Assembly: GCA_900079685.1 (NCBI GenBank)
Contig: LT599018.1
Coordinates: 2,473,625 to 2,537,624, forward strand
Direction of reading: 5' to 3'
DNA: 64,000 nt
Source: an uncultured delta proteobacterium
Lineage (GTDB): Bacteria; Desulfobacterota; Desulfovibrionia; Desulfovibrionales; Desulfovibrionaceae
How positions within the stretch are numbered: the first letter of the stretch is position 1; each line of letters opens with the position of its first letter. The translations under genes were made by a program, and so were the position numbers. The notes beneath the pieces are model-generated. The model did no database searches. It saw nothing but the letters and a program-made list of their open reading frames with translations, and had not been told where the DNA came from. Below, piece after piece: positions 1 through 64,000 of this stretch.

Positions 1-126
1 CACCACGCCACGTAACGTTCGGGCGGCGGACGTATCTTTTCATACAATGGCGGAAGGAGTTTGTCAGCAGCATTGTTTATTGTGGGGGACAGGGCAGGGT
101 GACCGGCGTTGCGACCCAACGTGGTG

Positions 127-198
127 AAGGAGGGGATGGGGGTCCGGGGGAAGGGGAACCATCAGGGCTTCAAGTCCTGTTGGTTCCCCTTCCCCCGT
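127..198. repeat. G-rich hairpin repeat, copy 1
   Basis: A long hairpin lies just past the ftsX stop codon. The arms at 145-162 and 181-197 pair as CGGGGGAAGGGGAACCA with TGGTTCCCCTTCCCCCG, and there is a smaller inner stem. The lead-in GGAGGGGATGGGGGTC belongs to the same family as hairpins at 1950, 21889 and 43440. It is placed like a terminator for ftsX but has no T-run. Confidence 0.7.
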
Positions 199-203
199 TC
201 ACA

Positions 204-1103
204 TCAATCCCTGACGGCCGTCCAGCTGCCCAGAACACCCATCAGGGTGGGCACGACGAGGAGCAGGATCGTGATGCTGACGGGCAGGAACTGGATTTCG
301 ATCATCAGGGGCGGGAAGTTGAGCACATCCTTGATGTGCGAATGCACGAAATGCAGGAGCGTCAGGGCAAAACATCCGCCCAGGAACCCCTGGGCCGCGC
401 CGCTGACGACCAGCGGCAGCCGGATATACCAGGTAAACGCGCCCACAAGCTTCAGGATCTCGATTTCCTGGGCCCGGGCCACCAGGGACAGGCGGATGGT
501 ATTCCCGACCACCAGGGCCAGCACCAGGCACAAAAACGCGATGGACGGCCACATGATGAAATGGCTGATCTTGCGCCAGGCGTGGCCGAGCTCGTCCCTG
601 AGGGGGGTAACGGCAACGCGCTCCACGGCGGGCAGGCCCTTGAGGTAGGTTGTCACTTCCTCCATCCAGCGGTCGTAGTCCGCCTCGTTGGGGAGAAAGG
701 TCACGAGCGCCGTGGGGGGCAGGGGGCTTTTTTCCGCCAGGGTGGGGAAGGTTTTGGTCAGGCTGCTTGCGCCGCGCGGCGAGCGGCCAAGGCGGTTGCC
801 CAGCGCGCGCAGGGCTTCTTCCGGGGTGAAGGTCTTGATCTGCACAAATCCGGGCACGTGTTGTATGCCGTCCCACTGTTCCTTGACCACGGCCATTTCC
901 GTGCCGGGCCGCCAGTAGACCTGGAACGCGGTTTCTCCGCGCACCGTGCCGAGCTGGTGGTTGATGGAGACGAGCGCCATGAGGAACAGCCCGGCCAGGA
1001 ACGCCACCAGACTGACGGCGGCAAGGGTCAGCATGAGCGCCCAGGGGTTGAGTCCCATGTCTTTTAAGCCTTGCAGGGCCAGGCGGAGCATGATCCGCGT
1101 CAC
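204..1103 (-). CDS. ftsX: Cell division protein FtsX
   Basis: FtsX is the membrane partner of the FtsE ATPase. The FtsEX complex sits at the division septum and controls peptidoglycan hydrolases. The 299-residue protein has a hydrophobic segment near residues 25-50, a large extracytoplasmic domain, and further membrane segments in the C-terminal third, which is the family layout and length. I take the GTG at 1103 as the start: it overlaps the ftsE stop (GTGA) and has AAGGAG about 8 bases upstream. The open frame extends much further upstream but that part only mirrors ftsE. The overlap implies translational coupling with ftsE. Confidence 0.92.
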   Translation of the reverse strand: MTRIMLRLALQGLKDMGLNPWALMLTLAAVSLVAFLAGLFLMALVSINHQLGTVRGETAFQVYWRPGTEMAVVKEQWDGIQHVPGFVQIKTFTPEEALRALGNRLGRSPRGASSLTKTFPTLAEKSPLPPTALVTFLPNEADYDRWMEEVTTYLKGLPAVERVAVTPLRDELGHAWRKISHFIMWPSIAFLCLVLALVVGNTIRLSLVARAQEIEILKLVGAFTWYIRLPLVVSGAAQGFLGGCFALTLLHFVHSHIKDVLNFPPLMIEIQFLPVSITILLLVVPTLMGVLGSWTAVRD

Positions 1104-1819
1104 AGGATCATCTCCTTTTCTTCGTGTTCGGCGCGCCGGGCGAGGATGGCGCCGGGCCAGTTGGCGTAAGTGACCATGCCGTCCTCCAGCCGCAGCAGCC
1201 GCGCGGTGGGGTGGCGGCGCAGAAGTTCGTGGCTGTGCGTCGCGAATATAATTGTGGTGCCGTAAGCCTGGAATTGCATGAACAGGTCCATGAGCCGCAG
1301 GGAGAGGTCCGGGTCGAGGTTGCCCGTGGGTTCGTCCGCCAGCAGCACGCGCGGGTTGACCACAAAGGACCGCGCAACCGCCACGCGCTGCTGTTCCCCG
1401 CCGGAAAGCTCCCCGCACAGGGTATGAAGCCTGCCGTCCAGGCCGAGCGCCTTGGCCACGGCCCGCACGCGCCGTTCCACATGGACCGGGGCGAGGCCGC
1501 GCACTTCCAGCGCCAGGGCGATGTTGGCCCAGACCGTGCGGTCGGGCAGAATTTTAAAATCCTGGAACACTACGCTCACGTCGCGGCGCAAAAGCGCTAC
1601 CTGCTTGGGCGTGAGTTTGCTCCCCAGGGTAAATCCCGCGATGCGCGCTTCCCCGCGTTGCAGGGGCAGAGCGCCGTACAGGGTGCGCAGGAGCGTGGTC
1701 TTGCCCGCGCCGGACGGACCGGACAGGAACAGAAACTCGCCCTTGGCCAGGGCGAATGTGATATCTTTCAACGCCCACAACGGCCCGAAAGAATATGACA
1801 TATGCGCGACTTTAATCAT
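1100..1819 (-). CDS. ftsE: Cell division ATP-binding protein FtsE
   Basis: This 239-residue ABC ATPase drives FtsX. Visible motifs in order are Walker A GPSGAGKTT near residue 34, the signature LSGGEQQRVAVAR near residue 139, and Walker B VLLADEPTGNLD near residue 160, followed by the H-loop ATHSHE. The length is normal for FtsE. It is the first gene of a two-gene unit with ftsX. Upstream (1820-1950) an AT-rich stretch with a small hairpin at 1889-1914 probably holds the promoter, but I cannot define it. Confidence 0.95.
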   Translation of the reverse strand: MIKVAHMSYSFGPLWALKDITFALAKGEFLFLSGPSGAGKTTLLRTLYGALPLQRGEARIAGFTLGSKLTPKQVALLRRDVSVVFQDFKILPDRTVWANIALALEVRGLAPVHVERRVRAVAKALGLDGRLHTLCGELSGGEQQRVAVARSFVVNPRVLLADEPTGNLDPDLSLRLMDLFMQFQAYGTTIIFATHSHELLRRHPTARLLRLEDGMVTYANWPGAILARRAEHEEKEMIL

Positions 1820-1949
1820 AACCGGCGCATGCTAGCACTTTTTAAGCGAAGCGCAAAGGGGCGGGGCAACGCGTGATGCGCGCATGCGAAAACGCTCGCT
1901 GGCGCGGGCGTTTTATACTATTTTGCCCCCCATATCCAATCGCGGGTAA

Positions 1950-2004
1950 AGGAGGGAAGGGGGTACGGGGGAAGGGAACCATCAGGGCTTCAAGCCCTGT
2001 TGGT
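1950..2004. repeat. G-rich hairpin repeat, copy 2 (left half)
   Basis: The lead-in and left arm of the same hairpin family as 127-198. The matching right arm is displaced to 5449-5460 by the Mu-like insertion. Joining 2004 to 5449 restores a hairpin just past the nrdJ stop codon, so the prophage landed inside this hairpin. Confidence 0.75.
1999..2004. repeat. Target-site duplication, left copy
   Basis: GTTGGT is found directly before the left TGAT end of the Mu-like element and again directly after its right ATCA end (5443-5448). Mu itself makes 5-bp duplications; 6 bp is what the sequence gives if the element begins with TG and ends with CA. Confidence 0.7.
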
Positions 2005-2165
2005 TGATACAACCCCCGATATCTCTAGTTAAGGGTGTTTGATAAACCGGGATATACGGGGAACATCCGGGAAATATCGGGACACCTTCGTACAACACCT
2101 TTGCACATAATGAAACGGGGAGGACTTTGCAAGCCCTCCCTGTTTTTGCACCAGCCGCCCGGCCG
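2005..2165. other. Left end of Mu-like element, no gene
   Basis: This non-coding stretch begins TGATACAACC. Repeated GGGATATACGGGG / GGGAAATATCGGG blocks at about 2049-2090 could be transposase-binding sites. A GATAA...GGGA...GGGGAAC pattern recurs in the right end (about 5377-5402). A hairpin with a short T-run lies at about 2115-2150. Confidence 0.45.
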
Positions 2166-2334
2166 TCATTCATAGGTTGCCCTGGCCGGTACGCAGTCTT
2201 CGACGCCGGGCAACGATAGCTGTTTGACCCGCCGCCGCTCGCGCTCGGCCGCTATCACCTGATAAAGGTACGGTTCGCTCAGGCGGTACTTGACGCGCAG
2301 ATCGTTGATGTTGTCGCCGGTGACCGGCGACCCC
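2166..2334 (-). pseudogene. Mor-family transcription activator, C-terminal fragment
   Basis: The last ~50 codons of a minus-strand frame read as the helix-turn-helix end of the Mor/C family: DLRVKYRLSEPYLYQVIAAE followed by a basic tail. Mor switches on middle transcription in Mu. The upstream part of the frame no longer resembles Mor because it runs into the opposite strand of the baseplate J fragment. The break falls at or near a perfect 19-bp palindrome at 2316-2334, so the DNA-binding half survives without its dimerisation half. Confidence 0.7.
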
Positions 2335-3114
2335 GGCCGCGCGGTACCGGCCGGAATGGCATACACCCGCAAGGACGGGCTTGAATACACGGCAGATTTA
2401 GGCGCGACCATAGGGGATGACGGCACCGCGCAACTGAGCCTGACATGCACGGAACCCGGCAAAAACGGCAACGCGGACGGACCGTGCAAGCTTCAACTGT
2501 CCGAACCCCTGACGGGCGTTCAATCGGAAGCGATAGTGATTGACGGCTTCAGCGGCGGCACGGACGGCGAAAGCGAAGGCACGTACCGCAGCCGGGTACT
2601 TTCCCGCAAACGCAAGCCGGGCCGGGGCGGCAACGACGACGATTACGAATTCTGGACCCTTGAATGCGCCGGGTTCACGCGGGCATGGCCGCGCCGTGAC
2701 CTTATGGGCGCGGGAACCGTCGTTGTCTACGCCATGATGGACGGCACTTACGAAGACGGCATTCCCAGGGAAGGCGACATAGCCCGCCTTCAGGCCCACC
2801 TGAACAAGCGGCGGCCCGTACCGGCCGAGGTGTACGCCTTCGCCCCCACCCCGAAACGGTTGGATACCCGGCTAGCCGTAACCCCGGATACCCCGGCCGT
2901 ACGGGCCGCCGTGACGGCAAGCATAGCCGCCGCTGTTCGGCGGGACGCGGAACCCGGCACGGCCATTATGCTTTCCCGCCTTAACGAGGCGATCTCAATA
3001 GCCGCCGGGGAAGAGGATCACGTTCTTTTCAGCCCCACGGCGAACGTTCTTCACGCAACCGGCGAGATAGCCGTACCCGGCACGGTGACATTCGGGGAGG
3101 CGAACAATGGATAA
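2316..3114 (+). pseudogene. Mu gp47-like baseplate J protein, 5'-truncated
   Basis: The plus-strand frame (open from 2290) matches the baseplate J family from about 2325 on: a TGDPG-RAVPAG entry, the typical 'very variable' beta region, and the C-terminal helical part. Baseplate J proteins form the wedge of contractile tails and are usually 350-400 residues; about 265 are left and the N-terminal third is missing. The ATG at 2290 lies in the Mor-derived DNA and has no phage-like context. The stop overlaps the start of the gp48-like gene by 8 bases, which is the original phage arrangement. Confidence 0.75.
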
Positions 3115-3739
3115 GCCGGAAATGGACAAGCTAGAGCAAGAATACTTTGAAGAGCTTGTAGAGCTTCAGCCCCCCGGCGCGGCCTTGCCCCGCGACCTTG
3201 ACGCGGTATGGCCCCGGCTTCTCATGGGCGTAGCGGACGGCCACGCGGCGGTAGAGCGCCGGGGAAACGATTTGCTACGCGAGGCCGACCCCCGTTCAAC
3301 CTTTGAGCTTCTTCCCGATTTTGAACGCGAATACGGCTTACCCGACGCATGCAGCCCGGCGGCCGTAACCCTTCAGGAACGCCGGGACGCCGTTGTAGCC
3401 AAAATGCGGGACGAAGGCCGCCACGACCTTGCCTATTGGTACGAACTAGCCGCCGCCCTAGGCTACGAGATCGAAATAGACGAGCCCCGGCCCTTCATAG
3501 CGGGCGTATCCTGTTGCGGCGATTGCCTGAACGGCGGGCATGAAGTCCGCTTTGAATGGGACGTAACCGTGAAAGGCCCCCGCGTTACCCTGTTTCGATG
3601 CGGCGAATCAACCCCGCCCGACAGCCTAGGCGACATAGCCTACGCCGAAGACCTTGAATGCCGCATACGGGCGGCCGCGCATTCCCATACGAGAATATTC
3701 TTCGACTACGAAGACGACAACGAAGGAGTCAGTTTATGA
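3107..3739 (+). CDS. Mu gp48-like tail protein (DUF2313)
   Basis: This 210-residue protein belongs to the Mu gp48 / DUF2313 family, which follows gp47 in Mu-like phages and is part of the baseplate. Typical features are the N-terminal LQPPGAALPR...WPRLLMG stretch, a helical middle with ERRDAVVAKM, and the C-terminal SCCGDCLNGGHEVRFEWDV region (residues ~140-160). GGGGAGG precedes the ATG at 3107. The gene looks intact, and its last bases overlap the next start (ATGA). In a remnant without the rest of a tail it can hardly serve its original role. Confidence 0.85.
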   Translation: MDKPEMDKLEQEYFEELVELQPPGAALPRDLDAVWPRLLMGVADGHAAVERRGNDLLREADPRSTFELLPDFEREYGLPDACSPAAVTLQERRDAVVAKMRDEGRHDLAYWYELAAALGYEIEIDEPRPFIAGVSCCGDCLNGGHEVRFEWDVTVKGPRVTLFRCGESTPPDSLGDIAYAEDLECRIRAAAHSHTRIFFDYEDDNEGVSL

Positions 3740-5310
3740 AATACGTACCGCCTTTAGGCAGCACCGACCAGGACGCCGGTTACGTCAACCGCGTAGGCGC
3801 TATGAAAGGCAGCCCGGTACCGGCGGCCGCCATCGAACACCCCATGAGGGAAATTCACAACACAATCAGGGCGGCGGGCCTGACGCCAAGCGGGGACGTT
3901 CTGAACCAGCTTGCCCTTGCCATACAGGCGCTAATCCTGAAAGCCGCGCAAACGCCTTACGAAATCGGCCAGTACTACCCGTTTGAAGACGAGATGCCTC
4001 GGGAAAGCTTTGTCCCCCTGCTAGGCGGCGTTGTCTCAAACATCAGCCGCTACCCCAAGATGATTGAATACCTTGAATCCTCTTACGGGCAAGCGCGGCT
4101 TGTGACCCAGGCGCAATACGACGCGTTGCACATAGCCTCATCCCTGTTCAACGTTGACACCGGCAACACCTTCACCCTTGAAGCCGATCTTCCCATAGAG
4201 GCCGAGGGATGGAACATCGGCCTGATAGCCGGGCCGAGCGGCAGCGGCAAGAGTTCCCTAGGCGCGGCCCTTCTGAAGCACGGCTACGCCCTAGCGGACG
4301 GCGGCCAGTGGCCCCGGAACGCGCCGATCATAGACGCCATCAACCCGGCCGGAAATTGGCAGAAGATCACCGCCGCGCTAGCCGCCGTAGGGCTAGGAAC
4401 CGTCCCGGCATGGCTGAGGCCCTACAACATCCTGTCAACCGGCGAAAAGTTCCGGGCGGAATTGGCCAGGCTGATTTCCGAAGCCCCGGAAAAGGTAGTG
4501 ATTGACGAATTCACAAGCGTAGTAGACCGGCAAATAGCCCGCGTAGGCGCGGCCAGCTTTGCCAGGGCATGGAGAAAAACCGGCGGCAAGGCCGTATGCC
4601 TCTCATGCCATTTCGACATAATGGAATGGCTAGAGCCGGATTGGATTTTCAACACCCAAACCGGCACCCTTGAATGGACGCGGGGGCGGCTTCGACGGCC
4701 CGGAATCCCCCTTGAAATACGGGAGACAAACGCCGCGTATTGGCCCCATTTTGCGCCGCACCACTATCTGAAGGCCCCGCTACCGGTAGCCGCCACCTAC
4801 TACGTAGGCTTCGTAGGCGCGGAACCGGTAGCGCACATAGCCATAAGCCCGCGCCCCGGCCTGAAGGAAGCGCGGGCATGCCGGATAGTGGTAATGCCGG
4901 AATGGCAGGGCATAGGCGTAGGCATGGCCTTCCTTCATGAGGTATGCGACCTGTGGAGGCGCGGAGAAAACCGTTTCAGGATACCCATGCGAACGCTAGT
5001 GAACACTTCCCACCCCGGCCTTGCCTCAGCCCTACGCCGCCACCCGCAATGGACGCAGATAACGGCGGACCTTCACGGCGCGGACAAGACGCGGAGCAAG
5101 GCGGCGCTTACCCGCACGGCCACCCGGCAAGGATGGTACAACAAAACGCCAACGGGCTACGGCGGCCATTTCAGGGCCGTACAGTGCTTCAGGTACCTAG
5201 GCGAGGAAGCGCCCGCCCTGAAAGAGGCGGGAAAGGCCGAAAACGCCCCAGGATCGACGCAAAGCCCCCCGGCCGGGCCAAAGGCCGTAACAGACGAAAA
5301 AACCCCTTGA
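3736..5310 (+). CDS. Tail-fibre / ABC ATPase / GNAT fusion protein
   Basis: One 524-residue frame joins three parts. Residues 1-~130 look like the N-terminus of a Mu-like tail fibre (VPLLGGVVSNISRYPKMIEY, then LVTQAQYDALH). Residues ~145-320 are an ABC-type ATPase: Walker A GPSGSGKSS at 166-174, a signature-like LSTGEKFRAELARL at 233-246, Walker B KVVIDEFTS at 253-261 and an H-loop His at 292. Residues ~335-485 are a GNAT acetyltransferase with the acetyl-CoA loop QGIGVG at 391-396. The ATG at 3736 overlaps the gp48 stop and follows GAAGGAG. Related ATPase-GNAT proteins occur in phages; a DNA-modification or anti-restriction role, like Mu Mom at the same map position, is inference. All motifs are intact and a terminator follows. 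Confidence 0.8.
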   Translation: MKYVPPLGSTDQDAGYVNRVGAMKGSPVPAAAIEHPMREIHNTIRAAGLTPSGDVLNQLALAIQALILKAAQTPYEIGQYYPFEDEMPRESFVPLLGGVVSNISRYPKMIEYLESSYGQARLVTQAQYDALHIASSLFNVDTGNTFTLEADLPIEAEGWNIGLIAGPSGSGKSSLGAALLKHGYALADGGQWPRNAPIIDAINPAGNWQKITAALAAVGLGTVPAWLRPYNILSTGEKFRAELARLISEAPEKVVIDEFTSVVDRQIARVGAASFARAWRKTGGKAVCLSCHFDIMEWLEPDWIFNTQTGTLEWTRGRLRRPGIPLEIRETNAAYWPHFAPHHYLKAPLPVAATYYVGFVGAEPVAHIAISPRPGLKEARACRIVVMPEWQGIGVGMAFLHEVCDLWRRGENRFRIPMRTLVNTSHPGLASALRRHPQWTQITADLHGADKTRSKAALTRTATRQGWYNKTPTGYGGHFRAVQCFRYLGEEAPALKEAGKAENAPGSTQSPPAGPKAVTDEKTP

Positions 5311-5324
5311 ACGGGGCATGACAA

Positions 5325-5353
5325 GGGGGGCCTTCACGGCCCCCAAAAGTTTT
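5325..5353 (+). terminator. Terminator after the fusion gene
   Basis: GGGGGCC pairs with GGCCCCC around a 5-base loop, followed by AAAAGTTTTG. It lies 15 bases after the stop codon at 5310. Confidence 0.65.
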
Positions 5354-5442
5354 GTTATCTGTAATTCCCTTTCACGATAAGAAACGCGGGAGAGGGGGAA
5401 CTTATCAAGCGCCGGGGCCGCGAATTTTCGCGCGCGGCATCA
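5354..5442. other. Right end of Mu-like element
   Basis: Non-coding DNA ending GCGCGGCATCA. It contains GATAAGAAACGCGGGAGAG, weakly similar to the GATAA...GGGA block in the left end, which may be a transposase-binding site. Confidence 0.4.
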
Positions 5443-5448
5443 GTTGGT
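5443..5448. repeat. Target-site duplication, right copy
   Basis: GTTGGT directly follows the ATCA right end and matches 1999-2004. Confidence 0.7.
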
Positions 5449-5466
5449 TCCCTTCCCCCGATTATC

Positions 5467-7719
5467 TCACCCGCACTTGGTGAAGGCGCAGCTGGGGCAG
5501 ATGTGGCAGCCTTCCTGGAACACGAGGATATCGTCGCATTCCGGGCAGTGCTGCGCGCCCAGGCCGTTCACGGTATAAGGCTGTTTGGATTTAAGATAGC
5601 GGTTTTCCAACACCCAGGCGATGCCGTCGGGGATGGACACCACCTGGCCTTTCCTGGCCACGTTGAAGACCGGCATTTCCCCGCCGATGCCCTTGATCTG
5701 CTTGACGATATCCTTCACTTCGATACCGGAACGCAGCGCCAGGGAGATAAGGCGGCCGATGGCCTCGGCCTTGGCCGTGATGGACCGGCCGGACTTGCCG
5801 ATGGTGGCGAACAGTTCAAAGGGCCGGCCGTCCACCTCGTTGATGGTGACGTACATCAACCCGTGGCCGGTGCTGACCTTCTGGGTGAACCCGTACACGA
5901 CGTCGGGCCGGGCGCGGACCATGAGCCCGTGCTGCTGTTCCGCCTCGGGCGCTTCCTTGGAACCGCCGTCGCCCGTGTACAGCACCTGCACGGCCTTGCA
6001 GCCGTCGCGGTATACGGTAACGCCCTTGCACCCGCGTTCGTAGGCCATCCAGTAAATGTGGCGGATATCGTCCACGCTGGCGCTGTTCGGTAAGTTAACG
6101 GTTTTGGAAACGGCGTTGTCCGTATACTGCTGGAAGGCGGCCTGCATCCGCAAATGCCATTCCGGCTCAATGTCCATGGCCGTCACAAAGACCCGCCGGA
6201 TATCGTCGGGCAGGTGGTCGAAGGAAGAAACGGAGCCTTTCCCTGCCACGGCTTCCATGAGCTTGGGGCTGTGGCAGCCGGCTTTGACCAGGGCGGCCTC
6301 GAAATAGGGGTTCACTTCCGTGAGTTTTTCGCCGTCCATGACGTTGCGGGTGAAGCAGAGCGCGAACAGCGGCTCCACCCCGGACGAGCATCCGGCGATG
6401 ATGGACAATGTGCCGGTCGGCGCGATGGTGGTGACCGTCGCGTTGCGGTAGGGTCCAAGGCCTTTATGGGCGTAGGTCGAGGTGGGATACGCCGGGAAGG
6501 CGCCGCGCTCTTTCGCCAGGATCTGGGAGCCTACCCGGCCTTCCTCCTGGATGAATTCCATGACCTTTTCCGCGATGGAGAGGCCCTCCTGGCTGTTGTA
6601 GGGGACGTCCATCTGGTAGAGCAGGTCCGCGAAGCCCATGACGCCGAGGCCGATCTTGCGGTTGCGGTTCACGTTGTCCGTGATCTGCTGCAAGGGGAAG
6701 CGGGAGGCGTCGATGACGTTGTCCAGGAAGCGGACGGCCAGATGGATGACCCGGCGCAGTTCGTCCCAGTCAATGGCGTCGTCGCCGTGTTTGCCGGGCA
6801 CAAAGAACTTGGCCAGGTTGATGGAACCCAGGTTGCAGGCTTCGTAAGGCAGAAGCGGCTGCTCGCCGCAGGGGTTGGTGGATTCGATCTCTCCCTGGTC
6901 CGGGGTCGGGTTGTCGCGGTTGATGCGGTCAATGAACACGATGCCGGGGTCGCCGCTTTCCCAGGCTTTTTGCACGAGCATCTCAAAGACCTCGCGGGCC
7001 TTGAGCGTGCCGGTCACCTCCCCGGTGTTGGGGATGACGAGGTTGTAGTTCTCGTCCTTTTCCACGGCTTTCATGAATTCTTCGGTCAGGGCCACGGACA
7101 GGTTGAAGTTGTTGAACTCGCCTTCGCGTTCCTTGGCTTTGATGAACTCGATGATGTCCGGGTGGTCGACGCGCAAAATACCCATGTTGGCGCCGCGCCG
7201 GGTGCCGCCCTGTTTGATCTGCTCGGTGGCGGTGTTGAAGATGCGCAAAAAGGAAAGCGGGCCGGAGGCAACCCCGCCGGTGGAGCCCACCCGGCTGTCT
7301 TTGGGACGCAGGCGGGAGAAGGAGAAGCCCGTGCCGCCGCCGGATTTGTGGATCATGGCCGCGTGTTTGACCGCGTCAAAAATTTCCTCGATGGAGTCGC
7401 CGACGGGCAGCACGAAACAGGCGGAAAGCTGGCCCAGGTCCGTGCCCGCGTTCATGAGGGTAGGGGAGTTGGGCAAAAACTTGTAGTCGGTCATGGCAAT
7501 GTAGAAATCCCTGGCCAGATCGTCGACCGTGACCGAGGAATCCGCGTACTTTGCCTCTTCACCCGCGATGGCGGAAGCGACCCGCCAGAAGAGGCCTTCC
7601 GCGTCTTCAAGGGGTTTGCCGCCGAGGTCTTTGTGATAATAGCGTTTTTCCAGGACAACCTTGGCGTTGGGATTCAGAATAACCTTGGGGAGTTTGGGAG
7701 TACGTTTTGCTGCGACCAT
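5467..7719 (-). CDS. nrdJ: Adenosylcobalamin-dependent ribonucleotide reductase (class II)
   Basis: This enzyme reduces ribonucleotides to deoxyribonucleotides using B12. The 750-residue protein shows NSPTLMNAG near the N-terminus, the radical-site region ESTNPCGEQPLLPYEACNLG, a glycine-rich APTGTLSIIAGCSSGVEP, and a C-terminal metal-binding-like cluster CPECDD...CHICPSCAFTKCG. I start it at the ATG at 7719 (MVAAKRTPKLPKV), where family similarity begins; the open frame runs on to 8022, but that part is a translated intergenic repeat (7792-7920). No strong ribosome-binding site is visible. A B12-dependent enzyme suits an anaerobe with the cobT and cobA genes seen elsewhere in the window. Confidence 0.93.
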   Translation of the reverse strand: MVAAKRTPKLPKVILNPNAKVVLEKRYYHKDLGGKPLEDAEGLFWRVASAIAGEEAKYADSSVTVDDLARDFYIAMTDYKFLPNSPTLMNAGTDLGQLSACFVLPVGDSIEEIFDAVKHAAMIHKSGGGTGFSFSRLRPKDSRVGSTGGVASGPLSFLRIFNTATEQIKQGGTRRGANMGILRVDHPDIIEFIKAKEREGEFNNFNLSVALTEEFMKAVEKDENYNLVIPNTGEVTGTLKAREVFEMLVQKAWESGDPGIVFIDRINRDNPTPDQGEIESTNPCGEQPLLPYEACNLGSINLAKFFVPGKHGDDAIDWDELRRVIHLAVRFLDNVIDASRFPLQQITDNVNRNRKIGLGVMGFADLLYQMDVPYNSQEGLSIAEKVMEFIQEEGRVGSQILAKERGAFPAYPTSTYAHKGLGPYRNATVTTIAPTGTLSIIAGCSSGVEPLFALCFTRNVMDGEKLTEVNPYFEAALVKAGCHSPKLMEAVAGKGSVSSFDHLPDDIRRVFVTAMDIEPEWHLRMQAAFQQYTDNAVSKTVNLPNSASVDDIRHIYWMAYERGCKGVTVYRDGCKAVQVLYTGDGGSKEAPEAEQQHGLMVRARPDVVYGFTQKVSTGHGLMYVTINEVDGRPFELFATIGKSGRSITAKAEAIGRLISLALRSGIEVKDIVKQIKGIGGEMPVFNVARKGQVVSIPDGIAWVLENRYLKSKQPYTVNGLGAQHCPECDDILVFQEGCHICPSCAFTKCG

Positions 7720-7791
7720 GTTTTTGCCAACTGTTCTCGTGGGTTGTGGGTGTAGTGTGCCGGACGGCAGCGGGGGCGCGTTCCGCGCCCG

Positions 7792-7920
7792 GAGCTTGTT
7801 GCAGAAACTCCTTTGCCGACAAGCAGCCACACAGGCATACGCGGCATTCATTGCCGCCGGTGCAGCCTGCGTGAGCGCGCCTTTACGAATCCCGGTTTTG
7901 CGGGGTTTGTCATCAGTCTG
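7792..7920 (-). repeat. ~131-bp structured repeat, copy A
   Basis: This is a diverged copy of the repeat at 16025-17510 and 49896-50026, oriented as the 49.9-kb copy. Shared blocks are GGCATTCATTGCCGCC, the GCGGGGTTTGTCATCAGTCTG end and the hairpin GAGCTTGTTG...CGACAAG at the other end. It lies upstream of nrdJ. The flanks are imperfect GC palindromes (about 7775-7790 and 7923-7937) rather than the clear terminators seen at the other two copies. Confidence 0.75.
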
Positions 7921-8339
7921 AAGACGCGAAACGCGCCGACAGGGGAAAACTCCTGTCCCGCAAGGGGCGGCGGTTCTTTTGCACAAGGCCGCGCCCAGGG
8001 AATGACCCGATAACCGGGGCACTGTAAGCCAACTATCGGGAAAAAGCTATCAATGCGGCATGTGTTTTTACTTTTTTAATATACTGATATTGCATACTTT
8101 TTAACGTTGACAAGAACGATTGCCAGTATTGGCGCGGCCTTAGCCGGATCGTTTTTTTGTCCCGAGCCGCGTCCGCGGGTGCGGTTGCACAGACTGCGCA
8201 ATATGTGCAATTGTTTGCACTTATTTGGCTAATCAAAATAAATTCACTAATTTTTTCAGTGTGTTTTAATTTGGTACGCCCTTTGCTTTTATCCCGGCAG
8301 CCCATGCGGTTGTGCATGGCACATCCTAAGGAGACGACG
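7921..8339. other. Intergenic region between nrdJ and the ZraP-like gene
   Basis: This divergent 419-bp gap must hold promoters for both genes. There is a small GC hairpin group at 7935-7975 (ACAGGGGAAAACTCCTGT) and an AT-rich stretch at 8065-8110 and 8215-8275. I see no gene and no site I can name with confidence. Confidence 0.5.
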
Positions 8340-8825
8340 ATGAAAAAGCATACCAAAGTTTTCTATGCGGCCCTTCTGGCGGCTCTTGTCATGACAATGC
8401 CGCTCGCCGCCCAGGCCCGCCCCGGCGGGCACGGCCCCGGTCCCGATGGTCCCGGCGGCTGGTGCCAGACCCTGCCGCAGGAACAGCGCGACGCCGTGTG
8501 GAAACTGATGCAGGAACACCGCGCCAAAATGCAGCCGATCCGCGATCAGCTGTGGATCAAGTCCCGCACGTTGGATGCGCTTTCCGGCAACTCCAAGGTC
8601 GAGCCCAAGGATATTGAAAAGATGGTGAATGAAATGGCCGCCCTGCGGACTCAACTGCGCGAAGAACACAAAGCGTTTGCCGACCGCGTGAAAAAGGAAA
8701 CCGGCGTTGATCTGCCCGGGGCCGGATGCGGCATGGGCATGGGCGGCGGTTACGGCCGCCACGGCGGTGGTGACGGACCCCGAGGCGGCCATGGCGGCGG
8801 CCATTACGGCGGTATGAACCGCTGA
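8340..8825 (+). CDS. ZraP/Spy-like periplasmic metal- or stress-response protein
   Basis: The 161-residue protein has a clear signal peptide (MKKHTKVFYAALLAALVM, cleavage near AQA at ~25-27). A helical core with QEQRDAVWKLMQEHRAKMQPIR follows, and the tail is rich in Gly and His (residues ~125-160). The layout matches zinc-resistance-associated protein ZraP and the CpxP/Spy group, which are periplasmic chaperones or metal binders. TAAGGAG lies 7 bases before the ATG at 8340; the longer open frame upstream is not supported. No two-component pair is next to it. The His/Gly-rich tail suggests metal binding but this is inference. Confidence 0.75.
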   Translation: MKKHTKVFYAALLAALVMTMPLAAQARPGGHGPGPDGPGGWCQTLPQEQRDAVWKLMQEHRAKMQPIRDQLWIKSRTLDALSGNSKVEPKDIEKMVNEMAALRTQLREEHKAFADRVKKETGVDLPGAGCGMGMGGGYGRHGGGDGPRGGHGGGHYGGMNR

Positions 8826-8970
8826 TGCGGCGCACGGTTGCCGGTGTGCTTCCTCCCGGCGACCCCTATTTCCCTCCTGTCGGGGAGCCGGAGGTTTTGC
8901 CCATGACACCGTTCCCGCCGGAGACACGGGAACACGCAAAATTTCCTCCTCCTCCTCACACCCTCTAACC

Positions 8971-9003
8971 CGCGGACGCCCTTTGCCCATTGGGGCGTCC
9001 GCG
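8971..9003. terminator. GC hairpin after ZraP-like gene
   Basis: CGCGGACGCC pairs with GGCGTCCGCG across a 13-base loop. There is no T-run, so its role as a terminator is uncertain. The rest of 8826-9136 shows no gene. Confidence 0.45.
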
Positions 9004-9073
9004 CTCCGCATAAACTTTGACTGATTTTCGGTATACTTTTCACTCAAAACAGGAATGTTTTGTCCACATACAG

Positions 9074-9105
9074 AAAGGACCAGGTGCAAAATGACCGGGT
9101 CCTTT
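9074..9105. terminator. Bidirectional terminator between convergent genes
   Basis: AAAGGACC pairs with GGTCCTTT around a 16-base loop. It sits 32 bases past the rfaE1 stop and downstream of the ZraP-like gene, with short T-runs on both strands. Confidence 0.5.
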
Positions 9106-9136
9106 CATCTATTATTAGGGATGGCGCTTTCGGCGC

Positions 9137-10162
9137 TTACCACCGGCTGATAACCGGTTCGGGCGCGGCCGCGAGAAGCGCTTGCAGCGCCGCCGGGGCG
9201 ACCGTGCTTGCGCCCACGTCCGCCACCACCATGCCGGCGGCGTAGTTGGCGAGGATGCAGGCTTCGAGCAGGTCCACGCCGGCGGCAAGGCACAGGGCCA
9301 GCGTTCCCATCACCGTGTCGCCCGCGCCGGTGACGTCGAACACTTTGCGCGCGGCGGTCGGGATGTGCCAGACTTCGTCCTGGGACATAAAGAGCGCCAT
9401 GCCCTTGGCGCCGAGTGTCGTGAGCAGATGTTCGCTGTCCAGGTTTTTCAGGATGGCTTTCCCGGCGGCCAGGATTTCCTCCCGGCTGTTCGCGGGCATG
9501 CCGGATGCTTCGCCGGTTTCCTTGGTGTTGGGCGTCAGGATATACGCGCCCTGGTAGAGCGGGTAATTGGGCGTTTTTGGGTCCACGAGGATGCGCGGTT
9601 TGGACGCGGATGCGTCGCGCAGCGCGAAGATGCCCTGCATCAGCTCGCTGCTGACCACGCCTTTGCCGTAATCCGAGATGACCAGCACGGAATAGTCGTC
9701 GATCACCGTTTTCACGGCGTCGAGGATACGGGCGGTTTCCTCGGGCAGCAGGGGGGAGCTGTCTTCGTGGTCTATCCGGAGCATCTGCTGGTTGCGGGCG
9801 ATAACGCGGGTTTTCAGGGTTGTCGGCCGCGTGCGCAGCGTAATGGTCGAGGACGCGACGCCTTCCTTGTCCAGGATCTCCCGCAGGACATCCCCCTTGG
9901 CGTCCGTTCCGCAAACGCTGACAAGGCGGGCCTTGCCGCCGAGGGTCGCGATGTTGCGGGCCACGTTCCCGGCCCCGCCGAGCAGCAGGCGGCTTTCCGC
10001 CACCTTCACGATCGGGATGGGCGCTTCCGGCGAGATGCGTTCGGCGTCTCCCTCCAGGTATTCATCGAGCATAATGTCGCCCACCAGCAGGACGCCGTGT
10101 CCGGCCAGGGAACCCACGGTGGCGGCAAGGGCCGCCCGGTCAAAGGTATACGCGCCTGCCAT
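9137..10162 (-). CDS. rfaE1: D-glycero-D-manno-heptose-7-phosphate kinase
   Basis: This PfkB/ribokinase-family enzyme phosphorylates heptose-7-phosphate in ADP-heptose synthesis for LPS core. The 341-residue protein has the N-terminal GDIMLDEYLEG...ISPEAPIP signature, LLGGAGNVARNIATLG near residue 62, and the C-terminal anion-hole motif DVTGAGDTVMGTL. It corresponds to the kinase half of HldE only; no nucleotidyltransferase half is attached, as in split RfaE1 systems. I use the ATG at 10162, four bases after the parB stop, so it is probably co-transcribed with parAB. The longer open frame upstream mirrors parB. Confidence 0.9.
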   Translation of the reverse strand: MAGAYTFDRAALAATVGSLAGHGVLLVGDIMLDEYLEGDAERISPEAPIPIVKVAESRLLLGGAGNVARNIATLGGKARLVSVCGTDAKGDVLREILDKEGVASSTITLRTRPTTLKTRVIARNQQMLRIDHEDSSPLLPEETARILDAVKTVIDDYSVLVISDYGKGVVSSELMQGIFALRDASASKPRILVDPKTPNYPLYQGAYILTPNTKETGEASGMPANSREEILAAGKAILKNLDSEHLLTTLGAKGMALFMSQDEVWHIPTAARKVFDVTGAGDTVMGTLALCLAAGVDLLEACILANYAAGMVVADVGASTVAPAALQALLAAAPEPVISRW

Positions 10163-10166
10163 CAGT

Positions 10167-11120
10167 TCATTCTCCCAGCCCGAGTTTTTCCAGGAGCGTA
10201 TCCAATTCTTCCCTGGATCCGTATTTGAGGCTGATGGTGCCTTTGGTTTCCCTGCCCTTGATGGATACGGGCAAGGCCAGCGCCTGAGCAAGTTTTTCCT
10301 GCAGGGCCGCAAGGGCCGCGTCCGGTTCCGGCTTGGCGGCGTGCCTCGCAGCTGGTTGTTTGACGTCAGCGGTTATATCGGCGGGCAGCGCCCCGGTTTC
10401 CTTCCAGAGCGCGGCAATGCTTTCCGCCTCGCGCACGGTGCAATGCTTTGCCGTCATATAATGGCGGAACAGTTCCTGGCTTTGCGGATCGGTCACCACC
10501 AGCAGGGCGCGGGCGTGCCCGGCGCTTATCCTGCCTTCCATCAGGTCCGCGCGGGCCGCTTCGGGCAGCGCCAGGAGCCGGAGCGTATTGGCAATGGCGG
10601 ACCGGCTCTTGCCGAGCCTCGCGGCCAGATCTTCCTGGCTCAGGCCGAACTCGTCTTTCAGCTGTTGCAGGCCGAGGGCTTCCTCCATGGGGGTCAGGTC
10701 CTCGCGCTGGAGGTTTTCCATCAGGGCGACGATCAGCACTTCCTGGTCGTTCATTTCCCGGACGACCACCGGCACCGTGGCAAGTCCCGCTTTTTGCGCC
10801 GCCCTCCAGCGGCGTTCGCCGGCGACGATTTCATAAGTGTTCTGGGTCCCGTCCCTGGATTTCGTCAACGGGCGCACGAGTATGGGCTGCAAAATCCCTT
10901 GCGCCTTGACGGATGCGGTCAGTTCCTCCATCTGCTGCTCGGAAAAATACCGCCGGGGTTGCTGCGGGTTCGGCGCGAGCGCCGAGAGTTTGACCTTCAG
11001 GGGGTCCGTACCGCCTTGCGCGGTACCGGCGGGCGCGACAGCCGCCATTGGCGCGGCGTCCGCAGTGCTGCCGAAAAGGGCGTCCAGGCCTCTGCCGAGT
11101 CCTCGTGAACCTGCGCTCAT
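10167..11120 (-). CDS. parB: Chromosome partitioning protein ParB
   Basis: ParB binds parS sites, spreads along DNA as a CTP-dependent clamp and is moved by ParA. The 317-residue protein begins with the typical LGRGLDALFG, has the ParB core PNPQQPRRYF near residue 51 and the CTP-binding GERRWRAAQKAG near residue 100, then a helix-turn-helix region (LSQEDLAARLGKSRSAIANT). AAGGAG precedes the ATG at 11120. It follows parA by 91 bases, and two perfect parS sites lie upstream of parA. Confidence 0.96.
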   Translation of the reverse strand: MSAGSRGLGRGLDALFGSTADAAPMAAVAPAGTAQGGTDPLKVKLSALAPNPQQPRRYFSEQQMEELTASVKAQGILQPILVRPLTKSRDGTQNTYEIVAGERRWRAAQKAGLATVPVVVREMNDQEVLIVALMENLQREDLTPMEEALGLQQLKDEFGLSQEDLAARLGKSRSAIANTLRLLALPEAARADLMEGRISAGHARALLVVTDPQSQELFRHYMTAKHCTVREAESIAALWKETGALPADITADVKQPAARHAAKPEPDAALAALQEKLAQALALPVSIKGRETKGTISLKYGSREELDTLLEKLGLGE

Positions 11121-11211
11121 ACGTGCTCCTTATATGCTCGCGCCCGCCGCCTTCCCGCTGCCGCGCCGGTTCCCCGGCAGCGCGCGGGGAGTGCGCGTGG
11201 GCGCCGCTTCG

Positions 11212-12000
11212 TTAATCGGCCCCGTCTTCCTTGCGCGGTTTGCGCAGGACGACTTCTTTGGCAAGAGCGAGGTAGGATTCCGCGCCCTTGGATTTGATAT
11301 CATAGTGGATGATGGATTTCCCGTGGCTCGGCGCTTCGGAAAGGCGTACGTTCCGGGGGATGACCGTTTCCAGCAGATTGTCCGAAAAGGCCTTGCGGAC
11401 CTCGTTCTTGACCTGCCGGGCGAGTTTGTTGCGGACGTCGTACATGGTCAGCGCAACGCCGAGCAGTACCAGCCCGGGATTTAACCGCTTTTTAACCAGA
11501 TCGAAAGTCTGCAAAAGTTTGACGATCCCTTCCAGGGCGAAATACTCGCACTGCAAGGGCACGAGCAGCTCCTTGGCCGCGCACAGGGCGTTGAGGGTCA
11601 GCAAGCCCAGGGAGGGCGGGCAATCAAGGATGATGTACTCGTACTCGCTCTCAAGGGACTTTAGGAGGTCGCTGAGGAAGTATTCCCGGCCGATTTTATC
11701 CACCAACTCAAGCTCAACGGCCACGAGATCCGTTGTGGAGGGCAACACAGAGAGAAAAGGCGTGTTGTGCACCGTGCGGATGGTGCTTTTGGCGATGCCG
11801 GGGTTGAAAAATGCCGTGTAGAGGTTTTCGCTGTCCGGCAGGAGGTCAAGCCCCAGGCCGCTGGTTGCGTTTGCCTGAGGGTCGCAATCCACCAGAAGGA
11901 CTTTTTTTTCCATAACGGAAAGCGCTGCCGCAAGATTTATGGAAGTGGTGGTTTTACCCACGCCGCCCTTTTGGTTTGCTACCACGATAACTCGTGCCAC
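11212..12000 (-). CDS. parA: Chromosome partitioning ATPase ParA (Soj)
   Basis: ParA is the Walker-type ATPase that segregates ParB-parS complexes. The 262-residue protein starts MARVIVVANQKGGVGKTTTS, with the deviant Walker A KGGVGKTT at residues 11-18, DCDPQANAT near residue 40, and ILDCPPSLG near residue 120. The start codon is GTG at 12000 with GAGG 6 bases upstream. A perfect parS lies 27 bases upstream of the start, so ParB binding there may repress the operon. Confidence 0.96.
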   Translation of the reverse strand: MARVIVVANQKGGVGKTTTSINLAAALSVMEKKVLLVDCDPQANATSGLGLDLLPDSENLYTAFFNPGIAKSTIRTVHNTPFLSVLPSTTDLVAVELELVDKIGREYFLSDLLKSLESEYEYIILDCPPSLGLLTLNALCAAKELLVPLQCEYFALEGIVKLLQTFDLVKKRLNPGLVLLGVALTMYDVRNKLARQVKNEVRKAFSDNLLETVIPRNVRLSEAPSHGKSIIHYDIKSKGAESYLALAKEVVLRKPRKEDGAD

Positions 12001-12026
12001 GGCTACCTCACTTGATGGTTCAAAAT

Positions 12027-12042
12027 TGTTTCACGTGAAACA
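12027..12042. promoter_or_regulatory. parS: parS site 1
   Basis: TGTTTCACGTGAAACA is a perfect 16-bp palindrome and matches the bacterial parS consensus exactly. It is 27 bases upstream of parA. Confidence 0.95.
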
Positions 12043-12834
12043 GGCAACTCGTTTTCCATACGGCACCCCGAAGACCGGCGTCAACTGAATTCAAAAAATT
12101 AGCAGGAAAAAGTGTGTTTTCATTTTTTTGGTTCGAATTTTTGGAAGATGCTGCGGAGCTATTTTTACCAGTGCGCGGGGCAAGTCATCTATCGTCTGAG
12201 GAAGAAATGTTTCACGTGAAACATCCATGGAGAACGAAGTCCCTTGGATATCCGGGGGAAGCTTCCGGTTCGGTGAGGGTATGGTCGAAAGGTGCATGCG
12301 TCGAATACGTGTGCGGGGATCCTCGGCATGGATTACGGAGAGCCATGAGGAAGTAGCCTTTGTCTTGTCGGGAAGGGTGAGGGAGGCAAGGCCGTCCGTA
12401 AAAAAGAGGCCGGTTTGTTGCGAGTGCGGGCATAGAAAGCAGGTAAACGAAGGCTGGGGTAAAAAGCTTCTGTGCGGGAAAAAGAGCGCTCCTGGAGAGG
12501 CAGGGGGGGGGCTGGCGACGCCGGCAGAGCAAGGGGGGCAGATATGGCAGAGGGCATCAAAAGGCGGCGGATCAAGGAGCGGCTGCGTGCCAGGGGAGAG
12601 GGCGTCTCCGGCATAGTAGGCGCGTTGCCGGGCGTTGACAGGGCGCATGCGACTCCGGAATGTTACCTGGGGCTACAGAGGGAGGGGCCGAGAAGGGGCG
12701 TACGGGAGTATCGTCTGAAAACACATGCGGCCAGGCGGAAGTCCGGATAATCGTTTGCCGGGGCGGATGGGTTTTGATACAGTACGCGGCAAGCGCCGGA
12801 AGGACTGGGTCTGCCCTCCGGCAAGGAGAAACGA
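12043..12834. other. Intergenic centromere region, no gene seen
   Basis: This ~790-bp gap between divergent parA and coaBC contains the second parS. Several short open frames exist, but they have unusual composition and no recognisable protein features. I looked for DnaA boxes and found none that are convincing, so I do not call an origin here. Confidence 0.6.
12208..12223. promoter_or_regulatory. parS: parS site 2
   Basis: This is a second perfect TGTTTCACGTGAAACA, 165 bases from the first, in the same intergenic region. Confidence 0.95.
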
Positions 12835-14079
12835 ATGGACGGACATCTTGCGTTTACCCGGTTTGCCGGCAAGCGTCTTCACCTCGGAATAAGCGGATCA
12901 GTCGCCGGATATAAATCGTTGGATCTTCTGCGCCAGTGGAAAGATGCGGGCATTGACATCGGGGCTACCCTGACCGAATCCGCCCGGCAGTTTCTTTCGC
13001 CGCTCTTGTTTGAAGCGCTGGGCGCGTCGCCTGTTTTTGACGCCATGTACGCGGACAAGGGCACAACCGGGCATTTTGACGATATTTTCCCGCACTTGCA
13101 GCCCGGCGCGTCGTCGCACGCGTTCGCGATCGTGGCCGCCAGCGCCACAACCCTTGCCCGGATCGCCCACGGCCTGGGGGATGAAATCCTCTCCTGCCAG
13201 GCGCTGGCGTATCCCGGCCCCCTGGTGCTGGCCCCGGCCATGAACCCGCGCATGTGGGCCAACCCCGCCACCCAGGAAAACTGGGCGACCTTGCGCCGCC
13301 GTGGCCATATTCTGGTGGAACCGGCCTGCGGCCGCGTGGCCTGCCTGGAAGAGGGCGGCGGGCGGCTCGCGGATTCCCGCGAAATTTACCTCGCCGTCCT
13401 GAAGGCGCTTTCCCCGCAGGATTTCGCGGGGAAAAAGGTCATGCTCACCATGGGGCCGACCCGCGAGTTCTGGGACGGCATCCGGTTCTGGAGCAACCCT
13501 TCCACCGGGACCATGGGCGCCGCCGTGGCCGTTGCCGCTTACTTGCGGGGCGCGGAGGTCCACGCCGTCAGCGGCCCGACCGGCAACCCGGATACCCCCT
13601 GGATGCCCGCCGCCGTCACCCGGCACAACGTCGTTTCCGCCAAAGACATGTTCGCGGCGGCCTCGGATTTATGGCCGGGCATGGATGCCGGGGTGTTCAC
13701 CGCGGCGGTCGCGGACTTTTCCCCCATCCCCATCGGGCCGGAAAAATTCAAGAAAGACGGCGCGAAAGACGGATTTTCCGTCACCTACACGCCGAACCCG
13801 GATATTTTGCAGACGCTCGCCGCATCCAAGAAGCCGCACCAGCGCGTGGTCGCCTTTGCGGCGGAAACGTCCAATGTGCGGGAATCCGCCCTGCAAAAGC
13901 TGGAACGGAAAAACGCGGACATGATCGTGGCCAACACGGTCAATGTGGCGGATTCCGGCTTCGGCGGCGGCCCGAACACCGGGTTTGTGGCGGACCGCAA
14001 GGGCGGGCAGGAACTCTGGCCCGCCATGAGCAAGGCCGACATGGCCTGGAGGATACTGGATTGGCTGTCACGCCTGTAA
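12835..14079 (+). CDS. coaBC: Phosphopantothenoylcysteine synthetase/decarboxylase
   Basis: This bifunctional enzyme of coenzyme A synthesis joins cysteine to 4'-phosphopantothenate and decarboxylates the product. The 414-residue protein has an N-terminal flavoprotein decarboxylase domain (GISGSVAGYKSLDLLR, ...APAMNPRMW near residue 140) and a C-terminal CTP-dependent synthetase domain from ~200 (VMLTMGPTREFWDGIRFWSN, then SVTYTPNPDIL and VAFAAETS). AAGGAG lies 7 bases before the ATG at 12835. The end overlaps the next start. Confidence 0.95.
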   Translation: MDGHLAFTRFAGKRLHLGISGSVAGYKSLDLLRQWKDAGIDIGATLTESARQFLSPLLFEALGASPVFDAMYADKGTTGHFDDIFPHLQPGASSHAFAIVAASATTLARIAHGLGDEILSCQALAYPGPLVLAPAMNPRMWANPATQENWATLRRRGHILVEPACGRVACLEEGGGRLADSREIYLAVLKALSPQDFAGKKVMLTMGPTREFWDGIRFWSNPSTGTMGAAVAVAAYLRGAEVHAVSGPTGNPDTPWMPAAVTRHNVVSAKDMFAAASDLWPGMDAGVFTAAVADFSPIPIGPEKFKKDGAKDGFSVTYTPNPDILQTLAASKKPHQRVVAFAAETSNVRESALQKLERKNADMIVANTVNVADSGFGGGPNTGFVADRKGGQELWPAMSKADMAWRILDWLSRL

Positions 14080-14921
14080 GCCTCGGGCCGAGTCTGCGCG
14101 CCTGGTCTTTGGCCGGCGTCACGCATATTTTGTGCGACGGCCCCGTGGACCCGGTCTATCTCGGCGGCGAAGGCGCGGCCCCCGCGCGGACGGCCCCCAG
14201 GCCGCCCTTCCAGCGGCCCGGCCAACCGTCCGGCGCTGTTCCCGGACAGGCGCCGGACGCGGCGCGGGCAGGGCAGGGAATGCCGCCCGCCGCGCCCGCA
14301 AAAGATATTTCAGGGGAAGCTTCCCCTGGAGTAAAAAGCACAGCCGGGGAACGGCCATCCGCCGGACCCGAGGCGGCCCGCGCGCCGCGGGTCCCAGCCG
14401 GAACCGCGCTGGCGTTTGCCCCGGCAACAGGCGCTCCCGACGACCCGGCAGCCTGGCCGGACCCCTGGAAAGGCTGGTTCGCCAGGATAACGCCCGCGCC
14501 GGTTTTATGGACCTATCACGAACTGGGCGCGGATCTCACCGGCATTGGCCGTTCGGCGGAACGGAGCGCTTTTTTCAAAAATCTTATCGGTGAACTCGGC
14601 CTGCCCAAAGGCAGCAGCGTTTTCTGGCCGAGCGCCATGCCCGTTGCCGAAGGCGGGGAAGACGCCGCGCTGCAACCGCACCCGGCTGTTTTTTCCGCCG
14701 GGCTTGCCAGGCTGAGGCCGCAAGTCGTTATCGTGTTCGGCGAAGCGGCTATGGCGGATATGGGACTGGCGGGCCGCATCCGGCCCTTCCGCCAGGAAAT
14801 GGTGGAGGGCAAACTGCTGCTCTGCTTGCCGGAAATCGGCGCCTTGCTGCAAAACCAGGGGCAGCGCGCCTCTTCCGTTTCGCTGCTGCGGGCGGTGCTC
14901 TTGTCCGTAAGCTATTCCTGA
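14061..14921 (+). CDS. Unknown protein with Pro/Ala-rich linker
   Basis: I do not recognise a named family. I start the 286-residue protein at TTG 14061, inside the coaBC end, because GGAGG lies 8 bases upstream. A short N-terminal part is followed by a low-complexity Pro/Ala/Gly-rich stretch (~residues 35-140). A conserved-looking C-terminal domain (~150-286) follows, with WTYHELGADLTG, FFKNLIGELGLP, SSVFWP and VVIVFGEAA. The last pieces loosely recall the uracil-DNA-glycosylase fold (a strand ending in a G-E/A turn), but this is weak. Overlap with coaBC points to one operon with the epimerase that follows. Confidence 0.65.
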   Translation: MAVTPVSLGPSLRAWSLAGVTHILCDGPVDPVYLGGEGAAPARTAPRPPFQRPGQPSGAVPGQAPDAARAGQGMPPAAPAKDISGEASPGVKSTAGERPSAGPEAARAPRVPAGTALAFAPATGAPDDPAAWPDPWKGWFARITPAPVLWTYHELGADLTGIGRSAERSAFFKNLIGELGLPKGSSVFWPSAMPVAEGGEDAALQPHPAVFSAGLARLRPQVVIVFGEAAMADMGLAGRIRPFRQEMVEGKLLLCLPEIGALLQNQGQRASSVSLLRAVLLSVSYS

Positions 14922-14964
14922 CCGGCAAAAGCGGCCCCGCGCCGCGCAAGCATTGAGAGATCGC

Positions 14965-15972
14965 ATGAAGATTCTTGTCACCGGCGCGGCCGGGTTTATC
15001 GGGTACCGGACGGCGCAGAGTTTGCTGCAAGCAGGCCATACGGTCGTGGGTCTGGACAACCTTTCCTCCTATTACGACGTGGCGTTGAAGCGAAGCCGCC
15101 TTGCGTTGCTCCAGCCCCACGCCGCCTTCAGCTTTTGCGAGCAGGATCTGGCGGATACCGCCGCCGTTGACCGGCTGTTCGCAAGGGAGCGGTTTGACGC
15201 GGTTATCCATCTGGCGGCCCAGGCGGGCGTGCGGTACAGCCTTGAGCGCCCGGAGTCGTACATCCAGTCGAACCTGATCGGGTTTTCCGGCATTCTGGAA
15301 AGCTGCCGCCGCTACCCCGTGGCGCACCTTGTGTACGCCTCCTCCAGTTCCGTCTACGGGTTGAACACCGCGCTCCCCTTCGCGGAAACGGACCGGACGG
15401 ACCACCCCGCCAGCCTCTACGCCGCGACCAAGCGCAGCAACGAGCTGATGGCGCATGCCTACAGCCATCTGTTCGCCGTTCCCGCGACCGGATTGCGGTT
15501 TTTCACGGTCTACGGGCCGTGGGGCAGGCCGGACATGGCGCCATTTCTGTTCACCAAGGCCATTCTTGAGGGCAGACCCATCCGTATTTTCAACAACGGC
15601 CACATGCAGCGCGATTTCACGTATATTGACGACATCGTGGACGGCGTGTGCCGGGTTCTTGAGCGCGTTCCCACTCCGGACCCCGGCTGGAGCGGTGATT
15701 CTCCCCTGCCTAACGCCTCTTCCGCGCCCTTCCGGGTGTACAATATCGGGAACAACCAGAGCGTGCCGCTGGAAGAATTCATCAGCGTGCTGGAAACGGC
15801 TTTGGGTAAAAAGGCCGTACGGGAATACCTGCCCATGCAGCCGGGGGATGTCGTGGCAACCTACGCGGATATAACATCCCTGAACGAGGCCGTGGGGTTT
15901 GCGCCAAAAACGACCATTCAGGAGGGTATTCCCCGGTTCGTGGCCTGGTACAAGGAATATTACGGGGCTTGA
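14965..15972 (+). CDS. NAD-dependent epimerase, UDP-glucuronate 4-epimerase type
   Basis: This extended short-chain dehydrogenase acts on a nucleotide sugar, probably for surface polysaccharide. The 335-residue protein has the NAD motif GAAGFIG at residues 7-13, DNLSSYYDVALKRSRL typical of the UDP-glucuronate epimerase branch, the catalytic SSSVYG...YAATKRSNE, and RFFTVYGPWGRPDMA. The ATG at 14965 is chosen because similarity starts MKILVTG; the upstream TTG at 14953 lies inside the Shine-Dalgarno-like GAGAG. Substrate choice is inferred from motif pattern. Confidence 0.85.
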   Translation: MKILVTGAAGFIGYRTAQSLLQAGHTVVGLDNLSSYYDVALKRSRLALLQPHAAFSFCEQDLADTAAVDRLFARERFDAVIHLAAQAGVRYSLERPESYIQSNLIGFSGILESCRRYPVAHLVYASSSSVYGLNTALPFAETDRTDHPASLYAATKRSNELMAHAYSHLFAVPATGLRFFTVYGPWGRPDMAPFLFTKAILEGRPIRIFNNGHMQRDFTYIDDIVDGVCRVLERVPTPDPGWSGDSPLPNASSAPFRVYNIGNNQSVPLEEFISVLETALGKKAVREYLPMQPGDVVATYADITSLNEAVGFAPKTTIQEGIPRFVAWYKEYYGA

Positions 15973-15990
15973 CTCGACGTGCCTCTCAAA

Positions 15991-16024
15991 ACAAAAAAAC
16001 CGCCATGACGGCGGTTTTCTTGTC
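15991..16024. terminator. Terminator, left copy of a 34-bp duplication
   Basis: AAACCGCC pairs with GGCGGTTT around ATGAC and is flanked by A- and T-runs, so it works on both strands. The same 34 bp recur at 17511-17544 with one mismatch. It lies 18 bases past the epimerase stop codon. Confidence 0.85.
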
Positions 16025-16139
16025 CAGTTTGATGACAAACCCCGCAAAGCCGGGTTTTGTAAAGGCACGCTCGCTCCGGCGTTTAACGGCGGGAATGAAT
16101 CCCGCCTACGCCTACGCGGCGGGCCGCTGCCAAAGAGGA
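16025..16139 (+). repeat. ~131-bp structured repeat, copy B (left part)
   Basis: These 115 bases align without gaps to 49912-50026 (other strand) at about 85% identity by eye. The inner stem GGCGGG/CCCGCC has become GGCGGC/GCCGCC in the other copies, a paired change. The last 17 bases of the unit lie at 17494-17510, split off by the IS element. Confidence 0.85.
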
Positions 16140-16141
16140 AT

Positions 16142-16152
16142 ATGGCCCCGCC
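16142..16152 (+). repeat. IS subterminal inverted repeat
   Basis: ATGGCCCCGCC, a perfect inverted match to 17475-17485. Confidence 0.75.
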
Positions 16153-16384
16153 TTGAGGTCAAGAGCTTTCTTTATCGGAATTCAACGAGTTCGGATGCAA
16201 ACGTATATCCGGCGTCGTAAGCGCCTTTATGGGAATCCGCGCTTTCGGTCCTTATCGACTTTGCGGCATCGTTGTGCCTACTCTTTGGTCAGGTTCTCCG
16301 AAAGCAGGTCCGACCGTTTTTTCCATAATTACTGCTCGTGCACCCTCTGGGGAAATTCACATACCCAAGAAAAATAGTTTTTCT
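16153..16384 (-). ncRNA. Candidate bridge-RNA region of the IS
   Basis: IS110-family elements use a structured bridge RNA to pair element and target DNA. In the IS1111 group it is expected downstream of the transposase gene. This 232-bp non-coding stretch is in that place, whereas the other side has only about 75 bases. I have not folded it; the words ACTTTGC and CTCTTTGGTCA resemble pieces of the target hairpin but prove nothing. Confidence 0.35.
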
Positions 16385-17419
16385 TTATTGGGAAAACTCA
16401 AATCGCGAGTTTCTGGTCAGCATGCACCAAGCTATGCGGGCAAGTTTGTTGGCAAGAGCCACAGTCGCCTTGTGCACCCCACGCCGTGAAACGATGTCCG
16501 CAAGCCAGGCGGCAAGTTTACCCTGTCTCACAATCGGATTACCTGCGAGGAAAGAGCGGAGCACTGAACGACTGCAATGGATCAACAGCGTTCGCAGATA
16601 ACAGTCACCACGCTTATGGATGCCCAGAAGTCTGCTTTTGCCGCCACTTGAATGCTGGCGTGGCGTCAGGCCAAGAAAAGCGGCAAAGCTGCGACTTTTC
16701 TTGAAATCCCGCGCTACCCCTTCCAAGGCAAGCAGAGAGGTGGCCGTCAGCAAGCCTATGCCAGGAACGGCACGCAAGCGTTGGCACAGATTATTGTCGG
16801 CGGCCAATTTTTTTAGAGAATCTTCGGATTGTTTGATCTGTTTTTCCAGATGTATGAAGTGCTCGTATTGCATTCCCAAAAGGTTTCGCATCAAGCCGGA
16901 GAGGGCATTTTCTTCATCGCCGAGGACAGCAGGCAACGCCGAGCAAATATTGCGTATTCCCTGCTTCACGGCAATGCCATTATCCAAAAGCAAGGCGCGG
17001 ATCCGGTTGGCCGTGGCTGTACGCTCTTTCACCAAGCCCTGGCGTACGCGGTGAATTGATTGAATATCAGCTTCGCGTTGCGATTTAAGGGCCACAAAGC
17101 GCATATGAGGTCGCTGTGCCGCTTCACAGATCGCGGCAGCGTCATTGGCGTCGTTTTTCCCACCAATACGGAACGGAGCCACATAGCGCGGGTGTATAAT
17201 TTTAACGGTGTGCCCATAGGAAGCGATACATCTCCCCCAATAATGGGATGTGCCACACGCCTCCATGGCAACCACGCAAGCGGGAAGTTTGGCGAAAAAC
17301 TCAGCCAGCGAATCGCGATGGATATTTTTACTTACAACGCATCTGCCATTGGCGTTGACGCCGTATACGCGAAAAATGTTCTTTGCCAGATCAAGACCGA
17401 TAGTGCTAATCGTCTTCAT
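16385..17419 (-). CDS. IS110-family (IS1111 group) transposase
   Basis: This 344-residue DEDD recombinase cuts and joins element and target DNA under RNA guidance. The RuvC-like domain shows D10 (GLDLAKN), E53 (VAMEACG) and D90/D93 (KNDANDAAAICEA). The C-terminal part has the helix-hairpin RLRAVPGIGLLTATSLL and the serine-bearing HSSGGKSRLLGI near residue 257. All catalytic residues are present and there is no frameshift, so it may be active. The ATG at 17419 has AAGGAGG 8 bases upstream; an in-frame TTG at 17437 is less likely. Confidence 0.93.
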   Translation of the reverse strand: MKTISTIGLDLAKNIFRVYGVNANGRCVVSKNIHRDSLAEFFAKLPACVVAMEACGTSHYWGRCIASYGHTVKIIHPRYVAPFRIGGKNDANDAAAICEAAQRPHMRFVALKSQREADIQSIHRVRQGLVKERTATANRIRALLLDNGIAVKQGIRNICSALPAVLGDEENALSGLMRNLLGMQYEHFIHLEKQIKQSEDSLKKLAADNNLCQRLRAVPGIGLLTATSLLALEGVARDFKKSRSFAAFLGLTPRQHSSGGKSRLLGIHKRGDCYLRTLLIHCSRSVLRSFLAGNPIVRQGKLAAWLADIVSRRGVHKATVALANKLARIAWCMLTRNSRFEFSQ

Positions 17420-17474
17420 GGGGTGGCCTCCTTGCAAGGTGTTTGGGTATACCTATGCATGCCCGATTTTTTCG

Positions 17475-17485
17475 GGCGGGGCCAT
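17475..17485 (-). repeat. IS subterminal inverted repeat
   Basis: GGCGGGGCCAT, perfect complement of 16142-16152. A small hairpin (GCCCGATTTTTTCGGGC) overlaps its inner side. Confidence 0.75.
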
Positions 17486-17493
17486 CCCATCAA

Positions 17494-17510
17494 CTTTGTC
17501 AACGGCCTCA
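17494..17510 (+). repeat. ~131-bp structured repeat, copy B (right part)
   Basis: CTTTGTCAACGGCCTCA is the last 17 bases of the repeat split by the IS; the intact copy at 49.9 kb reads CTTTGTCAACAACCTC here. Confidence 0.8.
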
Positions 17511-17544
17511 ACAAAAAAACCGCCATGACGGCGGTTTTTTTGTC
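17511..17544. terminator. Terminator, right copy of a 34-bp duplication
   Basis: Matches 15991-16024 with one difference (a T for a C in the tail). It lies 17 bases past the stop of the minus-strand lipoprotein gene and should end its transcript. Confidence 0.85.
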
Positions 17545-17560
17545 GATTCTCCGTTGACGG

Positions 17561-18112
17561 CTACTTGGCGGGGTAGACCGTGACGTTACCGCCGGAGCTT
17601 GAGCCGATGACCGGGTCAGACGGCATGAGCGGTTCCATGCTTCTGCCGGTTGACGGGGATGTCTGCGGCGTGTACTGCAAAACGCCGTCGCCGAGTTTGG
17701 GCGAAACGAACACAAGCAGGCCGGTGTTGATGATATCCTCAAAGATATACATGGAGCACATTTTCCGCTGCTGTTCGAAAATAAGGATGGCGCCCTTGGT
17801 CGCGCGGAAGACGGAGCGCAGGCTCCAGCCGTCGCGCTGCATGTGGCCCTGCATCGCGCTCACCAGGGAGGCTATTTCCACCCGGCCCTTGAACATTTGG
17901 GTCCCGAGTTTGATGCCGTCGGCGGAGTATGTGATGAAGGTGTCGCTCTTATCCGGGTTCATTTCGTTCGGGATGGCCACGTCGGTGAACTCGGCGTAAT
18001 AGTAGCTCAACCCGGTGGTGACGGGGTCGGAGCCGCTGTCGGAGTTCGAGCCGAAGCAACCGCCAAGGGCCAGTGATAAGACCAGCATGGAGAGTATGGT
18101 ATAAAAACGCAT
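17561..18112 (-). CDS. Putative lipoprotein of unknown function
   Basis: The 183-residue protein starts with a lipoprotein signal MRFYTILSMLVLSLALGGC, with the lipidated Cys at 19, followed by a Ser/Asp-rich stretch. The middle (residues ~45-130) has alternating beta-like segments (VEIASLVSAMQGHMQRDGW, ATKGAILIFEQQRKMCSMYI). The C-terminus is Pro/Ser/Gly-rich. I recognise no named domain. The ATG at 18112 is chosen because the signal peptide starts there; an in-frame extension upstream is unlikely. It stands alone, divergent from queA. Confidence 0.8.
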   Translation of the reverse strand: MRFYTILSMLVLSLALGGCFGSNSDSGSDPVTTGLSYYYAEFTDVAIPNEMNPDKSDTFITYSADGIKLGTQMFKGRVEIASLVSAMQGHMQRDGWSLRSVFRATKGAILIFEQQRKMCSMYIFEDIINTGLLVFVSPKLGDGVLQYTPQTSPSTGRSMEPLMPSDPVIGSSSGGNVTVYPAK

Positions 18113-18219
18113 GGCAGACCTCGCAACGTCAGTATGTGTGCATAGTTTTCGCTTTACGTTTATGAATAAAGCGTATCCCGTCAAGTAATATTTAAAGAAA
18201 GTCTAGAAAAAAGGCAACC

Positions 18220-19332
18220 ATGACCCGATTCATGCCGGAAACAGGCCCGGAAGATGTTCTTTTATCCTCGTATCGCTTCGCTCTGCCCGAGGAATTGATC
18301 GCCCAGGAGCCCTCGCGCCGGCGGGATGCCTCCCGCCTCATGGTGCTCGATAGAGCCGCGAATACCCTGACGGACGCGGTTTTTGCCGATCTTGCCGCGT
18401 ACCTGACCCCCGGCGTCATTGTGGTGAACAACTCCCGCGTGGTCCCGGCCCGCGTGCTGGGCAGCAGGCCGAGCGGGGGCAGGGTGGAGTTTTTGCTCAC
18501 GACCCCGTTGCCGCATATCGTCCCGGAAGCGGTTCCCCACACCGCGGGCGAAGACCTGTGGCAGGCGACCGTGTCCTGTCTTTTGAAGTCGTCCAAAAAA
18601 GTTCCGGTCAACGAGACCATAACCCTCGGCAAGAGCTTTTCAGCCACTGTTTTGGAGCGCGGCGAGTACGGGCAATGCCTCGCAAAACTCATCTGGAGGG
18701 GTAGCTTACCGGACAGGCTCCTTTCTGAGGGCGTGATGCCGCTGCCTCCGTACATCAAGCGACCGCAAAGCGCCGATGATGCCGAACGGTACCAAACCGT
18801 CTATGCGCAGCCCGAAAAAGCCGGGTCCATCGCCGCGCCCACAGCCGGGTTGCACTTCACCCCGGCTGTTAAACAGGCCCTCATCGATGCCGGGTTCACC
18901 TGGGCCGAGGTCACCCTGTATGTCGGGTACGGCACCTTCAGCCCGGTCCGGTGCGACGATATCCGCGACCACCAGATGCACAAGGAATACTGCGAGGTTC
19001 CGGAAGAAACCGCAAAAATTATTGCGGAAGCCCGCCGCCAAGGCCGTCCCATAACCGCCGTCGGCACCACCGCCGCCCGGACCCTGGAAGGTGTCGCCAG
19101 GCAGCACGGCAGTGTCGTCCCCTTCAAAGGATGGACGGATATCTTTCTCTACCCTGGAAAAACCATGAAAGTTGTCGATCACTTGCTGACAAACTTTCAC
19201 CTGCCCGAGTCAACCCTGCTCATGCTCATATCCGCCTTCGCCGGGCGGGAAAGGGTCCTTGAAGCATACGCAAAAGCCGTTGCCGAACGGTACCGGTTCT
19301 TTTCGTACGGCGATGCCATGCTGATTCTGTAA
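18220..19332 (+). CDS. queA: S-adenosylmethionine:tRNA ribosyltransferase-isomerase
   Basis: QueA transfers the ribosyl part of SAM to 7-aminomethyl-7-deazaguanine in tRNA, giving epoxyqueuosine. The 370-residue protein has FALPEELIAQEPSRRRDASRLM near the N-terminus, VVNNSRVVPARV, the family block AAPTAGLHFTP near residue 206, the TLYVGYGTFSPVR stretch, and TNFHLPESTLLMLISAFAG near the end. Length is typical (slightly long at the N-terminus; the ATG at 18235 is a possible alternative start). Confidence 0.94.
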   Translation: MTRFMPETGPEDVLLSSYRFALPEELIAQEPSRRRDASRLMVLDRAANTLTDAVFADLAAYLTPGVIVVNNSRVVPARVLGSRPSGGRVEFLLTTPLPHIVPEAVPHTAGEDLWQATVSCLLKSSKKVPVNETITLGKSFSATVLERGEYGQCLAKLIWRGSLPDRLLSEGVMPLPPYIKRPQSADDAERYQTVYAQPEKAGSIAAPTAGLHFTPAVKQALIDAGFTWAEVTLYVGYGTFSPVRCDDIRDHQMHKEYCEVPEETAKIIAEARRQGRPITAVGTTAARTLEGVARQHGSVVPFKGWTDIFLYPGKTMKVVDHLLTNFHLPESTLLMLISAFAGRERVLEAYAKAVAERYRFFSYGDAMLIL

Positions 19333-19337
19333 GAAAA

Positions 19338-19365
19338 CCCCGGACCACGTTACGGCGGTCCGGGG
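19338..19365 (-). terminator. Terminator between queA and pheT
   Basis: CCCCGGACC pairs with GGTCCGGGG. On the minus strand it is followed by TTTTCTT, so it mainly ends the pheT transcript, and lies 26 bases past the pheT stop. Confidence 0.8.
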
Positions 19366-19391
19366 TGCATCTCGTAAAAAACACAGTCTGG

Positions 19392-21794
19392 CTACAGCGT
19401 AACCGGCAGGGTTTCCGTGAGTTGTTTGGCGATCTTGTCGCGGAGCTTGTCCACTTCCGCGTCTTCCAGGGGGCGCTGACCGTGCCGGAAGGTCATGCGG
19501 AAGGTCAGACGGCGGACGTCCTCGTTTTCGGGCGCGTAGACATCGTGCAGATGCACTTCTTCGAGGAGCGGCACCTGGGTTGCGCTGACGGCGTCGAGCA
19601 CGGCCTGCGCGGGCAGGGAATAGGGGACGGCCAGGGTGATGTCGCGGCGGACCGGCGGGAAGACCGGCAGAGCGGCGAATTTGACCTTTACGGCGTCGTG
19701 CAGACGGCGGAGCGTGGTCAGATCCAACTCGGCCACCCAGACGTCCAGACGGGCGTGGGCGGTATCCGCGATATCCGGCAGAACCCGGCCCATCACGCCG
19801 ACGGCAACACCGTTGACGCTGACGGCCACGGCGGGCCGCAACCAGGGATGCGGGGTATCCATAAGGGTGAACGCGGCGTTATCCAGATGCAGGAAGGCGA
19901 GGAAATGCTCGACGATGCCCTTGAGATCCTGATAGTCCATGGTTCCCTGGACGTGGGGCCAGGCGGCGTCGAACCGGTCGCCGTAGAGGAGGACGGACAG
20001 ACGGCCCGGCTCCCTGGCCGTGGTTTCCGAGGTTGTGTCCGCATGGAAGACGTGGGCCAGCTCAAACAGCCGCAGCCCGGCGTTACCCTGGGCCAGGTTG
20101 TTCCGCAGGGCGGTCAGCATGCCGGGGATAAGCTCGGTGCGCATCACATCCAGCTCGGAACTCAGGGGGTTCATGATCTGGATGCGGTTGTCCTTGGGCA
20201 GGTTCAGCCGGTCCAGATCCGCGTTGCCGGTGAAACTGTAATTGATGACTTCATTCAACCCCAGACCCGCGCCCCAGCGGCGGATGCGGCGCCAGAAGGC
20301 GTATTCCGTCTCCGGCATGCCCGCGCGTTCAAGGGTGTGCGGGATAGCGGGCAGGCTCGGCTCGAACCGGTCAACCCCGTACACGCGCGCGATTTCCTCG
20401 ATCATGTCCGCTTCGCGGGTCAGGTCGGGCCGGTGGCTGGGGCCGGAAACGGCCCATTCGTCCTGTGCGTCCGCTTTCACGGCGCAGCCGAGCTTTTCCA
20501 ACGTTTTCAGACAGAAGGCGTTATCCATTGCCTGGCCCAGGAGCTGGTTGCAGCGGGCCATGCGGAACCGGGTGGTCTCGGCCTTCCAGGGACGCGGCTC
20601 ATCCTTCGAGATACCGGAGTAGATGGCGACCGTGCCCCCGCCGACAGCGGCCATGAGGGCCGCGGCCTGGTCCAGGGCAAAGGGCGCGAGTCCCTGGTCC
20701 ACCCCGCGCTCGTAGCGGTAGGAGGCTTCGGACGGGATGCCCAGCCGCCGCGCCGTGTGGCGCACGGTCTGCGGCTGGAAGGTGGCGCATTCAAGCAATA
20801 CGCGGGTGCTTGCGGCGGTGATTTCCGTGTCCAGCCCGCCCATGACGCCGGCGAGCGCAATGGCGCGCTCGGTATCGCGGATGGTCAGGTCCCGCGCCGT
20901 GAGCGTCCGTTCCTGGCCGTCCAGGGTGGTCAGTTTTTCGCCTTCGGTCGCGCGCTTGACGATAACTTTCCCGCCCCGGACCGTGTCCAGGTCAAAGGCG
21001 TGCAAGGGCTGGCCGTAACCCAGCATGATATAGTTGGTCGCGTCCACGATGTTGGAGATGGGCCGCATACCGGCGGCGATGAGGCGGAAGCGCAGCCAGT
21101 CCGGGCTCTTGTGGATGCCCACGTTTTCCAGCACCCGCGCCATGTAGAGCGGGCAGCGTTCGCCGTCTTCCACCTGGATGGTCACCGCGTCGGCGGCTTT
21201 GGCCATGGTTTCCGTGAACCGCATCGGGGTCAGGGTCAGCGGCAGGTCAAAGGCGAGGGCCGCTTCCCGCGCAAGGCCCAGAACGCTCAGGCAGTCGCCC
21301 CGGTTGGGCGTGATGCCGATATCCAGAACGTCGTTTTCCAGCTTCAGGGCGTCGATGAGCGCTGTGCCCGGTTTGAAGGAATCATCCAGCACCCAGATGC
21401 CGGAATGGTCGTCCGTGAGGCCGAGTTCGCGTTCCGAGCAGATCATGCCGTGGGAGGGCGCGCCGCGCAGTTTGGTCTTCTTGATGACGAGGCCGCCCGG
21501 CAGAGTGGCGCCGACCGGGGCCACGGGCACTTTCTGGCTCTTGGCCACGTTGGCCGCGCCGCACACGATATCCAGCACTTCCGTGCCGATATCGACCTTT
21601 GTTACGGAAAGGTGATCGGAATCCGGGTGCGGGCCGCATTCGACAACGTGGCCCACCACGATATCCTTGATATTCGCGAAGGGGTGGATCAGCTCTTCCA
21701 GTTCCAGGCCCAGCATGGTCAGCCGGTCGCCAAGGGTTTGGGCATCGCCTTCGTAGGGGATGAATTCACGCAGCCAATTCAGAGGCAACAGCAT
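19392..21794 (-). CDS. pheT: Phenylalanyl-tRNA synthetase beta chain
   Basis: PheT forms the alpha2-beta2 PheRS that charges tRNA-Phe. The 800-residue protein carries an N-terminal LNWLREFIPYE, a tRNA-binding (EMAP-like) domain at ~40-150 (VVGHVVECGPHPDSDHLSVT), the B3/4 editing domain (MLGYGQPLHAFD near residue 260), B5, and the C-terminal ferredoxin-fold anticodon-binding domain (FPPVRRDITLAVP). AGGAG precedes the ATG at 21794. It is separated from pheS by 347 bases with three hairpins. Confidence 0.96.
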   Translation of the reverse strand: MLLPLNWLREFIPYEGDAQTLGDRLTMLGLELEELIHPFANIKDIVVGHVVECGPHPDSDHLSVTKVDIGTEVLDIVCGAANVAKSQKVPVAPVGATLPGGLVIKKTKLRGAPSHGMICSERELGLTDDHSGIWVLDDSFKPGTALIDALKLENDVLDIGITPNRGDCLSVLGLAREAALAFDLPLTLTPMRFTETMAKAADAVTIQVEDGERCPLYMARVLENVGIHKSPDWLRFRLIAAGMRPISNIVDATNYIMLGYGQPLHAFDLDTVRGGKVIVKRATEGEKLTTLDGQERTLTARDLTIRDTERAIALAGVMGGLDTEITAASTRVLLECATFQPQTVRHTARRLGIPSEASYRYERGVDQGLAPFALDQAAALMAAVGGGTVAIYSGISKDEPRPWKAETTRFRMARCNQLLGQAMDNAFCLKTLEKLGCAVKADAQDEWAVSGPSHRPDLTREADMIEEIARVYGVDRFEPSLPAIPHTLERAGMPETEYAFWRRIRRWGAGLGLNEVINYSFTGNADLDRLNLPKDNRIQIMNPLSSELDVMRTELIPGMLTALRNNLAQGNAGLRLFELAHVFHADTTSETTAREPGRLSVLLYGDRFDAAWPHVQGTMDYQDLKGIVEHFLAFLHLDNAAFTLMDTPHPWLRPAVAVSVNGVAVGVMGRVLPDIADTAHARLDVWVAELDLTTLRRLHDAVKVKFAALPVFPPVRRDITLAVPYSLPAQAVLDAVSATQVPLLEEVHLHDVYAPENEDVRRLTFRMTFRHGQRPLEDAEVDKLRDKIAKQLTETLPVTL

Positions 21795-21888
21795 AGTTTT
21801 ACTCCTGGCCCCCGTCCCGGAAAACCGGGACGGGGTATAAGTACCCCCTGGCAAATCGGGCCTAACGGGGGACGGTCGGGGTGGAACC

Positions 21889-21955
21889 CCGGGGGAAGGG
21901 GAAGAACCTTTTCAGGAAAGGTTCTTCCCCTTCCCCCGGACCCCCATCCCTATCT
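21889..21955. repeat. G-rich hairpin repeat, copy 3
   Basis: CCGGGGGAAGGGGAAGAACC pairs with its complement at 21915-21939; the trailing GGACCCCCATCCCTATCTCC is the reverse complement of the family lead-in. It lies between pheS and pheT. A smaller hairpin (AACCTTTTC/GAAAAGGTT) follows at 21958-21982, and CCCGTCCCGG/CCGGGACGGG lies at 21810-21836. Confidence 0.7.
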
Positions 21956-21993
21956 CCAAACCTTTTCGGGTTGGAAAAGGTTATACCGACATT

Positions 21994-22145
21994 CTAGTGC
22001 CGCTTGTACGCGGCGAATTTTGTCTCCTGGCAAGGAAAGCGTCAATTCCGGGCCAGGGATAGTACTTAGCCGGTACAGCCCTGGACCGGAATTGGCGGTT
22101 GACGCAGTCCAGGGGGCAAAAGGCGTCGTGTACAAGCGGCACTAG
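21994..22145. repeat. 152-bp imperfect palindrome between pheS and pheT
   Basis: The ends CTAGTGCCGCTTGTAC and GTACAAGCGGCACTAG are a perfect 16-bp inverted pair. Inside, GCGTCAATTCCGGGCCAGGG matches the complement of the other half with small gaps. The right end overlaps the last bases and stop codon of pheS. It could be a MITE with a CTAG target duplication or a transcript-processing structure. Confidence 0.8.
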
Positions 22146-23179
22146 ACAAATTGCTGTAAAAACTGGACGTTGTTCTGGAAGAACAACCGCAGGTCGCCGA
22201 TGCCGTATTTGAGCATGGCCATGCGCTCGACCCCGAGGCCGAAGGCGAACCCGGTGACTTCCGGATCGTACCCCACGGCTTTGAACACGTTGGGGTCCAC
22301 CATGCCGCAGCCGAGCACCTCCACCCAGCCCGTGGTCTTGCAGACCCGGCAGGGGCCGTCCGCGGTGTGGCCTTTCCCGCCGCAGATGATGCAGGAGATA
22401 TCCACCTCCACGCTGGGTTCGGTGAAGGGGAAAAAGCTGGGGCGGAACCGCACGTTCATCTCGGACCCGAACAACTGCCGCACGAACATGGTCAGGGTGC
22501 CGCGCAGGTCGCGGAACGTCACGTTTTTATCCACGTACAGTCCTTCGATCTGGTGGAACATGGGCGAGTGGGTGATGTCGGAGTCGCGGCGGTAGACCTT
22601 GCCCGGCGCGATAATAGCCAGGGGAGGCTTCTTGCGTTCGAGCATGGCCCGAACCTGCATGGGCGAGGTGTGGGTGCGCAACACCACGGAATCCGTGACG
22701 TAAAAGGTGTCCTGCATATCGCGGGCAGGGTGTTCCTTGGGCAGGTTCAGGGCCTCGAAGTTGTGGAAGTCCGTTTCCACTTCAAAGCCATCCACGACTT
22801 CGTAGCCAAGGCCCTGGAGAACGTCGCAGATTTCCCCCATGACCTGGGTGATGGGGTGGAGCGAGCCTTGCCAGGGCAGGCGGCCGGGAAGGGTGGGGTC
22901 GAACCGCGAGAGTTTCGCGGTTTCCGCCGCGTTTTCGATGGTGTCCTTTTTGGCGGAAAAGAGCGCGTTGCAGCGCTCCTTGACCTCGTTCGCCTTTTGC
23001 CCGACAGCGGGACGCTCTTCGGGGGCGAGGGAGGGGAGTTGGCTCATGATCTGCGCGAGACGGCCCTTGCGGCCGAGGAAGTCCACGCGGAGTTCTTCCA
23101 GCTCCGCAACGTTCGAGGCTTGGCCCAGACCGTTTTCCAGTTCCGGGACCAGGCTTTCCAGTGCGGCGATAAGGTTCAT
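22142..23179 (-). CDS. pheS: Phenylalanyl-tRNA synthetase alpha chain
   Basis: PheS is the catalytic chain of PheRS (class II). The 345-residue protein has an N-terminal coiled-coil, motif 1 ([20 protein letters not shown]), motif 2 ([11 protein letters not shown] and [20 protein letters not shown]), and motif 3 ([18 protein letters not shown]). The family's [12 protein letters not shown] is present. The stop codon TAG lies within the end of the 152-bp palindrome. A strong terminator upstream (23407-23440) separates it from rplT, so pheST probably has its own promoter in 23180-23400. Confidence 0.96.
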
Positions 23180-23406
23180 GGCAAGTATCCTTCTGTGCCT
23201 CGTGTCTTTTGTGTTGGCACAACCGCATTACGAGGATTTTTGTTCTCTGCCAGCGTTGCTCTCTTTATCCGTAAGGCTCGAAGACTCGCCAACGGCTAAA
23301 GGGAGGAAGGCGAGTTTCGGGCGGAGGGAGCGTATACGGACATACGTGACCGACGCACGAAGCGAGCCTGACGAAGGCAGAGGGCAAAAAGACCGTAATG
23401 CCGCAA

Positions 23407-23440
23407 ACAAAAAAGGCCGCCGCGTGGTCGCGGCGGCCTT
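23407..23440 (-). terminator. Terminator/attenuator between rplT and pheS
   Basis: GGCCGCCGCG pairs with CGCGGCGGCC around TGGT; the minus strand then reads TTTTTTG. It follows the rplT stop by 26 bases. I looked for a Phe-rich leader peptide before pheS and saw none. Confidence 0.85.
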
Positions 23441-23466
23441 GGCCGCGGGCGGGTGCGCCCGGCTTC

Positions 23467-23817
23467 TTACAATTTGGACTTGGCGAGTTCCACGAGCTTC
23501 GCGAAATCGTCTTTGGACCGTACGGCCATGTCCGCAAGAACCTTGCGGTTAAGGGCCACGCCGGCTTTCGCCAGGCCGTTCATGAAACGGCTGTAGGACA
23601 AACCGCTTTCGCGGGCGCCCGCGTTGATGCGCATGATCCAGAGCGCGCGGAAATCGCGTTTTCTGAGCTTGCGGCCCATAAAGGCGTATGCAAGCGAACG
23701 TTCAACGGCTTCACGGGCGGTGCGGTAGAGAACGCTCCTGCCGCCGCGAAAGCCTTTGGCCATATCCAGGTACTTCTTATGGCGTCTGTGTCCCGCCATC
23801 CCTCTCTTTACACGCAT
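23467..23817 (-). CDS. rplT: 50S ribosomal protein L20
   Basis: L20 binds 23S rRNA early in large-subunit assembly. The 116-residue protein starts [17 protein letters not shown] and contains [16 protein letters not shown] and SYSRFMNGL, all standard for the family. The ATG at 23817 gives the family length; the open frame is 9 codons longer upstream. It is the last gene of the infC-rpmI-rplT set. Confidence 0.97.
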
Positions 23818-23946
23818 GGAATGCCTCCATTCATCTCTCTCCACGAGGCGGAAGGTATAGCCTGAGGAGGGGGTTGTCGGCCGCTGGTTTCAGCGAACCG
23901 CAATTAAAACTTGAATCTCACTTACCGTGCACAATGCGGTTATGCG

Positions 23947-24144
23947 TTACGCATAAGGCATCATGCGTTTGACGGCCTTTTCGTTGGCGCTGTCAACGAT
24001 GGCGCTCTGGCCGAGGCGCATTTTCCGCTTGGCGTTTTTCTTGGTCAGAATGTGGCGGAGGTTCTGCTTGCGGCGTCTGAACTTGCCGGAACCCGTCACG
24101 TCGAACCGTTTCGCAGCGGCGCGCTTGGTCTTCATCTTAGGCAT
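23947..24144 (-). CDS. rpmI: 50S ribosomal protein L35
   Basis: L35 is a small basic large-subunit protein. The 65-residue product starts MPKMKTKRAAAKRFDVTGSG and has the RHILTKKNAKRKMRL stretch of the family. It lies 129 bases upstream of rplT and should be in the same transcript. Confidence 0.97.
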   Translation of the reverse strand: MPKMKTKRAAAKRFDVTGSGKFRRRKQNLRHILTKKNAKRKMRLGQSAIVDSANEKAVKRMMPYA

Positions 24145-24338
24145 TGGCCTTCTCCTTGGTTCCTATTTCCCCTGTTCCGGGCGAAACCGCCGTGGAACGC
24201 GAAGGTGAGACTACCCCACCTTCCAGGGAAGGGGCATAATGCGACAAAGACAATCTAAAGGCAAGTAAAAATTGGCGGCGGGTCATTCGCAAATCGCTGC
24301 GGCGGGCTAAGCCCGCCTTGCTCCGCTACGCGGGCGGC

Positions 24339-25118
24339 TTAGCGCCGCTTTGGCACTTGCTCAATGCTTCCAAGACGGCAGGCCATGGCAATGCCCATGG
24401 CGACCGATGCGTTCAGGGACTCCACGTTAGAGGCCATGGGGATGGAGAGGCGCTTTTCCTCCGGCCAGAAGGCGTCAAGCCCCGGCCCTTCCATGCCCGC
24501 CACAAGGCCTATGCCGGCATACTCCGCGAAGGGGAAGCCGAAAATATTCTCCCCCTTGGGGGAAAGCGCGAAAATGGGCAGATGGCCGTATGCGGCCAGT
24601 TGTTCCAGGCTGGGCCCCCGGAACAGGGGAACCTGGAAAATGGCCGGGCCCGAAGCGCGCAGGCATTTGGGCAGGTACGGCATGGCTGCCTCGTGCAGCA
24701 GCACGACGGACGCGCCGAAGGCCGCCGCGCTCCGGATGGTGGTGCCGAGGTTGATGGGGCTCTGGAACGGCAGAAAAACGGTGAGGCCCTCCGCCAGGCT
24801 TCCGTCCCATTCGGGCAGGGGCGGGGCGCTGACAAGCAGGAGAGGCTCGCGTATGCCGTAGATGTCGAGCGCGGCGAAAAGGTCGTGGGGCAGGAGGTAT
24901 GCCGGGCAGTCTTCGGGCACGGCGAGGGGGGCGGCATCTTCCGCTTTTTTGAGGATAACCCCCAGAACCCGGTCCGGGAACTGCTGCAGAAACTCGTTCA
25001 GGACTTTCCGCCCGGCGATGAGGGCCATTTCCTGCTTTTTTATGCCGCGCCCGTCCAGCAGCTTGAGCCAGTTCTTGTAGCGCGGGTTCTGCGCGCTGGA
25101 AATTTCTGTAATACGCAT
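24339..25118 (-). CDS. SpoU/TrmH-family RNA 2'-O-methyltransferase
   Basis: This SPOUT-fold enzyme methylates a ribose in rRNA or tRNA using SAM. The 259-residue protein has a substrate-binding N-terminal region (ISSAQNPRYKNWLKLLDGRG), motif 1-like NLGTTIRSAAAFGAS near residue 143, motif 2 VAGMEGPGLDA near residue 205, and motif 3 LSIPMASNVESLNASVAMGI at the end. It is inserted between infC and rpmI, an arrangement also known in Desulfovibrio-type genomes. The target nucleotide cannot be told from sequence. Confidence 0.88.
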   Translation of the reverse strand: MRITEISSAQNPRYKNWLKLLDGRGIKKQEMALIAGRKVLNEFLQQFPDRVLGVILKKAEDAAPLAVPEDCPAYLLPHDLFAALDIYGIREPLLLVSAPPLPEWDGSLAEGLTVFLPFQSPINLGTTIRSAAAFGASVVLLHEAAMPYLPKCLRASGPAIFQVPLFRGPSLEQLAAYGHLPIFALSPKGENIFGFPFAEYAGIGLVAGMEGPGLDAFWPEEKRLSIPMASNVESLNASVAMGIAMACRLGSIEQVPKRR

Positions 25119-25210
25119 GCGTCCCCGCTTTGATCCAAAAACGGCAAACGCCAGCCCGGGACGAAACCTCGTCCCGGCCAGCGGAATATCACGTATACGG
25201 AGCGGGAGGC

Positions 25211-25747
25211 CTACTTTTTCGGCAGCGGCACAAGCATCATAAAGAGCGTGCGGCCTTCGGCCCTGGCTTCCTGCTCAACCTTGGCGATATCTTTGGTATC
25301 TTCAACCACCCTGTCCAGCATGGTCTGGCCGCGGTCCTTGTGCACGATTTCCCGGCCCCGGAAGAAGATGGTGACCTTGCAGCGGTCGCCGTCGTCTATA
25401 AACCGGCGGATGTGGTTCACCTTGGTCTGGTAATCGTGCTCGTCCGTTTTCGGGCGCAGCTTGATTTCCTTGATCTGGACAACGGTCTGGCGTTTTTTCG
25501 CTTCCTGCTTTTTCTTCTGGGTCTCGTACTTGAACTTGCCGTAGTCCATAATCCTGCAGACAGGCGGCTCCGCGGTGGATGCCACCTCGACAAGGTCCAG
25601 GCCCGCTTCTTTCGCAGCGGCGATTGCGTCGTTGCGGTTCAGAATGCCGAGTTGTTCCCCCTCGGCCCCGATGACGCGGACTTCCCGCGCCCTGATCTGC
25701 TCGTTGCGGCGGACCGTATCCTGCGGTTCTCCGCGTCTCGGCTTCAT
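25211..25747 (-). CDS. infC: Translation initiation factor IF-3
   Basis: IF-3 binds the 30S subunit and checks the start codon. The 178-residue protein has RRNEQIRAREVRVIGAEGEQ and the linker-flanking CRIMDYGKFKYE...KKKQ, then the C-terminal domain with HDYQTKVNHIRRFIDDGDR and KVTIFFRGREI. The start is ATG at 25747, one base after the thrS stop; this is not the rare AUU start seen in enterobacteria. Tight spacing with thrS implies coupling. Confidence 0.97.
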   Translation of the reverse strand: MKPRRGEPQDTVRRNEQIRAREVRVIGAEGEQLGILNRNDAIAAAKEAGLDLVEVASTAEPPVCRIMDYGKFKYETQKKKQEAKKRQTVVQIKEIKLRPKTDEHDYQTKVNHIRRFIDDGDRCKVTIFFRGREIVHKDRGQTMLDRVVEDTKDIAKVEQEARAEGRTLFMMLVPLPKK

Positions 25748-25748
25748 G

Positions 25749-27695
25749 TTAGGCGAAGCGATAGCGCATGCCTCCTTGTTTGAAGGGTTTGTCGGAATCG
25801 TCGAGGATCAGCCTGGCCGTATCCTCAATCGACGTCAGCCCCAGGCTGTCGCCGCTGCGGAGGCGGATATTCACGCCCCCTTCTTCCACTTCCTTGTCGC
25901 CAATGACGAGGATGTAGGGAATTTTTTCAACCTGGGCGCTCCGAACCTTGTAGCCCAGTTTTTCGTTCCGCAGATCGGTTTCCGCGCGGATGCCCGCGTC
26001 GCGCAAGGCGTGTTCCACCTTTTTCGCGAATTCGTCGTGCGCGTCCGTCACGGTGACTATCTTGGCCTGCACGGGCGCGAGCCAGGTGGGGAACGCGCCG
26101 GCGTAGTGCTCGGTCATGATGCCGATGAAACGCTCGAGCGAGCCCAAAATGGCCCGGTGGATCATAACCGGGCGGTGCCGTTCGCCATCCTGCCCGATAT
26201 AAACCAGATCAAAGCGTTCGGGCAAGGTAAAATCCACTTGGATGGTTGAACATTGCCATTCCCGGTCAAGGCTGTCCGTGACCTTGACGTCGATTTTCGG
26301 GCCGTAGAAGGCGCCGTCGCCTTCGTTGACGGTATAGGCGATACCTACGCGTTCAAGGGCCTGGATAAGGGCCTTGGTGGCCTTTTCCCAATCTTCGTCC
26401 GTGCCGATGGACTTGGCGGGCCGGGTGGACACGGCGACTTTATAACTGAACCCGAACAGGCTGAAGAGGTCGTTGATCCAGCCGATGACGCCGAGCACTT
26501 CGTCTTCCAGCTGGTCCGGACGGCAGATGATGTGCGCGTCGTCCTGCGTGAACTGGCGCACGCGAAGGAGCCCGTGCATGACGCCGCTTTTTTCGTGGCG
26601 GTGCACCAGGCCCAGCTCGAAGAAGCGGACCGGCATTTCGCGGTACGAACGCAGGTGCTGGCCGTAGATGAGCATGTGGCCCACGCAGTTCATGGGCTTG
26701 ACCGCATGCATGTCGCCGTCGATTTCGCAGAAATACATGTTTTCGCGGTAGTTGTCGTAGTGGCCGGACTTTTCCCAGAGCGCCTGGCGCATGATCTGCG
26801 GTCCCTGCACCATTTCGAAGCCGCGCTTCAAATGTTCCTTGCGCAGGAAGTCTTCCAGGATGGTCCGGACCAGCATGCCCTTGGGCAGCCAGAACACCAT
26901 GCCGGGCGCGACGTCCTCGTGGAAGGTGAACAGATCCAGCTCCTTGCCGAGTTTTCGGTGGTCGCGTTTCTTGGCTTCCTCGATATGGTGGAGGTACTTG
27001 TCCAGGTCCTTCTGATCCGCAAAAGCGGTTGCGTAAATGCGGGAGAGCATGCGGTTGTTCTCATTGCCGCGCCAGTAAGCCCCGGCCACGGACAAGAGCT
27101 TGAAGGCTCTGATAAACCCGGTGTGCGGGATGTGCGGGCCGCGGCACAGATCCACGAAGGACCCGATGGTGTAGATGGAAACCTCGGTCACGTCCGCAGG
27201 CAGGTCGCCTATGAGTTCCACCTTGTAGGGCTCGTCCCGCTCTTCGAACAGCCGGATGGCGTCGGCGCGCGTCATGACCCGGCGGGAATAGACCTGCTGC
27301 TCGTCCGCCACCTTTTTCATTTCCGCTTCAATGGCCGGGAAGTCTTCGGGCGTGAAGGGTTTTTCCACGTCGAAGTCGTAGTAGAAGCCGTTGTCGATGG
27401 ACGGGCCGATGGTGACCTTGGCTTTGGGGAACAGCCGCAAAACCGCTTCCGCCAGGACGTGGGCCGCGCTGTGGCGCAGCATGTCCAGGCCTTCGGGCGA
27501 ATCAACGGTTATGGGGGTGAGCGTGTCGCCGTCCTTGCACGCGGCGGCGGGGGTGGAAAGGTCGTACGCGGTTTCCCCGACCCTTACCGCAACCACGGAT
27601 TTGAAGCGTTTGCCGGAAAGACCGGCTTTGAGGACGTCGCCGAAACTGGCGCCCTCCGGGACGGTGACGGAATTCTCGTCAATGAACACGTTCAC
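25749..27695 (-). CDS. thrS: Threonyl-tRNA synthetase
   Basis: ThrRS charges tRNA-Thr. The 648-residue protein has an N-terminal TGS domain (NVFIDENSVTVPEG), a second editing domain with HSAAHVLAEA (residues ~75-84) and YYDFDVEKPFTPED, and the class II catalytic core with MNCVGHMLIY, RFFELGLVHRHEKSGVMHGL and the C-terminal anticodon domain. I start at GTG 27695 because AGGAGA lies 6 bases upstream and similarity begins there; the frame is open another 40 codons upstream through the terminator and part of the tRNA, which cannot be coding. Confidence 0.96.
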   Translation of the reverse strand: MNVFIDENSVTVPEGASFGDVLKAGLSGKRFKSVVAVRVGETAYDLSTPAAACKDGDTLTPITVDSPEGLDMLRHSAAHVLAEAVLRLFPKAKVTIGPSIDNGFYYDFDVEKPFTPEDFPAIEAEMKKVADEQQVYSRRVMTRADAIRLFEERDEPYKVELIGDLPADVTEVSIYTIGSFVDLCRGPHIPHTGFIRAFKLLSVAGAYWRGNENNRMLSRIYATAFADQKDLDKYLHHIEEAKKRDHRKLGKELDLFTFHEDVAPGMVFWLPKGMLVRTILEDFLRKEHLKRGFEMVQGPQIMRQALWEKSGHYDNYRENMYFCEIDGDMHAVKPMNCVGHMLIYGQHLRSYREMPVRFFELGLVHRHEKSGVMHGLLRVRQFTQDDAHIICRPDQLEDEVLGVIGWINDLFSLFGFSYKVAVSTRPAKSIGTDEDWEKATKALIQALERVGIAYTVNEGDGAFYGPKIDVKVTDSLDREWQCSTIQVDFTLPERFDLVYIGQDGERHRPVMIHRAILGSLERFIGIMTEHYAGAFPTWLAPVQAKIVTVTDAHDEFAKKVEHALRDAGIRAETDLRNEKLGYKVRSAQVEKIPYILVIGDKEVEEGGVNIRLRSGDSLGLTSIEDTARLILDDSDKPFKQGGMRYRFA

Positions 27696-27731
27696 AATGT
27701 GTCTCCTCAGTTGGTAACGCCACAAGAGAAA

Positions 27732-27756
27732 GGGGAGGTGTTCAAAACACCTCCCC
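27732..27756 (-). terminator. Terminator between tRNA-Val and thrS
   Basis: GGGGAGGTGTT pairs with AACACCTCCCC around three bases; the minus strand continues TTTCTCTT. It should end the tRNA transcript, or could act as an attenuator of thrS. Confidence 0.75.
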
Positions 27757-27770
27757 ATATGCATCTTTTC

Positions 27771-27846
27771 TGGTAGGCACGAGCAGCTTTGAACTGCTGA
27801 CCCCTTCCGTGTCAAGGAAGTGCTCTACCCCTGAGCTACGCGCCTA
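27771..27846 (-). tRNA. tRNA-Val (anticodon GAC)
   Basis: The minus strand folds as a cloverleaf: acceptor TAGGCGC with GTGCCTA, D-arm GCTC/GAGC, anticodon stem CTTCC/GGAAG with loop TTGACAC, T-arm CAGCAGTTCAAAGCTGCTC with the TTCAA core, and an encoded CCA end. The anticodon GAC is at 27811-27813. Confidence 0.95.
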
Positions 27847-27870
27847 CGCTCGTGAGGCAAGAAGCAATAG

Positions 27871-30138
27871 CTATATATTTTGCGCCTCATCGTCAAGTGG
27901 AATTTGCGAAAAGAGTGTAAAATAGCGCTTCTGGTGCTCATCGGCGGGCTGCCCTTGTTCCAGCGTGCGGAGGGCGAGCTTTTGGAGAAACAGCAGAACG
28001 TCCGGCTGGGAGGGCAGGTTGTACCGGGCGTTGTCCGAAATCGCGCCGACCTTGACGGTGACGGCTTCCGGAGGGAGCGCGATGAACATGTCCTCATCCG
28101 TCGTGTCGTCGCCCATGGCCAGAACAAAATCATACGCGTCCCGCGAGAACAGCCTGCTCGCCACAGCCCCCTTGTTGTATTCCGGCAGTTTTATTTCCAG
28201 AATTTTATTGCCGCGCATAAGTTGCAGGCCGAGCCGCGCCGCCGGGGTTATCAGCGCGTTGATGAGCTGCGTTACGCGCAGGTCCGCCAGCCAGCTGTCC
28301 ACTTCTCTGAAGTGCCAGACCAGGGCCGTTTTCTTGATCTCTATGCTGGAGCGCGGCGTTTTCTGGGTGGTCCGCTCCAAAATGGCGAGCAGTTCCACAT
28401 CCCAGGGGGTGGGCGCGTCGTCGCCAATGCCGGTCCATTCCCCGTTTTCCCGGGAGAACGCGCCGTGTTCCGCCGTGATGCCGATATCCAGATGCCCGAT
28501 CCATTGCTCCAGGGTTTCCCGTTCCCGGCCGCTGGATACCACCACCGTGTTGCGCGCGTCCCCGGCGAGCGTCGCCAGTAGATACAACACCTCCGACGAG
28601 GGTCCGGCGTTTTGGGGGTCGTTGACGAAGGGCACAAGGGTGCCGTCGTAATCCAGGATAAGGAGGCGTTTTTGGGCGGCGGCGTAAGCGCCGACGACGT
28701 CGTGCAGGTTTTTGCCCTCAAGGGCCTTGTGTCCCAGGAGTTGATTCCGCTTTCGGCTTTGAGCCAGATCGTACCAGAACTCCCACGCCCAGCGGTCCAC
28801 CGGATGGCGGGCCACGGTTTTCTGCATGGCCCGCAGGCGGCGCATCTGCTCGTCTTCCGGCATGCTCAGGGCGTCGTACAACGCGTCTTCGATCTCCAGA
28901 ACATCCGTAGGGTTCACGATAAGCGCCTCTTTAAGTTCCACGGCCGCGCCGGCCATTTCGCTTAAAATCAGAACGCCCGGCGAATCCCGCTTGGCGGCCA
29001 CGAATTCCTTTGCCACCAGGTTCATGCCGTCGCGCAGCGGGGTGACGAGGGCGATATCCGCCGCGTTGTACAGCGCGCTGAGGTGGGCGAAGGAAAAAGA
29101 GCGGTAATAATAGAAAATGGGCGTCCAGCCCGGTTTTGCGAACTTGCCGTTAATGTACCCGACCAGGGTGTCTATGGCGGTTTTGAGTTCCGCATACCGT
29201 TCCACCGTGTCGCGGGAGGGCACGACCACGAGGACCAGGCTCACCTTGCCGTGAAATTCCGGGTTGTTCTCCAGAAAACCGGCATACCCCCTGAGGCGCA
29301 GGGGAATGCCTTTGCTGTAGTCCAGCCTGTCCACGGAGAGAATGGTTTTGCAGTTGCCGGTCAGCTTGCGCATCCGGCTTGCGTGGGCGTGCACTTCCGG
29401 TTTGGTCACGGCGTCGTGGTAGAGATCGTAGTGTATGCCCATGGGAAAGGCTTCCACGGAGACCACCCTGTTGTCGAGCCGCACCTCGTCCATCCGGGTT
29501 TCCAGGCCCAGAACCCGGTAGAGCGCGCTGAGAAAATGGCGCATGTAGCTGTGCACGTGAAACCCGATAAGGTCCGCGCCGAGGAGGCCGTGCAGAATAT
29601 CCGCCCGTTCCGGCAGGCAGCGGAAAAGCTCGTAGGAGGGGAACGGGATGTGGTGGAAATACCCGATGCTCACATCCGGCATGCGCTCGCGGATCATGGC
29701 GGGCAGGAGCATGAGGTGGTAGTCGTGAATCCAGACCATGTCGCCCGGCTCGATGATGCGCAGCGCCTCGTCGCGGAACATTTCGTTCACTTCGCGGTAG
29801 GCGCGCCAGTAGCGCTGGTCGTAGTCGATATAGCTGGGGAAATAGTGGCAGAGCGGCCAAAGGGTGCTGTTGGAGTACCCTTCGTAATAATCCTGGATAT
29901 CCTCCGGGGTGAGCATGACGCTGTGCAGGCCCCGCTTTTCCAGCATGGCCTCCATCTTGCGGCGCTTCGCCGGATCGTTTATATATATACCGGGCCAGCC
30001 GATCCAATGCTTCTCGGCATCCAGGTCCAGCGAATCCAGCCCGGTGGCAAGGCCGCCGCCGCTGCGTGTGATGCCGAGCTTTGCGCCCCTGTCCACGACC
30101 GTGACCGGCAGCCTGTTGGATATAATAATGCATTTCAT
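27871..30138 (-). CDS. otsAB: Trehalose-6-phosphate synthase/phosphatase fusion
   Basis: This 755-residue protein carries both steps of trehalose synthesis. Residues 1-~470 are a GT20 OtsA domain (ISNRLPVTV, SGGGLATGLDSL, MVWIHDYHLMLLP, VDRLDYSKGIPLRL, TPLRDGMNLVAKEFVAA). Residues ~485-740 are a HAD phosphatase OtsB domain starting LLILDYDGTLVPF (catalytic Asp near 490) and ending with FVLAMGDDTTDEDMF. The two-domain fusion is the arrangement of eukaryotes and some bacteria. The ATG at 30138 is chosen by family similarity (MKCIIISNRLP). It is divergent from a GH15 enzyme and likely responds to osmotic or drying stress. Confidence 0.93.
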   Translation of the reverse strand: MKCIIISNRLPVTVVDRGAKLGITRSGGGLATGLDSLDLDAEKHWIGWPGIYINDPAKRRKMEAMLEKRGLHSVMLTPEDIQDYYEGYSNSTLWPLCHYFPSYIDYDQRYWRAYREVNEMFRDEALRIIEPGDMVWIHDYHLMLLPAMIRERMPDVSIGYFHHIPFPSYELFRCLPERADILHGLLGADLIGFHVHSYMRHFLSALYRVLGLETRMDEVRLDNRVVSVEAFPMGIHYDLYHDAVTKPEVHAHASRMRKLTGNCKTILSVDRLDYSKGIPLRLRGYAGFLENNPEFHGKVSLVLVVVPSRDTVERYAELKTAIDTLVGYINGKFAKPGWTPIFYYYRSFSFAHLSALYNAADIALVTPLRDGMNLVAKEFVAAKRDSPGVLILSEMAGAAVELKEALIVNPTDVLEIEDALYDALSMPEDEQMRRLRAMQKTVARHPVDRWAWEFWYDLAQSRKRNQLLGHKALEGKNLHDVVGAYAAAQKRLLILDYDGTLVPFVNDPQNAGPSSEVLYLLATLAGDARNTVVVSSGRERETLEQWIGHLDIGITAEHGAFSRENGEWTGIGDDAPTPWDVELLAILERTTQKTPRSSIEIKKTALVWHFREVDSWLADLRVTQLINALITPAARLGLQLMRGNKILEIKLPEYNKGAVASRLFSRDAYDFVLAMGDDTTDEDMFIALPPEAVTVKVGAISDNARYNLPSQPDVLLFLQKLALRTLEQGQPADEHQKRYFTLFSQIPLDDEAQNI

Positions 30139-30281
30139 GGGCGTTCCATGGGTATAGGAATACGGGTGCAAGGCTCGCCGGAAAATTCCGGGGGCAGCCC
30201 TGATTGTAGAGAAGATACCCTGTTTTGCTTACAATGTAAAAACACGTTTTCCGTCAACAACAACGCCCATGCGGAGGCAGT

Positions 30282-32093
30282 TTGAAGGAAACGCGCTACA
30301 CTTTGGATTACGGGGTTATCGGCAACTGCCGGTCCGCCGCGCTCGTCTCCAGAAGCGGCAGCATCGACTGGCTGTGCTTCCCGGATTTTGACAGCCCGTC
30401 CCTGTTCACGGCCCTGTTGGACCAGGACAAGGGGGGCTCCTTCGGCTTCATTCTGCCGGAGGGGGCCGCCGTCACCCAGTCCTACCTTGGGGAAACCAAT
30501 ATCCTGCGCACGGAATGCATCACCTCGGACGGCATTTTCGAGGTGCTGGACTTCATGCCCCGTTACGCGCTCTCCCCGACGGAACGGCACGCGCCGCCGG
30601 AGATTTACCGCATCATCCGGCCCCTCACGGGCATGCCCAAGCTCCGCATCGTCTACAACCCGGTGATGGATTACGCTCGCGGCCAAGCGGGACACCGGAC
30701 GCGCGACGGGTATATCCGCTCCGCCTCGACCCTTGACGACAACGACAACGTCTACCTCTACTCCAGCCTTTCCCATGAGAGCATCCTCGAAGGCAAGGAA
30801 GTGGTGCTGGAAAAAGAGGAATTTCTGCTGCTTTCCTATTGGCAGAAGCTGGTCAGGATAACCATAGACACCGCCAAGCTGGAGTTCGAGCGTACCAAAG
30901 TTTACTGGCTCAACTGGGCCGACCGCTCTGTCAAACTCAGCGAGTACGGGGACGCGGTTTCCCGGAGCCTCCTGGTGCTCAAGCTCATGAGTTTCGACAA
31001 GAGCGGGGCCATTCTCGCGGCCGTGACCACCAGTATTCCGGAAACCGTGGGGAGCGTCCGCAACTGGGATTACCGGTATTGCTGGATCCGCGACGCCTCC
31101 ATGTCCATCAGCACCCTGATGCGCATGGGGCATCTGAACGCGGCCCAGCGCTTCATGGGGTTCATCCGCGACATCATCCGCACCAAGCACGACACGTTCC
31201 AGATCATGTACGGCATCCGGGGCGAGCGCCGCCTGACCGAGGAAACGCTGGACCACCTTTCCGGGTTCGCGGACTCAAAGCCCGTGCGGATCGGCAACGC
31301 GGCGTATGACCAGCGCCAGAACGACTCCCTCGGCTATCTTCTGGAAGTCATTTGCCATAATTACAAATATTTCCCCGGCCCCCTGGAGGACCTGGAAGAG
31401 ACGTGGGGCATCGTCAAAAAAATGGTCAAAACCGTGGCCGCCGAATGGGAAAAGCCGGATAACAGCATCTGGGAGTTCCGCAACAAGGCCGACCATTTTG
31501 TGTTTTCCAAGGTCATGAGCTGGGTTGCCCTGGACCGGGCCGCGCAGATCGCGAGCTACCTCCGGAGGCCGGATTACGAGCGCACAATCCGGGCCGGAGC
31601 CGACATTATCCGGGCGGACGTCCTGGAAAAAGGCTGGAACCCGAAGATCAACAGCTTCTCCCAGGCCTACGGGAACGACGAGGTGGATTCCTCCCTTCTG
31701 CTCATGGAACAATACGGCTTTATCGAGGCGGCCGACTCCCGTTTTGTGGCCACGGTCGATAGGGTCCGCCGGGAGTTGCTCCACGAGGGCCTCATGTACC
31801 GCTACAAGAACAGCGACGACTTCGGGGAGCCGGAATCCGCCTTTACCATCTGCACCTTCTGGATGGTGCGGGCGCTTTTCGTCACCGGGCGGCAGGAGGA
31901 GGCGCGGGCGCTTTTCGAGCAGGTTTTGAGTTGTTCCAACCACGTGGGTCTGTTCAGCGAGGACCTTGATTTCAAAACCCGCCGCCAGTTGGGCAACATC
32001 CCCCAGGCGTATTCCCACCTGGCGCTCATCGACGTGGCCTCGCTCTTCGGCGAGCGGATCGAGCGGCGGGTGCGGCCGACGCCTCTGGATTAG
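30282..32093 (+). CDS. GH15 glucoamylase/trehalase-like hydrolase
   Basis: This 603-residue cytoplasmic protein is a glycoside hydrolase family 15 member; bacterial members cut alpha-glucans or trehalose. The N-terminal beta domain starts YGVIGNCRSAALVSRSGSID, the catalytic (alpha/alpha)6 barrel begins near residue 240 with SVRNWDYRYCWIRDA, and IPQAYSHLALIDVA marks the C-terminus. There is no signal peptide. The start is TTG at 30282 with GGAGG 4 bases upstream. Being divergent from otsAB (143-bp gap), a trehalase role is plausible but substrate cannot be read from sequence. Confidence 0.88.
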   Translation: MKETRYTLDYGVIGNCRSAALVSRSGSIDWLCFPDFDSPSLFTALLDQDKGGSFGFILPEGAAVTQSYLGETNILRTECITSDGIFEVLDFMPRYALSPTERHAPPEIYRIIRPLTGMPKLRIVYNPVMDYARGQAGHRTRDGYIRSASTLDDNDNVYLYSSLSHESILEGKEVVLEKEEFLLLSYWQKLVRITIDTAKLEFERTKVYWLNWADRSVKLSEYGDAVSRSLLVLKLMSFDKSGAILAAVTTSIPETVGSVRNWDYRYCWIRDASMSISTLMRMGHLNAAQRFMGFIRDIIRTKHDTFQIMYGIRGERRLTEETLDHLSGFADSKPVRIGNAAYDQRQNDSLGYLLEVICHNYKYFPGPLEDLEETWGIVKKMVKTVAAEWEKPDNSIWEFRNKADHFVFSKVMSWVALDRAAQIASYLRRPDYERTIRAGADIIRADVLEKGWNPKINSFSQAYGNDEVDSSLLLMEQYGFIEAADSRFVATVDRVRRELLHEGLMYRYKNSDDFGEPESAFTICTFWMVRALFVTGRQEEARALFEQVLSCSNHVGLFSEDLDFKTRRQLGNIPQAYSHLALIDVASLFGERIERRVRPTPLD

Positions 32094-32234
32094 TCCCGGC
32101 GGCGCCCGCAAGCCTGGCAGTTGCCGGGGCAACAATCCGCTTGAAAAATGCGGAAAAAGAGTTCATGCTCCTGTTTCCTGGAAAAATCTTCCCTCTCTTC
32201 TTTTCCACGCAAAACATCAGTGCCGGAGGCCCTT

Positions 32235-33161
32235 ATGGACAGACGGACTTTTTTGAAATGGCAGATGCAGGGCGTGCTCCTCGCGGGGGTCGCCCCCGGT
32301 CTTTTGTGTTCCGCCGGGGACGCGCTGGCCGCCGCCCCGGCCTTTCCGGATATAGCCGTCGCCAAAGGGTCTCCGGCAACCGCAACCAGGGCCGCGGTTC
32401 AGGCCGTCGGCGGCATGGGCCGGTTCGTGAAGCCGGGCCAGCGGGTGGTTATCAAGCCCAACATGAGTTTCGCCAACACGCCGGAGAGCGCCACCAACAC
32501 CCACCCGGACGTGGTGCGCGAGGTGCTCGCCATGGTCAAGGAAGCCGGGGCCGCGAGCGTGCGCGTGCTCGACCATTCCTTGCAGAATCCGGAACAGACG
32601 CTTATCCGGTCCGGCATCCGCGATGCATGCAACAGCATCGAGGAAGGTATCTGTCATCACCTCATGGATGCGAAATTCTACCGGGACACGCAGATGCTGG
32701 ACGGCAAGGAGATGAAAAGCAACGCCGTGATGACCGACGTGCTGGCCGCGGACGTCATCATCGCGGTGCCGGTCGCCAAGCACCACGGCGGGGCCGGGGT
32801 ATCCCTTTCGCTCAAGGGGCAGATGGGGCTGATCTATGACCGGCACAGCATGCATTCGCGGTACGATCTGCAAACGTCCATCGTGGATTTGTTTACCCGG
32901 CTGCGGCCCGCCCTGGCTGTTATCGACGCCACGCGCGTGCTGACTACCAGGGGGCCGTCCGGGCCGGGGGAAGTGATAACCCCGGGCGAGGTGATCGCCT
33001 CCGCCGACCCGGTGGCGGCGGACGCCATGGCGGTTGCGTCCTACCAGTGGTATGGGAAAAAGCTTGAGCCGCGCCAGGTTGGGCATATCAGGATAGCCCA
33101 CGAGCGGGGGCTGGGGCGGATGGATGTGGAGAATTTGGTGGTGAAGAGGGTGAGTGCGTGA
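32235..33161 (+). CDS. DUF362 protein with twin-arginine signal
   Basis: The 308-residue protein starts MDRRTFLKWQMQG..., a twin-arginine-type export signal with a hydrophobic stretch to ~36. The rest is a DUF362 domain: VVIKPNMSFANTPESATNTHPDVVR, AAGAASVRVLDHS, a DVIIAVPVAKHH core, and a SADPVAADAMAV end. DUF362 members often accompany Fe-S proteins; this one lacks the C-terminal ferredoxin domain and has few Cys. CCGGAGG precedes the ATG at 32235. Function unknown. Confidence 0.85.
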   Translation: MDRRTFLKWQMQGVLLAGVAPGLLCSAGDALAAAPAFPDIAVAKGSPATATRAAVQAVGGMGRFVKPGQRVVIKPNMSFANTPESATNTHPDVVREVLAMVKEAGAASVRVLDHSLQNPEQTLIRSGIRDACNSIEEGICHHLMDAKFYRDTQMLDGKEMKSNAVMTDVLAADVIIAVPVAKHHGGAGVSLSLKGQMGLIYDRHSMHSRYDLQTSIVDLFTRLRPALAVIDATRVLTTRGPSGPGEVITPGEVIASADPVAADAMAVASYQWYGKKLEPRQVGHIRIAHERGLGRMDVENLVVKRVSA

Positions 33162-33205
33162 CGGTTTTTCTTCTCCCCCAGGCGCAGCTACGCCCGCCGC
33201 GCCAG

Positions 33206-33823
33206 CTAACCCCCCAATTCTTCCCGGATCTTCCGATCCACATCAAACCCGTATTGCATGGCAAGCCTAGCGTGCTCCGCCGCCTTTTCCTTCTGCCCCA
33301 GCTCCAACAACGCAATGGCCAGATTGTTGTGTGCCGGGGCGAACTCCGGCTCCAGCGCGAGCGCCTTTTCACTTAAAGCCACGCTCCGTTCCGCATCCCC
33401 CAGCATGAGATAGGCGGCGGCGATGGTGGCCTGGGCCTGAATGAACTTGGGGTCCCATTTCAGGGCCTTGGTCAGGGCGGCCACGGCCTCTTTGGGCTCG
33501 CCGCGCTGCATGTGCACGAACCCGATGTTCCCCCAGCCGATGGCGAACCGGGGCCGAGCGTTGACCGCCTCCTTGTTGTAATTGAGGCAGCCCTCAAGGT
33601 CGCCGCGCTGCATGGCGATGCCGCCGAGCTGCACATAGGCCTCGGCCAGATGGGGCGACTGGGCCACGGCCTCAAAAAAGGATTTCTCGGCTTCCATGAA
33701 ATCGCGCTTGCTCAGATACGCCATGCCCAGGTTGTAGTGGTGGTTGGCGCAATCGGGGCTGGCCGCAATTTCCGCTTTCAGATCGGCGATATAGGCGTCA
33801 ATGTCATCATAACGGGCTTTCAT
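33206..33823 (-). CDS. TPR-repeat protein
   Basis: The 205-residue protein is built of about five tetratricopeptide repeats: NHHYNLGMAYLSKRDFMEAE, PHLAEAYVQLGGIAMQRGDL, PRFAIGWGNIGFVHMQRGEP, PKFIQAQATIAAAYLMLGDA and PEFAPAHNNLAIALLELGQK. There is no signal peptide, so it should act in the cytoplasm as a protein-binding scaffold. The ATG at 33823 overlaps the previous stop (ATGA), which couples it to the two genes upstream on the minus strand. Confidence 0.88.
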   Translation of the reverse strand: MKARYDDIDAYIADLKAEIAASPDCANHHYNLGMAYLSKRDFMEAEKSFFEAVAQSPHLAEAYVQLGGIAMQRGDLEGCLNYNKEAVNARPRFAIGWGNIGFVHMQRGEPKEAVAALTKALKWDPKFIQAQATIAAAYLMLGDAERSVALSEKALALEPEFAPAHNNLAIALLELGQKEKAAEHARLAMQYGFDVDRKIREELGG

Positions 33824-34230
33824 TCGGTATCGTGTCCTTCCCGGCGGAGCAGTTGCTCGTACCAGATGCAAAATTCAAATATTCCCCGGAATTTCTCGTC
33901 CTTGTTGACGATGCCGAGCGCGCACTCCAGCACGCCCTGGCCGTAAGCGTTGCCCACGCCGCCGCCTTCCGCGGGCGCGTGTTCCTGCAGAAAACGGTTC
34001 ACAAGCTGCCGGGTGGTGCGGCGGGTCACGTCGGTCCTGATATCCAGGGGGTCCTTGGGTTCCTGGAACGGGTCCCAGGCGTCATAGCCGATTTTATCCA
34101 CGTACTTTTTGCCGCGCGCGCCGAGGGTTTCGTAAATGCCGCGCTTCTGGGCCGCCGCGTCTTCGTCCAGATCGCGTTTGCCCTTGGGGTCGGCGAAGAT
34201 GTCCGGCGCGCGGCGGGGCGTGTCAGCCAT
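33820..34230 (-). CDS. Conserved hypothetical protein
   Basis: The 136-residue acidic/basic soluble protein shows no signal or membrane segment. Notable stretches are YETLGARGKKYVDKIGYDAW, DPFQEPKDPLDIR and TTRQLVNRFLQEH. I recognise no named domain. It overlaps the upstream YkgJ-type gene by 8 bases and the downstream TPR gene by 4, so the three proteins are made together and may work together. Confidence 0.8.
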   Translation of the reverse strand: MADTPRRAPDIFADPKGKRDLDEDAAAQKRGIYETLGARGKKYVDKIGYDAWDPFQEPKDPLDIRTDVTRRTTRQLVNRFLQEHAPAEGGGVGNAYGQGVLECALGIVNKDEKFRGIFEFCIWYEQLLRREGHDTE

Positions 34231-34903
34231 TGTCGGCCCCCGGCTTTTTGTCCAGCCCGTAGTACGCCGCGTCATAGGTGGTGATAAGCGCCATGGAAAC
34301 AGGCACCAGCACCGTGTGGATGGCGGAAAACCCGCTTTGCATGTGCGCGGCGAGGTCCCGGCTGAGCGTTGCGAGCCGCTCGTGGATGCGGTCCAGGTTG
34401 ACCGTGGGGTACGGCTGCCCAGGCAGAAAGGCGGCCTGGCCGCAAACATGCCCCTTGCCGCCGACGGCCGTGGGAACGCCGTACACGCGGCAGGTCACGG
34501 GCCGGTGCGCGTACAGGACGCAGCGGTCGTCGTCGCCGAGCAGGGGACACCGCACGCGTTCCCTGGCGATGGCTTCCAGGATGCCGCCAACTTCTTGACC
34601 GGCCTGTTCCGCTTTGAAGGCTCTGCGTTTGATGGTGTGGATCTTCCTGTCCGCGGCGTGCGCCCGCTCAAGAATGCCCGAGCGCTCCGGCCCGGACGGG
34701 AAGGCCGCCAGGAAGGCCGCGTTAAGGTAGGCCGCTTCCACCAGGGTAAGGTCGAAAAGGGCGTGGCAGCAGCCGCTGCATCCCTCATGACAGGTTACGC
34801 ACGCGGGGTGCGCTTGGCGCACGCGCTCAAAAGCCGTATCAGCCTCGCGGGCGAGATCTTCATACCGTGAAAAAATAACCGTGGGGTCTGGGAGAATTAT
34901 CAT
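34223..34903 (-). CDS. YkgJ-family cysteine-cluster protein
   Basis: The 226-residue protein carries the Zn/Fe-chelating cysteine cluster of the YkgJ family: CVTCHEGCSGCCHALF near residues 35-50, then CPLLGDDDRCVLYAHRPVTCRVYGV near residues 119-143. These cysteines probably bind a metal or Fe-S centre. The ATG at 34903 (MIILPD) is chosen over a TTG 18 bases upstream; no clear ribosome-binding site is visible for either. First gene of a three-gene overlapping set. Confidence 0.85.
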   Translation of the reverse strand: MIILPDPTVIFSRYEDLAREADTAFERVRQAHPACVTCHEGCSGCCHALFDLTLVEAAYLNAAFLAAFPSGPERSGILERAHAADRKIHTIKRRAFKAEQAGQEVGGILEAIARERVRCPLLGDDDRCVLYAHRPVTCRVYGVPTAVGGKGHVCGQAAFLPGQPYPTVNLDRIHERLATLSRDLAAHMQSGFSAIHTVLVPVSMALITTYDAAYYGLDKKPGADNG

Positions 34904-34948
34904 GGGGGCACAATACAGCAAGCAAGCCGAATGAACAAGGCCGCCGCG

Positions 34949-35944
34949 TTATTGCTCGCCGAGGGAAACCGATTCAGCCTTCCTTTCGGCGGCGGCTTTC
35001 ATCTCCGTGAAGAAAAGGGACACGGAATCCATACCGATATCCAGAGGGGAGAAGCCGGATTCCACAGCCTTTGTCCGGAACTCCGGCGTTTTGGCAAACG
35101 CGGAAAAAAACTCCGAAATTTCTTCACGAGTGATTTTCGGCGTATCCGCCGGAACGGCAACGCCGATATACACGCCTTCGTTGACGCGCATGCCCAATTC
35201 CTGAAACGCGGGCACGTCCGGAAGGGACGGCACTCTTTTCCCGGAAGCGACGGCCAAGGGCCTCAGCTTCGCGTTCTTGAGGCCCGGCGCGGCCACGCGC
35301 GCGGAGTACCCCCAAAAAACGCTCGCCTGGCCGTTTACAACCGCTCCGGCGGCGGTCACGGTGCCGGTATAGGGCACGTATGTCGTGCGCACGCCCATTT
35401 CCCTGTCCAGGGCCCGCGCCGCGAGCTGGCTCGCGCTGTACCTGCCCGACCCGGCGACCATGAATGCGCCGCCCTTGTCGGCAGCGGCATCCGCCACGTC
35501 CTGGACCGTCTTGAAGGGATTCTGCTCTATCGTCCAGAGAACGCACGGTATGTAGGCGATCACGTTACAGACGGCCAGAGTGTTGAGAAAGACGCCAGAG
35601 TCCGGCTGCGTCGAGCGGAGGTAGGCGTCCGGGAACAGCACCAGCGTCAAAACGGAGCCGTCCGGCGCGTCGTCAACGACGCGGGCCCAGGCGTCCGCCC
35701 CGGCCCTGCCCGGAACGTACCGGACCTTGGCATCCTTGCCCGTTTTGGCGACGAACCCCTCCCGGATCAGGGAAAAGAGCGCATCCGTCTCGCTCCCCTG
35801 GGGGAAAGGCAGGGTCACGGTTATGTTCACATCAGGCCACTGCGGGGGATAATCCGGGTCCGTGGCGGCGGCGGACGATGCGGCCGGGCACAGCGAGAAC
35901 CAGAACAGAACAGCGGCGAACGATGCGGCGATACGGGGCATCAT
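34949..35944 (-). CDS. TctC (Bug)-type solute-binding protein
   Basis: This 331-residue exported protein belongs to the tripartite tricarboxylate transporter receptor family. It has a signal peptide to ~26, the VNITVTLPFPQGSETDALF entry, ...YVPGRAGADAWARVV, and the domain 2 block KTVQDVADAA...GSGRYSASQLAARAL. Normal partners TctA/TctB are absent, so it is an orphan receptor that either serves a distant transporter or a sensor. It overlaps the upstream gene by 4 bases. Confidence 0.85.
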   Translation of the reverse strand: MMPRIAASFAAVLFWFSLCPAASSAAATDPDYPPQWPDVNITVTLPFPQGSETDALFSLIREGFVAKTGKDAKVRYVPGRAGADAWARVVDDAPDGSVLTLVLFPDAYLRSTQPDSGVFLNTLAVCNVIAYIPCVLWTIEQNPFKTVQDVADAAADKGGAFMVAGSGRYSASQLAARALDREMGVRTTYVPYTGTVTAAGAVVNGQASVFWGYSARVAAPGLKNAKLRPLAVASGKRVPSLPDVPAFQELGMRVNEGVYIGVAVPADTPKITREEISEFFSAFAKTPEFRTKAVESGFSPLDIGMDSVSLFFTEMKAAAERKAESVSLGEQ

Positions 35945-36585
35945 TGGTTCTTTTCCTTGGATTTGCGCATGAAATCGGCCGCGTTGGCCACCTCCACCAC
36001 CCGCCAGACCCCTTCCTGCCGCGCCATGCGCAACTCCAGGGGGTACGCGCGGCCCTTTGTCCCGTCGGCGAGCACGGTCGTGACCACGGCGCCGTTTTTC
36101 CCGCTTTGTTTGACTTTAGCGGGGCCGAAGACCTTTTTGTCCTTTTCCCCGCCCCGGAAAACCTTGCCGAAAACACCCTGGTACGGCGTCGCGGTTTTTT
36201 CCGGCTTTCCCGCGAACGCGCCCGAAACCACGCCGTAAGTGACATAGCTCCTGGCTTCGGAAACGAGCAGGGAGCGCAGCGCCTCGTTCGTCGCGGCATT
36301 GCCGCCGAGGGCGAGCACCATGGCAATGGCTGGGTTTTGCGCGGCCTCGTTGACCAGTTCCGGGTCCGCGAGCACCTGCGTCAATCCCTTTGCCACCACG
36401 CCGTCAATATCGAGATACGTTTCGACCACCGAGAGGTCTTTGGTGTCTATCCCCTGTTGCAGCATACGGATGCTGTCTTCCGGCCCGGCGGCGGCGGAAG
36501 GGAGGAGGCTCCCCGGCCCGAAAAGCAGCACGCAGGCCATGAGCGCAATGTATATACCGTTCTTCTTCAAGAATTCCCGAAGCAT
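35941..36585 (-). CDS. Exported protein of unknown function
   Basis: The 214-residue protein has an N-terminal signal/membrane segment (GIYIALMACVLLFGPGSLL) and a soluble helical domain with LSVVETYLDIDGVVAKGLTQ and RSYVTYGVVSGAF, ending in a beta region (VVTTVLADGTKGRAYPLELR, WRVVEV). The pattern resembles DUF2939-type exported proteins but I am not sure. AAGGAG is 5 bases before the ATG at 36585. Coupled by overlap to the TctC-like gene. Confidence 0.75.
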   Translation of the reverse strand: MLREFLKKNGIYIALMACVLLFGPGSLLPSAAAGPEDSIRMLQQGIDTKDLSVVETYLDIDGVVAKGLTQVLADPELVNEAAQNPAIAMVLALGGNAATNEALRSLLVSEARSYVTYGVVSGAFAGKPEKTATPYQGVFGKVFRGGEKDKKVFGPAKVKQSGKNGAVVTTVLADGTKGRAYPLELRMARQEGVWRVVEVANAADFMRKSKEKNQ

Positions 36586-36673
36586 ACAAACTCCTTGTCC
36601 ACGGCATTGTAGTGAGGAAGGACGCCGCATGCAAAGTATTTTCTGATAAAACCCCGAAGCCCGGATTTTTTTG

Positions 36674-36712
36674 TTGACATGGTTTTTTATTGAAACTACA
36701 AAAGTTACAAAA
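36674..36712 (+). promoter_or_regulatory. Promoter and candidate operator of the Rrf2 gene
   Basis: TTGACA at 36674-36679 and TACAAA at 36697-36702 are spaced 17 bases, a sigma-70 pattern. AAAAGTTACAAAA at 36700-36712 overlaps the -10 and recurs before the next gene (37175-37187), so it may be the regulator's own operator. Confidence 0.6.
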
Positions 36713-36721
36713 GGACATGCC

Positions 36722-37165
36722 ATGAACACGGATACCCGCCTGGCCGTTAGCGCCCATATTCTGGCCCTGCTCTCCTTTGCCCCGCCGGGCAAGGTCTATA
36801 CCTCGGCCGTTGCCGCCCGGAGCGTCAATACCAACCCGGTCGTCGTACGCCGCCTCATGGGCAAGCTCAAGCAATCCGGCCTTATCACCGTTTTTCGCGG
36901 CAAGGGCGGCGCGGCCCTCAGCCGCCCGGCGGAGACCATTACCCTGCTGGACGTTTTCAACGCCATTGTTCCGCCGGGGAAGCGCTGCCCGTTCGAGTTG
37001 CACCAAAACCCCAGCCCCCGCTGCTTTATCGGGAAAAACATCCACGACGCTCTGGAAATGCCGCTCGCCAAGGCGCGGAGCGCGTTGCAGGAAAGTCTCG
37101 CCACCACCACCATTGCGGACATTGCCGCGTTCATCAGGGCGCGGCGCGAGAATGAAACGGATTGA
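36722..37165 (+). CDS. Rrf2-family transcriptional regulator
   Basis: The 147-residue protein has the Rrf2 winged helix (VSAHILALLSFAP, VYTSAVAARSVNTNPVVVRRLMGKL, VFRGKGGAALSRPAETITLLDVF). Fe-S Rrf2 proteins use three Cys near residue 95-105; here only two are seen in RCPFELHQNPSPRCF, as in the YwnA-like branch, so it may sense without a cluster. The ATG at 36722 is used; the frame upstream overlaps the promoter. It precedes an OYE-family reductase that it probably controls. Confidence 0.87.
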   Translation: MNTDTRLAVSAHILALLSFAPPGKVYTSAVAARSVNTNPVVVRRLMGKLKQSGLITVFRGKGGAALSRPAETITLLDVFNAIVPPGKRCPFELHQNPSPRCFIGKNIHDALEMPLAKARSALQESLATTTIADIAAFIRARRENETD

Positions 37166-37174
37166 CGTATCAAT

Positions 37175-37187
37175 AAAAGTTACAAAA
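37175..37187 (+). promoter_or_regulatory. Second AAAAGTTACAAAA site
   Basis: A 13-bp exact copy of the motif over the Rrf2 promoter, 20 bases before the OYE gene start. Confidence 0.5.
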
Positions 37188-37207
37188 AACAGCCAAGGAG
37201 TCCGGCC

Positions 37208-38284
37208 ATGAAGACCCTGTTCGACCCTGTCCGCATCGGCGGCCTTGCCCTGAAAAACCGTATCATCCGGAGCGCCACGCACGAGCGGGCCTATGACGAG
37301 CAAGGCCGCTTCGCGCCCATTCTCGGGCCCATCTATAAAAAGCTCGCGGAAGGGGGTGTGGGGGCCATCGTCACCGGCATGATGGGCGCCGGGCCTTCCT
37401 CCCGGCTCATGCCGCGCACGGTTGACGCGAACGGCAAAACCGCCGTGGCCGGGCTCCGGGAACTGGCGGGCACGGTTCATCCTTACGGCTGCAAACTCCT
37501 GGTTCAGCTCAGCCACTGCGGGCAGCGCTCCACCGTGACGGAAAACGACGGGCCCGCCATCGGCCCCGTGGACACGGTCCAACCCTCGGGCAAACCGGTC
37601 AGGGCCATGACCACAGCCGACATCGCGCGCGTGGCCGCCGGGTTCGCGGATGCGTCCGCCCGGTGCAGGGAGGCGGGCGTGGACGGCGTGGAAATCCACG
37701 GGGCGCACGGGTACGGCCTCAGCCAGTTCCTCAGCCCCTATTTCAACAAACGGCGGGACGAGTACGGCGGGGATATGGCCGGCAGATCCCGCATCATCTT
37801 CGAGGTGTATGACGCCATCCGGGCCAAAGTCGGGACCGACTACCCCGTGTGGATCAAAATAAGCGGCCGGGAGCTGGTGGACGATTCCTCCACCTGGGAC
37901 GAGATTCTCTGGCTGTGCGCGGAACTTGAGAAACGCGGCATCAACGCCATAGAGCTCAGCGGCGGGATCGGGGAAGACGACAAATCGAAATCCGCCCAGT
38001 TCGTCAAGGATGAGGAGGATGAAGGAACCTTCGCGCCCGAGGCGCTGGCGCTCGCCGCCGCCCTCGCCGTTCCCGTGGTCAGCGTCTGCGGCTACAGGAC
38101 GCCCGCCGTCATCAACGGCTGGCTGAACAAAGGGAACATCGAAGGCATCTCCCTCTGCCGCCCGCTCATCGCCGAGCCGGATCTGGTGAACAGATGGGCA
38201 AACGGGGATACGGCAAAGGCGCGCTGTATTTCCTGCAACAAGTGCTACAAACCCAAAGCCGGGTTTGGCTGTCAGGTGTTCTGA
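37208..38284 (+). CDS. OYE-family NADH:flavin oxidoreductase
   Basis: The 358-residue FMN-binding TIM barrel belongs to the old yellow enzyme family, which reduces activated alkenes. Visible parts are DPVRIGGLALKNRIIRSATHE at the start, QLSHCGQRS, the substrate His pair region VEIHGAHGYGLSQFLSP with NKRRDEYGG, and a GISLCRPLIAEPDL phosphate site. It ends CISCNKCY...GCQVF, which recalls the Fe-S motif start of larger 2,4-dienoyl-CoA reductases but stops there. AAGGAG precedes the ATG. Likely controlled by the adjacent Rrf2 protein. Confidence 0.88.
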   Translation: MKTLFDPVRIGGLALKNRIIRSATHERAYDEQGRFAPILGPIYKKLAEGGVGAIVTGMMGAGPSSRLMPRTVDANGKTAVAGLRELAGTVHPYGCKLLVQLSHCGQRSTVTENDGPAIGPVDTVQPSGKPVRAMTTADIARVAAGFADASARCREAGVDGVEIHGAHGYGLSQFLSPYFNKRRDEYGGDMAGRSRIIFEVYDAIRAKVGTDYPVWIKISGRELVDDSSTWDEILWLCAELEKRGINAIELSGGIGEDDKSKSAQFVKDEEDEGTFAPEALALAAALAVPVVSVCGYRTPAVINGWLNKGNIEGISLCRPLIAEPDLVNRWANGDTAKARCISCNKCYKPKAGFGCQVF

Positions 38285-38375
38285 ACGCGGCGGGACCAAG
38301 CCCTCTAGTCCCATTGACGTATGTCCGTAAAAAGGCCATATTGTAACAATGGAAAATTATACCACGAGGGCTTCC

Positions 38376-38858
38376 ATGAAAAAAATACTTTTACTGATGA
38401 CGGTTGCGTTATGCCTGGCCCTGGCCGGTCCGGTCCAGGCAGACCCCCCGGCCCACGCCAAAGGGCGCGGGGGCGGCAAAAAGGAAAAATCGGAAAAACC
38501 CGGCAAAGGGCCGAAATATTCCGGGCAGCAGGGCAAGCACAACGGGCCGGACGGAAAATACCGCGGGCCGGACGGGGACGACCTGATCCGCGCGACCATT
38601 ACCGCCATAGCCGCCCGTGAGATAGCCGTGCGCGGGGGCTGGGTGGGGTATCAGCCGCTGCCGCCGGGGATCGCGAAAAACCTGGCCCGGGGCAAACCCC
38701 TGCCCCCCGGCATCGCCAAAAAAGCCCTGCCGCCGGGGATGATGCTGCATCTGCCCGTGTATCGCGGCTACAGCTGGTATGCGGCGGGCAGAGACCTCAT
38801 TCTCGTCAGCCTGGCCGGCATGGTAATCGCCGACATCCTGCACGATGTCTTCGATTGA
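38376..38858 (+). CDS. CigR-like exported protein
   Basis: The 160-residue protein has a signal peptide (MKKILLLMTVALCLALAGPVQA), a long Gly/Lys-rich low-complexity stretch to ~70, and a C-terminal part with LPPGIAKNLARGKPLPPGIA typical of the CigR family, ending in a hydrophobic helix (RDLILVSLAGMVIADIL). CigR of Salmonella limits virulence, but the molecular role in other bacteria is unknown. The ATG at 38376 is chosen for the signal peptide. Confidence 0.78.
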   Translation: MKKILLLMTVALCLALAGPVQADPPAHAKGRGGGKKEKSEKPGKGPKYSGQQGKHNGPDGKYRGPDGDDLIRATITAIAAREIAVRGGWVGYQPLPPGIAKNLARGKPLPPGIAKKALPPGMMLHLPVYRGYSWYAAGRDLILVSLAGMVIADILHDVFD

Positions 38859-38943
38859 GCCCGTCCGGGTTCCGAAAATGACATGTCGGCCCTGAACTGA
38901 TAGCTCGAAGACCCCCTAAGGATACATGGTAGGAATAAGGGAT

Positions 38944-38964
38944 GCCCGGTTCATCCGGGCTTTT
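38944..38964 (+). terminator. Terminator between cigR-like gene and ribF
   Basis: GCCCGG pairs with CCGGGC around TTCAT, followed by TTTT on the plus strand. Confidence 0.7.
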
Positions 38965-38980
38965 CCGACAAAAGAGCTTC

Positions 38981-39967
38981 TTACAGCAAAGGGATGTCCC
39001 TGCTCCGCCGCAGCGCCTCACGCGCGGATGCCGCGTCGTGGTGCAGCCGCGCCACGAGGTCTTCCGCGCTTTTGAATTTGATTTCCGCCCGCAAACGGCA
39101 GGCGAAGTGCAACCGCACCGTTTTTTCATACAGATCCCCGGAAAAATCCAGGGCGTGCGTTTCCAGGGTCACGGCCCCGCCGCCGAAGGTGGGGTTGGTG
39201 CCCACGCTGGTCATGCTTTGCAGGGGTTTCGCGTCCGGCCCGTCCGAGAGGATCTGGAGCCAGGTGGCGTACGCGCCGAGAGGCGGCAGCAGCACGTCGT
39301 GATAGCCGATATTGGCGGTGGGGAAGCCCAGCTTCCGCCCCCGCGCCTGGCCGTGGATGATGCCGCCGTCCACCGAGTGCATGCGGCCCATCAGCGGGAT
39401 CACGTTCTCCATATTCCCGCAGCGGACATGTTCGCGGATAAGGGACGAGCTCACGGTTTCCTTGCCGACGATAACGGGCGCCACCTGGGTAACGGCGAAG
39501 CCGTACCGCTCCCCCGACTCGCGGAGCATGGAGTAGTTCCCCGCCCGGCCCTTGCCCAGAGCGAAATTATACCCGGTCACAAGGTCCGTGGCGCGGAGCG
39601 TATCCACCAGCACCATGCGCACAAAGTCCTCGGCGGGTGTTTGGGCCGTCTCTTTGGTGAACGGCAGCACCAGCACCGCGTCCAGCCCGGTCTGTTCCAG
39701 GAGTTCCAGTTTCCGCTCGAGGGGCGTCAGAAGATCCGGTTTGGCCATGGCCCGGACGACGTAGACCGGGTGCGGGTGAAAGGTGACCAGCACGGAGGCG
39801 ACTTTCTGCCCCAGCTCGCTGCTCCGCGCGGCAGCCTTTTCCCGCGTGACGCGGAGAAGCTCGCGGTGGCCCATGTGCACGCCGTCAAAGTTGCCGATGG
39901 TCGCGGCGAACCGCGCGCCCGGAGACGTCAGTGATATGAATTCCTCTATGGATCTGGCAACCAGCAT
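38981..39967 (-). CDS. ribF: Riboflavin kinase / FAD synthetase
   Basis: RibF makes FMN and FAD from riboflavin. The 328-residue protein has an N-terminal nucleotidyltransferase domain (IGNFDGVHMGHREL at ~24-37, GYNFALGKGRAG, VSSSLIREHVRCG) and a C-terminal riboflavin kinase domain from ~205 (GRKLGFPTANIGY, THALDFSGDLYEKTVRLHF). The length is typical. Neighbours on the minus strand are purN upstream; the genes are 109 bases apart. Confidence 0.95.
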   Translation of the reverse strand: MLVARSIEEFISLTSPGARFAATIGNFDGVHMGHRELLRVTREKAAARSSELGQKVASVLVTFHPHPVYVVRAMAKPDLLTPLERKLELLEQTGLDAVLVLPFTKETAQTPAEDFVRMVLVDTLRATDLVTGYNFALGKGRAGNYSMLRESGERYGFAVTQVAPVIVGKETVSSSLIREHVRCGNMENVIPLMGRMHSVDGGIIHGQARGRKLGFPTANIGYHDVLLPPLGAYATWLQILSDGPDAKPLQSMTSVGTNPTFGGGAVTLETHALDFSGDLYEKTVRLHFACRLRAEIKFKSAEDLVARLHHDAASAREALRRSRDIPLL

Positions 39968-40076
39968 GGTGTCCTCGGTAGAGCTGGGGAGATGTATTCT
40001 TTTATCAGCACGTATCGATAACTTTCTTTTTGACCATCCCCCTATCGAGATGAGGGTGTGGTTCCTTCCCCCGGCG

Positions 40077-40775
40077 CTAAAACCCTTCCTCGAGCGGGGG
40101 GTGGACCAGGGCGGCCTGCGTGGCGGCCCTGGCTATCCCGGCTGTTCCGGCCATTCCGCCTGCTCCGTTTTTGGCCAGCAAGCGCACGACGCGGCCTTCC
40201 GGGACAAGGCGGTTCTCCGCGAACCAGGCCACGGCCTGGGGATAGATGCGGTGCTCCATGGCATGGACGCGCACCATCAGGGTTTCCTCGGTATCGTCCT
40301 CAAAAACCGGTATCGCGGCCTGGATGACGACCGGCCCGGCGTCCAGATCATTCACCACGAAATGCACGGTGCAGCCCGTGAGCTTTACCCCGTAAGCCAG
40401 CGCGTCTGGCCCGCCGGAAACGCCGGTGAAGGACGGCAGCAGCGACGGGTGGATATTGAGGATTTTTCCCTCGTAGGCCTGGATGAAGGCCGGGCTCAAG
40501 AGCCGCATGTACCCGGCGAGGACGACCGCCTCCACGTTCGCCTCCCGCATGGCCGCGAGCATGGCGTCATCAAAGGCGGCGCGGGAGGGGAATTCCTTGT
40601 GGGATTTGGCCCAGACCGGGATACCGGCCTCGCGCGCAAAGGCGATGGCGGGCGCGTCCGGCGCGTTGGACAGCAGAAGGGCGACCTCGGCGCGGATGCG
40701 CCCGGCCCGGATATGGTCGAGAATGGCCTTGAAATTAGTGCCTCTGCCGGAGACGAGTACCGCGATACGGAGCAT
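40077..40775 (-). CDS. purN: Phosphoribosylglycinamide formyltransferase
   Basis: PurN formylates GAR with 10-formyl-tetrahydrofolate in purine synthesis. The 232-residue protein has the phosphate loop VLVSGRGTNFKAILD (residues 6-20), the catalytic region VLAGYMRLLSPAFIQAYEGK, NIHPSLLPSFTG (catalytic Asn/His) and TVHFVVNDLDAGPVV. It carries an Ala-rich C-terminal tail beyond the usual end. A covarying palindrome lies about 95 bases upstream. Confidence 0.94.
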   Translation of the reverse strand: MLRIAVLVSGRGTNFKAILDHIRAGRIRAEVALLLSNAPDAPAIAFAREAGIPVWAKSHKEFPSRAAFDDAMLAAMREANVEAVVLAGYMRLLSPAFIQAYEGKILNIHPSLLPSFTGVSGGPDALAYGVKLTGCTVHFVVNDLDAGPVVIQAAIPVFEDDTEETLMVRVHAMEHRIYPQAVAWFAENRLVPEGRVVRLLAKNGAGGMAGTAGIARAATQAALVHPPLEEGF

Positions 40776-40870
40776 GCTGTTCCTTGCTCCGGCAGCCGTG
40801 AAGCGTGCCGGACATCACAATCAAAAAAATCTTTCGGTCGAAGGGAAGTCATCTTTCCCGTGGCACCCTG

Positions 40871-40993
40871 TGGCGGCTGCGTTTGGCGTCAGACGAGGAA
40901 GCGTGCGGTTTTCTGTAGGGGAATGGACTCTTCCGTCCATGACCCGGAAGAAAACCGTGCGCTGACGAAGTATCACGCCAAACTCAGCCGCCA
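40871..40993. repeat. Covarying palindrome, copy 1
   Basis: Outer arms TGGCGGCTGCGTTTGGCGT and ACGCCAAACTCAGCCGCCA pair almost perfectly. Inside is a second stem (GCGGTTTTC/GAAAACCG) and an apical hairpin TGGAC/GTCCA. The inner sequence is shared with 46266-46397, but the outer arms differ in sequence and still pair. The right arm overlaps the last 10 bases of cobA-hemD. Confidence 0.8.
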
Positions 40994-42519
40994 CGGCTAT
41001 CTTTGGTTATCGCCGCCACCAGGGCCGGAATAGTGTATTCCTCCGGCATGACGTGGCAGGCGAGCCCGGCCTCTTCCAGGGTTTTTGCCGTTACCGGCCC
41101 GATGCAGGCGAACCGCAGGTCCGGGTATTGCCGCAGCGTTTCCGCGGGAACGGCCTCAAGAAAGTTCGTGACCGTGGACGACGAGGCAAAGGTGATGTAG
41201 CGGATTTTGCCCGCCGCGAAAAGCTCTTTCGCGGCTTCCGCGTTTTTGTCCCTGTCCGGCGCGGGCAGGGTGCGGTATGCCGGGACCACGGTAACTTCGG
41301 CCCCGGCCTTCATAAGCCCTTTGGGCAGAACGTCCCGCGCGTTCTCCGCCCGGGGTATGAGGATGCGCTTGCCCGCCACGCCTTTTGCGACAAGGCCTTC
41401 GAGCAGATCTTCCGCCACGTAGGAGGCGGGCACGTAATCCGCGCGGACGCCTTTTTTCGCGAGAGCCTCGGCCGTGGCCGGGCCGATGGCCGCGACGACC
41501 GCCGCGCCCAACGCCCGCGTATCAAGCCCCAGGGCTTCCAGTTCGCGCCAGAAATACGCCACCCCGTTGGGAGAGGTGAACACCACCCAGTCAAAGTCGC
41601 GCAGACGGCAGGCGCTTTGGCGTACGGCGGTGGCGGCTTCCGGCGGGGCGATGGTGATGGTCGGGAACTGGACGACGCGCGCGCCTTCTGCCGCGAGCAG
41701 GGCAGCCATGCCGGAAGCCTGCTCCCGTGAGCGCGTGACCAGAACGCCCTGGCCCAGAAGCGGTTTTTTCTCGAACCAGTTCAGGGTGTCGTGCAGCGCC
41801 ACCACCTTGCCGATCACAATGAGGGACGGCGCGGTAAAATTGCCTTCTTCCGCAAGGCGTTGCAGGGTGCCCAGCGTTCCGGCCGCGCTCCGGTGGTCCG
41901 GGGTGGTTCCCCAGCGGACCAGGGCGGCGGGGGTGGCTGGGTCCATGCCGTTTTTGGTCAGATTTTCCACGATGGAGGGCAGGTTCTTCATGCCCATGAA
42001 AAACACCAGCGTGCTCGCGCCCGTGGCAAGGGCTTTCCAGTCGTGGGCCGATTCCGCTTTTTCAGGATCCTCGTGCCCGGTGGCGAAACACACGGACGAG
42101 GCGTAAGCCCTGTGGGTCAGCGGGATGCCCGCGTAAGCCGGACCCGCGATGGCGCTGGTCACGCCGGGCACGACCTCGAAGGCCACGCCCGCGTCCAGAA
42201 GTTCCTCGGCTTCTTCCGCGCCGCGCCCGAACATGTAGGGGTCCCCGCCCTTGAGCCGGGCCACGCTTTTGCCTTCCCTGGCCTTGCTGACCAGGAGGCG
42301 GTTGATATCCTGCTGCGGCAGGGTGTGGTCGCCGCCCATTTTGCCCACGTAAATAACTTCCGCGTCAGGCCGGGCAAAGGCAAGCAGTTCCTCGCTGGCA
42401 AGATAGTCGTAGACGATCACGTCGCACGTCTCGAGAAGTTCCTTGCCGCGCAAGGTTAAAAGACCCGCGTCGCCGGGACCGGCGCCGATCAGGTAGACCG
42501 TGGATTTCGTCTGGGACAT
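40984..42519 (-). CDS. cobA-hemD: Uroporphyrinogen-III methyltransferase / synthase fusion
   Basis: This 511-residue protein joins two steps of siroheme and B12 synthesis. Residues 1-~255 are the SAM-dependent methyltransferase (YLIGAGPGDAGLLTLRG at 8-24, YVGKMGGDHTLPQ, VARLKGGDPYMFGRGAEE, VPGVTSAIAGPAYAGIPLTHR). Residues ~262-505 are uroporphyrinogen-III synthase (VVFTSPNGVAYFW, ITFASSSTVTNFL, CIGPVTAKTLEEAG). The fusion is common in Desulfovibrio and Clostridia. The ATG at 42519 is used; an in-frame TTG is 6 bases upstream. Confidence 0.95.
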   Translation of the reverse strand: MSQTKSTVYLIGAGPGDAGLLTLRGKELLETCDVIVYDYLASEELLAFARPDAEVIYVGKMGGDHTLPQQDINRLLVSKAREGKSVARLKGGDPYMFGRGAEEAEELLDAGVAFEVVPGVTSAIAGPAYAGIPLTHRAYASSVCFATGHEDPEKAESAHDWKALATGASTLVFFMGMKNLPSIVENLTKNGMDPATPAALVRWGTTPDHRSAAGTLGTLQRLAEEGNFTAPSLIVIGKVVALHDTLNWFEKKPLLGQGVLVTRSREQASGMAALLAAEGARVVQFPTITIAPPEAATAVRQSACRLRDFDWVVFTSPNGVAYFWRELEALGLDTRALGAAVVAAIGPATAEALAKKGVRADYVPASYVAEDLLEGLVAKGVAGKRILIPRAENARDVLPKGLMKAGAEVTVVPAYRTLPAPDRDKNAEAAKELFAAGKIRYITFASSSTVTNFLEAVPAETLRQYPDLRFACIGPVTAKTLEEAGLACHVMPEEYTIPALVAAITKDSRGG

Positions 42520-42529
42520 GCGCAAAACC

Positions 42530-42760
42530 TTATTTCCAGGGCAAAGGGTTGAGGCCGGTAAACTCGTCCTTCGGCGGATTGAAATCCGGAAGGCGCTTAT
42601 AGACGTATGTGCCGCTGGCCCGGCGGTGGACCAGGGTATCCTGGTCCCGGAGTTTGTAATACCAGATATTGTCCGTATCCGGCGAGAGTTTCGGGCCGGT
42701 CAGGATGAACCAGCCGCCGTCGCCAAAGCTGAGCGCGGCGGGCGGGAAAAGATTTGAATA
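42530..42760 (-). pseudogene. Open-frame remnant without a start codon
   Basis: The minus strand reads ~75 protein-like codons (LSFGDGGWFILTGPKLSPD, WYYKLRDQDTLVHRRASGTY, LPDFNPPKDEFTGLNPLPWK) ending at TAA 42530, directly before cobA-hemD. No ATG, GTG or TTG opens this frame after the TGA that ends the DUF2750 gene. It looks like the 3' end of a gene that lost its 5' part or suffered a frameshift near 42745. I do not recognise the family. Confidence 0.55.
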
Positions 42761-43168
42761 TCATGCAAGACCCCAAAAGTTTTCACGCTCTTCCTGCAAG
42801 AGCGCGCGCAGGTGTTCCGCTTCCAGCGTCACGCAGTCCGTGCCCGAAGCCGCGCTGGTCGGCAGAGGGAAAATTGCGGCGAGCAGGCCGTCTTCCTGCA
42901 TGTCCGGCAGCCAGTCCATGAGAAACGCTTCCAGAGGAATACGCGCCGGGGTGCAGTCGGCCCAGTCATCCTCGGCCAGCAAGACGGCAAAGGCTTCCTC
43001 CGGCCAGAACGGGATGGATTCCTTCCCGTCGTCCGTGCCCATGCCGCACCAGCCGTCCGCGTTGCGCAAGCCCCAGATTTCCTCGGAATCCGTGCATTTG
43101 TGCACGAAGTAGCTGAGGCGTTTCTGCGCGTCGAGAGCCAGAACGTTTTTCATTTTCTCCGGATGCAT
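42761..43168 (-). CDS. DUF2750 protein
   Basis: The 135-residue soluble protein matches the DUF2750 pattern: LDAQKRLSYFVHKCTDSEEIWGL at the start, DGWCGMGTDDGKESIPFWPEEAFA, and a helical C-terminus. Function unknown. The start at 43168 has GAGG 7 bases upstream; the ATG at 43153 is an alternative. Its TGA stop is followed in the same frame by the remnant at 42530-42760. Confidence 0.8.
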   Translation of the reverse strand: MHPEKMKNVLALDAQKRLSYFVHKCTDSEEIWGLRNADGWCGMGTDDGKESIPFWPEEAFAVLLAEDDWADCTPARIPLEAFLMDWLPDMQEDGLLAAIFPLPTSAASGTDCVTLEAEHLRALLQEERENFWGLA

Positions 43169-43217
43169 GGCGGTACCTCACAGCGTTTTTGATGTGCGGA
43201 TCCGAAATATGTGCCGG

Positions 43218-43355
43218 GGCCGGGGGCTGTCCCGCGAGGGTTTCCCCTCCAATTTTTGGCAAAGTGGGGCGCGGTATGGCCCGGCAACATCAAACGCCGT
43301 TGCCCCACTTTGTATAAAAATTTCCGGGGAAGCCCTCGCGGGACAGACCCCGGCC
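43218..43355. repeat. 138-bp imperfect palindrome
   Basis: Arms of ~53 bases (43218-43270 and 43302-43355) pair with few mismatches; shared blocks are CTGTCCCGCGAGGG, AATTTTT and CAAAGTGGGGC. The centre holds a smaller GGCAAC/GTTGCC stem. It lies between valS and the DUF2750 gene in an otherwise empty 338-bp gap. It may be a MITE-like element. Confidence 0.8.
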
Positions 43356-43439
43356 TCGCATCAGGCCTGCTGACACGGAAGAAATGATAGCCAACCGCAA
43401 AACTTTTGCCGTTATTATTCACCCCCCCCGATGGGATAA

Positions 43440-43500
43440 GGAGGGATGGGGGCCTGGGGGAAGGGAACCTCAAGGGGTCACCCCTTTTCCCTTCCCCCGG
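43440..43500. repeat. G-rich hairpin repeat, copy 4
   Basis: GGAGGGATGGGGGCCTGGGG followed by a hairpin TGGGGGAAGGG...CCCTTCCCCC with inner AAGGGG/CCCCTT. It lies 7 bases past the valS stop, the same placement as copies 1 and 2. Confidence 0.75.
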
Positions 43501-43506
43501 TCTTCA

Positions 43507-46200
43507 TCACATCGCTTCTCTGAAACGGGCCTGGAGGGCGAGGAGTTTCACCTTGGCGTCGGCGAGTTCGGCCACCCTGGCCTTGTCGCGTTCCACGACT
43601 TCCGCCGGGGCGCGCTGCACGTAATTCTCGTTGGCGAGCTTGCCGGACAGCATGGCATGTTCCTTGTCCATCTTGGCGAGTTCCTTATCGAGCCGGGCCA
43701 CTTCCGCGCCGAAATCCACGGTCCCGAGCAGCGGCACGATGATCTCGTTCCCGGCCGCGACCTGGCTGGCCGAGGCTTTGGGCGCCGTGGCCGAGGGGTC
43801 GATTTGCAGCGAATCCAGCCGGGCGAGGAAGATAATCATGTCCCGGTGGGCATCCAGCACGGCTTTGGCGCCATCGTCCGCCGGGCGGATGATGGCCGCG
43901 AGCCGGACCGACGGCGCGATGGAAAGCTCGGCCCGGATGGTGCGGATGGCGCTGATGGCCGCCTGGATCATCTCCATGTCCCGCGCGGCTTCCGGCTTGA
44001 CGCAACCGGCGCGCTGTTCCGGGAAAAGCTGGACCGCGATATCCTCGTTGCCCGCATTGCCGGGCAGGGCCTGCCAGACTTCCGCCGTGACGTACGGCAT
44101 GATCGGGTGCAGCAGGATCATGGTCTCGCGGAGCACGGTATTCAGAACGTGCTGGGCGTTGATCTTGCGCTCGCCCCCCGCTTCGGAGCCGGGTTGCATG
44201 TCCGGCTTGATGAGTTCCAGGTACCAGTCGCACAACTCGTTCCAGATGAAGGTATACATGCCCTGGGCCGCGTCGTTGAAGCGGTATTCCTCCAGGGCGC
44301 TCTTGGTGGCGGCCTTCATCTCCTCCAGCCGGTGCAACATCCACTGATGGTGCGTGCCGGGGATGGCGGCAAGATCCATACTCGCGGCGGGCGCGCGGCC
44401 GTCCTCGGGCATGTTCAGCAGCGCGAAACGCGCGGCGTTCCAGATCTTGTTCACGAAATGGCGGTACCCCTCGATGCGCTCCTCGGACAGTTTGATGTCC
44501 CGGCCCATGGCCGCGAAGGCCGCCAGGGTGAAGCGCAAGGAGTCCGTGCCGTATTTATCGATCATGGCCAGCGGGTCGATGACGTTGCCCGTGGACTTGG
44601 ACATCTTCTTGCCCTCGGCGTCGCGCACCAGGGCATGGATGTAGGTGTGTTTGAACGGCACCTCGCCCATGAACTGGATGCCCATCATCATCATGCGGGC
44701 CACCCAGAAGAAAATGATGTCAAACCCGGTCACCAGGACCGAGGTGGGATAGAACAGCTTCAAATCCTCGGTCTTGTCCGGCCAGCCCAGGGTCGAGAAG
44801 GGCCAGAGCGCGGAAGAGAACCATGTGTCGAGCACGTCCTCGTCCTGCGTCAGCTTGGCGCTGCCGCACTTTGAGCAGGTTGCCGGGGCTTCCTCGGCCA
44901 CGATCAGCTCGTTGCAGTCTTGGCAGGTCCAGGCCGGGATGCGGTGCCCCCACCAGATCTGGCGGCTGATGCACCAGTCGCGGATATTGTCCATCCAGTT
45001 GTGGTAGGTCTTGAGCCAGGAGGCCGGGTACATGCGGGTATCGGCGGCATCGTCGGCGCCCATGGCGGCCTTGGCTTTGGCGGCCAGCGGCGCGACCTTC
45101 ACGAACCACTGGGTGGAAACGAGCGGTTCCACCACTTCCTTGCAACGGTAGCAAAGGCCCAGGTTGTGGTCGTAATCCTCTATTTTCACCAGCTGGCCCG
45201 CGGCTTCCAGGTCTTCCACCACCTTTTTGCGGGCGTCCGCGCTGGACAAACCGGCGTACTTCCCGGCGGCCGCGTTCATGAAGCCCTTGTCGTTCATGAC
45301 GGACAGGAACTCCAGGTTATGTTTGTGCCCCAGGTTCCAGTCGTTGTGGTCGTGCGAGGGCGTCACTTTCAGCGCGCCGGTGCCGAATTCCTTGTCCACG
45401 TATGTATCGCCGATGATCGGCAGCGCGCGGCCCACCAGCGGAAGAATCAATCGCTTACCGATAAGCTTATTATAGCGCTCGTCTTCCGGGTTCACGGCCA
45501 CGGCGGTGTCGCCGAGCATGGTTTCCGGCCGGGTGGTGGCGATGATGAGCGAGCCCGAGCCGTCTTCCAGGTCGTAGCGGATATGCCAGAGGTGCGATTT
45601 TTTCGGGTGGTGTTCCACCTCGTCGTCGGCCAGCGCGGTGTGGCAGCGGGCGCACCAGTTGATGATGTAGTCGCCCTTGTAGATCAGGCCCTGGTTGTAC
45701 AGGTCCACAAAGACCTTGCGGACCGCTTTGGAGAGGCCGTCGTCCATGGTGAAGCGCTCGCGCGTCCAGTCCACGGAGGCGCCGAGCGCCTTGATCTGGC
45801 GGGTGATGTTGTCCGCGTATTCGGCCTTCCATTCCCAAACGCGGTCAATGAACGCTTCGCGCCCCAGGTCGTCGCGGGTTTTGCCTTCTTCTTTCAGGCG
45901 GCGCTCCACCACGTTCTGGGTGGCGATGCCCGCGTGGTCGCAGCCCGGCACCCACAACACAACCTTGCCCAGTTGTCTCTGATGACGGCACAGGATATCC
46001 TGCAAGGTAAGGTTCAGCGCGTGGCCGATATGCAGGTTGCCCGTTACGTTGGGCGGCGGAATGACGATGGAATAGGTATTTTCCGGGTTGGCCCTGGCTT
46101 TGTCCAGATCCGGGGTGAAGGTTTTGCCTTCCTCCCAGCGCTGTCTCCAGCGTCCTTCCACATCTTTGGCCTCGTAACCCTTGGGCAATTGCTCGTGCAT
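43507..46200 (-). CDS. valS: Valyl-tRNA synthetase
   Basis: ValRS charges tRNA-Val and edits mischarged threonine. The 897-residue class I enzyme has PPPNVTGNLHIGHAL (HIGH motif at ~56-59), the CP1 editing insert, and KMSKSTGNVIDP (KMSKS near residue 540). The C-terminal anticodon domain is followed by a coiled-coil arm (FGAEVARLDKELAKMDKEHA). GGAG precedes the ATG at 46200. Upstream is a covarying palindrome (46266-46397). Confidence 0.97.
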   Translation of the reverse strand: MHEQLPKGYEAKDVEGRWRQRWEEGKTFTPDLDKARANPENTYSIVIPPPNVTGNLHIGHALNLTLQDILCRHQRQLGKVVLWVPGCDHAGIATQNVVERRLKEEGKTRDDLGREAFIDRVWEWKAEYADNITRQIKALGASVDWTRERFTMDDGLSKAVRKVFVDLYNQGLIYKGDYIINWCARCHTALADDEVEHHPKKSHLWHIRYDLEDGSGSLIIATTRPETMLGDTAVAVNPEDERYNKLIGKRLILPLVGRALPIIGDTYVDKEFGTGALKVTPSHDHNDWNLGHKHNLEFLSVMNDKGFMNAAAGKYAGLSSADARKKVVEDLEAAGQLVKIEDYDHNLGLCYRCKEVVEPLVSTQWFVKVAPLAAKAKAAMGADDAADTRMYPASWLKTYHNWMDNIRDWCISRQIWWGHRIPAWTCQDCNELIVAEEAPATCSKCGSAKLTQDEDVLDTWFSSALWPFSTLGWPDKTEDLKLFYPTSVLVTGFDIIFFWVARMMMMGIQFMGEVPFKHTYIHALVRDAEGKKMSKSTGNVIDPLAMIDKYGTDSLRFTLAAFAAMGRDIKLSEERIEGYRHFVNKIWNAARFALLNMPEDGRAPAASMDLAAIPGTHHQWMLHRLEEMKAATKSALEEYRFNDAAQGMYTFIWNELCDWYLELIKPDMQPGSEAGGERKINAQHVLNTVLRETMILLHPIMPYVTAEVWQALPGNAGNEDIAVQLFPEQRAGCVKPEAARDMEMIQAAISAIRTIRAELSIAPSVRLAAIIRPADDGAKAVLDAHRDMIIFLARLDSLQIDPSATAPKASASQVAAGNEIIVPLLGTVDFGAEVARLDKELAKMDKEHAMLSGKLANENYVQRAPAEVVERDKARVAELADAKVKLLALQARFREAM

Positions 46201-46265
46201 TGGCGTCTCCGCGTATAAAATGATGAACTTTGTCTAGTAGCGTTTTTTCCGTCAATGGACAAGCG

Positions 46266-46397
46266 CCGGGTAATGTCCCAATTTAGCTTCAGACAAGGAA
46301 GAGTGCGATTTTCCGGAGGGGAGTGGACTCTTTGGTCCATGACCCGGAGGAAAATCGTGCTCTGACGCAGTATCAAGCTAAATTGAGACATTACCGG
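46266..46397. repeat. Covarying palindrome, copy 2
   Basis: Outer arms CCGGGTAATGTCCCAATTTA and its near-complement at 46375-46397 pair. The inner part shares TGGACTCTT, GTCCATGACCCGGA and GTGC-CTGACG blocks with 40871-40993, and the second stem has paired changes (GCGATTTTCC here, GCGGTTTTC there). It lies 66 bases upstream of valS and 136 upstream of the plus-strand BPL_N-like gene. I see no gene elsewhere in 46201-46532. Confidence 0.8.
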
Positions 46398-46532
46398 TTG
46401 GAGGGTGCGGGCGGCAAATCTTTTTTCTCGACCTGCGCCCTTCCCTTTGGCATGTTTATTCAGAGCGGCAGCGCATCCGTGCGGCCGCCGGACCGGGACA
46501 ACCATGCAACGGCATGCCGAGGAAGAACAGCC

Positions 46533-47939
46533 ATGATGTACGTACTTTGGGACGCTTCGGATATCTGGGGGCCGCTGGCCCTGTGGGGCTTACGCGGACT
46601 TGGCGTGCCGCATAGAATCGTGCGCGCCGCGGACATTGCGGCCGGCCTCCTGGACCGGCCCGACGCCAAACTCCTGCTCGTGCCCGGCGGGTTCTCCCGC
46701 CACAAGGACGCCGCCCTCGGCGACGCGGGCCGCGACGCCGTGCGCCGGTTCGTCAATACCGGCGGGTCGTACCTCGGGTTCTGCGGCGGCGCGGGCCTGG
46801 CTCTGGCCGGGGGCCATTCCCTCGGCATCTGCCCCTGGGGCCGCGCCGGGTACGAAAACCGCATCCAGCACTATATGAGCGGCCACTTTTACGTGACCCT
46901 GAAAGACGAACAAAACGCCTGCGCCGCTGAACCGGAACAGGACGCCGCGCCCTGTCCCGCCCCGGATCCCGAACACGACGTGACCCACCTCGACTCCCAG
47001 CGGGGTCCGGCGCACCGCGCCCTGGCAGGGATGCAGGGGGCAAGGCCTTCGCTGCCTGAACCCGGCCTCAGCCCGCTTTCCCTGCTCCCGCCCAGCCCCT
47101 TGCTGCCGGTGTGGTGGCCGGGCCGGTTCGCGCCGGGGGACGAGAACGGCGTGACCGTGCTCGCGCGGTACGATGAACCCGGCCCGGACTTCTGGCTGGC
47201 GGACCTGCCGGTGGCGGACCTGCCGCCCTCGGTCTTCGCGGACTGGGAGGAAAAATACGGGTTCTCGCTCTCCCCCTCGTTCCTGCGGGGCGAGCCTTGC
47301 GTCATCCACGGCCGGTACGGGCAGGGGCAGTATGTTCTGGCCTACTCGCATCTGGAAACGCCCGAATCGCCGGACGCCAACCTCTGGCTCGCGCACCTGT
47401 TGCGAACCCTCGGCGGCGGCAGCCCCGAACGCGCTCTGGTTCCGGCCTGGGACCTGGACAACCTGACTCCGGCCTGGGAAGATCCGGACCTCTTGATGCT
47501 GTGGAAACGGTTTGCCATCCTGCTCGATTCCGGCAGGGCCGCCGGGCTGTTCTTCACCCGTTCGTCCTGGCTCATGGGCTGGCGCACCGGCCTGCCCGGC
47601 GCCATCTGCAACACGGTGCGCGCCCATCTGCACACCGCGCTCTCCCTGCCGGCCTGCCCGGAGGCCGCCGCATACTGGGACGGCGCGCGCGAAGCGTTCG
47701 TGCCCGCGTTCCGCGCCTTTGCCAAACGCGCGACCAACTATCTGCTGGCGGAACGCCTCGCCATGACCTTGTCCAAGGACCTGCCGGAAACCCTGGTCCC
47801 GGAAAAACTGCTGGCCGAGCGCACGGCCATTTTCGGCGCGTCCGGCATGGCCGCGCATACCGGCGGGATGCTGGCGGAGCTGCTCCCGGTCCTGGACGAG
47901 CTGGCGTTTTTGCAGATCCGGGGCAATGCCGCGCGATAA
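46533..47939 (+). CDS. BPL_N-type (amidotransferase-like) protein
   Basis: The 468-residue protein begins with a class I glutamine-amidotransferase-like domain of the biotin-protein-ligase N-terminal type (BPL_N): LLVPGGFSRHKDAALG and GGSYLGFCGGAGLALAGG, with the nucleophile-like Cys near residue 84. A Pro/Glu-rich insert (~125-190) follows, then HGRYGQGQYVLAYSHLETPE, which fits the closing part of the same fold. A helical C-terminal half (~320-468) is specific to this group. No ligase domain is present. Substrate unknown. Starts at 46533 or 46536 after GAGGAAG. Confidence 0.75.
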   Translation: MMYVLWDASDIWGPLALWGLRGLGVPHRIVRAADIAAGLLDRPDAKLLLVPGGFSRHKDAALGDAGRDAVRRFVNTGGSYLGFCGGAGLALAGGHSLGICPWGRAGYENRIQHYMSGHFYVTLKDEQNACAAEPEQDAAPCPAPDPEHDVTHLDSQRGPAHRALAGMQGARPSLPEPGLSPLSLLPPSPLLPVWWPGRFAPGDENGVTVLARYDEPGPDFWLADLPVADLPPSVFADWEEKYGFSLSPSFLRGEPCVIHGRYGQGQYVLAYSHLETPESPDANLWLAHLLRTLGGGSPERALVPAWDLDNLTPAWEDPDLLMLWKRFAILLDSGRAAGLFFTRSSWLMGWRTGLPGAICNTVRAHLHTALSLPACPEAAAYWDGAREAFVPAFRAFAKRATNYLLAERLAMTLSKDLPETLVPEKLLAERTAIFGASGMAAHTGGMLAELLPVLDELAFLQIRGNAAR

Positions 47940-48029
47940 CGGCGCCACTGGAGCTTTTGCTGGAAATCGTCGCCCATTGCCGGTATAGTCTCCGGCAATG
48001 GGCGGACTTTTTTCACAAAAGGAGCATGG

Positions 48030-49418
48030 ATGAGCAGTTCCTCCGGACGCGAAACCCTGGGCAGCCGCATAGGATTTTTATTGATTTCAGCCGGTTGCGC
48101 AATCGGCCTCGGCAATATCTGGCGCTTTCCCCATATTGTGGGCGCGCATGGGGGCGCGGCCTTTGTGTTGGTGTATTTTTTCTTCCTGTTCCTGTTCGCC
48201 ATGCCCATCATGGTGATGGAATTTTCCGTGGGCCGGGCCTCGCGCATGAATATCGCCGGGTCGTTTTACAAACTCCAGCCTCCCGGCACAAAGTGGCATT
48301 ACTTCGGGTTCATCGGTCTGGCGGGCAACTATGCGCTCATGATGTTCTACACCGTTATCACGGGCTGGATGCTCGCCTATTTCTATTACGCCGCCGCGGG
48401 AAGCTTCACCGGCCTTGATACCGAGGCCATCAAAGCCTTTTTCGGCCGGTTCCTGTCCCGGCCGCTGGAACTCGTCGCCTGGACGGCCCTTGTCACGGCG
48501 CTCGGCTTTACCATCTGCGGCATAGGGCTCCGCAAGGGGGTTGAGCGGATAACGGTCATCATGATGAGCGGCCTGTTTCTCCTGCTGCTTATCCTCGTCA
48601 TCCGCTCGGTAACCTTGCCTGGCGCGGGAGCGGGGCTTTCCTTCTACCTCCTGCCAGACTTTGCCAAAATGACGGAAACCGGCCTTTGGAAAAGCATCTA
48701 CGCCGCCATGGGGCAGGCGTTTTTCACCCTCAGCATCGGCATCGGCTCCATGGCCATTTTCGGCAGCTACATCGACCGCAGCCGCTCCCTGACGGGTGAA
48801 ACCGTGAACATCGTGGCGCTCGATACCGCCGTGGCCGTGCTGGCGGGCTTCATCATTTTCCCGGCCTGTTTCGCCTTCGGCATCAAGGCGGATTCCGGCA
48901 CGGGCCTCATTTTCATAACCCTTCCCAACGTGTTCAACCATATGCCCGGCAGCGTCTTCTGGGGGGCGTTGTTCTTTTTGTTCATGAGTTTCGCCGCGCT
49001 GTCCACGGTGGTGGCCGTGTTCGAGAACATCGTGGCCTACGGCATCGACGTCAAAGGCTGGACCCGCAAAAAATCTTCCTGCGTCAACTTTTTCATCATT
49101 CTCGCGGGGTCGCTCCCCTGCGCGTTCGGCTTCAATCTGCTTTCGAACGTGCACCCGCTCGGCGGGGATTCCGTCATCCTCGACCTTTTTGACTTTTTCG
49201 TCAGCGACAACGTTCTGCCCATGGGCGCGCTGGTATACCTCCTGTTCTGCACGTCCCGCTACGGCTGGGGCTGGGACAAATTCACCGCCGAGGCGGACGC
49301 GGGCAAGGGCCTGCGCTTCCCGCGCTTTTTGCGCGGCTATCTGACGTACGTTCTGCCGGTTCTGATGGGCATCGTCATTGTTATGGGCTATTTGAACAAG
49401 TTCGGGCCCAGCGACTGA
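48030..49418 (+). CDS. Sodium-dependent NSS-family transporter
   Basis: The 462-residue membrane protein belongs to the neurotransmitter:sodium symporter (LeuT) family, which takes up amino acids or related small molecules with sodium. Signature SRIGFLLISAGCAIGLGNIWRFPH at 11-34 includes the unwound TM1, and GGAAFVLVYFFFL is TM2. About 11 membrane segments are visible. AAAGGAG precedes the ATG at 48030. The substrate is unknown. It stands alone. Confidence 0.92.
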   Translation: MSSSSGRETLGSRIGFLLISAGCAIGLGNIWRFPHIVGAHGGAAFVLVYFFFLFLFAMPIMVMEFSVGRASRMNIAGSFYKLQPPGTKWHYFGFIGLAGNYALMMFYTVITGWMLAYFYYAAAGSFTGLDTEAIKAFFGRFLSRPLELVAWTALVTALGFTICGIGLRKGVERITVIMMSGLFLLLLILVIRSVTLPGAGAGLSFYLLPDFAKMTETGLWKSIYAAMGQAFFTLSIGIGSMAIFGSYIDRSRSLTGETVNIVALDTAVAVLAGFIIFPACFAFGIKADSGTGLIFITLPNVFNHMPGSVFWGALFFLFMSFAALSTVVAVFENIVAYGIDVKGWTRKKSSCVNFFIILAGSLPCAFGFNLLSNVHPLGGDSVILDLFDFFVSDNVLPMGALVYLLFCTSRYGWGWDKFTAEADAGKGLRFPRFLRGYLTYVLPVLMGIVIVMGYLNKFGPSD

Positions 49419-49431
49419 GCCGCATCGGGAA

Positions 49432-49505
49432 AACCGCCGGGCCAGGGCAATCGAATGAAGGTACACATCTTTTCCATGTTCATTCGATTACCCTGCCCGC
49501 CGGTT
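49432..49505. repeat. Long hairpin after the NSS transporter
   Basis: Arms of ~27 bases (AACCGCCGGGCCAGGGCAAT... and ...ATTACCCTGCCCGCCGGTT) enclose AATCGAATGAA/TTCATTCGATT and a 19-base loop. There is no T-run. Confidence 0.7.
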
Positions 49506-49589
49506 GCCTGCCGCGCTTGACTCTTTTGGAAGAGTGTGCAACTAGTCCGTGTTACACATTCGTATGTGGCATTATGCTTCGGAGGATAC

Positions 49590-49808
49590 ATGGCAAAAGA
49601 AGACGCCATTGAAGTTGACGGCGTTGTGCAGGAAGCCCTGCCCAACGCAATGTTCCGGGTGGACCTGGACAACGGGCACGAGGTGCTCGCGCATATTTCC
49701 GGCAAGATGCGCAAATTTTATATCCGCATTCTCCCCGGCGACCGGGTGAAGGTGGAACTCTCCCCTTACGACCTCACGCGCGGCCGGATCACCTACCGCA
49801 TGAAATAG
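49590..49808 (+). CDS. infA: Translation initiation factor IF-1
   Basis: IF-1 blocks the ribosomal A site at initiation. The 72-residue OB-fold protein reads [20 protein letters not shown], with [20 protein letters not shown] and [13 protein letters not shown], all typical. GGAGG lies 4 bases before the ATG at 49590; the longer frame upstream is not supported. Confidence 0.97.
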
Positions 49809-49830
49809 CGTTTCACGCAGTTCCGCCATG

Positions 49831-49854
49831 CGCCTCCCCGGGAGGCGTTTTTTT
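49831..49854 (+). terminator. infA terminator
   Basis: CGCCTCC pairs with GGAGGCG around CCG, followed by TTTTTTT. It lies 22 bases past the infA stop. Confidence 0.9.
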
Positions 49855-49861
49855 CAATGAA

Positions 49862-49895
49862 GAAGGCCCGGCCCGCAAAAGCGGGCCGGGCCTTC
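49862..49895. terminator. GC hairpin, left copy of a 34-bp duplication
   Basis: GAAGGCCCGGCCCGC pairs with GCGGGCCGGGCCTTC around AAAA. An identical 34-bp copy is at 50027-50060. Confidence 0.8.
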
Positions 49896-50026
49896 GAGGT
49901 TGTTGACAAAGTCCTCTTTGACAACAACCCGCCACGGAGGCGTAGGCGGCATTCATTGCCGCCGTTAAGCGCCGGAGTGGGCGTGCCTTCACAAACCACG
50001 GCTTTGCGGGGTTTGTCGTCAGTCTG
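49896..50026 (-). repeat. ~131-bp structured repeat, copy C (intact)
   Basis: This is the intact reference copy. It starts GAGGTTGTTGACAAAG, with a terminal hairpin GTTGACAAAG/CTTTGACAAC, has the inner stem GGCGGC/GCCGCC around ATTCATT, and ends GTCGTCAGTCTG. It lies between two identical terminator-like hairpins. The IS110-type element in copy B interrupts the equivalent of the terminal hairpin at 49911/49912. Confidence 0.85.
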
Positions 50027-50060
50027 GAAGGCCCGGCCCGCAAAAGCGGGCCGGGCCTTC
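50027..50060. terminator. GC hairpin, right copy of a 34-bp duplication
   Basis: Identical to 49862-49895; it lies 23 bases past the ferredoxin stop codon on the minus strand. Confidence 0.8.
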
Positions 50061-50083
50061 CTGTTTACGCAATCCCGATGCGA

Positions 50084-50272
50084 TTAGACTTCTTCAACGG
50101 TGATGGCGTCCGAAGGACACACTTCCACACAGGAGTCGCAGCCCAGGCATTCTTCAGCGTTCACGGGAACGGCTTTGCCGCCCTGCATTTCGTACACTTC
50201 AACGGGGCAGATGTCGACACATTCACCGTCGCCGCTGCATTTGTCGGCGTTCACGATTACATTCCAGCTCAT
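50084..50272 (-). CDS. Ferredoxin III-type 7Fe/8Fe ferredoxin
   Basis: This 62-residue electron carrier holds two clusters. The second has a standard CxxCxxC...CP set (C42, C45, C48, C52). In the first set the second Cys is replaced by Asp: C12-x2-D15-x2-C18-x3-C22-P. The same pattern and very similar sequence are known for Desulfovibrio africanus ferredoxin III, whose first cluster switches between [3Fe-4S] and [4Fe-4S] and can take other metals. It stands alone; transcription starts in the 200-bp gap shared with cobT. Confidence 0.95.
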   Translation of the reverse strand: MSWNVIVNADKCSGDGECVDICPVEVYEMQGGKAVPVNAEECLGCDSCVEVCPSDAITVEEV

Positions 50273-50473
50273 GGTATCCTCCAGGATAGTTTGTTCTGTG
50301 GCAACGGCGTTGCCGCAGCCTCCATGTCAAGGGAGATAGCTGCGCACACCGGTCGTGTCAAGCGCGGCGTTCGTCTTTTGCCAAACTTCGCCGCCGCCCC
50401 GCCCCTTTCTTGCCTCCTCCCCTTTCGGGCTGTATACGGGAACGGTACACCGCATTATAAGGAAATTTACCCG

Positions 50474-51550
50474 ATGACCCAGACTTGCCGCCTCACGGAA
50501 TGCGTTTCGCGCATCAGCCCGGTTGATCCCGCGCTGCGCGCCACAGCCATGGCCCATATCGACGTTTTGACCAAACCCAAGGGCAGCCTTGGCCGACTGG
50601 AAGAAATGGCGGCCAGGCTTTTCGCCGTCCAGAACGGCATAACGCCGCTCGCGGCAGACCCCGCCAGAATCGTAACCGTGGCGGCGGATCACGGCGTGGC
50701 GGAAGAAGGCGTGAGCACCAGCCCGCCCGTGGTCACGCGGCAGCAGGTTCGTAATTTTATCGGCGGCGGCGGCGGCATCAGCGTGCTTACCCGGACCAAC
50801 GCCATCGGCCTCCAGGTGGTGGATGCCGGGGTCGCCGGGGAAGACTTCGCCCCGCACCCCCTCCTGGTGCGGAAAAAGATCGCCCCGGGCACGGCCAATA
50901 TCGCCAAAGGCCCGGCCATGACCATGGCGGAATGCCTCGCGGCCCTGGACCTGGGCATATCGCTCGCCGAAGAAGCGCACGGGGAAGGCATCCGCTGCCT
51001 CGGCACCGGGGAGATGGGCATTGCCAACACCACCCCCTCCACCGCGCTGTTCGCGGCGCTCTATGATCTTGACCCCGCGGCCATCACCGGGCCGGGCACG
51101 GGGTTGTCCGCGGAAGGCATGCGGCACAAGGTCGCGGTTATAAAAAAAGCGCTGGACGCGAACCGCGATGCCGTGAAAAGCAATAATCCCGTGGCCCTGC
51201 TCGCGGCCCTCGGCGGGCTGGAAATCGCAACCCTCGCGGGGCTGATTCTCGGCGGGGCGAGCTTATGCATGCCGGTGGTGATAGATGGGTTTATCAGCAC
51301 GGCCGCCTGCGCCATGGCGCTTGCGATCGCGCCGCACGCGCGGGATTACTGCTTTTTCAGCCACGCCTCGGCTGAACCGGGCCACGCGGCGGTTATGGCG
51401 AAAATAGGCGAGCGGCCCCTGGTCGACCTTGATTTCCGGCTCGGCGAAGGCACGGGCGCGGTCTTCGGCATGGTCATCCTGCGGAGCGCCGCCGCCATGT
51501 ACAACGAAATGGCGACCTTTTCGGGCGCCGGGGTATCGGAAGGGTCATGA
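50474..51550 (+). CDS. cobT: Nicotinate-nucleotide-dimethylbenzimidazole phosphoribosyltransferase
   Basis: CobT makes alpha-ribazole phosphate for the lower ligand of B12. The 358-residue protein has [33 protein letters not shown], the [16 protein letters not shown] block near residue 175, [14 protein letters not shown] and a conserved C-terminal EGTGA (E317-like catalytic Glu) in [17 protein letters not shown] lies ~12 bases before the ATG at 50474. Its end overlaps the next gene (ATGA). Fits with nrdJ and cobA-hemD in a B12-making anaerobe. Confidence 0.95.
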
Positions 51551-52452
51551 CGGGAAACTCTTTCACGCAACAATGCTCCAGCGGGATTCCTCTTTTCGCG
51601 TTCCGCAACGTGAGCCGCGTGTTCACCAAAAGCGGCGGCCTGTTCGGGGAAGCGCAAACCTTCAGCGCCGTCAAAAACGTCTCCCTTTCGGTCAACAAGG
51701 GGGAGACCCTCGGCCTGGTGGGCGAATCGGGCTGCGGCAAATCCACCCTGGCCCGGATGGCCGTGCGGCTGCTGCCGCCCACCGGCGGCGATATCCTGCT
51801 GGAGGGAATTTCCGTTTTCTCGCCGGACGAGGCGTTCGTGGCCTCGCTCCCCGGCCGCGTCCAGATGGTCTTTCAGGACCCGTTTTCCTCGCTCAACCCG
51901 CGCATGAGCATAGGGGCGAGCGTGGGGGAAGCCCTGACGGCCATGGGTATGCCCACGAAGGAGCGGAACGGAAAAGTCGCGGCCATGCTGGGCATGGTCG
52001 GCCTTGAGGCGGAAACCATGCGCCGCTACCCGCACGAGTTTTCCGGCGGCCAGCGGCAGCGCGTGGCCATTGCCCGGGCTCTGGTGACCAATCCCGACTT
52101 CGTGGTGCTGGACGAGCCAACCTCCTCCCTGGACGCCTCGGTCCAGGCCCAGGTCCTGGCGCTGTTAAAAGACTTGCAGGACAAACTCCGCCTGACCTAC
52201 CTCTTCATTTCCCACGATCTGGCGGTAATCAGCCACATGAGCGACCGCGTGGCCGTCATGAAGGCCGGTGAAATCGTGGAGGAAAACGACGCGGCAACGC
52301 TGTTCGCCTCCCCGGCCCACCCGTATACGAAAAGCCTCCTGGCCGCCGCGCCCGCCTATCACGGCATCGAGGGGGAAGACGGCGGCCCCGGAAAGGACAC
52401 CCCGAAAACCGGCGAACCCAAAAGCAAGAAAAAGACGCATGCGGCACCTTGA
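51547..52452 (+). CDS. Oligopeptide-type ABC transporter ATPase (lone)
   Basis: The 301-residue protein is a DppF/OppF-type ATPase: Walker [10 protein letters not shown] near residue 59, [11 protein letters not shown], signature [15 protein letters not shown], Walker [12 protein letters not shown] and the peptide-importer C-terminal [15 protein letters not shown]. No permease, binding protein or second ATPase is nearby. It is tightly coupled to cobT upstream and overlaps the methyltransferase downstream. Possible roles are import of nickel, peptides or a B12 precursor through distant permeases; the context does not decide. Confidence 0.88.
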
Positions 52453-53077
52453 CGAGTTGATCCCCCTTTCCCGCCGGGCGCTCTCCTCCGCGCTCGCTCT
52501 GGCGAAGGAAGCTTACGGAACCTCCGTTGCGCCTGTTGCCCCCGGTGCGCCCATTGCGCCCATTGCAGTGGACGCGACCGCCGGCAACGGGCACGACACC
52601 CTGTTCCTGGCCGCCGCCATCGGCGAAAAGGGCCGCGTCTGGGCCTTTGACGTGCAGGAAGCGGCCCTTGCCGCCACCCGGAAACGGCTGGAAGCGGAAA
52701 ATCCGGACCTGCTCTCCCGCGTATCCCTGGTGCGCGCCGGGCACGAAACCGCCGCAACGGCGCTCCCTGCCGGGACGGCGGGGCATCTTTGGGCGGTAAC
52801 CTTCAACCTGGGCTATTTGCCGGGCAGCGACAGGCGAATCGTGACGAAAGCCGCCACAACGCTTGAGGCTCTGGATTTTTTTGCGTCCGCGCTGGCGGTC
52901 GGCGGGGTTATCAGCGTGCATGCCTACCTGGGGCACGACGGCGGCGAGGACGAAGGCGGCGCGGTGGAACGCCGGTTCGCGGCCCTGCCGTGGGAAACCT
53001 GGCGCGTTGCCGAGTACACGTTCCGCAACAAGCAGCGGAACCGGGAAACGCTCTTCCTCGCGGAAAAGCTGGCCTGA
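52439..53077 (+). CDS. YtqB/MnmM-like SAM-dependent methyltransferase
   Basis: The 212-residue class I methyltransferase has the SAM motif DATAGNGHDTLFLAA near residues 43-57, an acidic second strand (WAFDVQEAALAATRKRL), and the catalytic-type NLGYLPGSD near residue 125. These are features of the YtqB group, of which MnmM methylates 5-aminomethyl-2-thiouridine in tRNA. An Ala/Pro-rich insert lies before the first motif. The ATG at 52439 overlaps the ABC gene by 14 bases, closing a three-gene run with cobT. Confidence 0.82.
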   Translation: MRHLDELIPLSRRALSSALALAKEAYGTSVAPVAPGAPIAPIAVDATAGNGHDTLFLAAAIGEKGRVWAFDVQEAALAATRKRLEAENPDLLSRVSLVRAGHETAATALPAGTAGHLWAVTFNLGYLPGSDRRIVTKAATTLEALDFFASALAVGGVISVHAYLGHDGGEDEGGAVERRFAALPWETWRVAEYTFRNKQRNRETLFLAEKLA

Positions 53078-53275
53078 AGGCGCGAACCTTCCGCAAAAAG
53101 CCGGCCCGGGGCCGAAAACCGGAAAGGCTGTTTAAAACCCGTCTCGGTTGTTGCGCCCTTTTCCAAGAGAAGATATGGTAGCGCACATTTTCCGTCGCGG
53201 CGCAAACGCGGACGCGCCCCTTGTCAGGAAGGCGGTCCCCGTCACATTGCCGCGCAACGAGATCAAGGAGTTGGC

Positions 53276-54940
53276 ATGAAAGCATATTTCCGGGCAGCCG
53301 TTCTGGCCTTCGCGGTCGTTATCGCGGCGGCGTCCACGGCCGTGGCCGCCAAGACGTTCACCATAGCCCCGTTTGAGGTGAACGGCTCCAGCGCGTATAA
53401 GTACCTCGAGAAATCCGTTCCCGATATGTTCGCTTCCCGCCTGTTCTGGCAGGGAAATTTCGAACCGGCCAAAAAAACGGGAACCACCGTTAAAATAGCG
53501 CCCACCGACCAGGCCGCCGCGGCAAAAGCCCTGTCCAACGCCGGTGCGGACTATATTATCTGGGGGAGCGTCACCGTTATCGGTGAAAACTGCAGCATTG
53601 ACACGCGCGTGCTGGACAAGGCGGGCAAAACCTGGCCCATCTCCCGCGAAAGCACGGTCAAAAAGCTGATCCCGGACCTGCGCCAGATTTCCGACGCCAT
53701 CAGCGCCGAAGTGTTCAACAAGCCGCAGGGCAAAACGGCGCAATCGCGCCAGCCGCAGCAGGTTGAGCGGGTGAACCAGATGAACCCGGATCTCGTCCGC
53801 AACGAAACCACCTCGGCGGAAGTGTACATAAACCCGCAGTTCCGCTACGCCGGCGGCTCGGGCGACGATTCCCGCCTGCGCTCCCAGACGCTGAACTACC
53901 CCTCGCTGGGCATGGAAATCTGCGACGCCACGGGCAACGGCAAACTGGAAGTCTTCATCCTGGAAGAACGGCGCCTGCACGCCTACCGCTTTGACGCGGA
54001 CAACAAGCTCCAGCCCCTCGGCGTGTTCGAGCTCCCCGCCACCCAGTACGCCCTGAGCGTCCGCTCCATGGACGTGGATTTCTCCGGCCGCAACTCCATC
54101 ATCCTGAACGCCAAGGACTCGGACGAGGATTTCGTCACCCGAATCCTCACCTTTGACGGCCAGAACTTCAAGGAAACCGCCCGGGCCAACGGCATTTACC
54201 TGAACGTGGTCAACATGCCCCCGCTCTACAGCCCCAGGCTGCTCGGGCAGCGCTCCGACCGGCCCAAGCTGTTCAAGATAGGCGTGCAGGAAGCCTACGT
54301 CAAAAACGGCAAGATATCGCTCGGCGCGCCTCTGGCCCTTCCCAAGGGATTTAACGTCTTCAACTTCTCCTGCGTCCCGGCCGGTGTGGATAAAGCCGAT
54401 GCCGCCAAGTACGTCCGGTTCGACGACGGCGAGCGGCTGCTGGTCTATTCGGAAAAAGGCGCCCGCATGTCCTCCACCGAGGACAGATATTCCGGCGCAA
54501 CCCAAGGCATCGCCGTCAACGCGGCCATGCCGGGCATGGGCAAGGACACCGTCATTCAGGACGAAATCTACTATATCCCCATGCGTATCCTGGTTACGGA
54601 CCTGGACGGCGACGGCAACCACGAGGTTATCGTCAACAAGCCCATTTCCACGGCGGCGCTCATCTTCGGCAACTACCGTTCCTTCCCGCAGTCGGAAATC
54701 CAGTCCCTGCAATGGGACGGCATAGGCCTTTCCCTGGTCTGGAAAACGCGGCGCATCAAGGGCTCCGTCACGGACTACACCATCGCGGACCCCAACGGCG
54801 ACGGCGTCTCCGACCTCGTTGTCTGCGTCAACACGCACCCCGGCGCGCTCGGCGCGGCGGCCCGCAAAACCATGGTCATCCTGTATCCGCTCGATCTGTC
54901 CAAGGCCGACCCGGATACCCAGCCCAGCATCTCGGAATAA
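53276..54940 (+). CDS. Exported VCBS/FG-GAP-repeat protein
   Basis: The 554-residue protein has a signal peptide (to ~26, AVAA) and an N-terminal domain (~27-165) with VNGSSAYKYLEKSVPDMFASRL and GADYIIWGSVT, which resembles the fold used by outer-membrane assembly or TolB-like factors. From ~220 it carries FG-GAP/VCBS-like beta-propeller blades (DATGNGKLEVFIL, DLDGDGNHEVIVNK, DPNGDGVSDLVVCV) with Ca-binding-type D-x-D/N-G-D loops. No anchor is seen. AAGGAG precedes the ATG at 53276. It is likely a periplasmic or surface protein; function unknown. Confidence 0.8.
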   Translation: MKAYFRAAVLAFAVVIAAASTAVAAKTFTIAPFEVNGSSAYKYLEKSVPDMFASRLFWQGNFEPAKKTGTTVKIAPTDQAAAAKALSNAGADYIIWGSVTVIGENCSIDTRVLDKAGKTWPISRESTVKKLIPDLRQISDAISAEVFNKPQGKTAQSRQPQQVERVNQMNPDLVRNETTSAEVYINPQFRYAGGSGDDSRLRSQTLNYPSLGMEICDATGNGKLEVFILEERRLHAYRFDADNKLQPLGVFELPATQYALSVRSMDVDFSGRNSIILNAKDSDEDFVTRILTFDGQNFKETARANGIYLNVVNMPPLYSPRLLGQRSDRPKLFKIGVQEAYVKNGKISLGAPLALPKGFNVFNFSCVPAGVDKADAAKYVRFDDGERLLVYSEKGARMSSTEDRYSGATQGIAVNAAMPGMGKDTVIQDEIYYIPMRILVTDLDGDGNHEVIVNKPISTAALIFGNYRSFPQSEIQSLQWDGIGLSLVWKTRRIKGSVTDYTIADPNGDGVSDLVVCVNTHPGALGAAARKTMVILYPLDLSKADPDTQPSISE

Positions 54941-54988
54941 AACCCCGGCGGGGCGCGGGTTCACCGCGCCCCGCTTGTATATCCTCCC

Positions 54989-55942
54989 ATGCATATCCTT
55001 ACCGTCAACCAGGCCGAACAGGGCATGAAGCTCATCAACTTCCTGTCCCGCCGGCTCGAGCGCGAGGCCGCCGCAAGCGAGTTGCACCGCTGGATCCGTT
55101 CCGGCCAGGTCAGGATCAACAGCAAACGCGCCCGCGCCTTTGACCGCCTGGCCGCCGGGGATACCGTCCGCCTGCCGCCCTTCGCGGCGGATGATGCGCG
55201 GCAGGAGGCCGTAGCCATCACCGTCGCGCCCGGCGACATTCTGGACCACGGCCTGCGCGTCCTGGCCGCGACGGACGACTTCCTGGCCCTGGAAAAACCG
55301 GCGGGGCTCCCTTCCCAGCCGGGTTCCAAGCAGGAGACGGACGTTGTGGATATTCTGCGCCGCCGTTTCGCGGGCGCCGCCTATATCCCGGCCCCGGCCC
55401 ACAGGCTGGATAAAAAAACCTCCGGCATCCTGCTCGCGGGCAGAACCCATGAGGCGCAGGAAAAGCTGCACGCGTTGTTCTCCCGCCGGGAGAACGACAA
55501 GGCCGTCACAAAAATCTACCTCGCCTGGGTTTTGGGCTCGTGGCCACACGCGCAGGAGCAGGTCCTTACCGATTTTCTCGCCAAGGAAGCGGACACTCTC
55601 GACGGGACGGCCTTTGAAACGGTCCGGGCCGTCGACGCGCAACACGGCAAAGAAGCCCGCTGCCGCGTATCGTGCCTTGAGACGCGGCAAACGCCCCTCG
55701 GCGCGGCGTCGCTCTTGCGCGTCGTTCTGGAAACGGGCCGCACGCACCAGATACGCGTGCAACTGGCAATCCGTAAGTTAGCGATAATCGGCGATATGAA
55801 GTACAAGGGCGTTCCCTACTCCCACATGCTGCTGCACGCGCATGCCCTGGCCTTCCCCTGGAAAGGCGGGCGGGTGGCTCTGGAGTCCCTGCCGGACTGG
55901 CCCGCGCCTTTCGCGGTTGCGGAGGCGCCCAACCTTGCTTAA
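54989..55942 (+). CDS. RluA-family 23S rRNA pseudouridine synthase
   Basis: The 317-residue protein converts uridines to pseudouridine in rRNA. It has an N-terminal S4 RNA-binding domain (ASELHRWIRSGQVRINSKRA), the catalytic HRLDKKTSGILLAGRT (catalytic Asp at ~144) and GRTHQIRVQLA near the end. The form is that of RluC/RluD; the exact position modified cannot be read. It precedes rfbB by 30 bases. Confidence 0.92.
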   Translation: MHILTVNQAEQGMKLINFLSRRLEREAAASELHRWIRSGQVRINSKRARAFDRLAAGDTVRLPPFAADDARQEAVAITVAPGDILDHGLRVLAATDDFLALEKPAGLPSQPGSKQETDVVDILRRRFAGAAYIPAPAHRLDKKTSGILLAGRTHEAQEKLHALFSRRENDKAVTKIYLAWVLGSWPHAQEQVLTDFLAKEADTLDGTAFETVRAVDAQHGKEARCRVSCLETRQTPLGAASLLRVVLETGRTHQIRVQLAIRKLAIIGDMKYKGVPYSHMLLHAHALAFPWKGGRVALESLPDWPAPFAVAEAPNLA

Positions 55943-55972
55943 GATGCCATCGACATCTCATTGGGGGCGGCA

Positions 55973-57040
55973 ATGATACCTACCTATCTTGTTACCGGCG
56001 GGGCCGGGTTTATCGGGTCCTGGTTTGTCAGGGCCATGCGGCGCGCGGGCAAGGCCCGCATCGTGAACCTTGACGCCCTGACCTACGCGGGCAACCCGGA
56101 CAACCTGGCGGACCTCGGGAACGATCCGGACTATATTTTCGCCCACGGCAGCATCAATGACGCATCGTTCGTGGCGGAACTCCTTACAAAGCACCGGCCG
56201 GACGCGGTGGTCCATTTCGCGGCGGAAAGCCACGTGGACCGCTCCATCCTGGACCCGGACGCGTTTATCCGTACCAACGTGCTGGGCACGGGCACGCTGC
56301 TCGGCGAATCGCTCCGCTACTGGAACGGCCTTGCCCCAGCAAAAAAAGACGCCTTCCGTTTTGTGCACGTTTCCACGGACGAGGTGTTCGGTTCCCTCGG
56401 CCCGTCTGACCCGCCGTTTACGGAAACCACGCCCTACGACCCCAAAAGCCCCTATTCCGCCAGCAAGGCGGGCAGCGACCACCTGGCGCGCGCCTTTTGC
56501 GCAACCTACGGCCTGCCGGTGCTCGTGACCAACTGTTCCAACAATTACGGCCCGCGCCAGTTCCCGGAAAAGCTCATCCCGCTGATGATCCTGAACGCCC
56601 TGTCCGGCAAGCCCCTGCCCATCTACGGTAAGGGGGAGAACGTGCGCGACTGGCTGCACGTGGAAGACCACTGCGAAGCCGTGGCCCTGGTCCTGGAAAA
56701 GGGCATCCCGGGCGAAACCTACCTCATCGGCGGCAAGAGCGAACGGACGAACATCGAGCTGGTCACCGCCCTCTGCGCCGTGCTGGACAAGCTGGCGCCC
56801 GCCCCGGCCGGCCCGCACGCAAACGGCATAACCTACGTCACGGACCGGCCCGGACATGATTTGCGCTACGCCATCAGCCCGGCGAAAATAGAGCGCCAGC
56901 TGGGCTGGAAGCCCCGGCATACCCTGGAAACAGGCCTTGAAGATACCGTGAAATGGTACCTCGCCAACATGGACTGGGTCACCCGCGTCCAGACCGGCTC
57001 GTACCGCCAGTGGATAGAAACGAACTACGAGAAGCGATAG
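55973..57040 (+). CDS. rfbB: dTDP-glucose 4,6-dehydratase
   Basis: RfbB makes dTDP-4-keto-6-deoxyglucose for deoxysugars in surface polysaccharide. The 355-residue extended SDR has GGAGFIGSWFVR, the NLDALTYAGNPDNLADL block, HFAAESHVDRSI, STDEVFGSLG, the catalytic SPYSASKAGSDHLARA and NCSNNYGPRQFPEKLIPL. I use the ATG at 55973; an upstream TTG at 55961 is in frame. No rfbA, rfbC or rfbD is in the window; manC follows by 12 bases. Confidence 0.94.
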   Translation: MIPTYLVTGGAGFIGSWFVRAMRRAGKARIVNLDALTYAGNPDNLADLGNDPDYIFAHGSINDASFVAELLTKHRPDAVVHFAAESHVDRSILDPDAFIRTNVLGTGTLLGESLRYWNGLAPAKKDAFRFVHVSTDEVFGSLGPSDPPFTETTPYDPKSPYSASKAGSDHLARAFCATYGLPVLVTNCSNNYGPRQFPEKLIPLMILNALSGKPLPIYGKGENVRDWLHVEDHCEAVALVLEKGIPGETYLIGGKSERTNIELVTALCAVLDKLAPAPAGPHANGITYVTDRPGHDLRYAISPAKIERQLGWKPRHTLETGLEDTVKWYLANMDWVTRVQTGSYRQWIETNYEKR

Positions 57041-57052
57041 GAAAAACGCGCC

Positions 57053-58462
57053 ATGACGAAACTTTGCCCGGTCATTCTGAGCGGCGGCAGCGGCACGCGG
57101 CTGTGGCCCTTGTCGCGGGAGCTGCATCCCAAACAATTCATCCCTTTTGACGGGGACACGCTGTTCGGCAAAACGCTTGAACGTGTGGCCGCGCTGCCGG
57201 ATATCGCGGAACCCCTGGTCGTGTGCAACGAGCAGCACCGGTTCTTCGCCTCGGGCATCGTGCGCGAAAAGGGCCTCACGGCGAAGATTCTGCTGGAACC
57301 CATGCCGCGCAACACGGCCCCGGCAATCGCCATGGCCGCGCTGGCCGCCATGGCGGACGGGGAAGACCCGTTCCTGCTGGTGCTGCCGTCGGACCATTCC
57401 ATCGCCCCCCAAGAAGCGTTTGCGGCGGCGGTTGTGACGGCCGCGCGCGGGGCCGGGGAAGGGATGCTTGTGACGTTTGGCGTAACGCCCACAAGGCCGG
57501 AAACGGGTTACGGCTATATCCGCCACGGCGCGGTCCTGCCCTGGGGCGGGCACGCGGTGGCGCGGTTTGTGGAAAAACCGGACCGCGCGGCGGCGGAAGC
57601 CATGCTGCAAGACGGCGGGTACGTTTGGAACGGCGGGATGTTCCTGTTCAGGGCGTCGGTGTTCCTCGCCGAACTGGCAAAACACGCCCCGGCCATGGAA
57701 AAAGAAGTCCGCGCGACCTGGGAAACCCGCTCAAGGGACGGCAAGTTCACGCGCTTCGCGGAAAGCGCCTTCGCGGCCATACCGTCCGAATCCATCGACT
57801 ACGCGGTGATGGAAAAAACGGATAAAGCCGCGGTGGTCGACCTCACGGCCCGCTGGAACGACCTTGGCTCCTGGAGCGCCTTTTACGACGAGGCGGAATG
57901 CGACGATGCCGGCAACGCGGTAATCGGCGACGTGGTGCTGCGGAACGTGAAAGATTCCTACGTGCATTCCTCCCACCGGCTGGTGGCGGCCATGGATGTC
58001 GCCAACGTGGCCGTGGTGGAAACCGCGGACGCCGTGCTTGTCATGGATCGGGGCAACACCCAGGGCGTCAAGGAACTCCTGGCCTCGCTCAAAAAGGACG
58101 GCAGGCCGGAAACCAGCACCCACCTGACGGTATACAGGCCGTGGGGCAGCTACCAGATTCTGGCCCAGGCGGACCGGTTCCAGGTCAAACGCATCGTGGT
58201 GAACCCCGGCGGGGTGCTCTCCAGCCAATACCACCACCACCGGGCGGAACACTGGATCGTGGTGCGCGGCACGGCCCGCATTACCAACGGGGACAGCGCC
58301 ATGCTGCTCAGCGAGGACCAGTCGACCTACATCCCGCTGGGGATCGTGCACCGGCTGGAAAACCCCGGCATCGTGCCCCTGGAGCTGATAGAGGTTCAAT
58401 CCGGCAGCTACCTGGGCGAAGACGACATCGTCCGCCTGGAAGATTCCTACGGCAGGGTCTGA
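57053..58462 (+). CDS. manC: Mannose-1-phosphate guanylyltransferase / mannose-6-phosphate isomerase
   Basis: This 469-residue type II enzyme makes GDP-mannose. The N-terminal nucleotidyltransferase shows ILSGGSGTRLWPLSRELHPKQF at 7-28, LVLPSDHSI, and FVEKPDRA. The C-terminal cupin isomerase domain (from ~350) shows RPWGSYQILAQADRFQVKRI and YHHHRAEHWIVVRGTA with His ligands. Second gene after rfbB, so the pair supplies nucleotide sugars for an envelope polysaccharide. A strong terminator follows. Confidence 0.94.
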   Translation: MTKLCPVILSGGSGTRLWPLSRELHPKQFIPFDGDTLFGKTLERVAALPDIAEPLVVCNEQHRFFASGIVREKGLTAKILLEPMPRNTAPAIAMAALAAMADGEDPFLLVLPSDHSIAPQEAFAAAVVTAARGAGEGMLVTFGVTPTRPETGYGYIRHGAVLPWGGHAVARFVEKPDRAAAEAMLQDGGYVWNGGMFLFRASVFLAELAKHAPAMEKEVRATWETRSRDGKFTRFAESAFAAIPSESIDYAVMEKTDKAAVVDLTARWNDLGSWSAFYDEAECDDAGNAVIGDVVLRNVKDSYVHSSHRLVAAMDVANVAVVETADAVLVMDRGNTQGVKELLASLKKDGRPETSTHLTVYRPWGSYQILAQADRFQVKRIVVNPGGVLSSQYHHHRAEHWIVVRGTARITNGDSAMLLSEDQSTYIPLGIVHRLENPGIVPLELIEVQSGSYLGEDDIVRLEDSYGRV

Positions 58463-58518
58463 TTCCGGCCGTCGGACGGCGCGGAAAAGTTGAAAATCTT
58501 TGCGGATGGTACCTATTT

Positions 58519-58549
58519 AAGGCGGCTTATCGATAAGCCGCCTTTTTTG
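58519..58549 (+). terminator. manC terminator
   Basis: AAGGCGGCTTAT pairs with ATAAGCCGCCTT, followed by TTTTT. It is 57 bases past the manC stop. Confidence 0.9.
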
Positions 58550-58621
58550 TATACGGCTCTTGCCGCTACGGCGCGGAATGGCTATTGTACCGGTATCCAC
58601 CCGCAACCAGACAGGACAACC

Positions 58622-59431
58622 GTGCGCACAATAGCCCTTACTCGCCCGGCGCCGGGCCAGCATCACACGTTGCCGCTTGCCGGCCTGGATGCGCTCGTCC
58701 TGTCGTTCAACCCGTCCGACGCCGTTTTCCGGCGGCGGGACGACGCGCTGCGCCTGACCTTCGGGGACGGGGCCACCATTGCCGTCACCGGATTTTTTAC
58801 CGGTGACGCCATTCCCCCGCTGCCCGTTACCCTGGCCGACGGCACGCGCATGGACGCCGCCGAGATGCTCGCGCTGTTCGCGCCGCATCTTGCGCTGCCT
58901 CCCGCCTCCGGGCTGGAGTCCTTCGCGGCGGGCGGCGAGAAACAGCCGCGCGGAAAGGTTCCCGCGGACCTTTCCGGCCTGGCCGCGGACGAGGAGTTTG
59001 TGTTTTCGCCGGAAAACGCGCAGGCTGACGACGGTGCGCGGCATAATTTGCAGGCGGTGTACCAGGAAGTCGTTTTCAGCGACGATGAGATCACCATCGG
59101 TCCGAGCGTTTACGGAACTCTTTTTACAATAGGGACGGAAACGGCGCTGCATATCCACCTGAACAACAACGAGGCGGAAATGCTCGATCTTGACGACTGT
59201 CTCGCAAGGCTCCCGGGCCTGTTCCCGGACAGCCCGCCCGTGCGGGCCATCGCCGTTACCGGCGGCGCGGACAATCGCGTCATCCTGGACGGCGCGTCCC
59301 TGTCGGGACCGCTGGAAACGGCCCCCCTCGCGGGGCTGGGCACCACGCAGTTCGACCGTTACGCGTATCGCTACGGCGGCGGCATGATGCTGGCGCTGTA
59401 TATCCAGACCATTCTGCAGGTCGCCCGCTGA
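58622..59431 (+). CDS. Unknown beta-rich protein
   Basis: I do not recognise a named family. I start the 269-residue protein at GTG 58622 (VRTIALTRPAPGQHHTL) because the open frame upstream runs through the manC terminator. Residues ~10-60 (LDALVLSFNPSDAVFRRRDD, LRLTFGDGATIAVTGFF) recall the prefix-like domain of large type I-secreted adhesins. The middle is acidic and Pro-rich, and the end has MMLALYIQTILQ. No signal peptide is seen. Confidence 0.65.
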   Translation: MRTIALTRPAPGQHHTLPLAGLDALVLSFNPSDAVFRRRDDALRLTFGDGATIAVTGFFTGDAIPPLPVTLADGTRMDAAEMLALFAPHLALPPASGLESFAAGGEKQPRGKVPADLSGLAADEEFVFSPENAQADDGARHNLQAVYQEVVFSDDEITIGPSVYGTLFTIGTETALHIHLNNNEAEMLDLDDCLARLPGLFPDSPPVRAIAVTGGADNRVILDGASLSGPLETAPLAGLGTTQFDRYAYRYGGGMMLALYIQTILQVAR

Positions 59432-59581
59432 TCGTACACCTTTCCCCTGCGGCGAAAATTGTATATGGTGTGCCCGCGCACGGCACGGACGGTAAAGATA
59501 CGCGCCGTTGCCGGAAACCGTGGTGCGACGGACAGCGTTCCGCGAGCACCCGCATAATCCTACGCCGATCAAGGAGCAGTC

Positions 59582-60091
59582 ATGGCGGATTCTACCAACG
59601 TTATCATAGAAACGGACAAAGGCGACATTACGCTGGAACTCTACCCGGAACTGGTTCCGGACACGGTGGCTAACTTCCTCACAGCCGTGGATGAAGGGTT
59701 TTACGCGGGCACGATATTCCACCGGGTCATCCAGGGATTCATGATCCAGGGCGGCGGCCTGGACGGCGACATGCGGGAAAAGCCCTGGGAGCATACGCCG
59801 GTTAAAAACGAAGCGGCGAGCTGCATGCCCAACGAGCGCGGCACCATCGCCATGGCGCGCACGAGCGAGCCGCACAGTGCCACAACCCAGTTTTTCATCA
59901 ATACGTCGAATAACGGTTCGCTCAACTACAAGTCGGCCACGTCGTACGGGTTCGGGTATTGCACCTTCGGCATGGTGACGGACGGCATGGATGTGGTGGA
60001 CGCCATTGAGGGCGTGGATACCACCAGCCGGTTCGGGCACGATGACGTGCCGAAGGATGTTATCCGCATCAAGGCGGTGCGGCGGGCGTAG
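59582..60091 (+). CDS. Cyclophilin-type peptidyl-prolyl isomerase
   Basis: The 169-residue cytoplasmic cyclophilin isomerises prolyl bonds. It has TDKGDITLELYPELVPDTVANFL, the catalytic FHRVIQGFMIQGG (Arg at ~45), MARTSEPHSATTQFFIN and CTFGMVTDGMDVVDAI. No signal peptide, so PpiB-like. AAGGAG precedes the ATG at 59582. Confidence 0.94.
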   Translation: MADSTNVIIETDKGDITLELYPELVPDTVANFLTAVDEGFYAGTIFHRVIQGFMIQGGGLDGDMREKPWEHTPVKNEAASCMPNERGTIAMARTSEPHSATTQFFINTSNNGSLNYKSATSYGFGYCTFGMVTDGMDVVDAIEGVDTTSRFGHDDVPKDVIRIKAVRRA

Positions 60092-60114
60092 CCGCGCCTG
60101 GGGGAGAAGAAAAA

Positions 60115-60190
60115 GAGGCTCCCGGTTGTTTGAGTGGGTTCGTTGGCGGCGAAGCCGCCCTCCCAACCTACTCAAACAACCGGGAGGTTC
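60115..60190. terminator. Long hairpin between convergent genes
   Basis: A ~25-bp stem (CTCCCGGTTGTTTGAGT with its complement) encloses a second small hairpin GGCGGC/GCCGCC. Short T-runs follow on the plus strand. Confidence 0.75.
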
Positions 60191-60219
60191 TTCTTCCCCT
60201 CTCCCTCTTTCTTTCTTAC

Positions 60220-60744
60220 TTACACGGCCACCCGCAACACCTTCCGCATCGCCACCCGGTTGGCCGCCAACCCCCGCTCCTCGCGCAGCATCCCCCGGAC
60301 GTACGCGGGCATCTCCCCATCCCGCAGGACGGCAAACCCCAGCTTCGCGTAAAACGGCGCGTTCCACGGCACGTGGCCGAAAGTCGTCAGGTACAGTTCC
60401 CCATACCCGAGTTCCCGCGCCCGCGTAATGACGCGCTCGATCAGTGAGCCCCCCAGCCCCTTGCGGCCGTGATCCGGCAGCACGTCCACCTGAAACAGAA
60501 ACGCCAGCCTTTCGGCCTCGCGCAGAACGGCATACCCCACGGGATTACCGTCCGGCCCCGCGGCCACCCACAGCGCGCCGCGCGCGAAGGCTTCCTCCAG
60601 GTACTCCCGTGGAACGGTATAGGTCGACCGCAACGGTTCCGGCAGATCGTCCGTGGAAAAGCGCTTGGCCGCTGCCAGCTGCAGCGGGGCGAGCAGGGGG
60701 ATTTCCTCCCGCCGGGCAAGGCGGACGGCATACAGCGCGGGCAT
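60220..60744 (-). CDS. GNAT-family acetyltransferase
   Basis: The 174-residue protein is a single GNAT domain: VGYAVLREAERLAFLFQVDV and the acetyl-CoA loop HGRKGLGGSLIERVITRA near residues 93-110, then PWNAPFYAKLGFAVL. Substrate unknown. 31 bases upstream on the minus strand is a Cys-rich protein gene; the two may be co-transcribed. Confidence 0.88.
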   Translation of the reverse strand: MPALYAVRLARREEIPLLAPLQLAAAKRFSTDDLPEPLRSTYTVPREYLEEAFARGALWVAAGPDGNPVGYAVLREAERLAFLFQVDVLPDHGRKGLGGSLIERVITRARELGYGELYLTTFGHVPWNAPFYAKLGFAVLRDGEMPAYVRGMLREERGLAANRVAMRKVLRVAV

Positions 60745-60775
60745 GATTTCCTCCGTCGGGCAATGCGGGGGGAGC

Positions 60776-61138
60776 TTATTCCTTGCCGAATCCCGGCAGG
60801 AACAGCTCTTTGGGCGCGCGGACGCGGATGCTGACGCGTTTGTACGTCACGGGATGCACGCCGAAACGGTATTCCCACAAGGAGCAGGAATCCTTGGCGT
60901 CGCAGGAGCGGGCTTCCTTCCTGTCGCCCGCGCAAATGAGGCAGTGCCGCCGCACGGCGCGCAGAACGCGGCCGTGGACCTCGTGCAGGGGCGCGGCGTC
61001 GGGCAGCCGCCAGGGGTGCAGGGGGCACGCTTCCTCCGCGCATTCGCGCACAAGGCTCGGCGCCGCTCCCTGGCAATCGAGGCAAAAACGCCGCACGGCC
61101 CGCGCGACTTTGGTTTCTTCCGGAAAAACAACAGTCAT
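60776..61138 (-). CDS. Cys-rich protein with two zinc-finger-like repeats
   Basis: The 120-residue protein has two similar units: ARAVRRFCLDCQG...CAEEACPLHPWR and LRAVRRHCLICAG...CDAKDSCSLWEYR, each with CxxC plus two more Cys, a likely zinc site. Related single units are frequent in phage and bacterial hypothetical proteins. Function unknown. Confidence 0.8.
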   Translation of the reverse strand: MTVVFPEETKVARAVRRFCLDCQGAAPSLVRECAEEACPLHPWRLPDAAPLHEVHGRVLRAVRRHCLICAGDRKEARSCDAKDSCSLWEYRFGVHPVTYKRVSIRVRAPKELFLPGFGKE

Positions 61139-61230
61139 TGTGGTCCTTTATCCGCTCTCGGTCAGGCCCGCGCCGGCGGGACGGCCCATTGGGATGAATC
61201 GCCGTATTTTGCACGAAGAGCGCGGGCTTG

Positions 61231-62322
61231 TCACGAGGAAGAGCGCGAGCGCACAAAGACCACGGCCGCGCCGACGGCCAGAATACAGGCGAGCAGCGCG
61301 CAGGCGAAAAGCGTGGCCGTGGCCCCGCGCAGGGCCGTGTCCGTTCTGTCCGCCGCCTCGGCCATGCCGGTGCGCACCGTGGCCACGATGTTCCGCGCGA
61401 GCGCCGTCAGGCGGCCGGTTATGGCTATCCTGTCCTGGGTGACGCGGGCGGATTCCTCCAGGTTGAAGCGGATGGTGTCCAGCATCTCCGCATAGGAAGC
61501 GGCAAGCGTGCCCATGGCGTCCGCCGGGCTTTGCGCGGCCCTCGCCGCGCTGATCCCTTCGGGCGGCGGCAGGGCAGCGGCCTGCGCGCAGGCGTCTTTC
61601 GCCTCGTCCCAGCGCACGGTGAAATACGCCTGGGCCTTGACCAGGTTTGCCGCGCTTTTGGCCACCCCGGCGGCCAGAACCCTGCCCGTGACTTCGGCGA
61701 CAGCCAGGGAGAACCCGTTCAACACGAGCAGGCGGGCCTTTTCGTCCAGGTTGATGTCGTTCCCCTTGCCCGCCCTGGCCGAGGCGACCCTGGCCTGCAG
61801 GTCGAGAAGGATTTCGTTCATGTCGTCGGCGGTTTTCTGCAATTTGGCTTGCTCGGCGGCCAGCTGGTCGTTCAGCGTGCGTTTTTTCTCGACGACCAGG
61901 TTGAGCTGGGCCGCCAGGTCGCGCAGAACTTCCATGTCGCGGGCCATGCCCTGGCCTTCGGGAATGCCCGCGGCCTGACTCGCGAGAAGATCCGCCGCCG
62001 CCCGGATGGCGGGGAACTGGATGCGCGCGCCCGAATAGCTCGCCATGTCGCCGGATATGCCGAACATGCTGACGTGGAACACGGCCTCATACACAAGCCG
62101 CTCAAGGGAGAGGGCCGTTTCCATGAACGGGAGATGCTGGTTTTTCATGTTTTCAGAACTGGTACGGGCGGCGTGGGTGCCCAGCCCCGCGATGATGACC
62201 GCGCAGAACAACAGCCCGATGACGAACCCCAACCCGGTCGCGACCGTGTCCGAAAGCGACAGGCGTTTGAACCGGGGGATAGGGAGGCGCCCAAGCTGCC
62301 GCAGTTTTTCGTCAACGGTCAT
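61231..62322 (-). CDS. Membrane sensor-like protein without output domain
   Basis: The 363-residue protein has a membrane segment at ~28-50 (GFVIGLLFCAVIIAGLG), a long helical periplasmic domain (~55-330) like the four-helix-bundle sensor of chemoreceptors, and a second membrane segment at ~333-355, then only a few basic residues. There is no HAMP, kinase or methyl-accepting part. It starts 24 bases after the histidine kinase stop, so the two may form a split sensor. Confidence 0.8.
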   Translation of the reverse strand: MTVDEKLRQLGRLPIPRFKRLSLSDTVATGLGFVIGLLFCAVIIAGLGTHAARTSSENMKNQHLPFMETALSLERLVYEAVFHVSMFGISGDMASYSGARIQFPAIRAAADLLASQAAGIPEGQGMARDMEVLRDLAAQLNLVVEKKRTLNDQLAAEQAKLQKTADDMNEILLDLQARVASARAGKGNDINLDEKARLLVLNGFSLAVAEVTGRVLAAGVAKSAANLVKAQAYFTVRWDEAKDACAQAAALPPPEGISAARAAQSPADAMGTLAASYAEMLDTIRFNLEESARVTQDRIAITGRLTALARNIVATVRTGMAEAADRTDTALRGATATLFACALLACILAVGAAVVFVRSRSSS

Positions 62323-62346
62323 AGGTTCGCCGGGCGGCTGTGAGCC

Positions 62347-63774
62347 TTATGCCGGGCCGTCCAGTTCCGGGTTGTGGATGGGCAGGACCAGATAGAAAAT
62401 ATTGCCTTCCTCGGTGTTGCGGTAGCCGCATTGTCCGCCGTGCTGGTTGATGATGAGGCGGGAAAAATACAGGCCGTGGCCGGTGCCGTGCTCGTTCTCG
62501 GTGTTGGAGGCCCGGAAGTTTTCCGAGAAAAGCTGGTCCGCCTCGTTCCGGGGGATGGGGACCCCGGTGGAGAGCACCTCCACCCGCACGCCGTCGCGGC
62601 CTTCCCCGAAGACGTTGGGAAAGGCGTGCACGGAGCAGCGCACGAGCAGGCCTTCTTTCCCCGGCGTCTGCCGCGTGTACTTGACCGCGTTGGAGAAGAA
62701 ATTCGCGATAACCTGGCTTAACAGCCCGATATCGCCGTTGACCGTCAGCCGGGCGGTATCGGCGTCGTAGTCCTCCGCGACGGCGATATCCCGCTCCTGG
62801 AACCGCAGCCGGTACCGCTCGAATTGCGGCGCCACCACCCGGGAAACCAGGTTGAAGACCGTCCGCTGCAAAACGTATCGTCCCTGATCGAAGTGGCTTT
62901 GCCGCAGAAGGGTTTCAAGGAAAAAGCTGCTTTGGTGGAAGTGCTTGCTGATCTCGTCGTAATGCTCCTCGATGCGGTCGCACAGGGTGTGCAGGGAGGT
63001 AATCTCATCCTCCCGCTCGCAGAGGATGGTATCGGAAAGCTGGCGCAGGGCGGAGATTTTGTCCGCCATCTGCCGCATGAGCAATTTGAAATGCAGGTTG
63101 GGCACGATGACGTTGTGCCCGATATCGTGCACGAGGGTCCGCACGAACTCGATGTGTTCCAGGTTTTTCAGGGCCAGGATGCGGTTGTGCAGGCAGAACC
63201 CGAGACGGTTGGCGAATTTTTCGTAAAAAAGCTTCTCGTGCTCCGTCAGGGAGGATTGCGGCAAAATGGCGAGGACGGCGAGGATTTCCCGTTCGTCGCG
63301 GTGGGTTGGCGCGGCTTCCTGGGGGCCGGAACCGTTGTCGTCGCGCAGGGTGCGGGACGTGCTGGGCCTACCCTTGACCGGGAAAAACCACCAGGTCGAG
63401 GGCGCGTCCGAGGCGTCGCTGGAAGAGGGGAGCGACGGCCTCGGCCCGAGGGACAGTTCCGCCAGGGTGGGGAGAGATGTCTCCGGGCCGACCTTCGGCG
63501 TCTGCACCACAAACGAGCCGGAATCGTCCCGGGCGTACAGTTCGGCCTTGAGGTTGAAGAAGAATTGCAAAACCTGCACCGGCAGATGGTAGAGGTAGAG
63601 CAAATCCTCATATTCCTGGGCAAGGTCGAAAAAGATGTTCAGCGCCCGCGTCTGGCGGACGGTGAATTTATAATAGGCGTAATCTGAAATTTTTTCGCGG
63701 ATGCGCTCTTCCAGCACCATGCGGTGCCTGTTGGCAGTCTCGGAACCGGGCCCGTAGTCGGAAGAGTGGAGCAT
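62347..63774 (-). CDS. Soluble histidine kinase
   Basis: The 475-residue protein has no membrane segment. The N-terminal half (~1-200) is a helical/GAF-like input with a Ser/Pro-rich insert (~110-160). A helix holds the likely phospho-acceptor LVHDIGHNVIVPN (His near residue 220), followed by the N-box VIANFFSNAVKYT (~355) and G-box GTGHGLYFSRLIINQHGG (~430) of the HATPase domain. No response regulator is in the window. The membrane sensor-like gene follows directly. Confidence 0.85.
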   Translation of the reverse strand: MLHSSDYGPGSETANRHRMVLEERIREKISDYAYYKFTVRQTRALNIFFDLAQEYEDLLYLYHLPVQVLQFFFNLKAELYARDDSGSFVVQTPKVGPETSLPTLAELSLGPRPSLPSSSDASDAPSTWWFFPVKGRPSTSRTLRDDNGSGPQEAAPTHRDEREILAVLAILPQSSLTEHEKLFYEKFANRLGFCLHNRILALKNLEHIEFVRTLVHDIGHNVIVPNLHFKLLMRQMADKISALRQLSDTILCEREDEITSLHTLCDRIEEHYDEISKHFHQSSFFLETLLRQSHFDQGRYVLQRTVFNLVSRVVAPQFERYRLRFQERDIAVAEDYDADTARLTVNGDIGLLSQVIANFFSNAVKYTRQTPGKEGLLVRCSVHAFPNVFGEGRDGVRVEVLSTGVPIPRNEADQLFSENFRASNTENEHGTGHGLYFSRLIINQHGGQCGYRNTEEGNIFYLVLPIHNPELDGPA

Positions 63775-64000
63775 ATCAACCCGCCTTGTCGCCGGGGAAG
63801 GTACGATGCGCGCGCCGCGCGTTCCCCGGATGTTGTCCCGATGGTTTTCCGCAAAGGGCCGCCGCCGTTGCAGCCGGCGTTATAGACCACTTATATATAC
63901 AACAGTCCGTCCGGCTTTCGCAAGAAGATCCCGTAACCGCCTCTTTCAGCGCGCAAACTGAACCGGGCCGGAGCATCCCGCTCCCGGCGCGGCCCGCCGC
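63775..64000. other. Upstream region of the kinase, no gene seen
   Basis: This GC-rich stretch with an AT-rich patch (TTATATATACAACAG, about 63890-63904) may hold the promoter of the minus-strand kinase. No convincing reading frame enters from the window edge. Confidence 0.4.

What the first reader, a model, noticed from the sequence alone, without database searches (positions are those of the whole stretch)
49862..50060. Second terminator-repeat-terminator block downstream of infA
infA already has its own terminator (49831-49854). Beyond it come two identical 34-bp GC hairpins enclosing the intact repeat, and then the ferredoxin gene ends. This copy gives the reference boundaries and the orientation, opposite to copy B. 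The perfect identity of the two hairpins points to a recent event here.
Basis: seen in the sequence. Interest (0 to 1): 0.5.

Follow-up and report, generated by a model that had tools for sequence, protein, structure and literature searches.

The report
Mini-transposon that duplicates its landing hairpin
A 131-base non-coding mobile element, a stripped-down copy of an IS1182-type jumping gene in the same genome, appears to have landed on a DNA hairpin between two genes and left the whole hairpin duplicated on both sides; relatives in other bacteria do the same, which suggests a transposase that reads the folded shape of its target.

Summary
In detail: two identical 34-nt hairpins (49862-49895, 50027-50060) enclose a 131-bp repeat with 19 matches in the genome, three in this window. 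The repeat is a MITE of an IS1182-family insertion sequence that has nine intact copies here with similar ends. Of 15 two-ended MITE copies, 10 lie between duplicated palindromes that differ from locus to locus, so the hairpins are target-site duplications (TSD), not part of the element.

Of 103 transposase loci tested, from several phyla, 56 gave a TSD of 17-40 bp by script; palindrome and TSD centres coincide in 55 of 56. 54 of 56 are at least 80% mirror-paired, against 77 of 112,000 random windows. Empty sites in Aminobacter and Bacillus plasmids hold one palindrome; one Aminobacter terminator was hit in both orientations with the same junctions. A same-genus genome has one hairpin and no repeat at this locus.

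Inferred mechanism: strand transfer at the 5' feet of an extruded cruciform. Palindrome targeting by this family is in print; Wan 2017 drew whole-stem-loop duplication as a hypothetical pathway. New variant of a known kind.

The parts
49590..49808 (+). infA gene (left neighbour)
   Evidence: Reading frame; 72-aa protein matched in 35 of 35 genomes searched
49830..49848 (+). infA terminator-like hairpin, followed by a T run
   Evidence: Terminator scan; fold -14 kcal/mol
49862..49895 (.). Left copy of the target palindrome (target-site duplication)
   Evidence: 34 of 34 identical to the right copy; 15-bp stem, 4-nt loop
49896..50026 (+). MITE, copy C, 131 bp: left terminal hairpin, REP-like middle, right terminal hairpin
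   Evidence: 19 matches in the genome; ends compared with those of the full IS
49929..49984 (+). REP-like middle of the MITE (GTAG followed by a hairpin); limits taken from the G016 matches
   Evidence: 22 matches to this part in genome G016; one of them read; the name REP is my reading
50027..50060 (.). Right copy of the target palindrome (target-site duplication)
50084..50272 (-). Ferredoxin-like gene (right neighbour)
   Evidence: Sequence; translation
15990..16024 (-). Copy B: TSD at the MITE's right end, terminator-like with a T run
   Evidence: 35 nt, 1 mismatch to the other copy
16025..16138 (-). Copy B: MITE part after the IS110 insertion
16139..17493 (-). IS110-family element inserted in the MITE's left end; transposase 16385-17437
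   Evidence: NCBIfam NF033542, E 3.7e-98, on the identical protein from L016; limits approximate
17494..17509 (-). Copy B: first 16 nt of the MITE
17510..17544 (-). Copy B: TSD at the MITE's left end
7792..7920 (+). Copy A: old, diverged MITE (79% identity), flanked by non-matching palindrome remnants

Best explanation
The block is an insertion of a 131-bp non-autonomous IS1182-family element (a MITE) into a hairpin-forming palindrome between the convergent infA and ferredoxin genes; the whole 34-bp palindrome was duplicated by the insertion. SHOWN by sequence: the repeat is dispersed; it has ends like those of an intact IS in the same genome; the palindrome differs from locus to locus and is duplicated around most two-ended copies; relatives of the IS have the same habit and their empty sites hold one palindrome. 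INFERRED: the transposase, supplied in trans by the full-length IS, acts when the palindrome is extruded as a cruciform. The two 3' ends of the element attack the 5' foot of each hairpin arm at the four-way junction. These points are 17-40 bp apart in the linear duplex but close together when folded, so gap repair copies the whole palindrome on both sides whatever its length.
For: 10 of 15 two-ended MITE copies in the genome have the same palindrome on both sides, different from locus to locus. 9 intact IS1182 transposase copies; 8 of 11 own IS loci have a palindromic TSD of 21-40 bp by script and an elsewhere missed one, L022, shows it by eye. 56 of 103 loci gave a TSD of 17-40 bp, centres coinciding in 55 of 56; 54 of 56 at least 80% mirror-paired against 77 of 112,000 random windows; 9 of 9 split pairs that I matched within draft genomes have the same palindrome on both halves, one with 1 mismatch. 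Empty sites with one palindrome: 13 of 13 records fetched, 6 of them base-exact over 99-100 bases. One terminator hit in both orientations with the same junctions. More distant relatives (42.7-58.1% identity): 4 of 5 with a duplicated stretch of at least 16 nt of a palindrome.
Against: No reaction was observed; the cruciform is inferred from symmetry and variable length alone. 13 of 103 loci have two different or partial palindromes and 7 more show a diverged duplication or one the script missed; recombination between copies is my explanation for the former and was not tested. 5 of 15 MITE copies do not show the duplication. In 12 of 56 sites the potential stem runs on past the TSD, so the cut is not at the outermost possible foot. 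The MITE's left end matches the IS's left end only in part (GAGGTTGTTGACAAAG against CAGACCCTTGACAAAG). The random-window control uses this window only, not each host's DNA. The same-genus hairpin at this locus differs in sequence. Other family members are listed with 4-bp repeats.
Confidence: 0.72

Rival explanations
1. The hairpins are part of the repeat, and hairpin-repeat-hairpin moves as one unit.
For: The two hairpins are identical here.
Against: The palindrome differs from locus to locus while the repeat stays the same; empty sites of relatives already hold one palindrome.
Confidence: 0.02
2. The transposase reads ordinary duplex DNA or a terminator-bound factor (RNA polymerase, a DNA-binding protein) and makes a wide stagger; cruciform extrusion is not needed.
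For: No biochemistry is available. Many targets look like intrinsic terminators with A tracts before and T tracts after (A 73% in the 5 nt before, T 65% in the 5 nt after).
Against: The stagger varies from 17 to 40 bp and is centred on the palindrome in 55 of 56 cases, which a rigid duplex-binding complex would not easily give.
Confidence: 0.2
3. The hairpins were duplicated by recombination or by copying slippage, unrelated to transposition.
For: Swapped palindromes show that recombination between copies does occur (L003, L026, L030, L203).
Against: The duplication borders the element ends exactly at many unrelated loci, and filled and empty sites differ by the element plus one palindrome.
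Confidence: 0.03
4. The repeat is a REP/RAYT-type element (single-strand transposase) rather than an IS1182 derivative.
For: Its middle is REP-like, and matches to that part alone occur in related genomes.
Against: Its ends resemble those of the IS1182 element in the same genome, and the flanking duplications follow that element's habit. A RAYT gene was not searched for.
Confidence: 0.03

Closest known systems
IS1182 family insertion sequences (NCBIfam NF033551)
   Same: The full-length element's transposase scores 463 bits against a cut-off of 270. Palindrome targeting by some members is reported second-hand in PMC4923244 and PMC5678879 (passages; they cite a 2015 review that I did not see).
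   Different: The listed members ISPse1 and ISCaa15 have 4-bp repeats (table passages of PMC3281130 and PMC3196728); here the repeat is the whole palindrome.
IS1272 / TnSha1 (stem-loop replacement, staphylococci)
   Same: Targets hairpins, including terminators, without sequence preference (PMC4923244, PMC5678879; passages, and part 1 of the Discussion of the latter).
   Different: Reported to delete or replace the stem-loop and to leave no duplication; here the stem-loop is kept and doubled. Its protein is far from ours (about 25% identity over half the length).
Pathway b of the model in Wan et al. 2017 (PMC5678879, Fig. 13 legend)
   Different: There it is a hypothetical branch not assigned to IS1272; here natural insertions with that outcome are shown.
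QMITE2 of Coxiella burnetii (review PMC10969869, passages)
   Same: A MITE with a GTAG REP that serves as a landing site for IS1111.
   Different: Here the IS110-family element sits in the MITE's left terminal hairpin, not in the GTAG unit.

Membership tests
IS1182 family (the full-length parent element) | IS1182-type transposase | tested here: met
   NF033551, E 1e-138, 463 bits against a cut-off of 270
IS1182 family (the full-length parent element) | DDE transposase domain | tested here: met
   PF13751, PF05598 and PF01609 above their cut-offs
IS1182 family (the full-length parent element) | Terminal inverted repeats | tested here: met
   CAGACCCTTGACAAAG... and, reverse-complemented, CAGACCTCTGACAAAC...
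MITE of this IS | Short, no transposase gene, several copies | tested here: met
   131 bp, 19 matches, some of them fragments
MITE of this IS | Terminal repeats shared with an autonomous element in the same genome | tested here: met
   Right end clear, left end partial
MITE of this IS | Same kind of target duplication as the autonomous element | tested here: met
   10 of 15 two-ended MITE copies; 8 of 11 own IS loci by script
MITE of this IS | Mobilised in trans by that transposase | not testable with these tools
   Needs an experiment
IS1272-type stem-loop replacement | Target stem-loop removed and no TSD | tested here: not met
   Stem-loop kept and duplicated; empty sites hold one copy
REP element mobilised by RAYT | GTAG plus hairpin | tested here: met
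   Only the middle of the MITE; the motif is recalled
REP element mobilised by RAYT | RAYT gene in the genome | not tested
   No search was made
Intrinsic terminator (the two 34-nt hairpins) | G+C-rich hairpin followed by a T run | tested here: not met
   Hairpin present; no T run, not called on either strand

The most novel reading that the evidence does not exclude
A broad clade of IS1182-type DDE transposases, spread over several phyla, chooses its target by folded DNA structure: it integrates across the two 5' feet of an extruded cruciform, so the length of the target duplication (17-40 bp seen) is set by the target's stem-loop and not by the transposase. MITEs riding on that activity double hairpins across a genome.
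Probability: 0.6. Interest if true: 0.75.

Novelty: new variant of a known kind. Interest (0 to 1): 0.55.

Why it matters
DDE transposases as a rule make target duplications of a set length (established knowledge, recalled). A natural system in which the duplication equals the target palindrome, whatever its length, gives a direct handle on structure-directed integration and may record which palindromes fold in living cells. It also offers a target rule that tends to spare genes (8 of the 11 annotated plasmid loci lie between convergent genes) and explains a kind of double hairpin that genome readers meet without explanation.

Tried and rejected
Rfam at gathering thresholds found only a tRNA in the window, so the repeat matches no curated RNA family at that threshold; ARAGORN found the same tRNA. 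The PDB sequence search gave no credible relative of the transposase (best E 0.095). The predicted structure was too weak (mean pLDDT 62.4, pTM 0.54), so no fold search was run. 'The hairpins belong to the repeat' was dropped after comparing loci. 'The element inside copy B is what moves the repeat' was dropped: it is an IS110-family element sitting in the MITE.

Literature: ten searches of an open-access library; in their listings and in the passages I opened I saw no description of whole-palindrome TSD as a rule for IS1182 elements. The library lacks most subscription journals and ISfinder, the listings were capped, and I recall, unchecked, that ISfinder gives this family repeats of 0-60 bp, so curators may well have seen it. 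Seen: passages of PMC4923244, PMC3281130, PMC12056078, PMC3119063, PMC3196728, PMC10383233 and PMC10969869; passages and part 1 of 2 of the Discussion of PMC5678879. Other papers only in search listings.

Full report
WHAT IS THERE. At 49862-50060 the window reads: palindrome (34 nt), 131-bp repeat, the same palindrome again (34 of 34 identical), between infA (+) with its own terminator-like hairpin and a ferredoxin-like gene (-). The palindrome is a perfect 15-bp stem with a 4-nt loop. The terminator scan does not call it on either strand, for want of a T run.

THE REPEAT IS A MITE. It matches 19 places in genome G000 (4.0 Mb, 3 contigs), three of them in this window. Laying out the flanks showed palindromes at the ends of most full-length copies, the same on both sides of a copy but different from copy to copy. 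Of 15 copies with both ends, 10 show the duplication (L001, L002, L005, L008, L009, L011, L012, L013, L014, L016). Five do not: L003 and L007 have two different palindromes; L004, L006 and L015 have palindrome remnants that do not match. The other four matches (L010, L017, L018, L019) are fragments. L005, L013, L014 and L016 were judged by eye: three are interrupted by an IS110-family element, and L013 has an extra stretch with an N at its right end. L016 is a composite of the MITE's left part and an IS1182 copy.

THE PARENT. Copy L016 runs into a 485-aa IS1182-family transposase. The genome has nine copies identical in protein and two interrupted ones. Their ends are CAGACCCTTGACAAAGTC... and ...GGGTTTGTCAGAGGTCTG; the MITE's right end matches well, its left end in part. 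By script 8 of these 11 loci have palindromic TSDs of 21-40 bp; L026 and L030 have swapped palindromes, and the composite L022 was not recognised by the script but shows a duplication by eye. Among 58 other genomes searched, 6 had any match to the transposase, at best 70% over 144 residues, and the only same-genus genome had none; so the element looks recently acquired, with the caveat that this genome is 74% complete. That genome does carry one match to the MITE's first 94 bases at 81%, so the MITE or a forebear may be older.

GENERALITY. A scan of named genomes kept the best 80 of 432 loci. With 12 plasmid loci and 11 own loci, 103 went through one script: 56 gave a TSD of 17-40 bp, 2 had no recognisable ends (L022, L049), 45 had ends but no TSD. 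Of these 45, 18 are split contig halves that I paired within draft genomes; all 9 pairs match, one with 1 mismatch. Seven show a duplication in other calls or a diverged one (L040, L052, L060, L078, L107, L184, L185). Seven are cut by contig ends (L034, L042, L061, L069, L071, L090, L109). Thirteen have two different or partial palindromes, or another IS on one side (L026, L030, L054, L059, L064, L065, L067, L076, L092, L093, L095, L098, L112). The loci with a TSD include Pseudomonadota, Lentisphaera, an Acidobacteriaceae MAG, a Desulfuromonadales MAG and Bacillus.

CONTROL. In the 56, palindrome and TSD centres coincide in 55 and differ by half a base in 1. In 54 of 56 at least 80% of the mirror positions pair, against 77 of 112,000 random windows of the same lengths drawn from this 64-kb window; the exceptions are L053 (half-base shift) and L106 (6 of 8). 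More distant relatives in Bacilli plasmids (42.7-58.1% identity) show palindromes too: 4 of 5 have a duplicated stretch of at least 16 nt, one (L206) has two different palindromes.

EMPTY SITES. In Aminobacter plasmids the kynU-ABC terminator is filled in strain SR38 and empty in four others: three agree with the predicted empty site at 100 of 100 bases, one at 99 of 100. In A. niigataensis DMFA1 the same terminator is filled in the opposite orientation with the same junctions. A Bacillus subtilis plasmid site has four empty records, 99 of 99 (three) and 97 of 99 (one). The NyZ550 site has four empty records with one palindrome, ungapped 103, 99, 75 and 70 of 105, the two low values through a one-base shift in an A tract. 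A Rhizobium site has one empty record, 62 of 99 ungapped, with a one-base change in the loop (all). At the finding's own locus the same-genus genome has one hairpin and no repeat, but that hairpin's sequence differs.

HOW IT WORKS. Two points of attack 17-40 bp apart on linear DNA, symmetrical about a palindrome, are most simply explained if the palindrome is extruded and both points lie at the foot of the cruciform. Wan et al. 2017 (PMC5678879; passages and part 1 of the Discussion) drew this outcome as pathway b while assigning IS1272 to a branch that removes the stem-loop. The TSD edge tends to lie just outside the G+C core: first base A in 45 of 56, last base T in 44 of 56; edge within -1 to 3 nt of the outermost G.C pair in 44 of 56, where TSD length and that span correlate at 0.94 (0.61 over all 56). 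In the other 12 the potential stem runs on past the TSD, which fits only if the junction sits at the G+C core. Cruciform, strand transfer at the feet and supply of the transposase in trans are inferences; no reaction was observed.

GENE CONTEXT. Of the 12 plasmid loci, 11 have annotation; in 8 of these 11 the IS lies between convergent genes (L175, L179-L184, L186), in 3 it does not (L176, L177, L178) (the gene tables are incomplete). The finding's copy also lies between convergent genes.

WHAT IS KNOWN. Palindrome targeting in the IS1182 family is in print (PMC4923244 and PMC5678879, both citing a 2015 review not seen here). IS1272 leaves no duplication; ISPse1 and ISCaa15 are listed with 4 bp. 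I saw no statement of the whole-palindrome rule in ten searches, which is no proof of absence.

VERDICT. Observation confirmed: a MITE with a whole-hairpin target duplication, a new variant of a known kind. The single copy is ordinary; the rule behind it deserves attention.

Noticed in passing
window 16139-17493 (-); L200-L203: All 4 of 4 copies of a 350-aa IS110-family transposase in this genome begin at the same point of the MITE's left end; in three the rest of the MITE follows, in L203 an IS1182 end with an N between. NCBIfam calls the family RNA-guided, so the MITE end looks like its programmed landing site.
   Followed up: partly
L003, L026, L030, L203: Palindromes are swapped between copies (the same one left of L003 and L030, another right of L003 and left of L203, a third left of L026 and right of L030), as if element copies had recombined. 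An N at the L026/L203 junction leaves an assembly fault possible.
   Followed up: partly
window 49929-49984; L116, L119-L130 (G016): The MITE's middle is REP-like and matches 22 places in another genome of the family without the MITE's ends: a MITE that seems to carry a REP unit.
   Followed up: partly
L007 and L012: Two MITE copies on different contigs share 1101 bp of identical left flank: a segmental duplication, recombination or an assembly fault.
   Followed up: no
L020 / L022 (G000:C1:1868000-1876000): A composite: MITE left part with the IS110 element inside, fused to an IS1182 copy that lacks its first bases, the whole between one duplicated palindrome.
   Followed up: partly
L040: The palindromes at the two ends are reverse complements of each other (loop inverted), as if the site or the element had flipped after insertion.
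   Followed up: no
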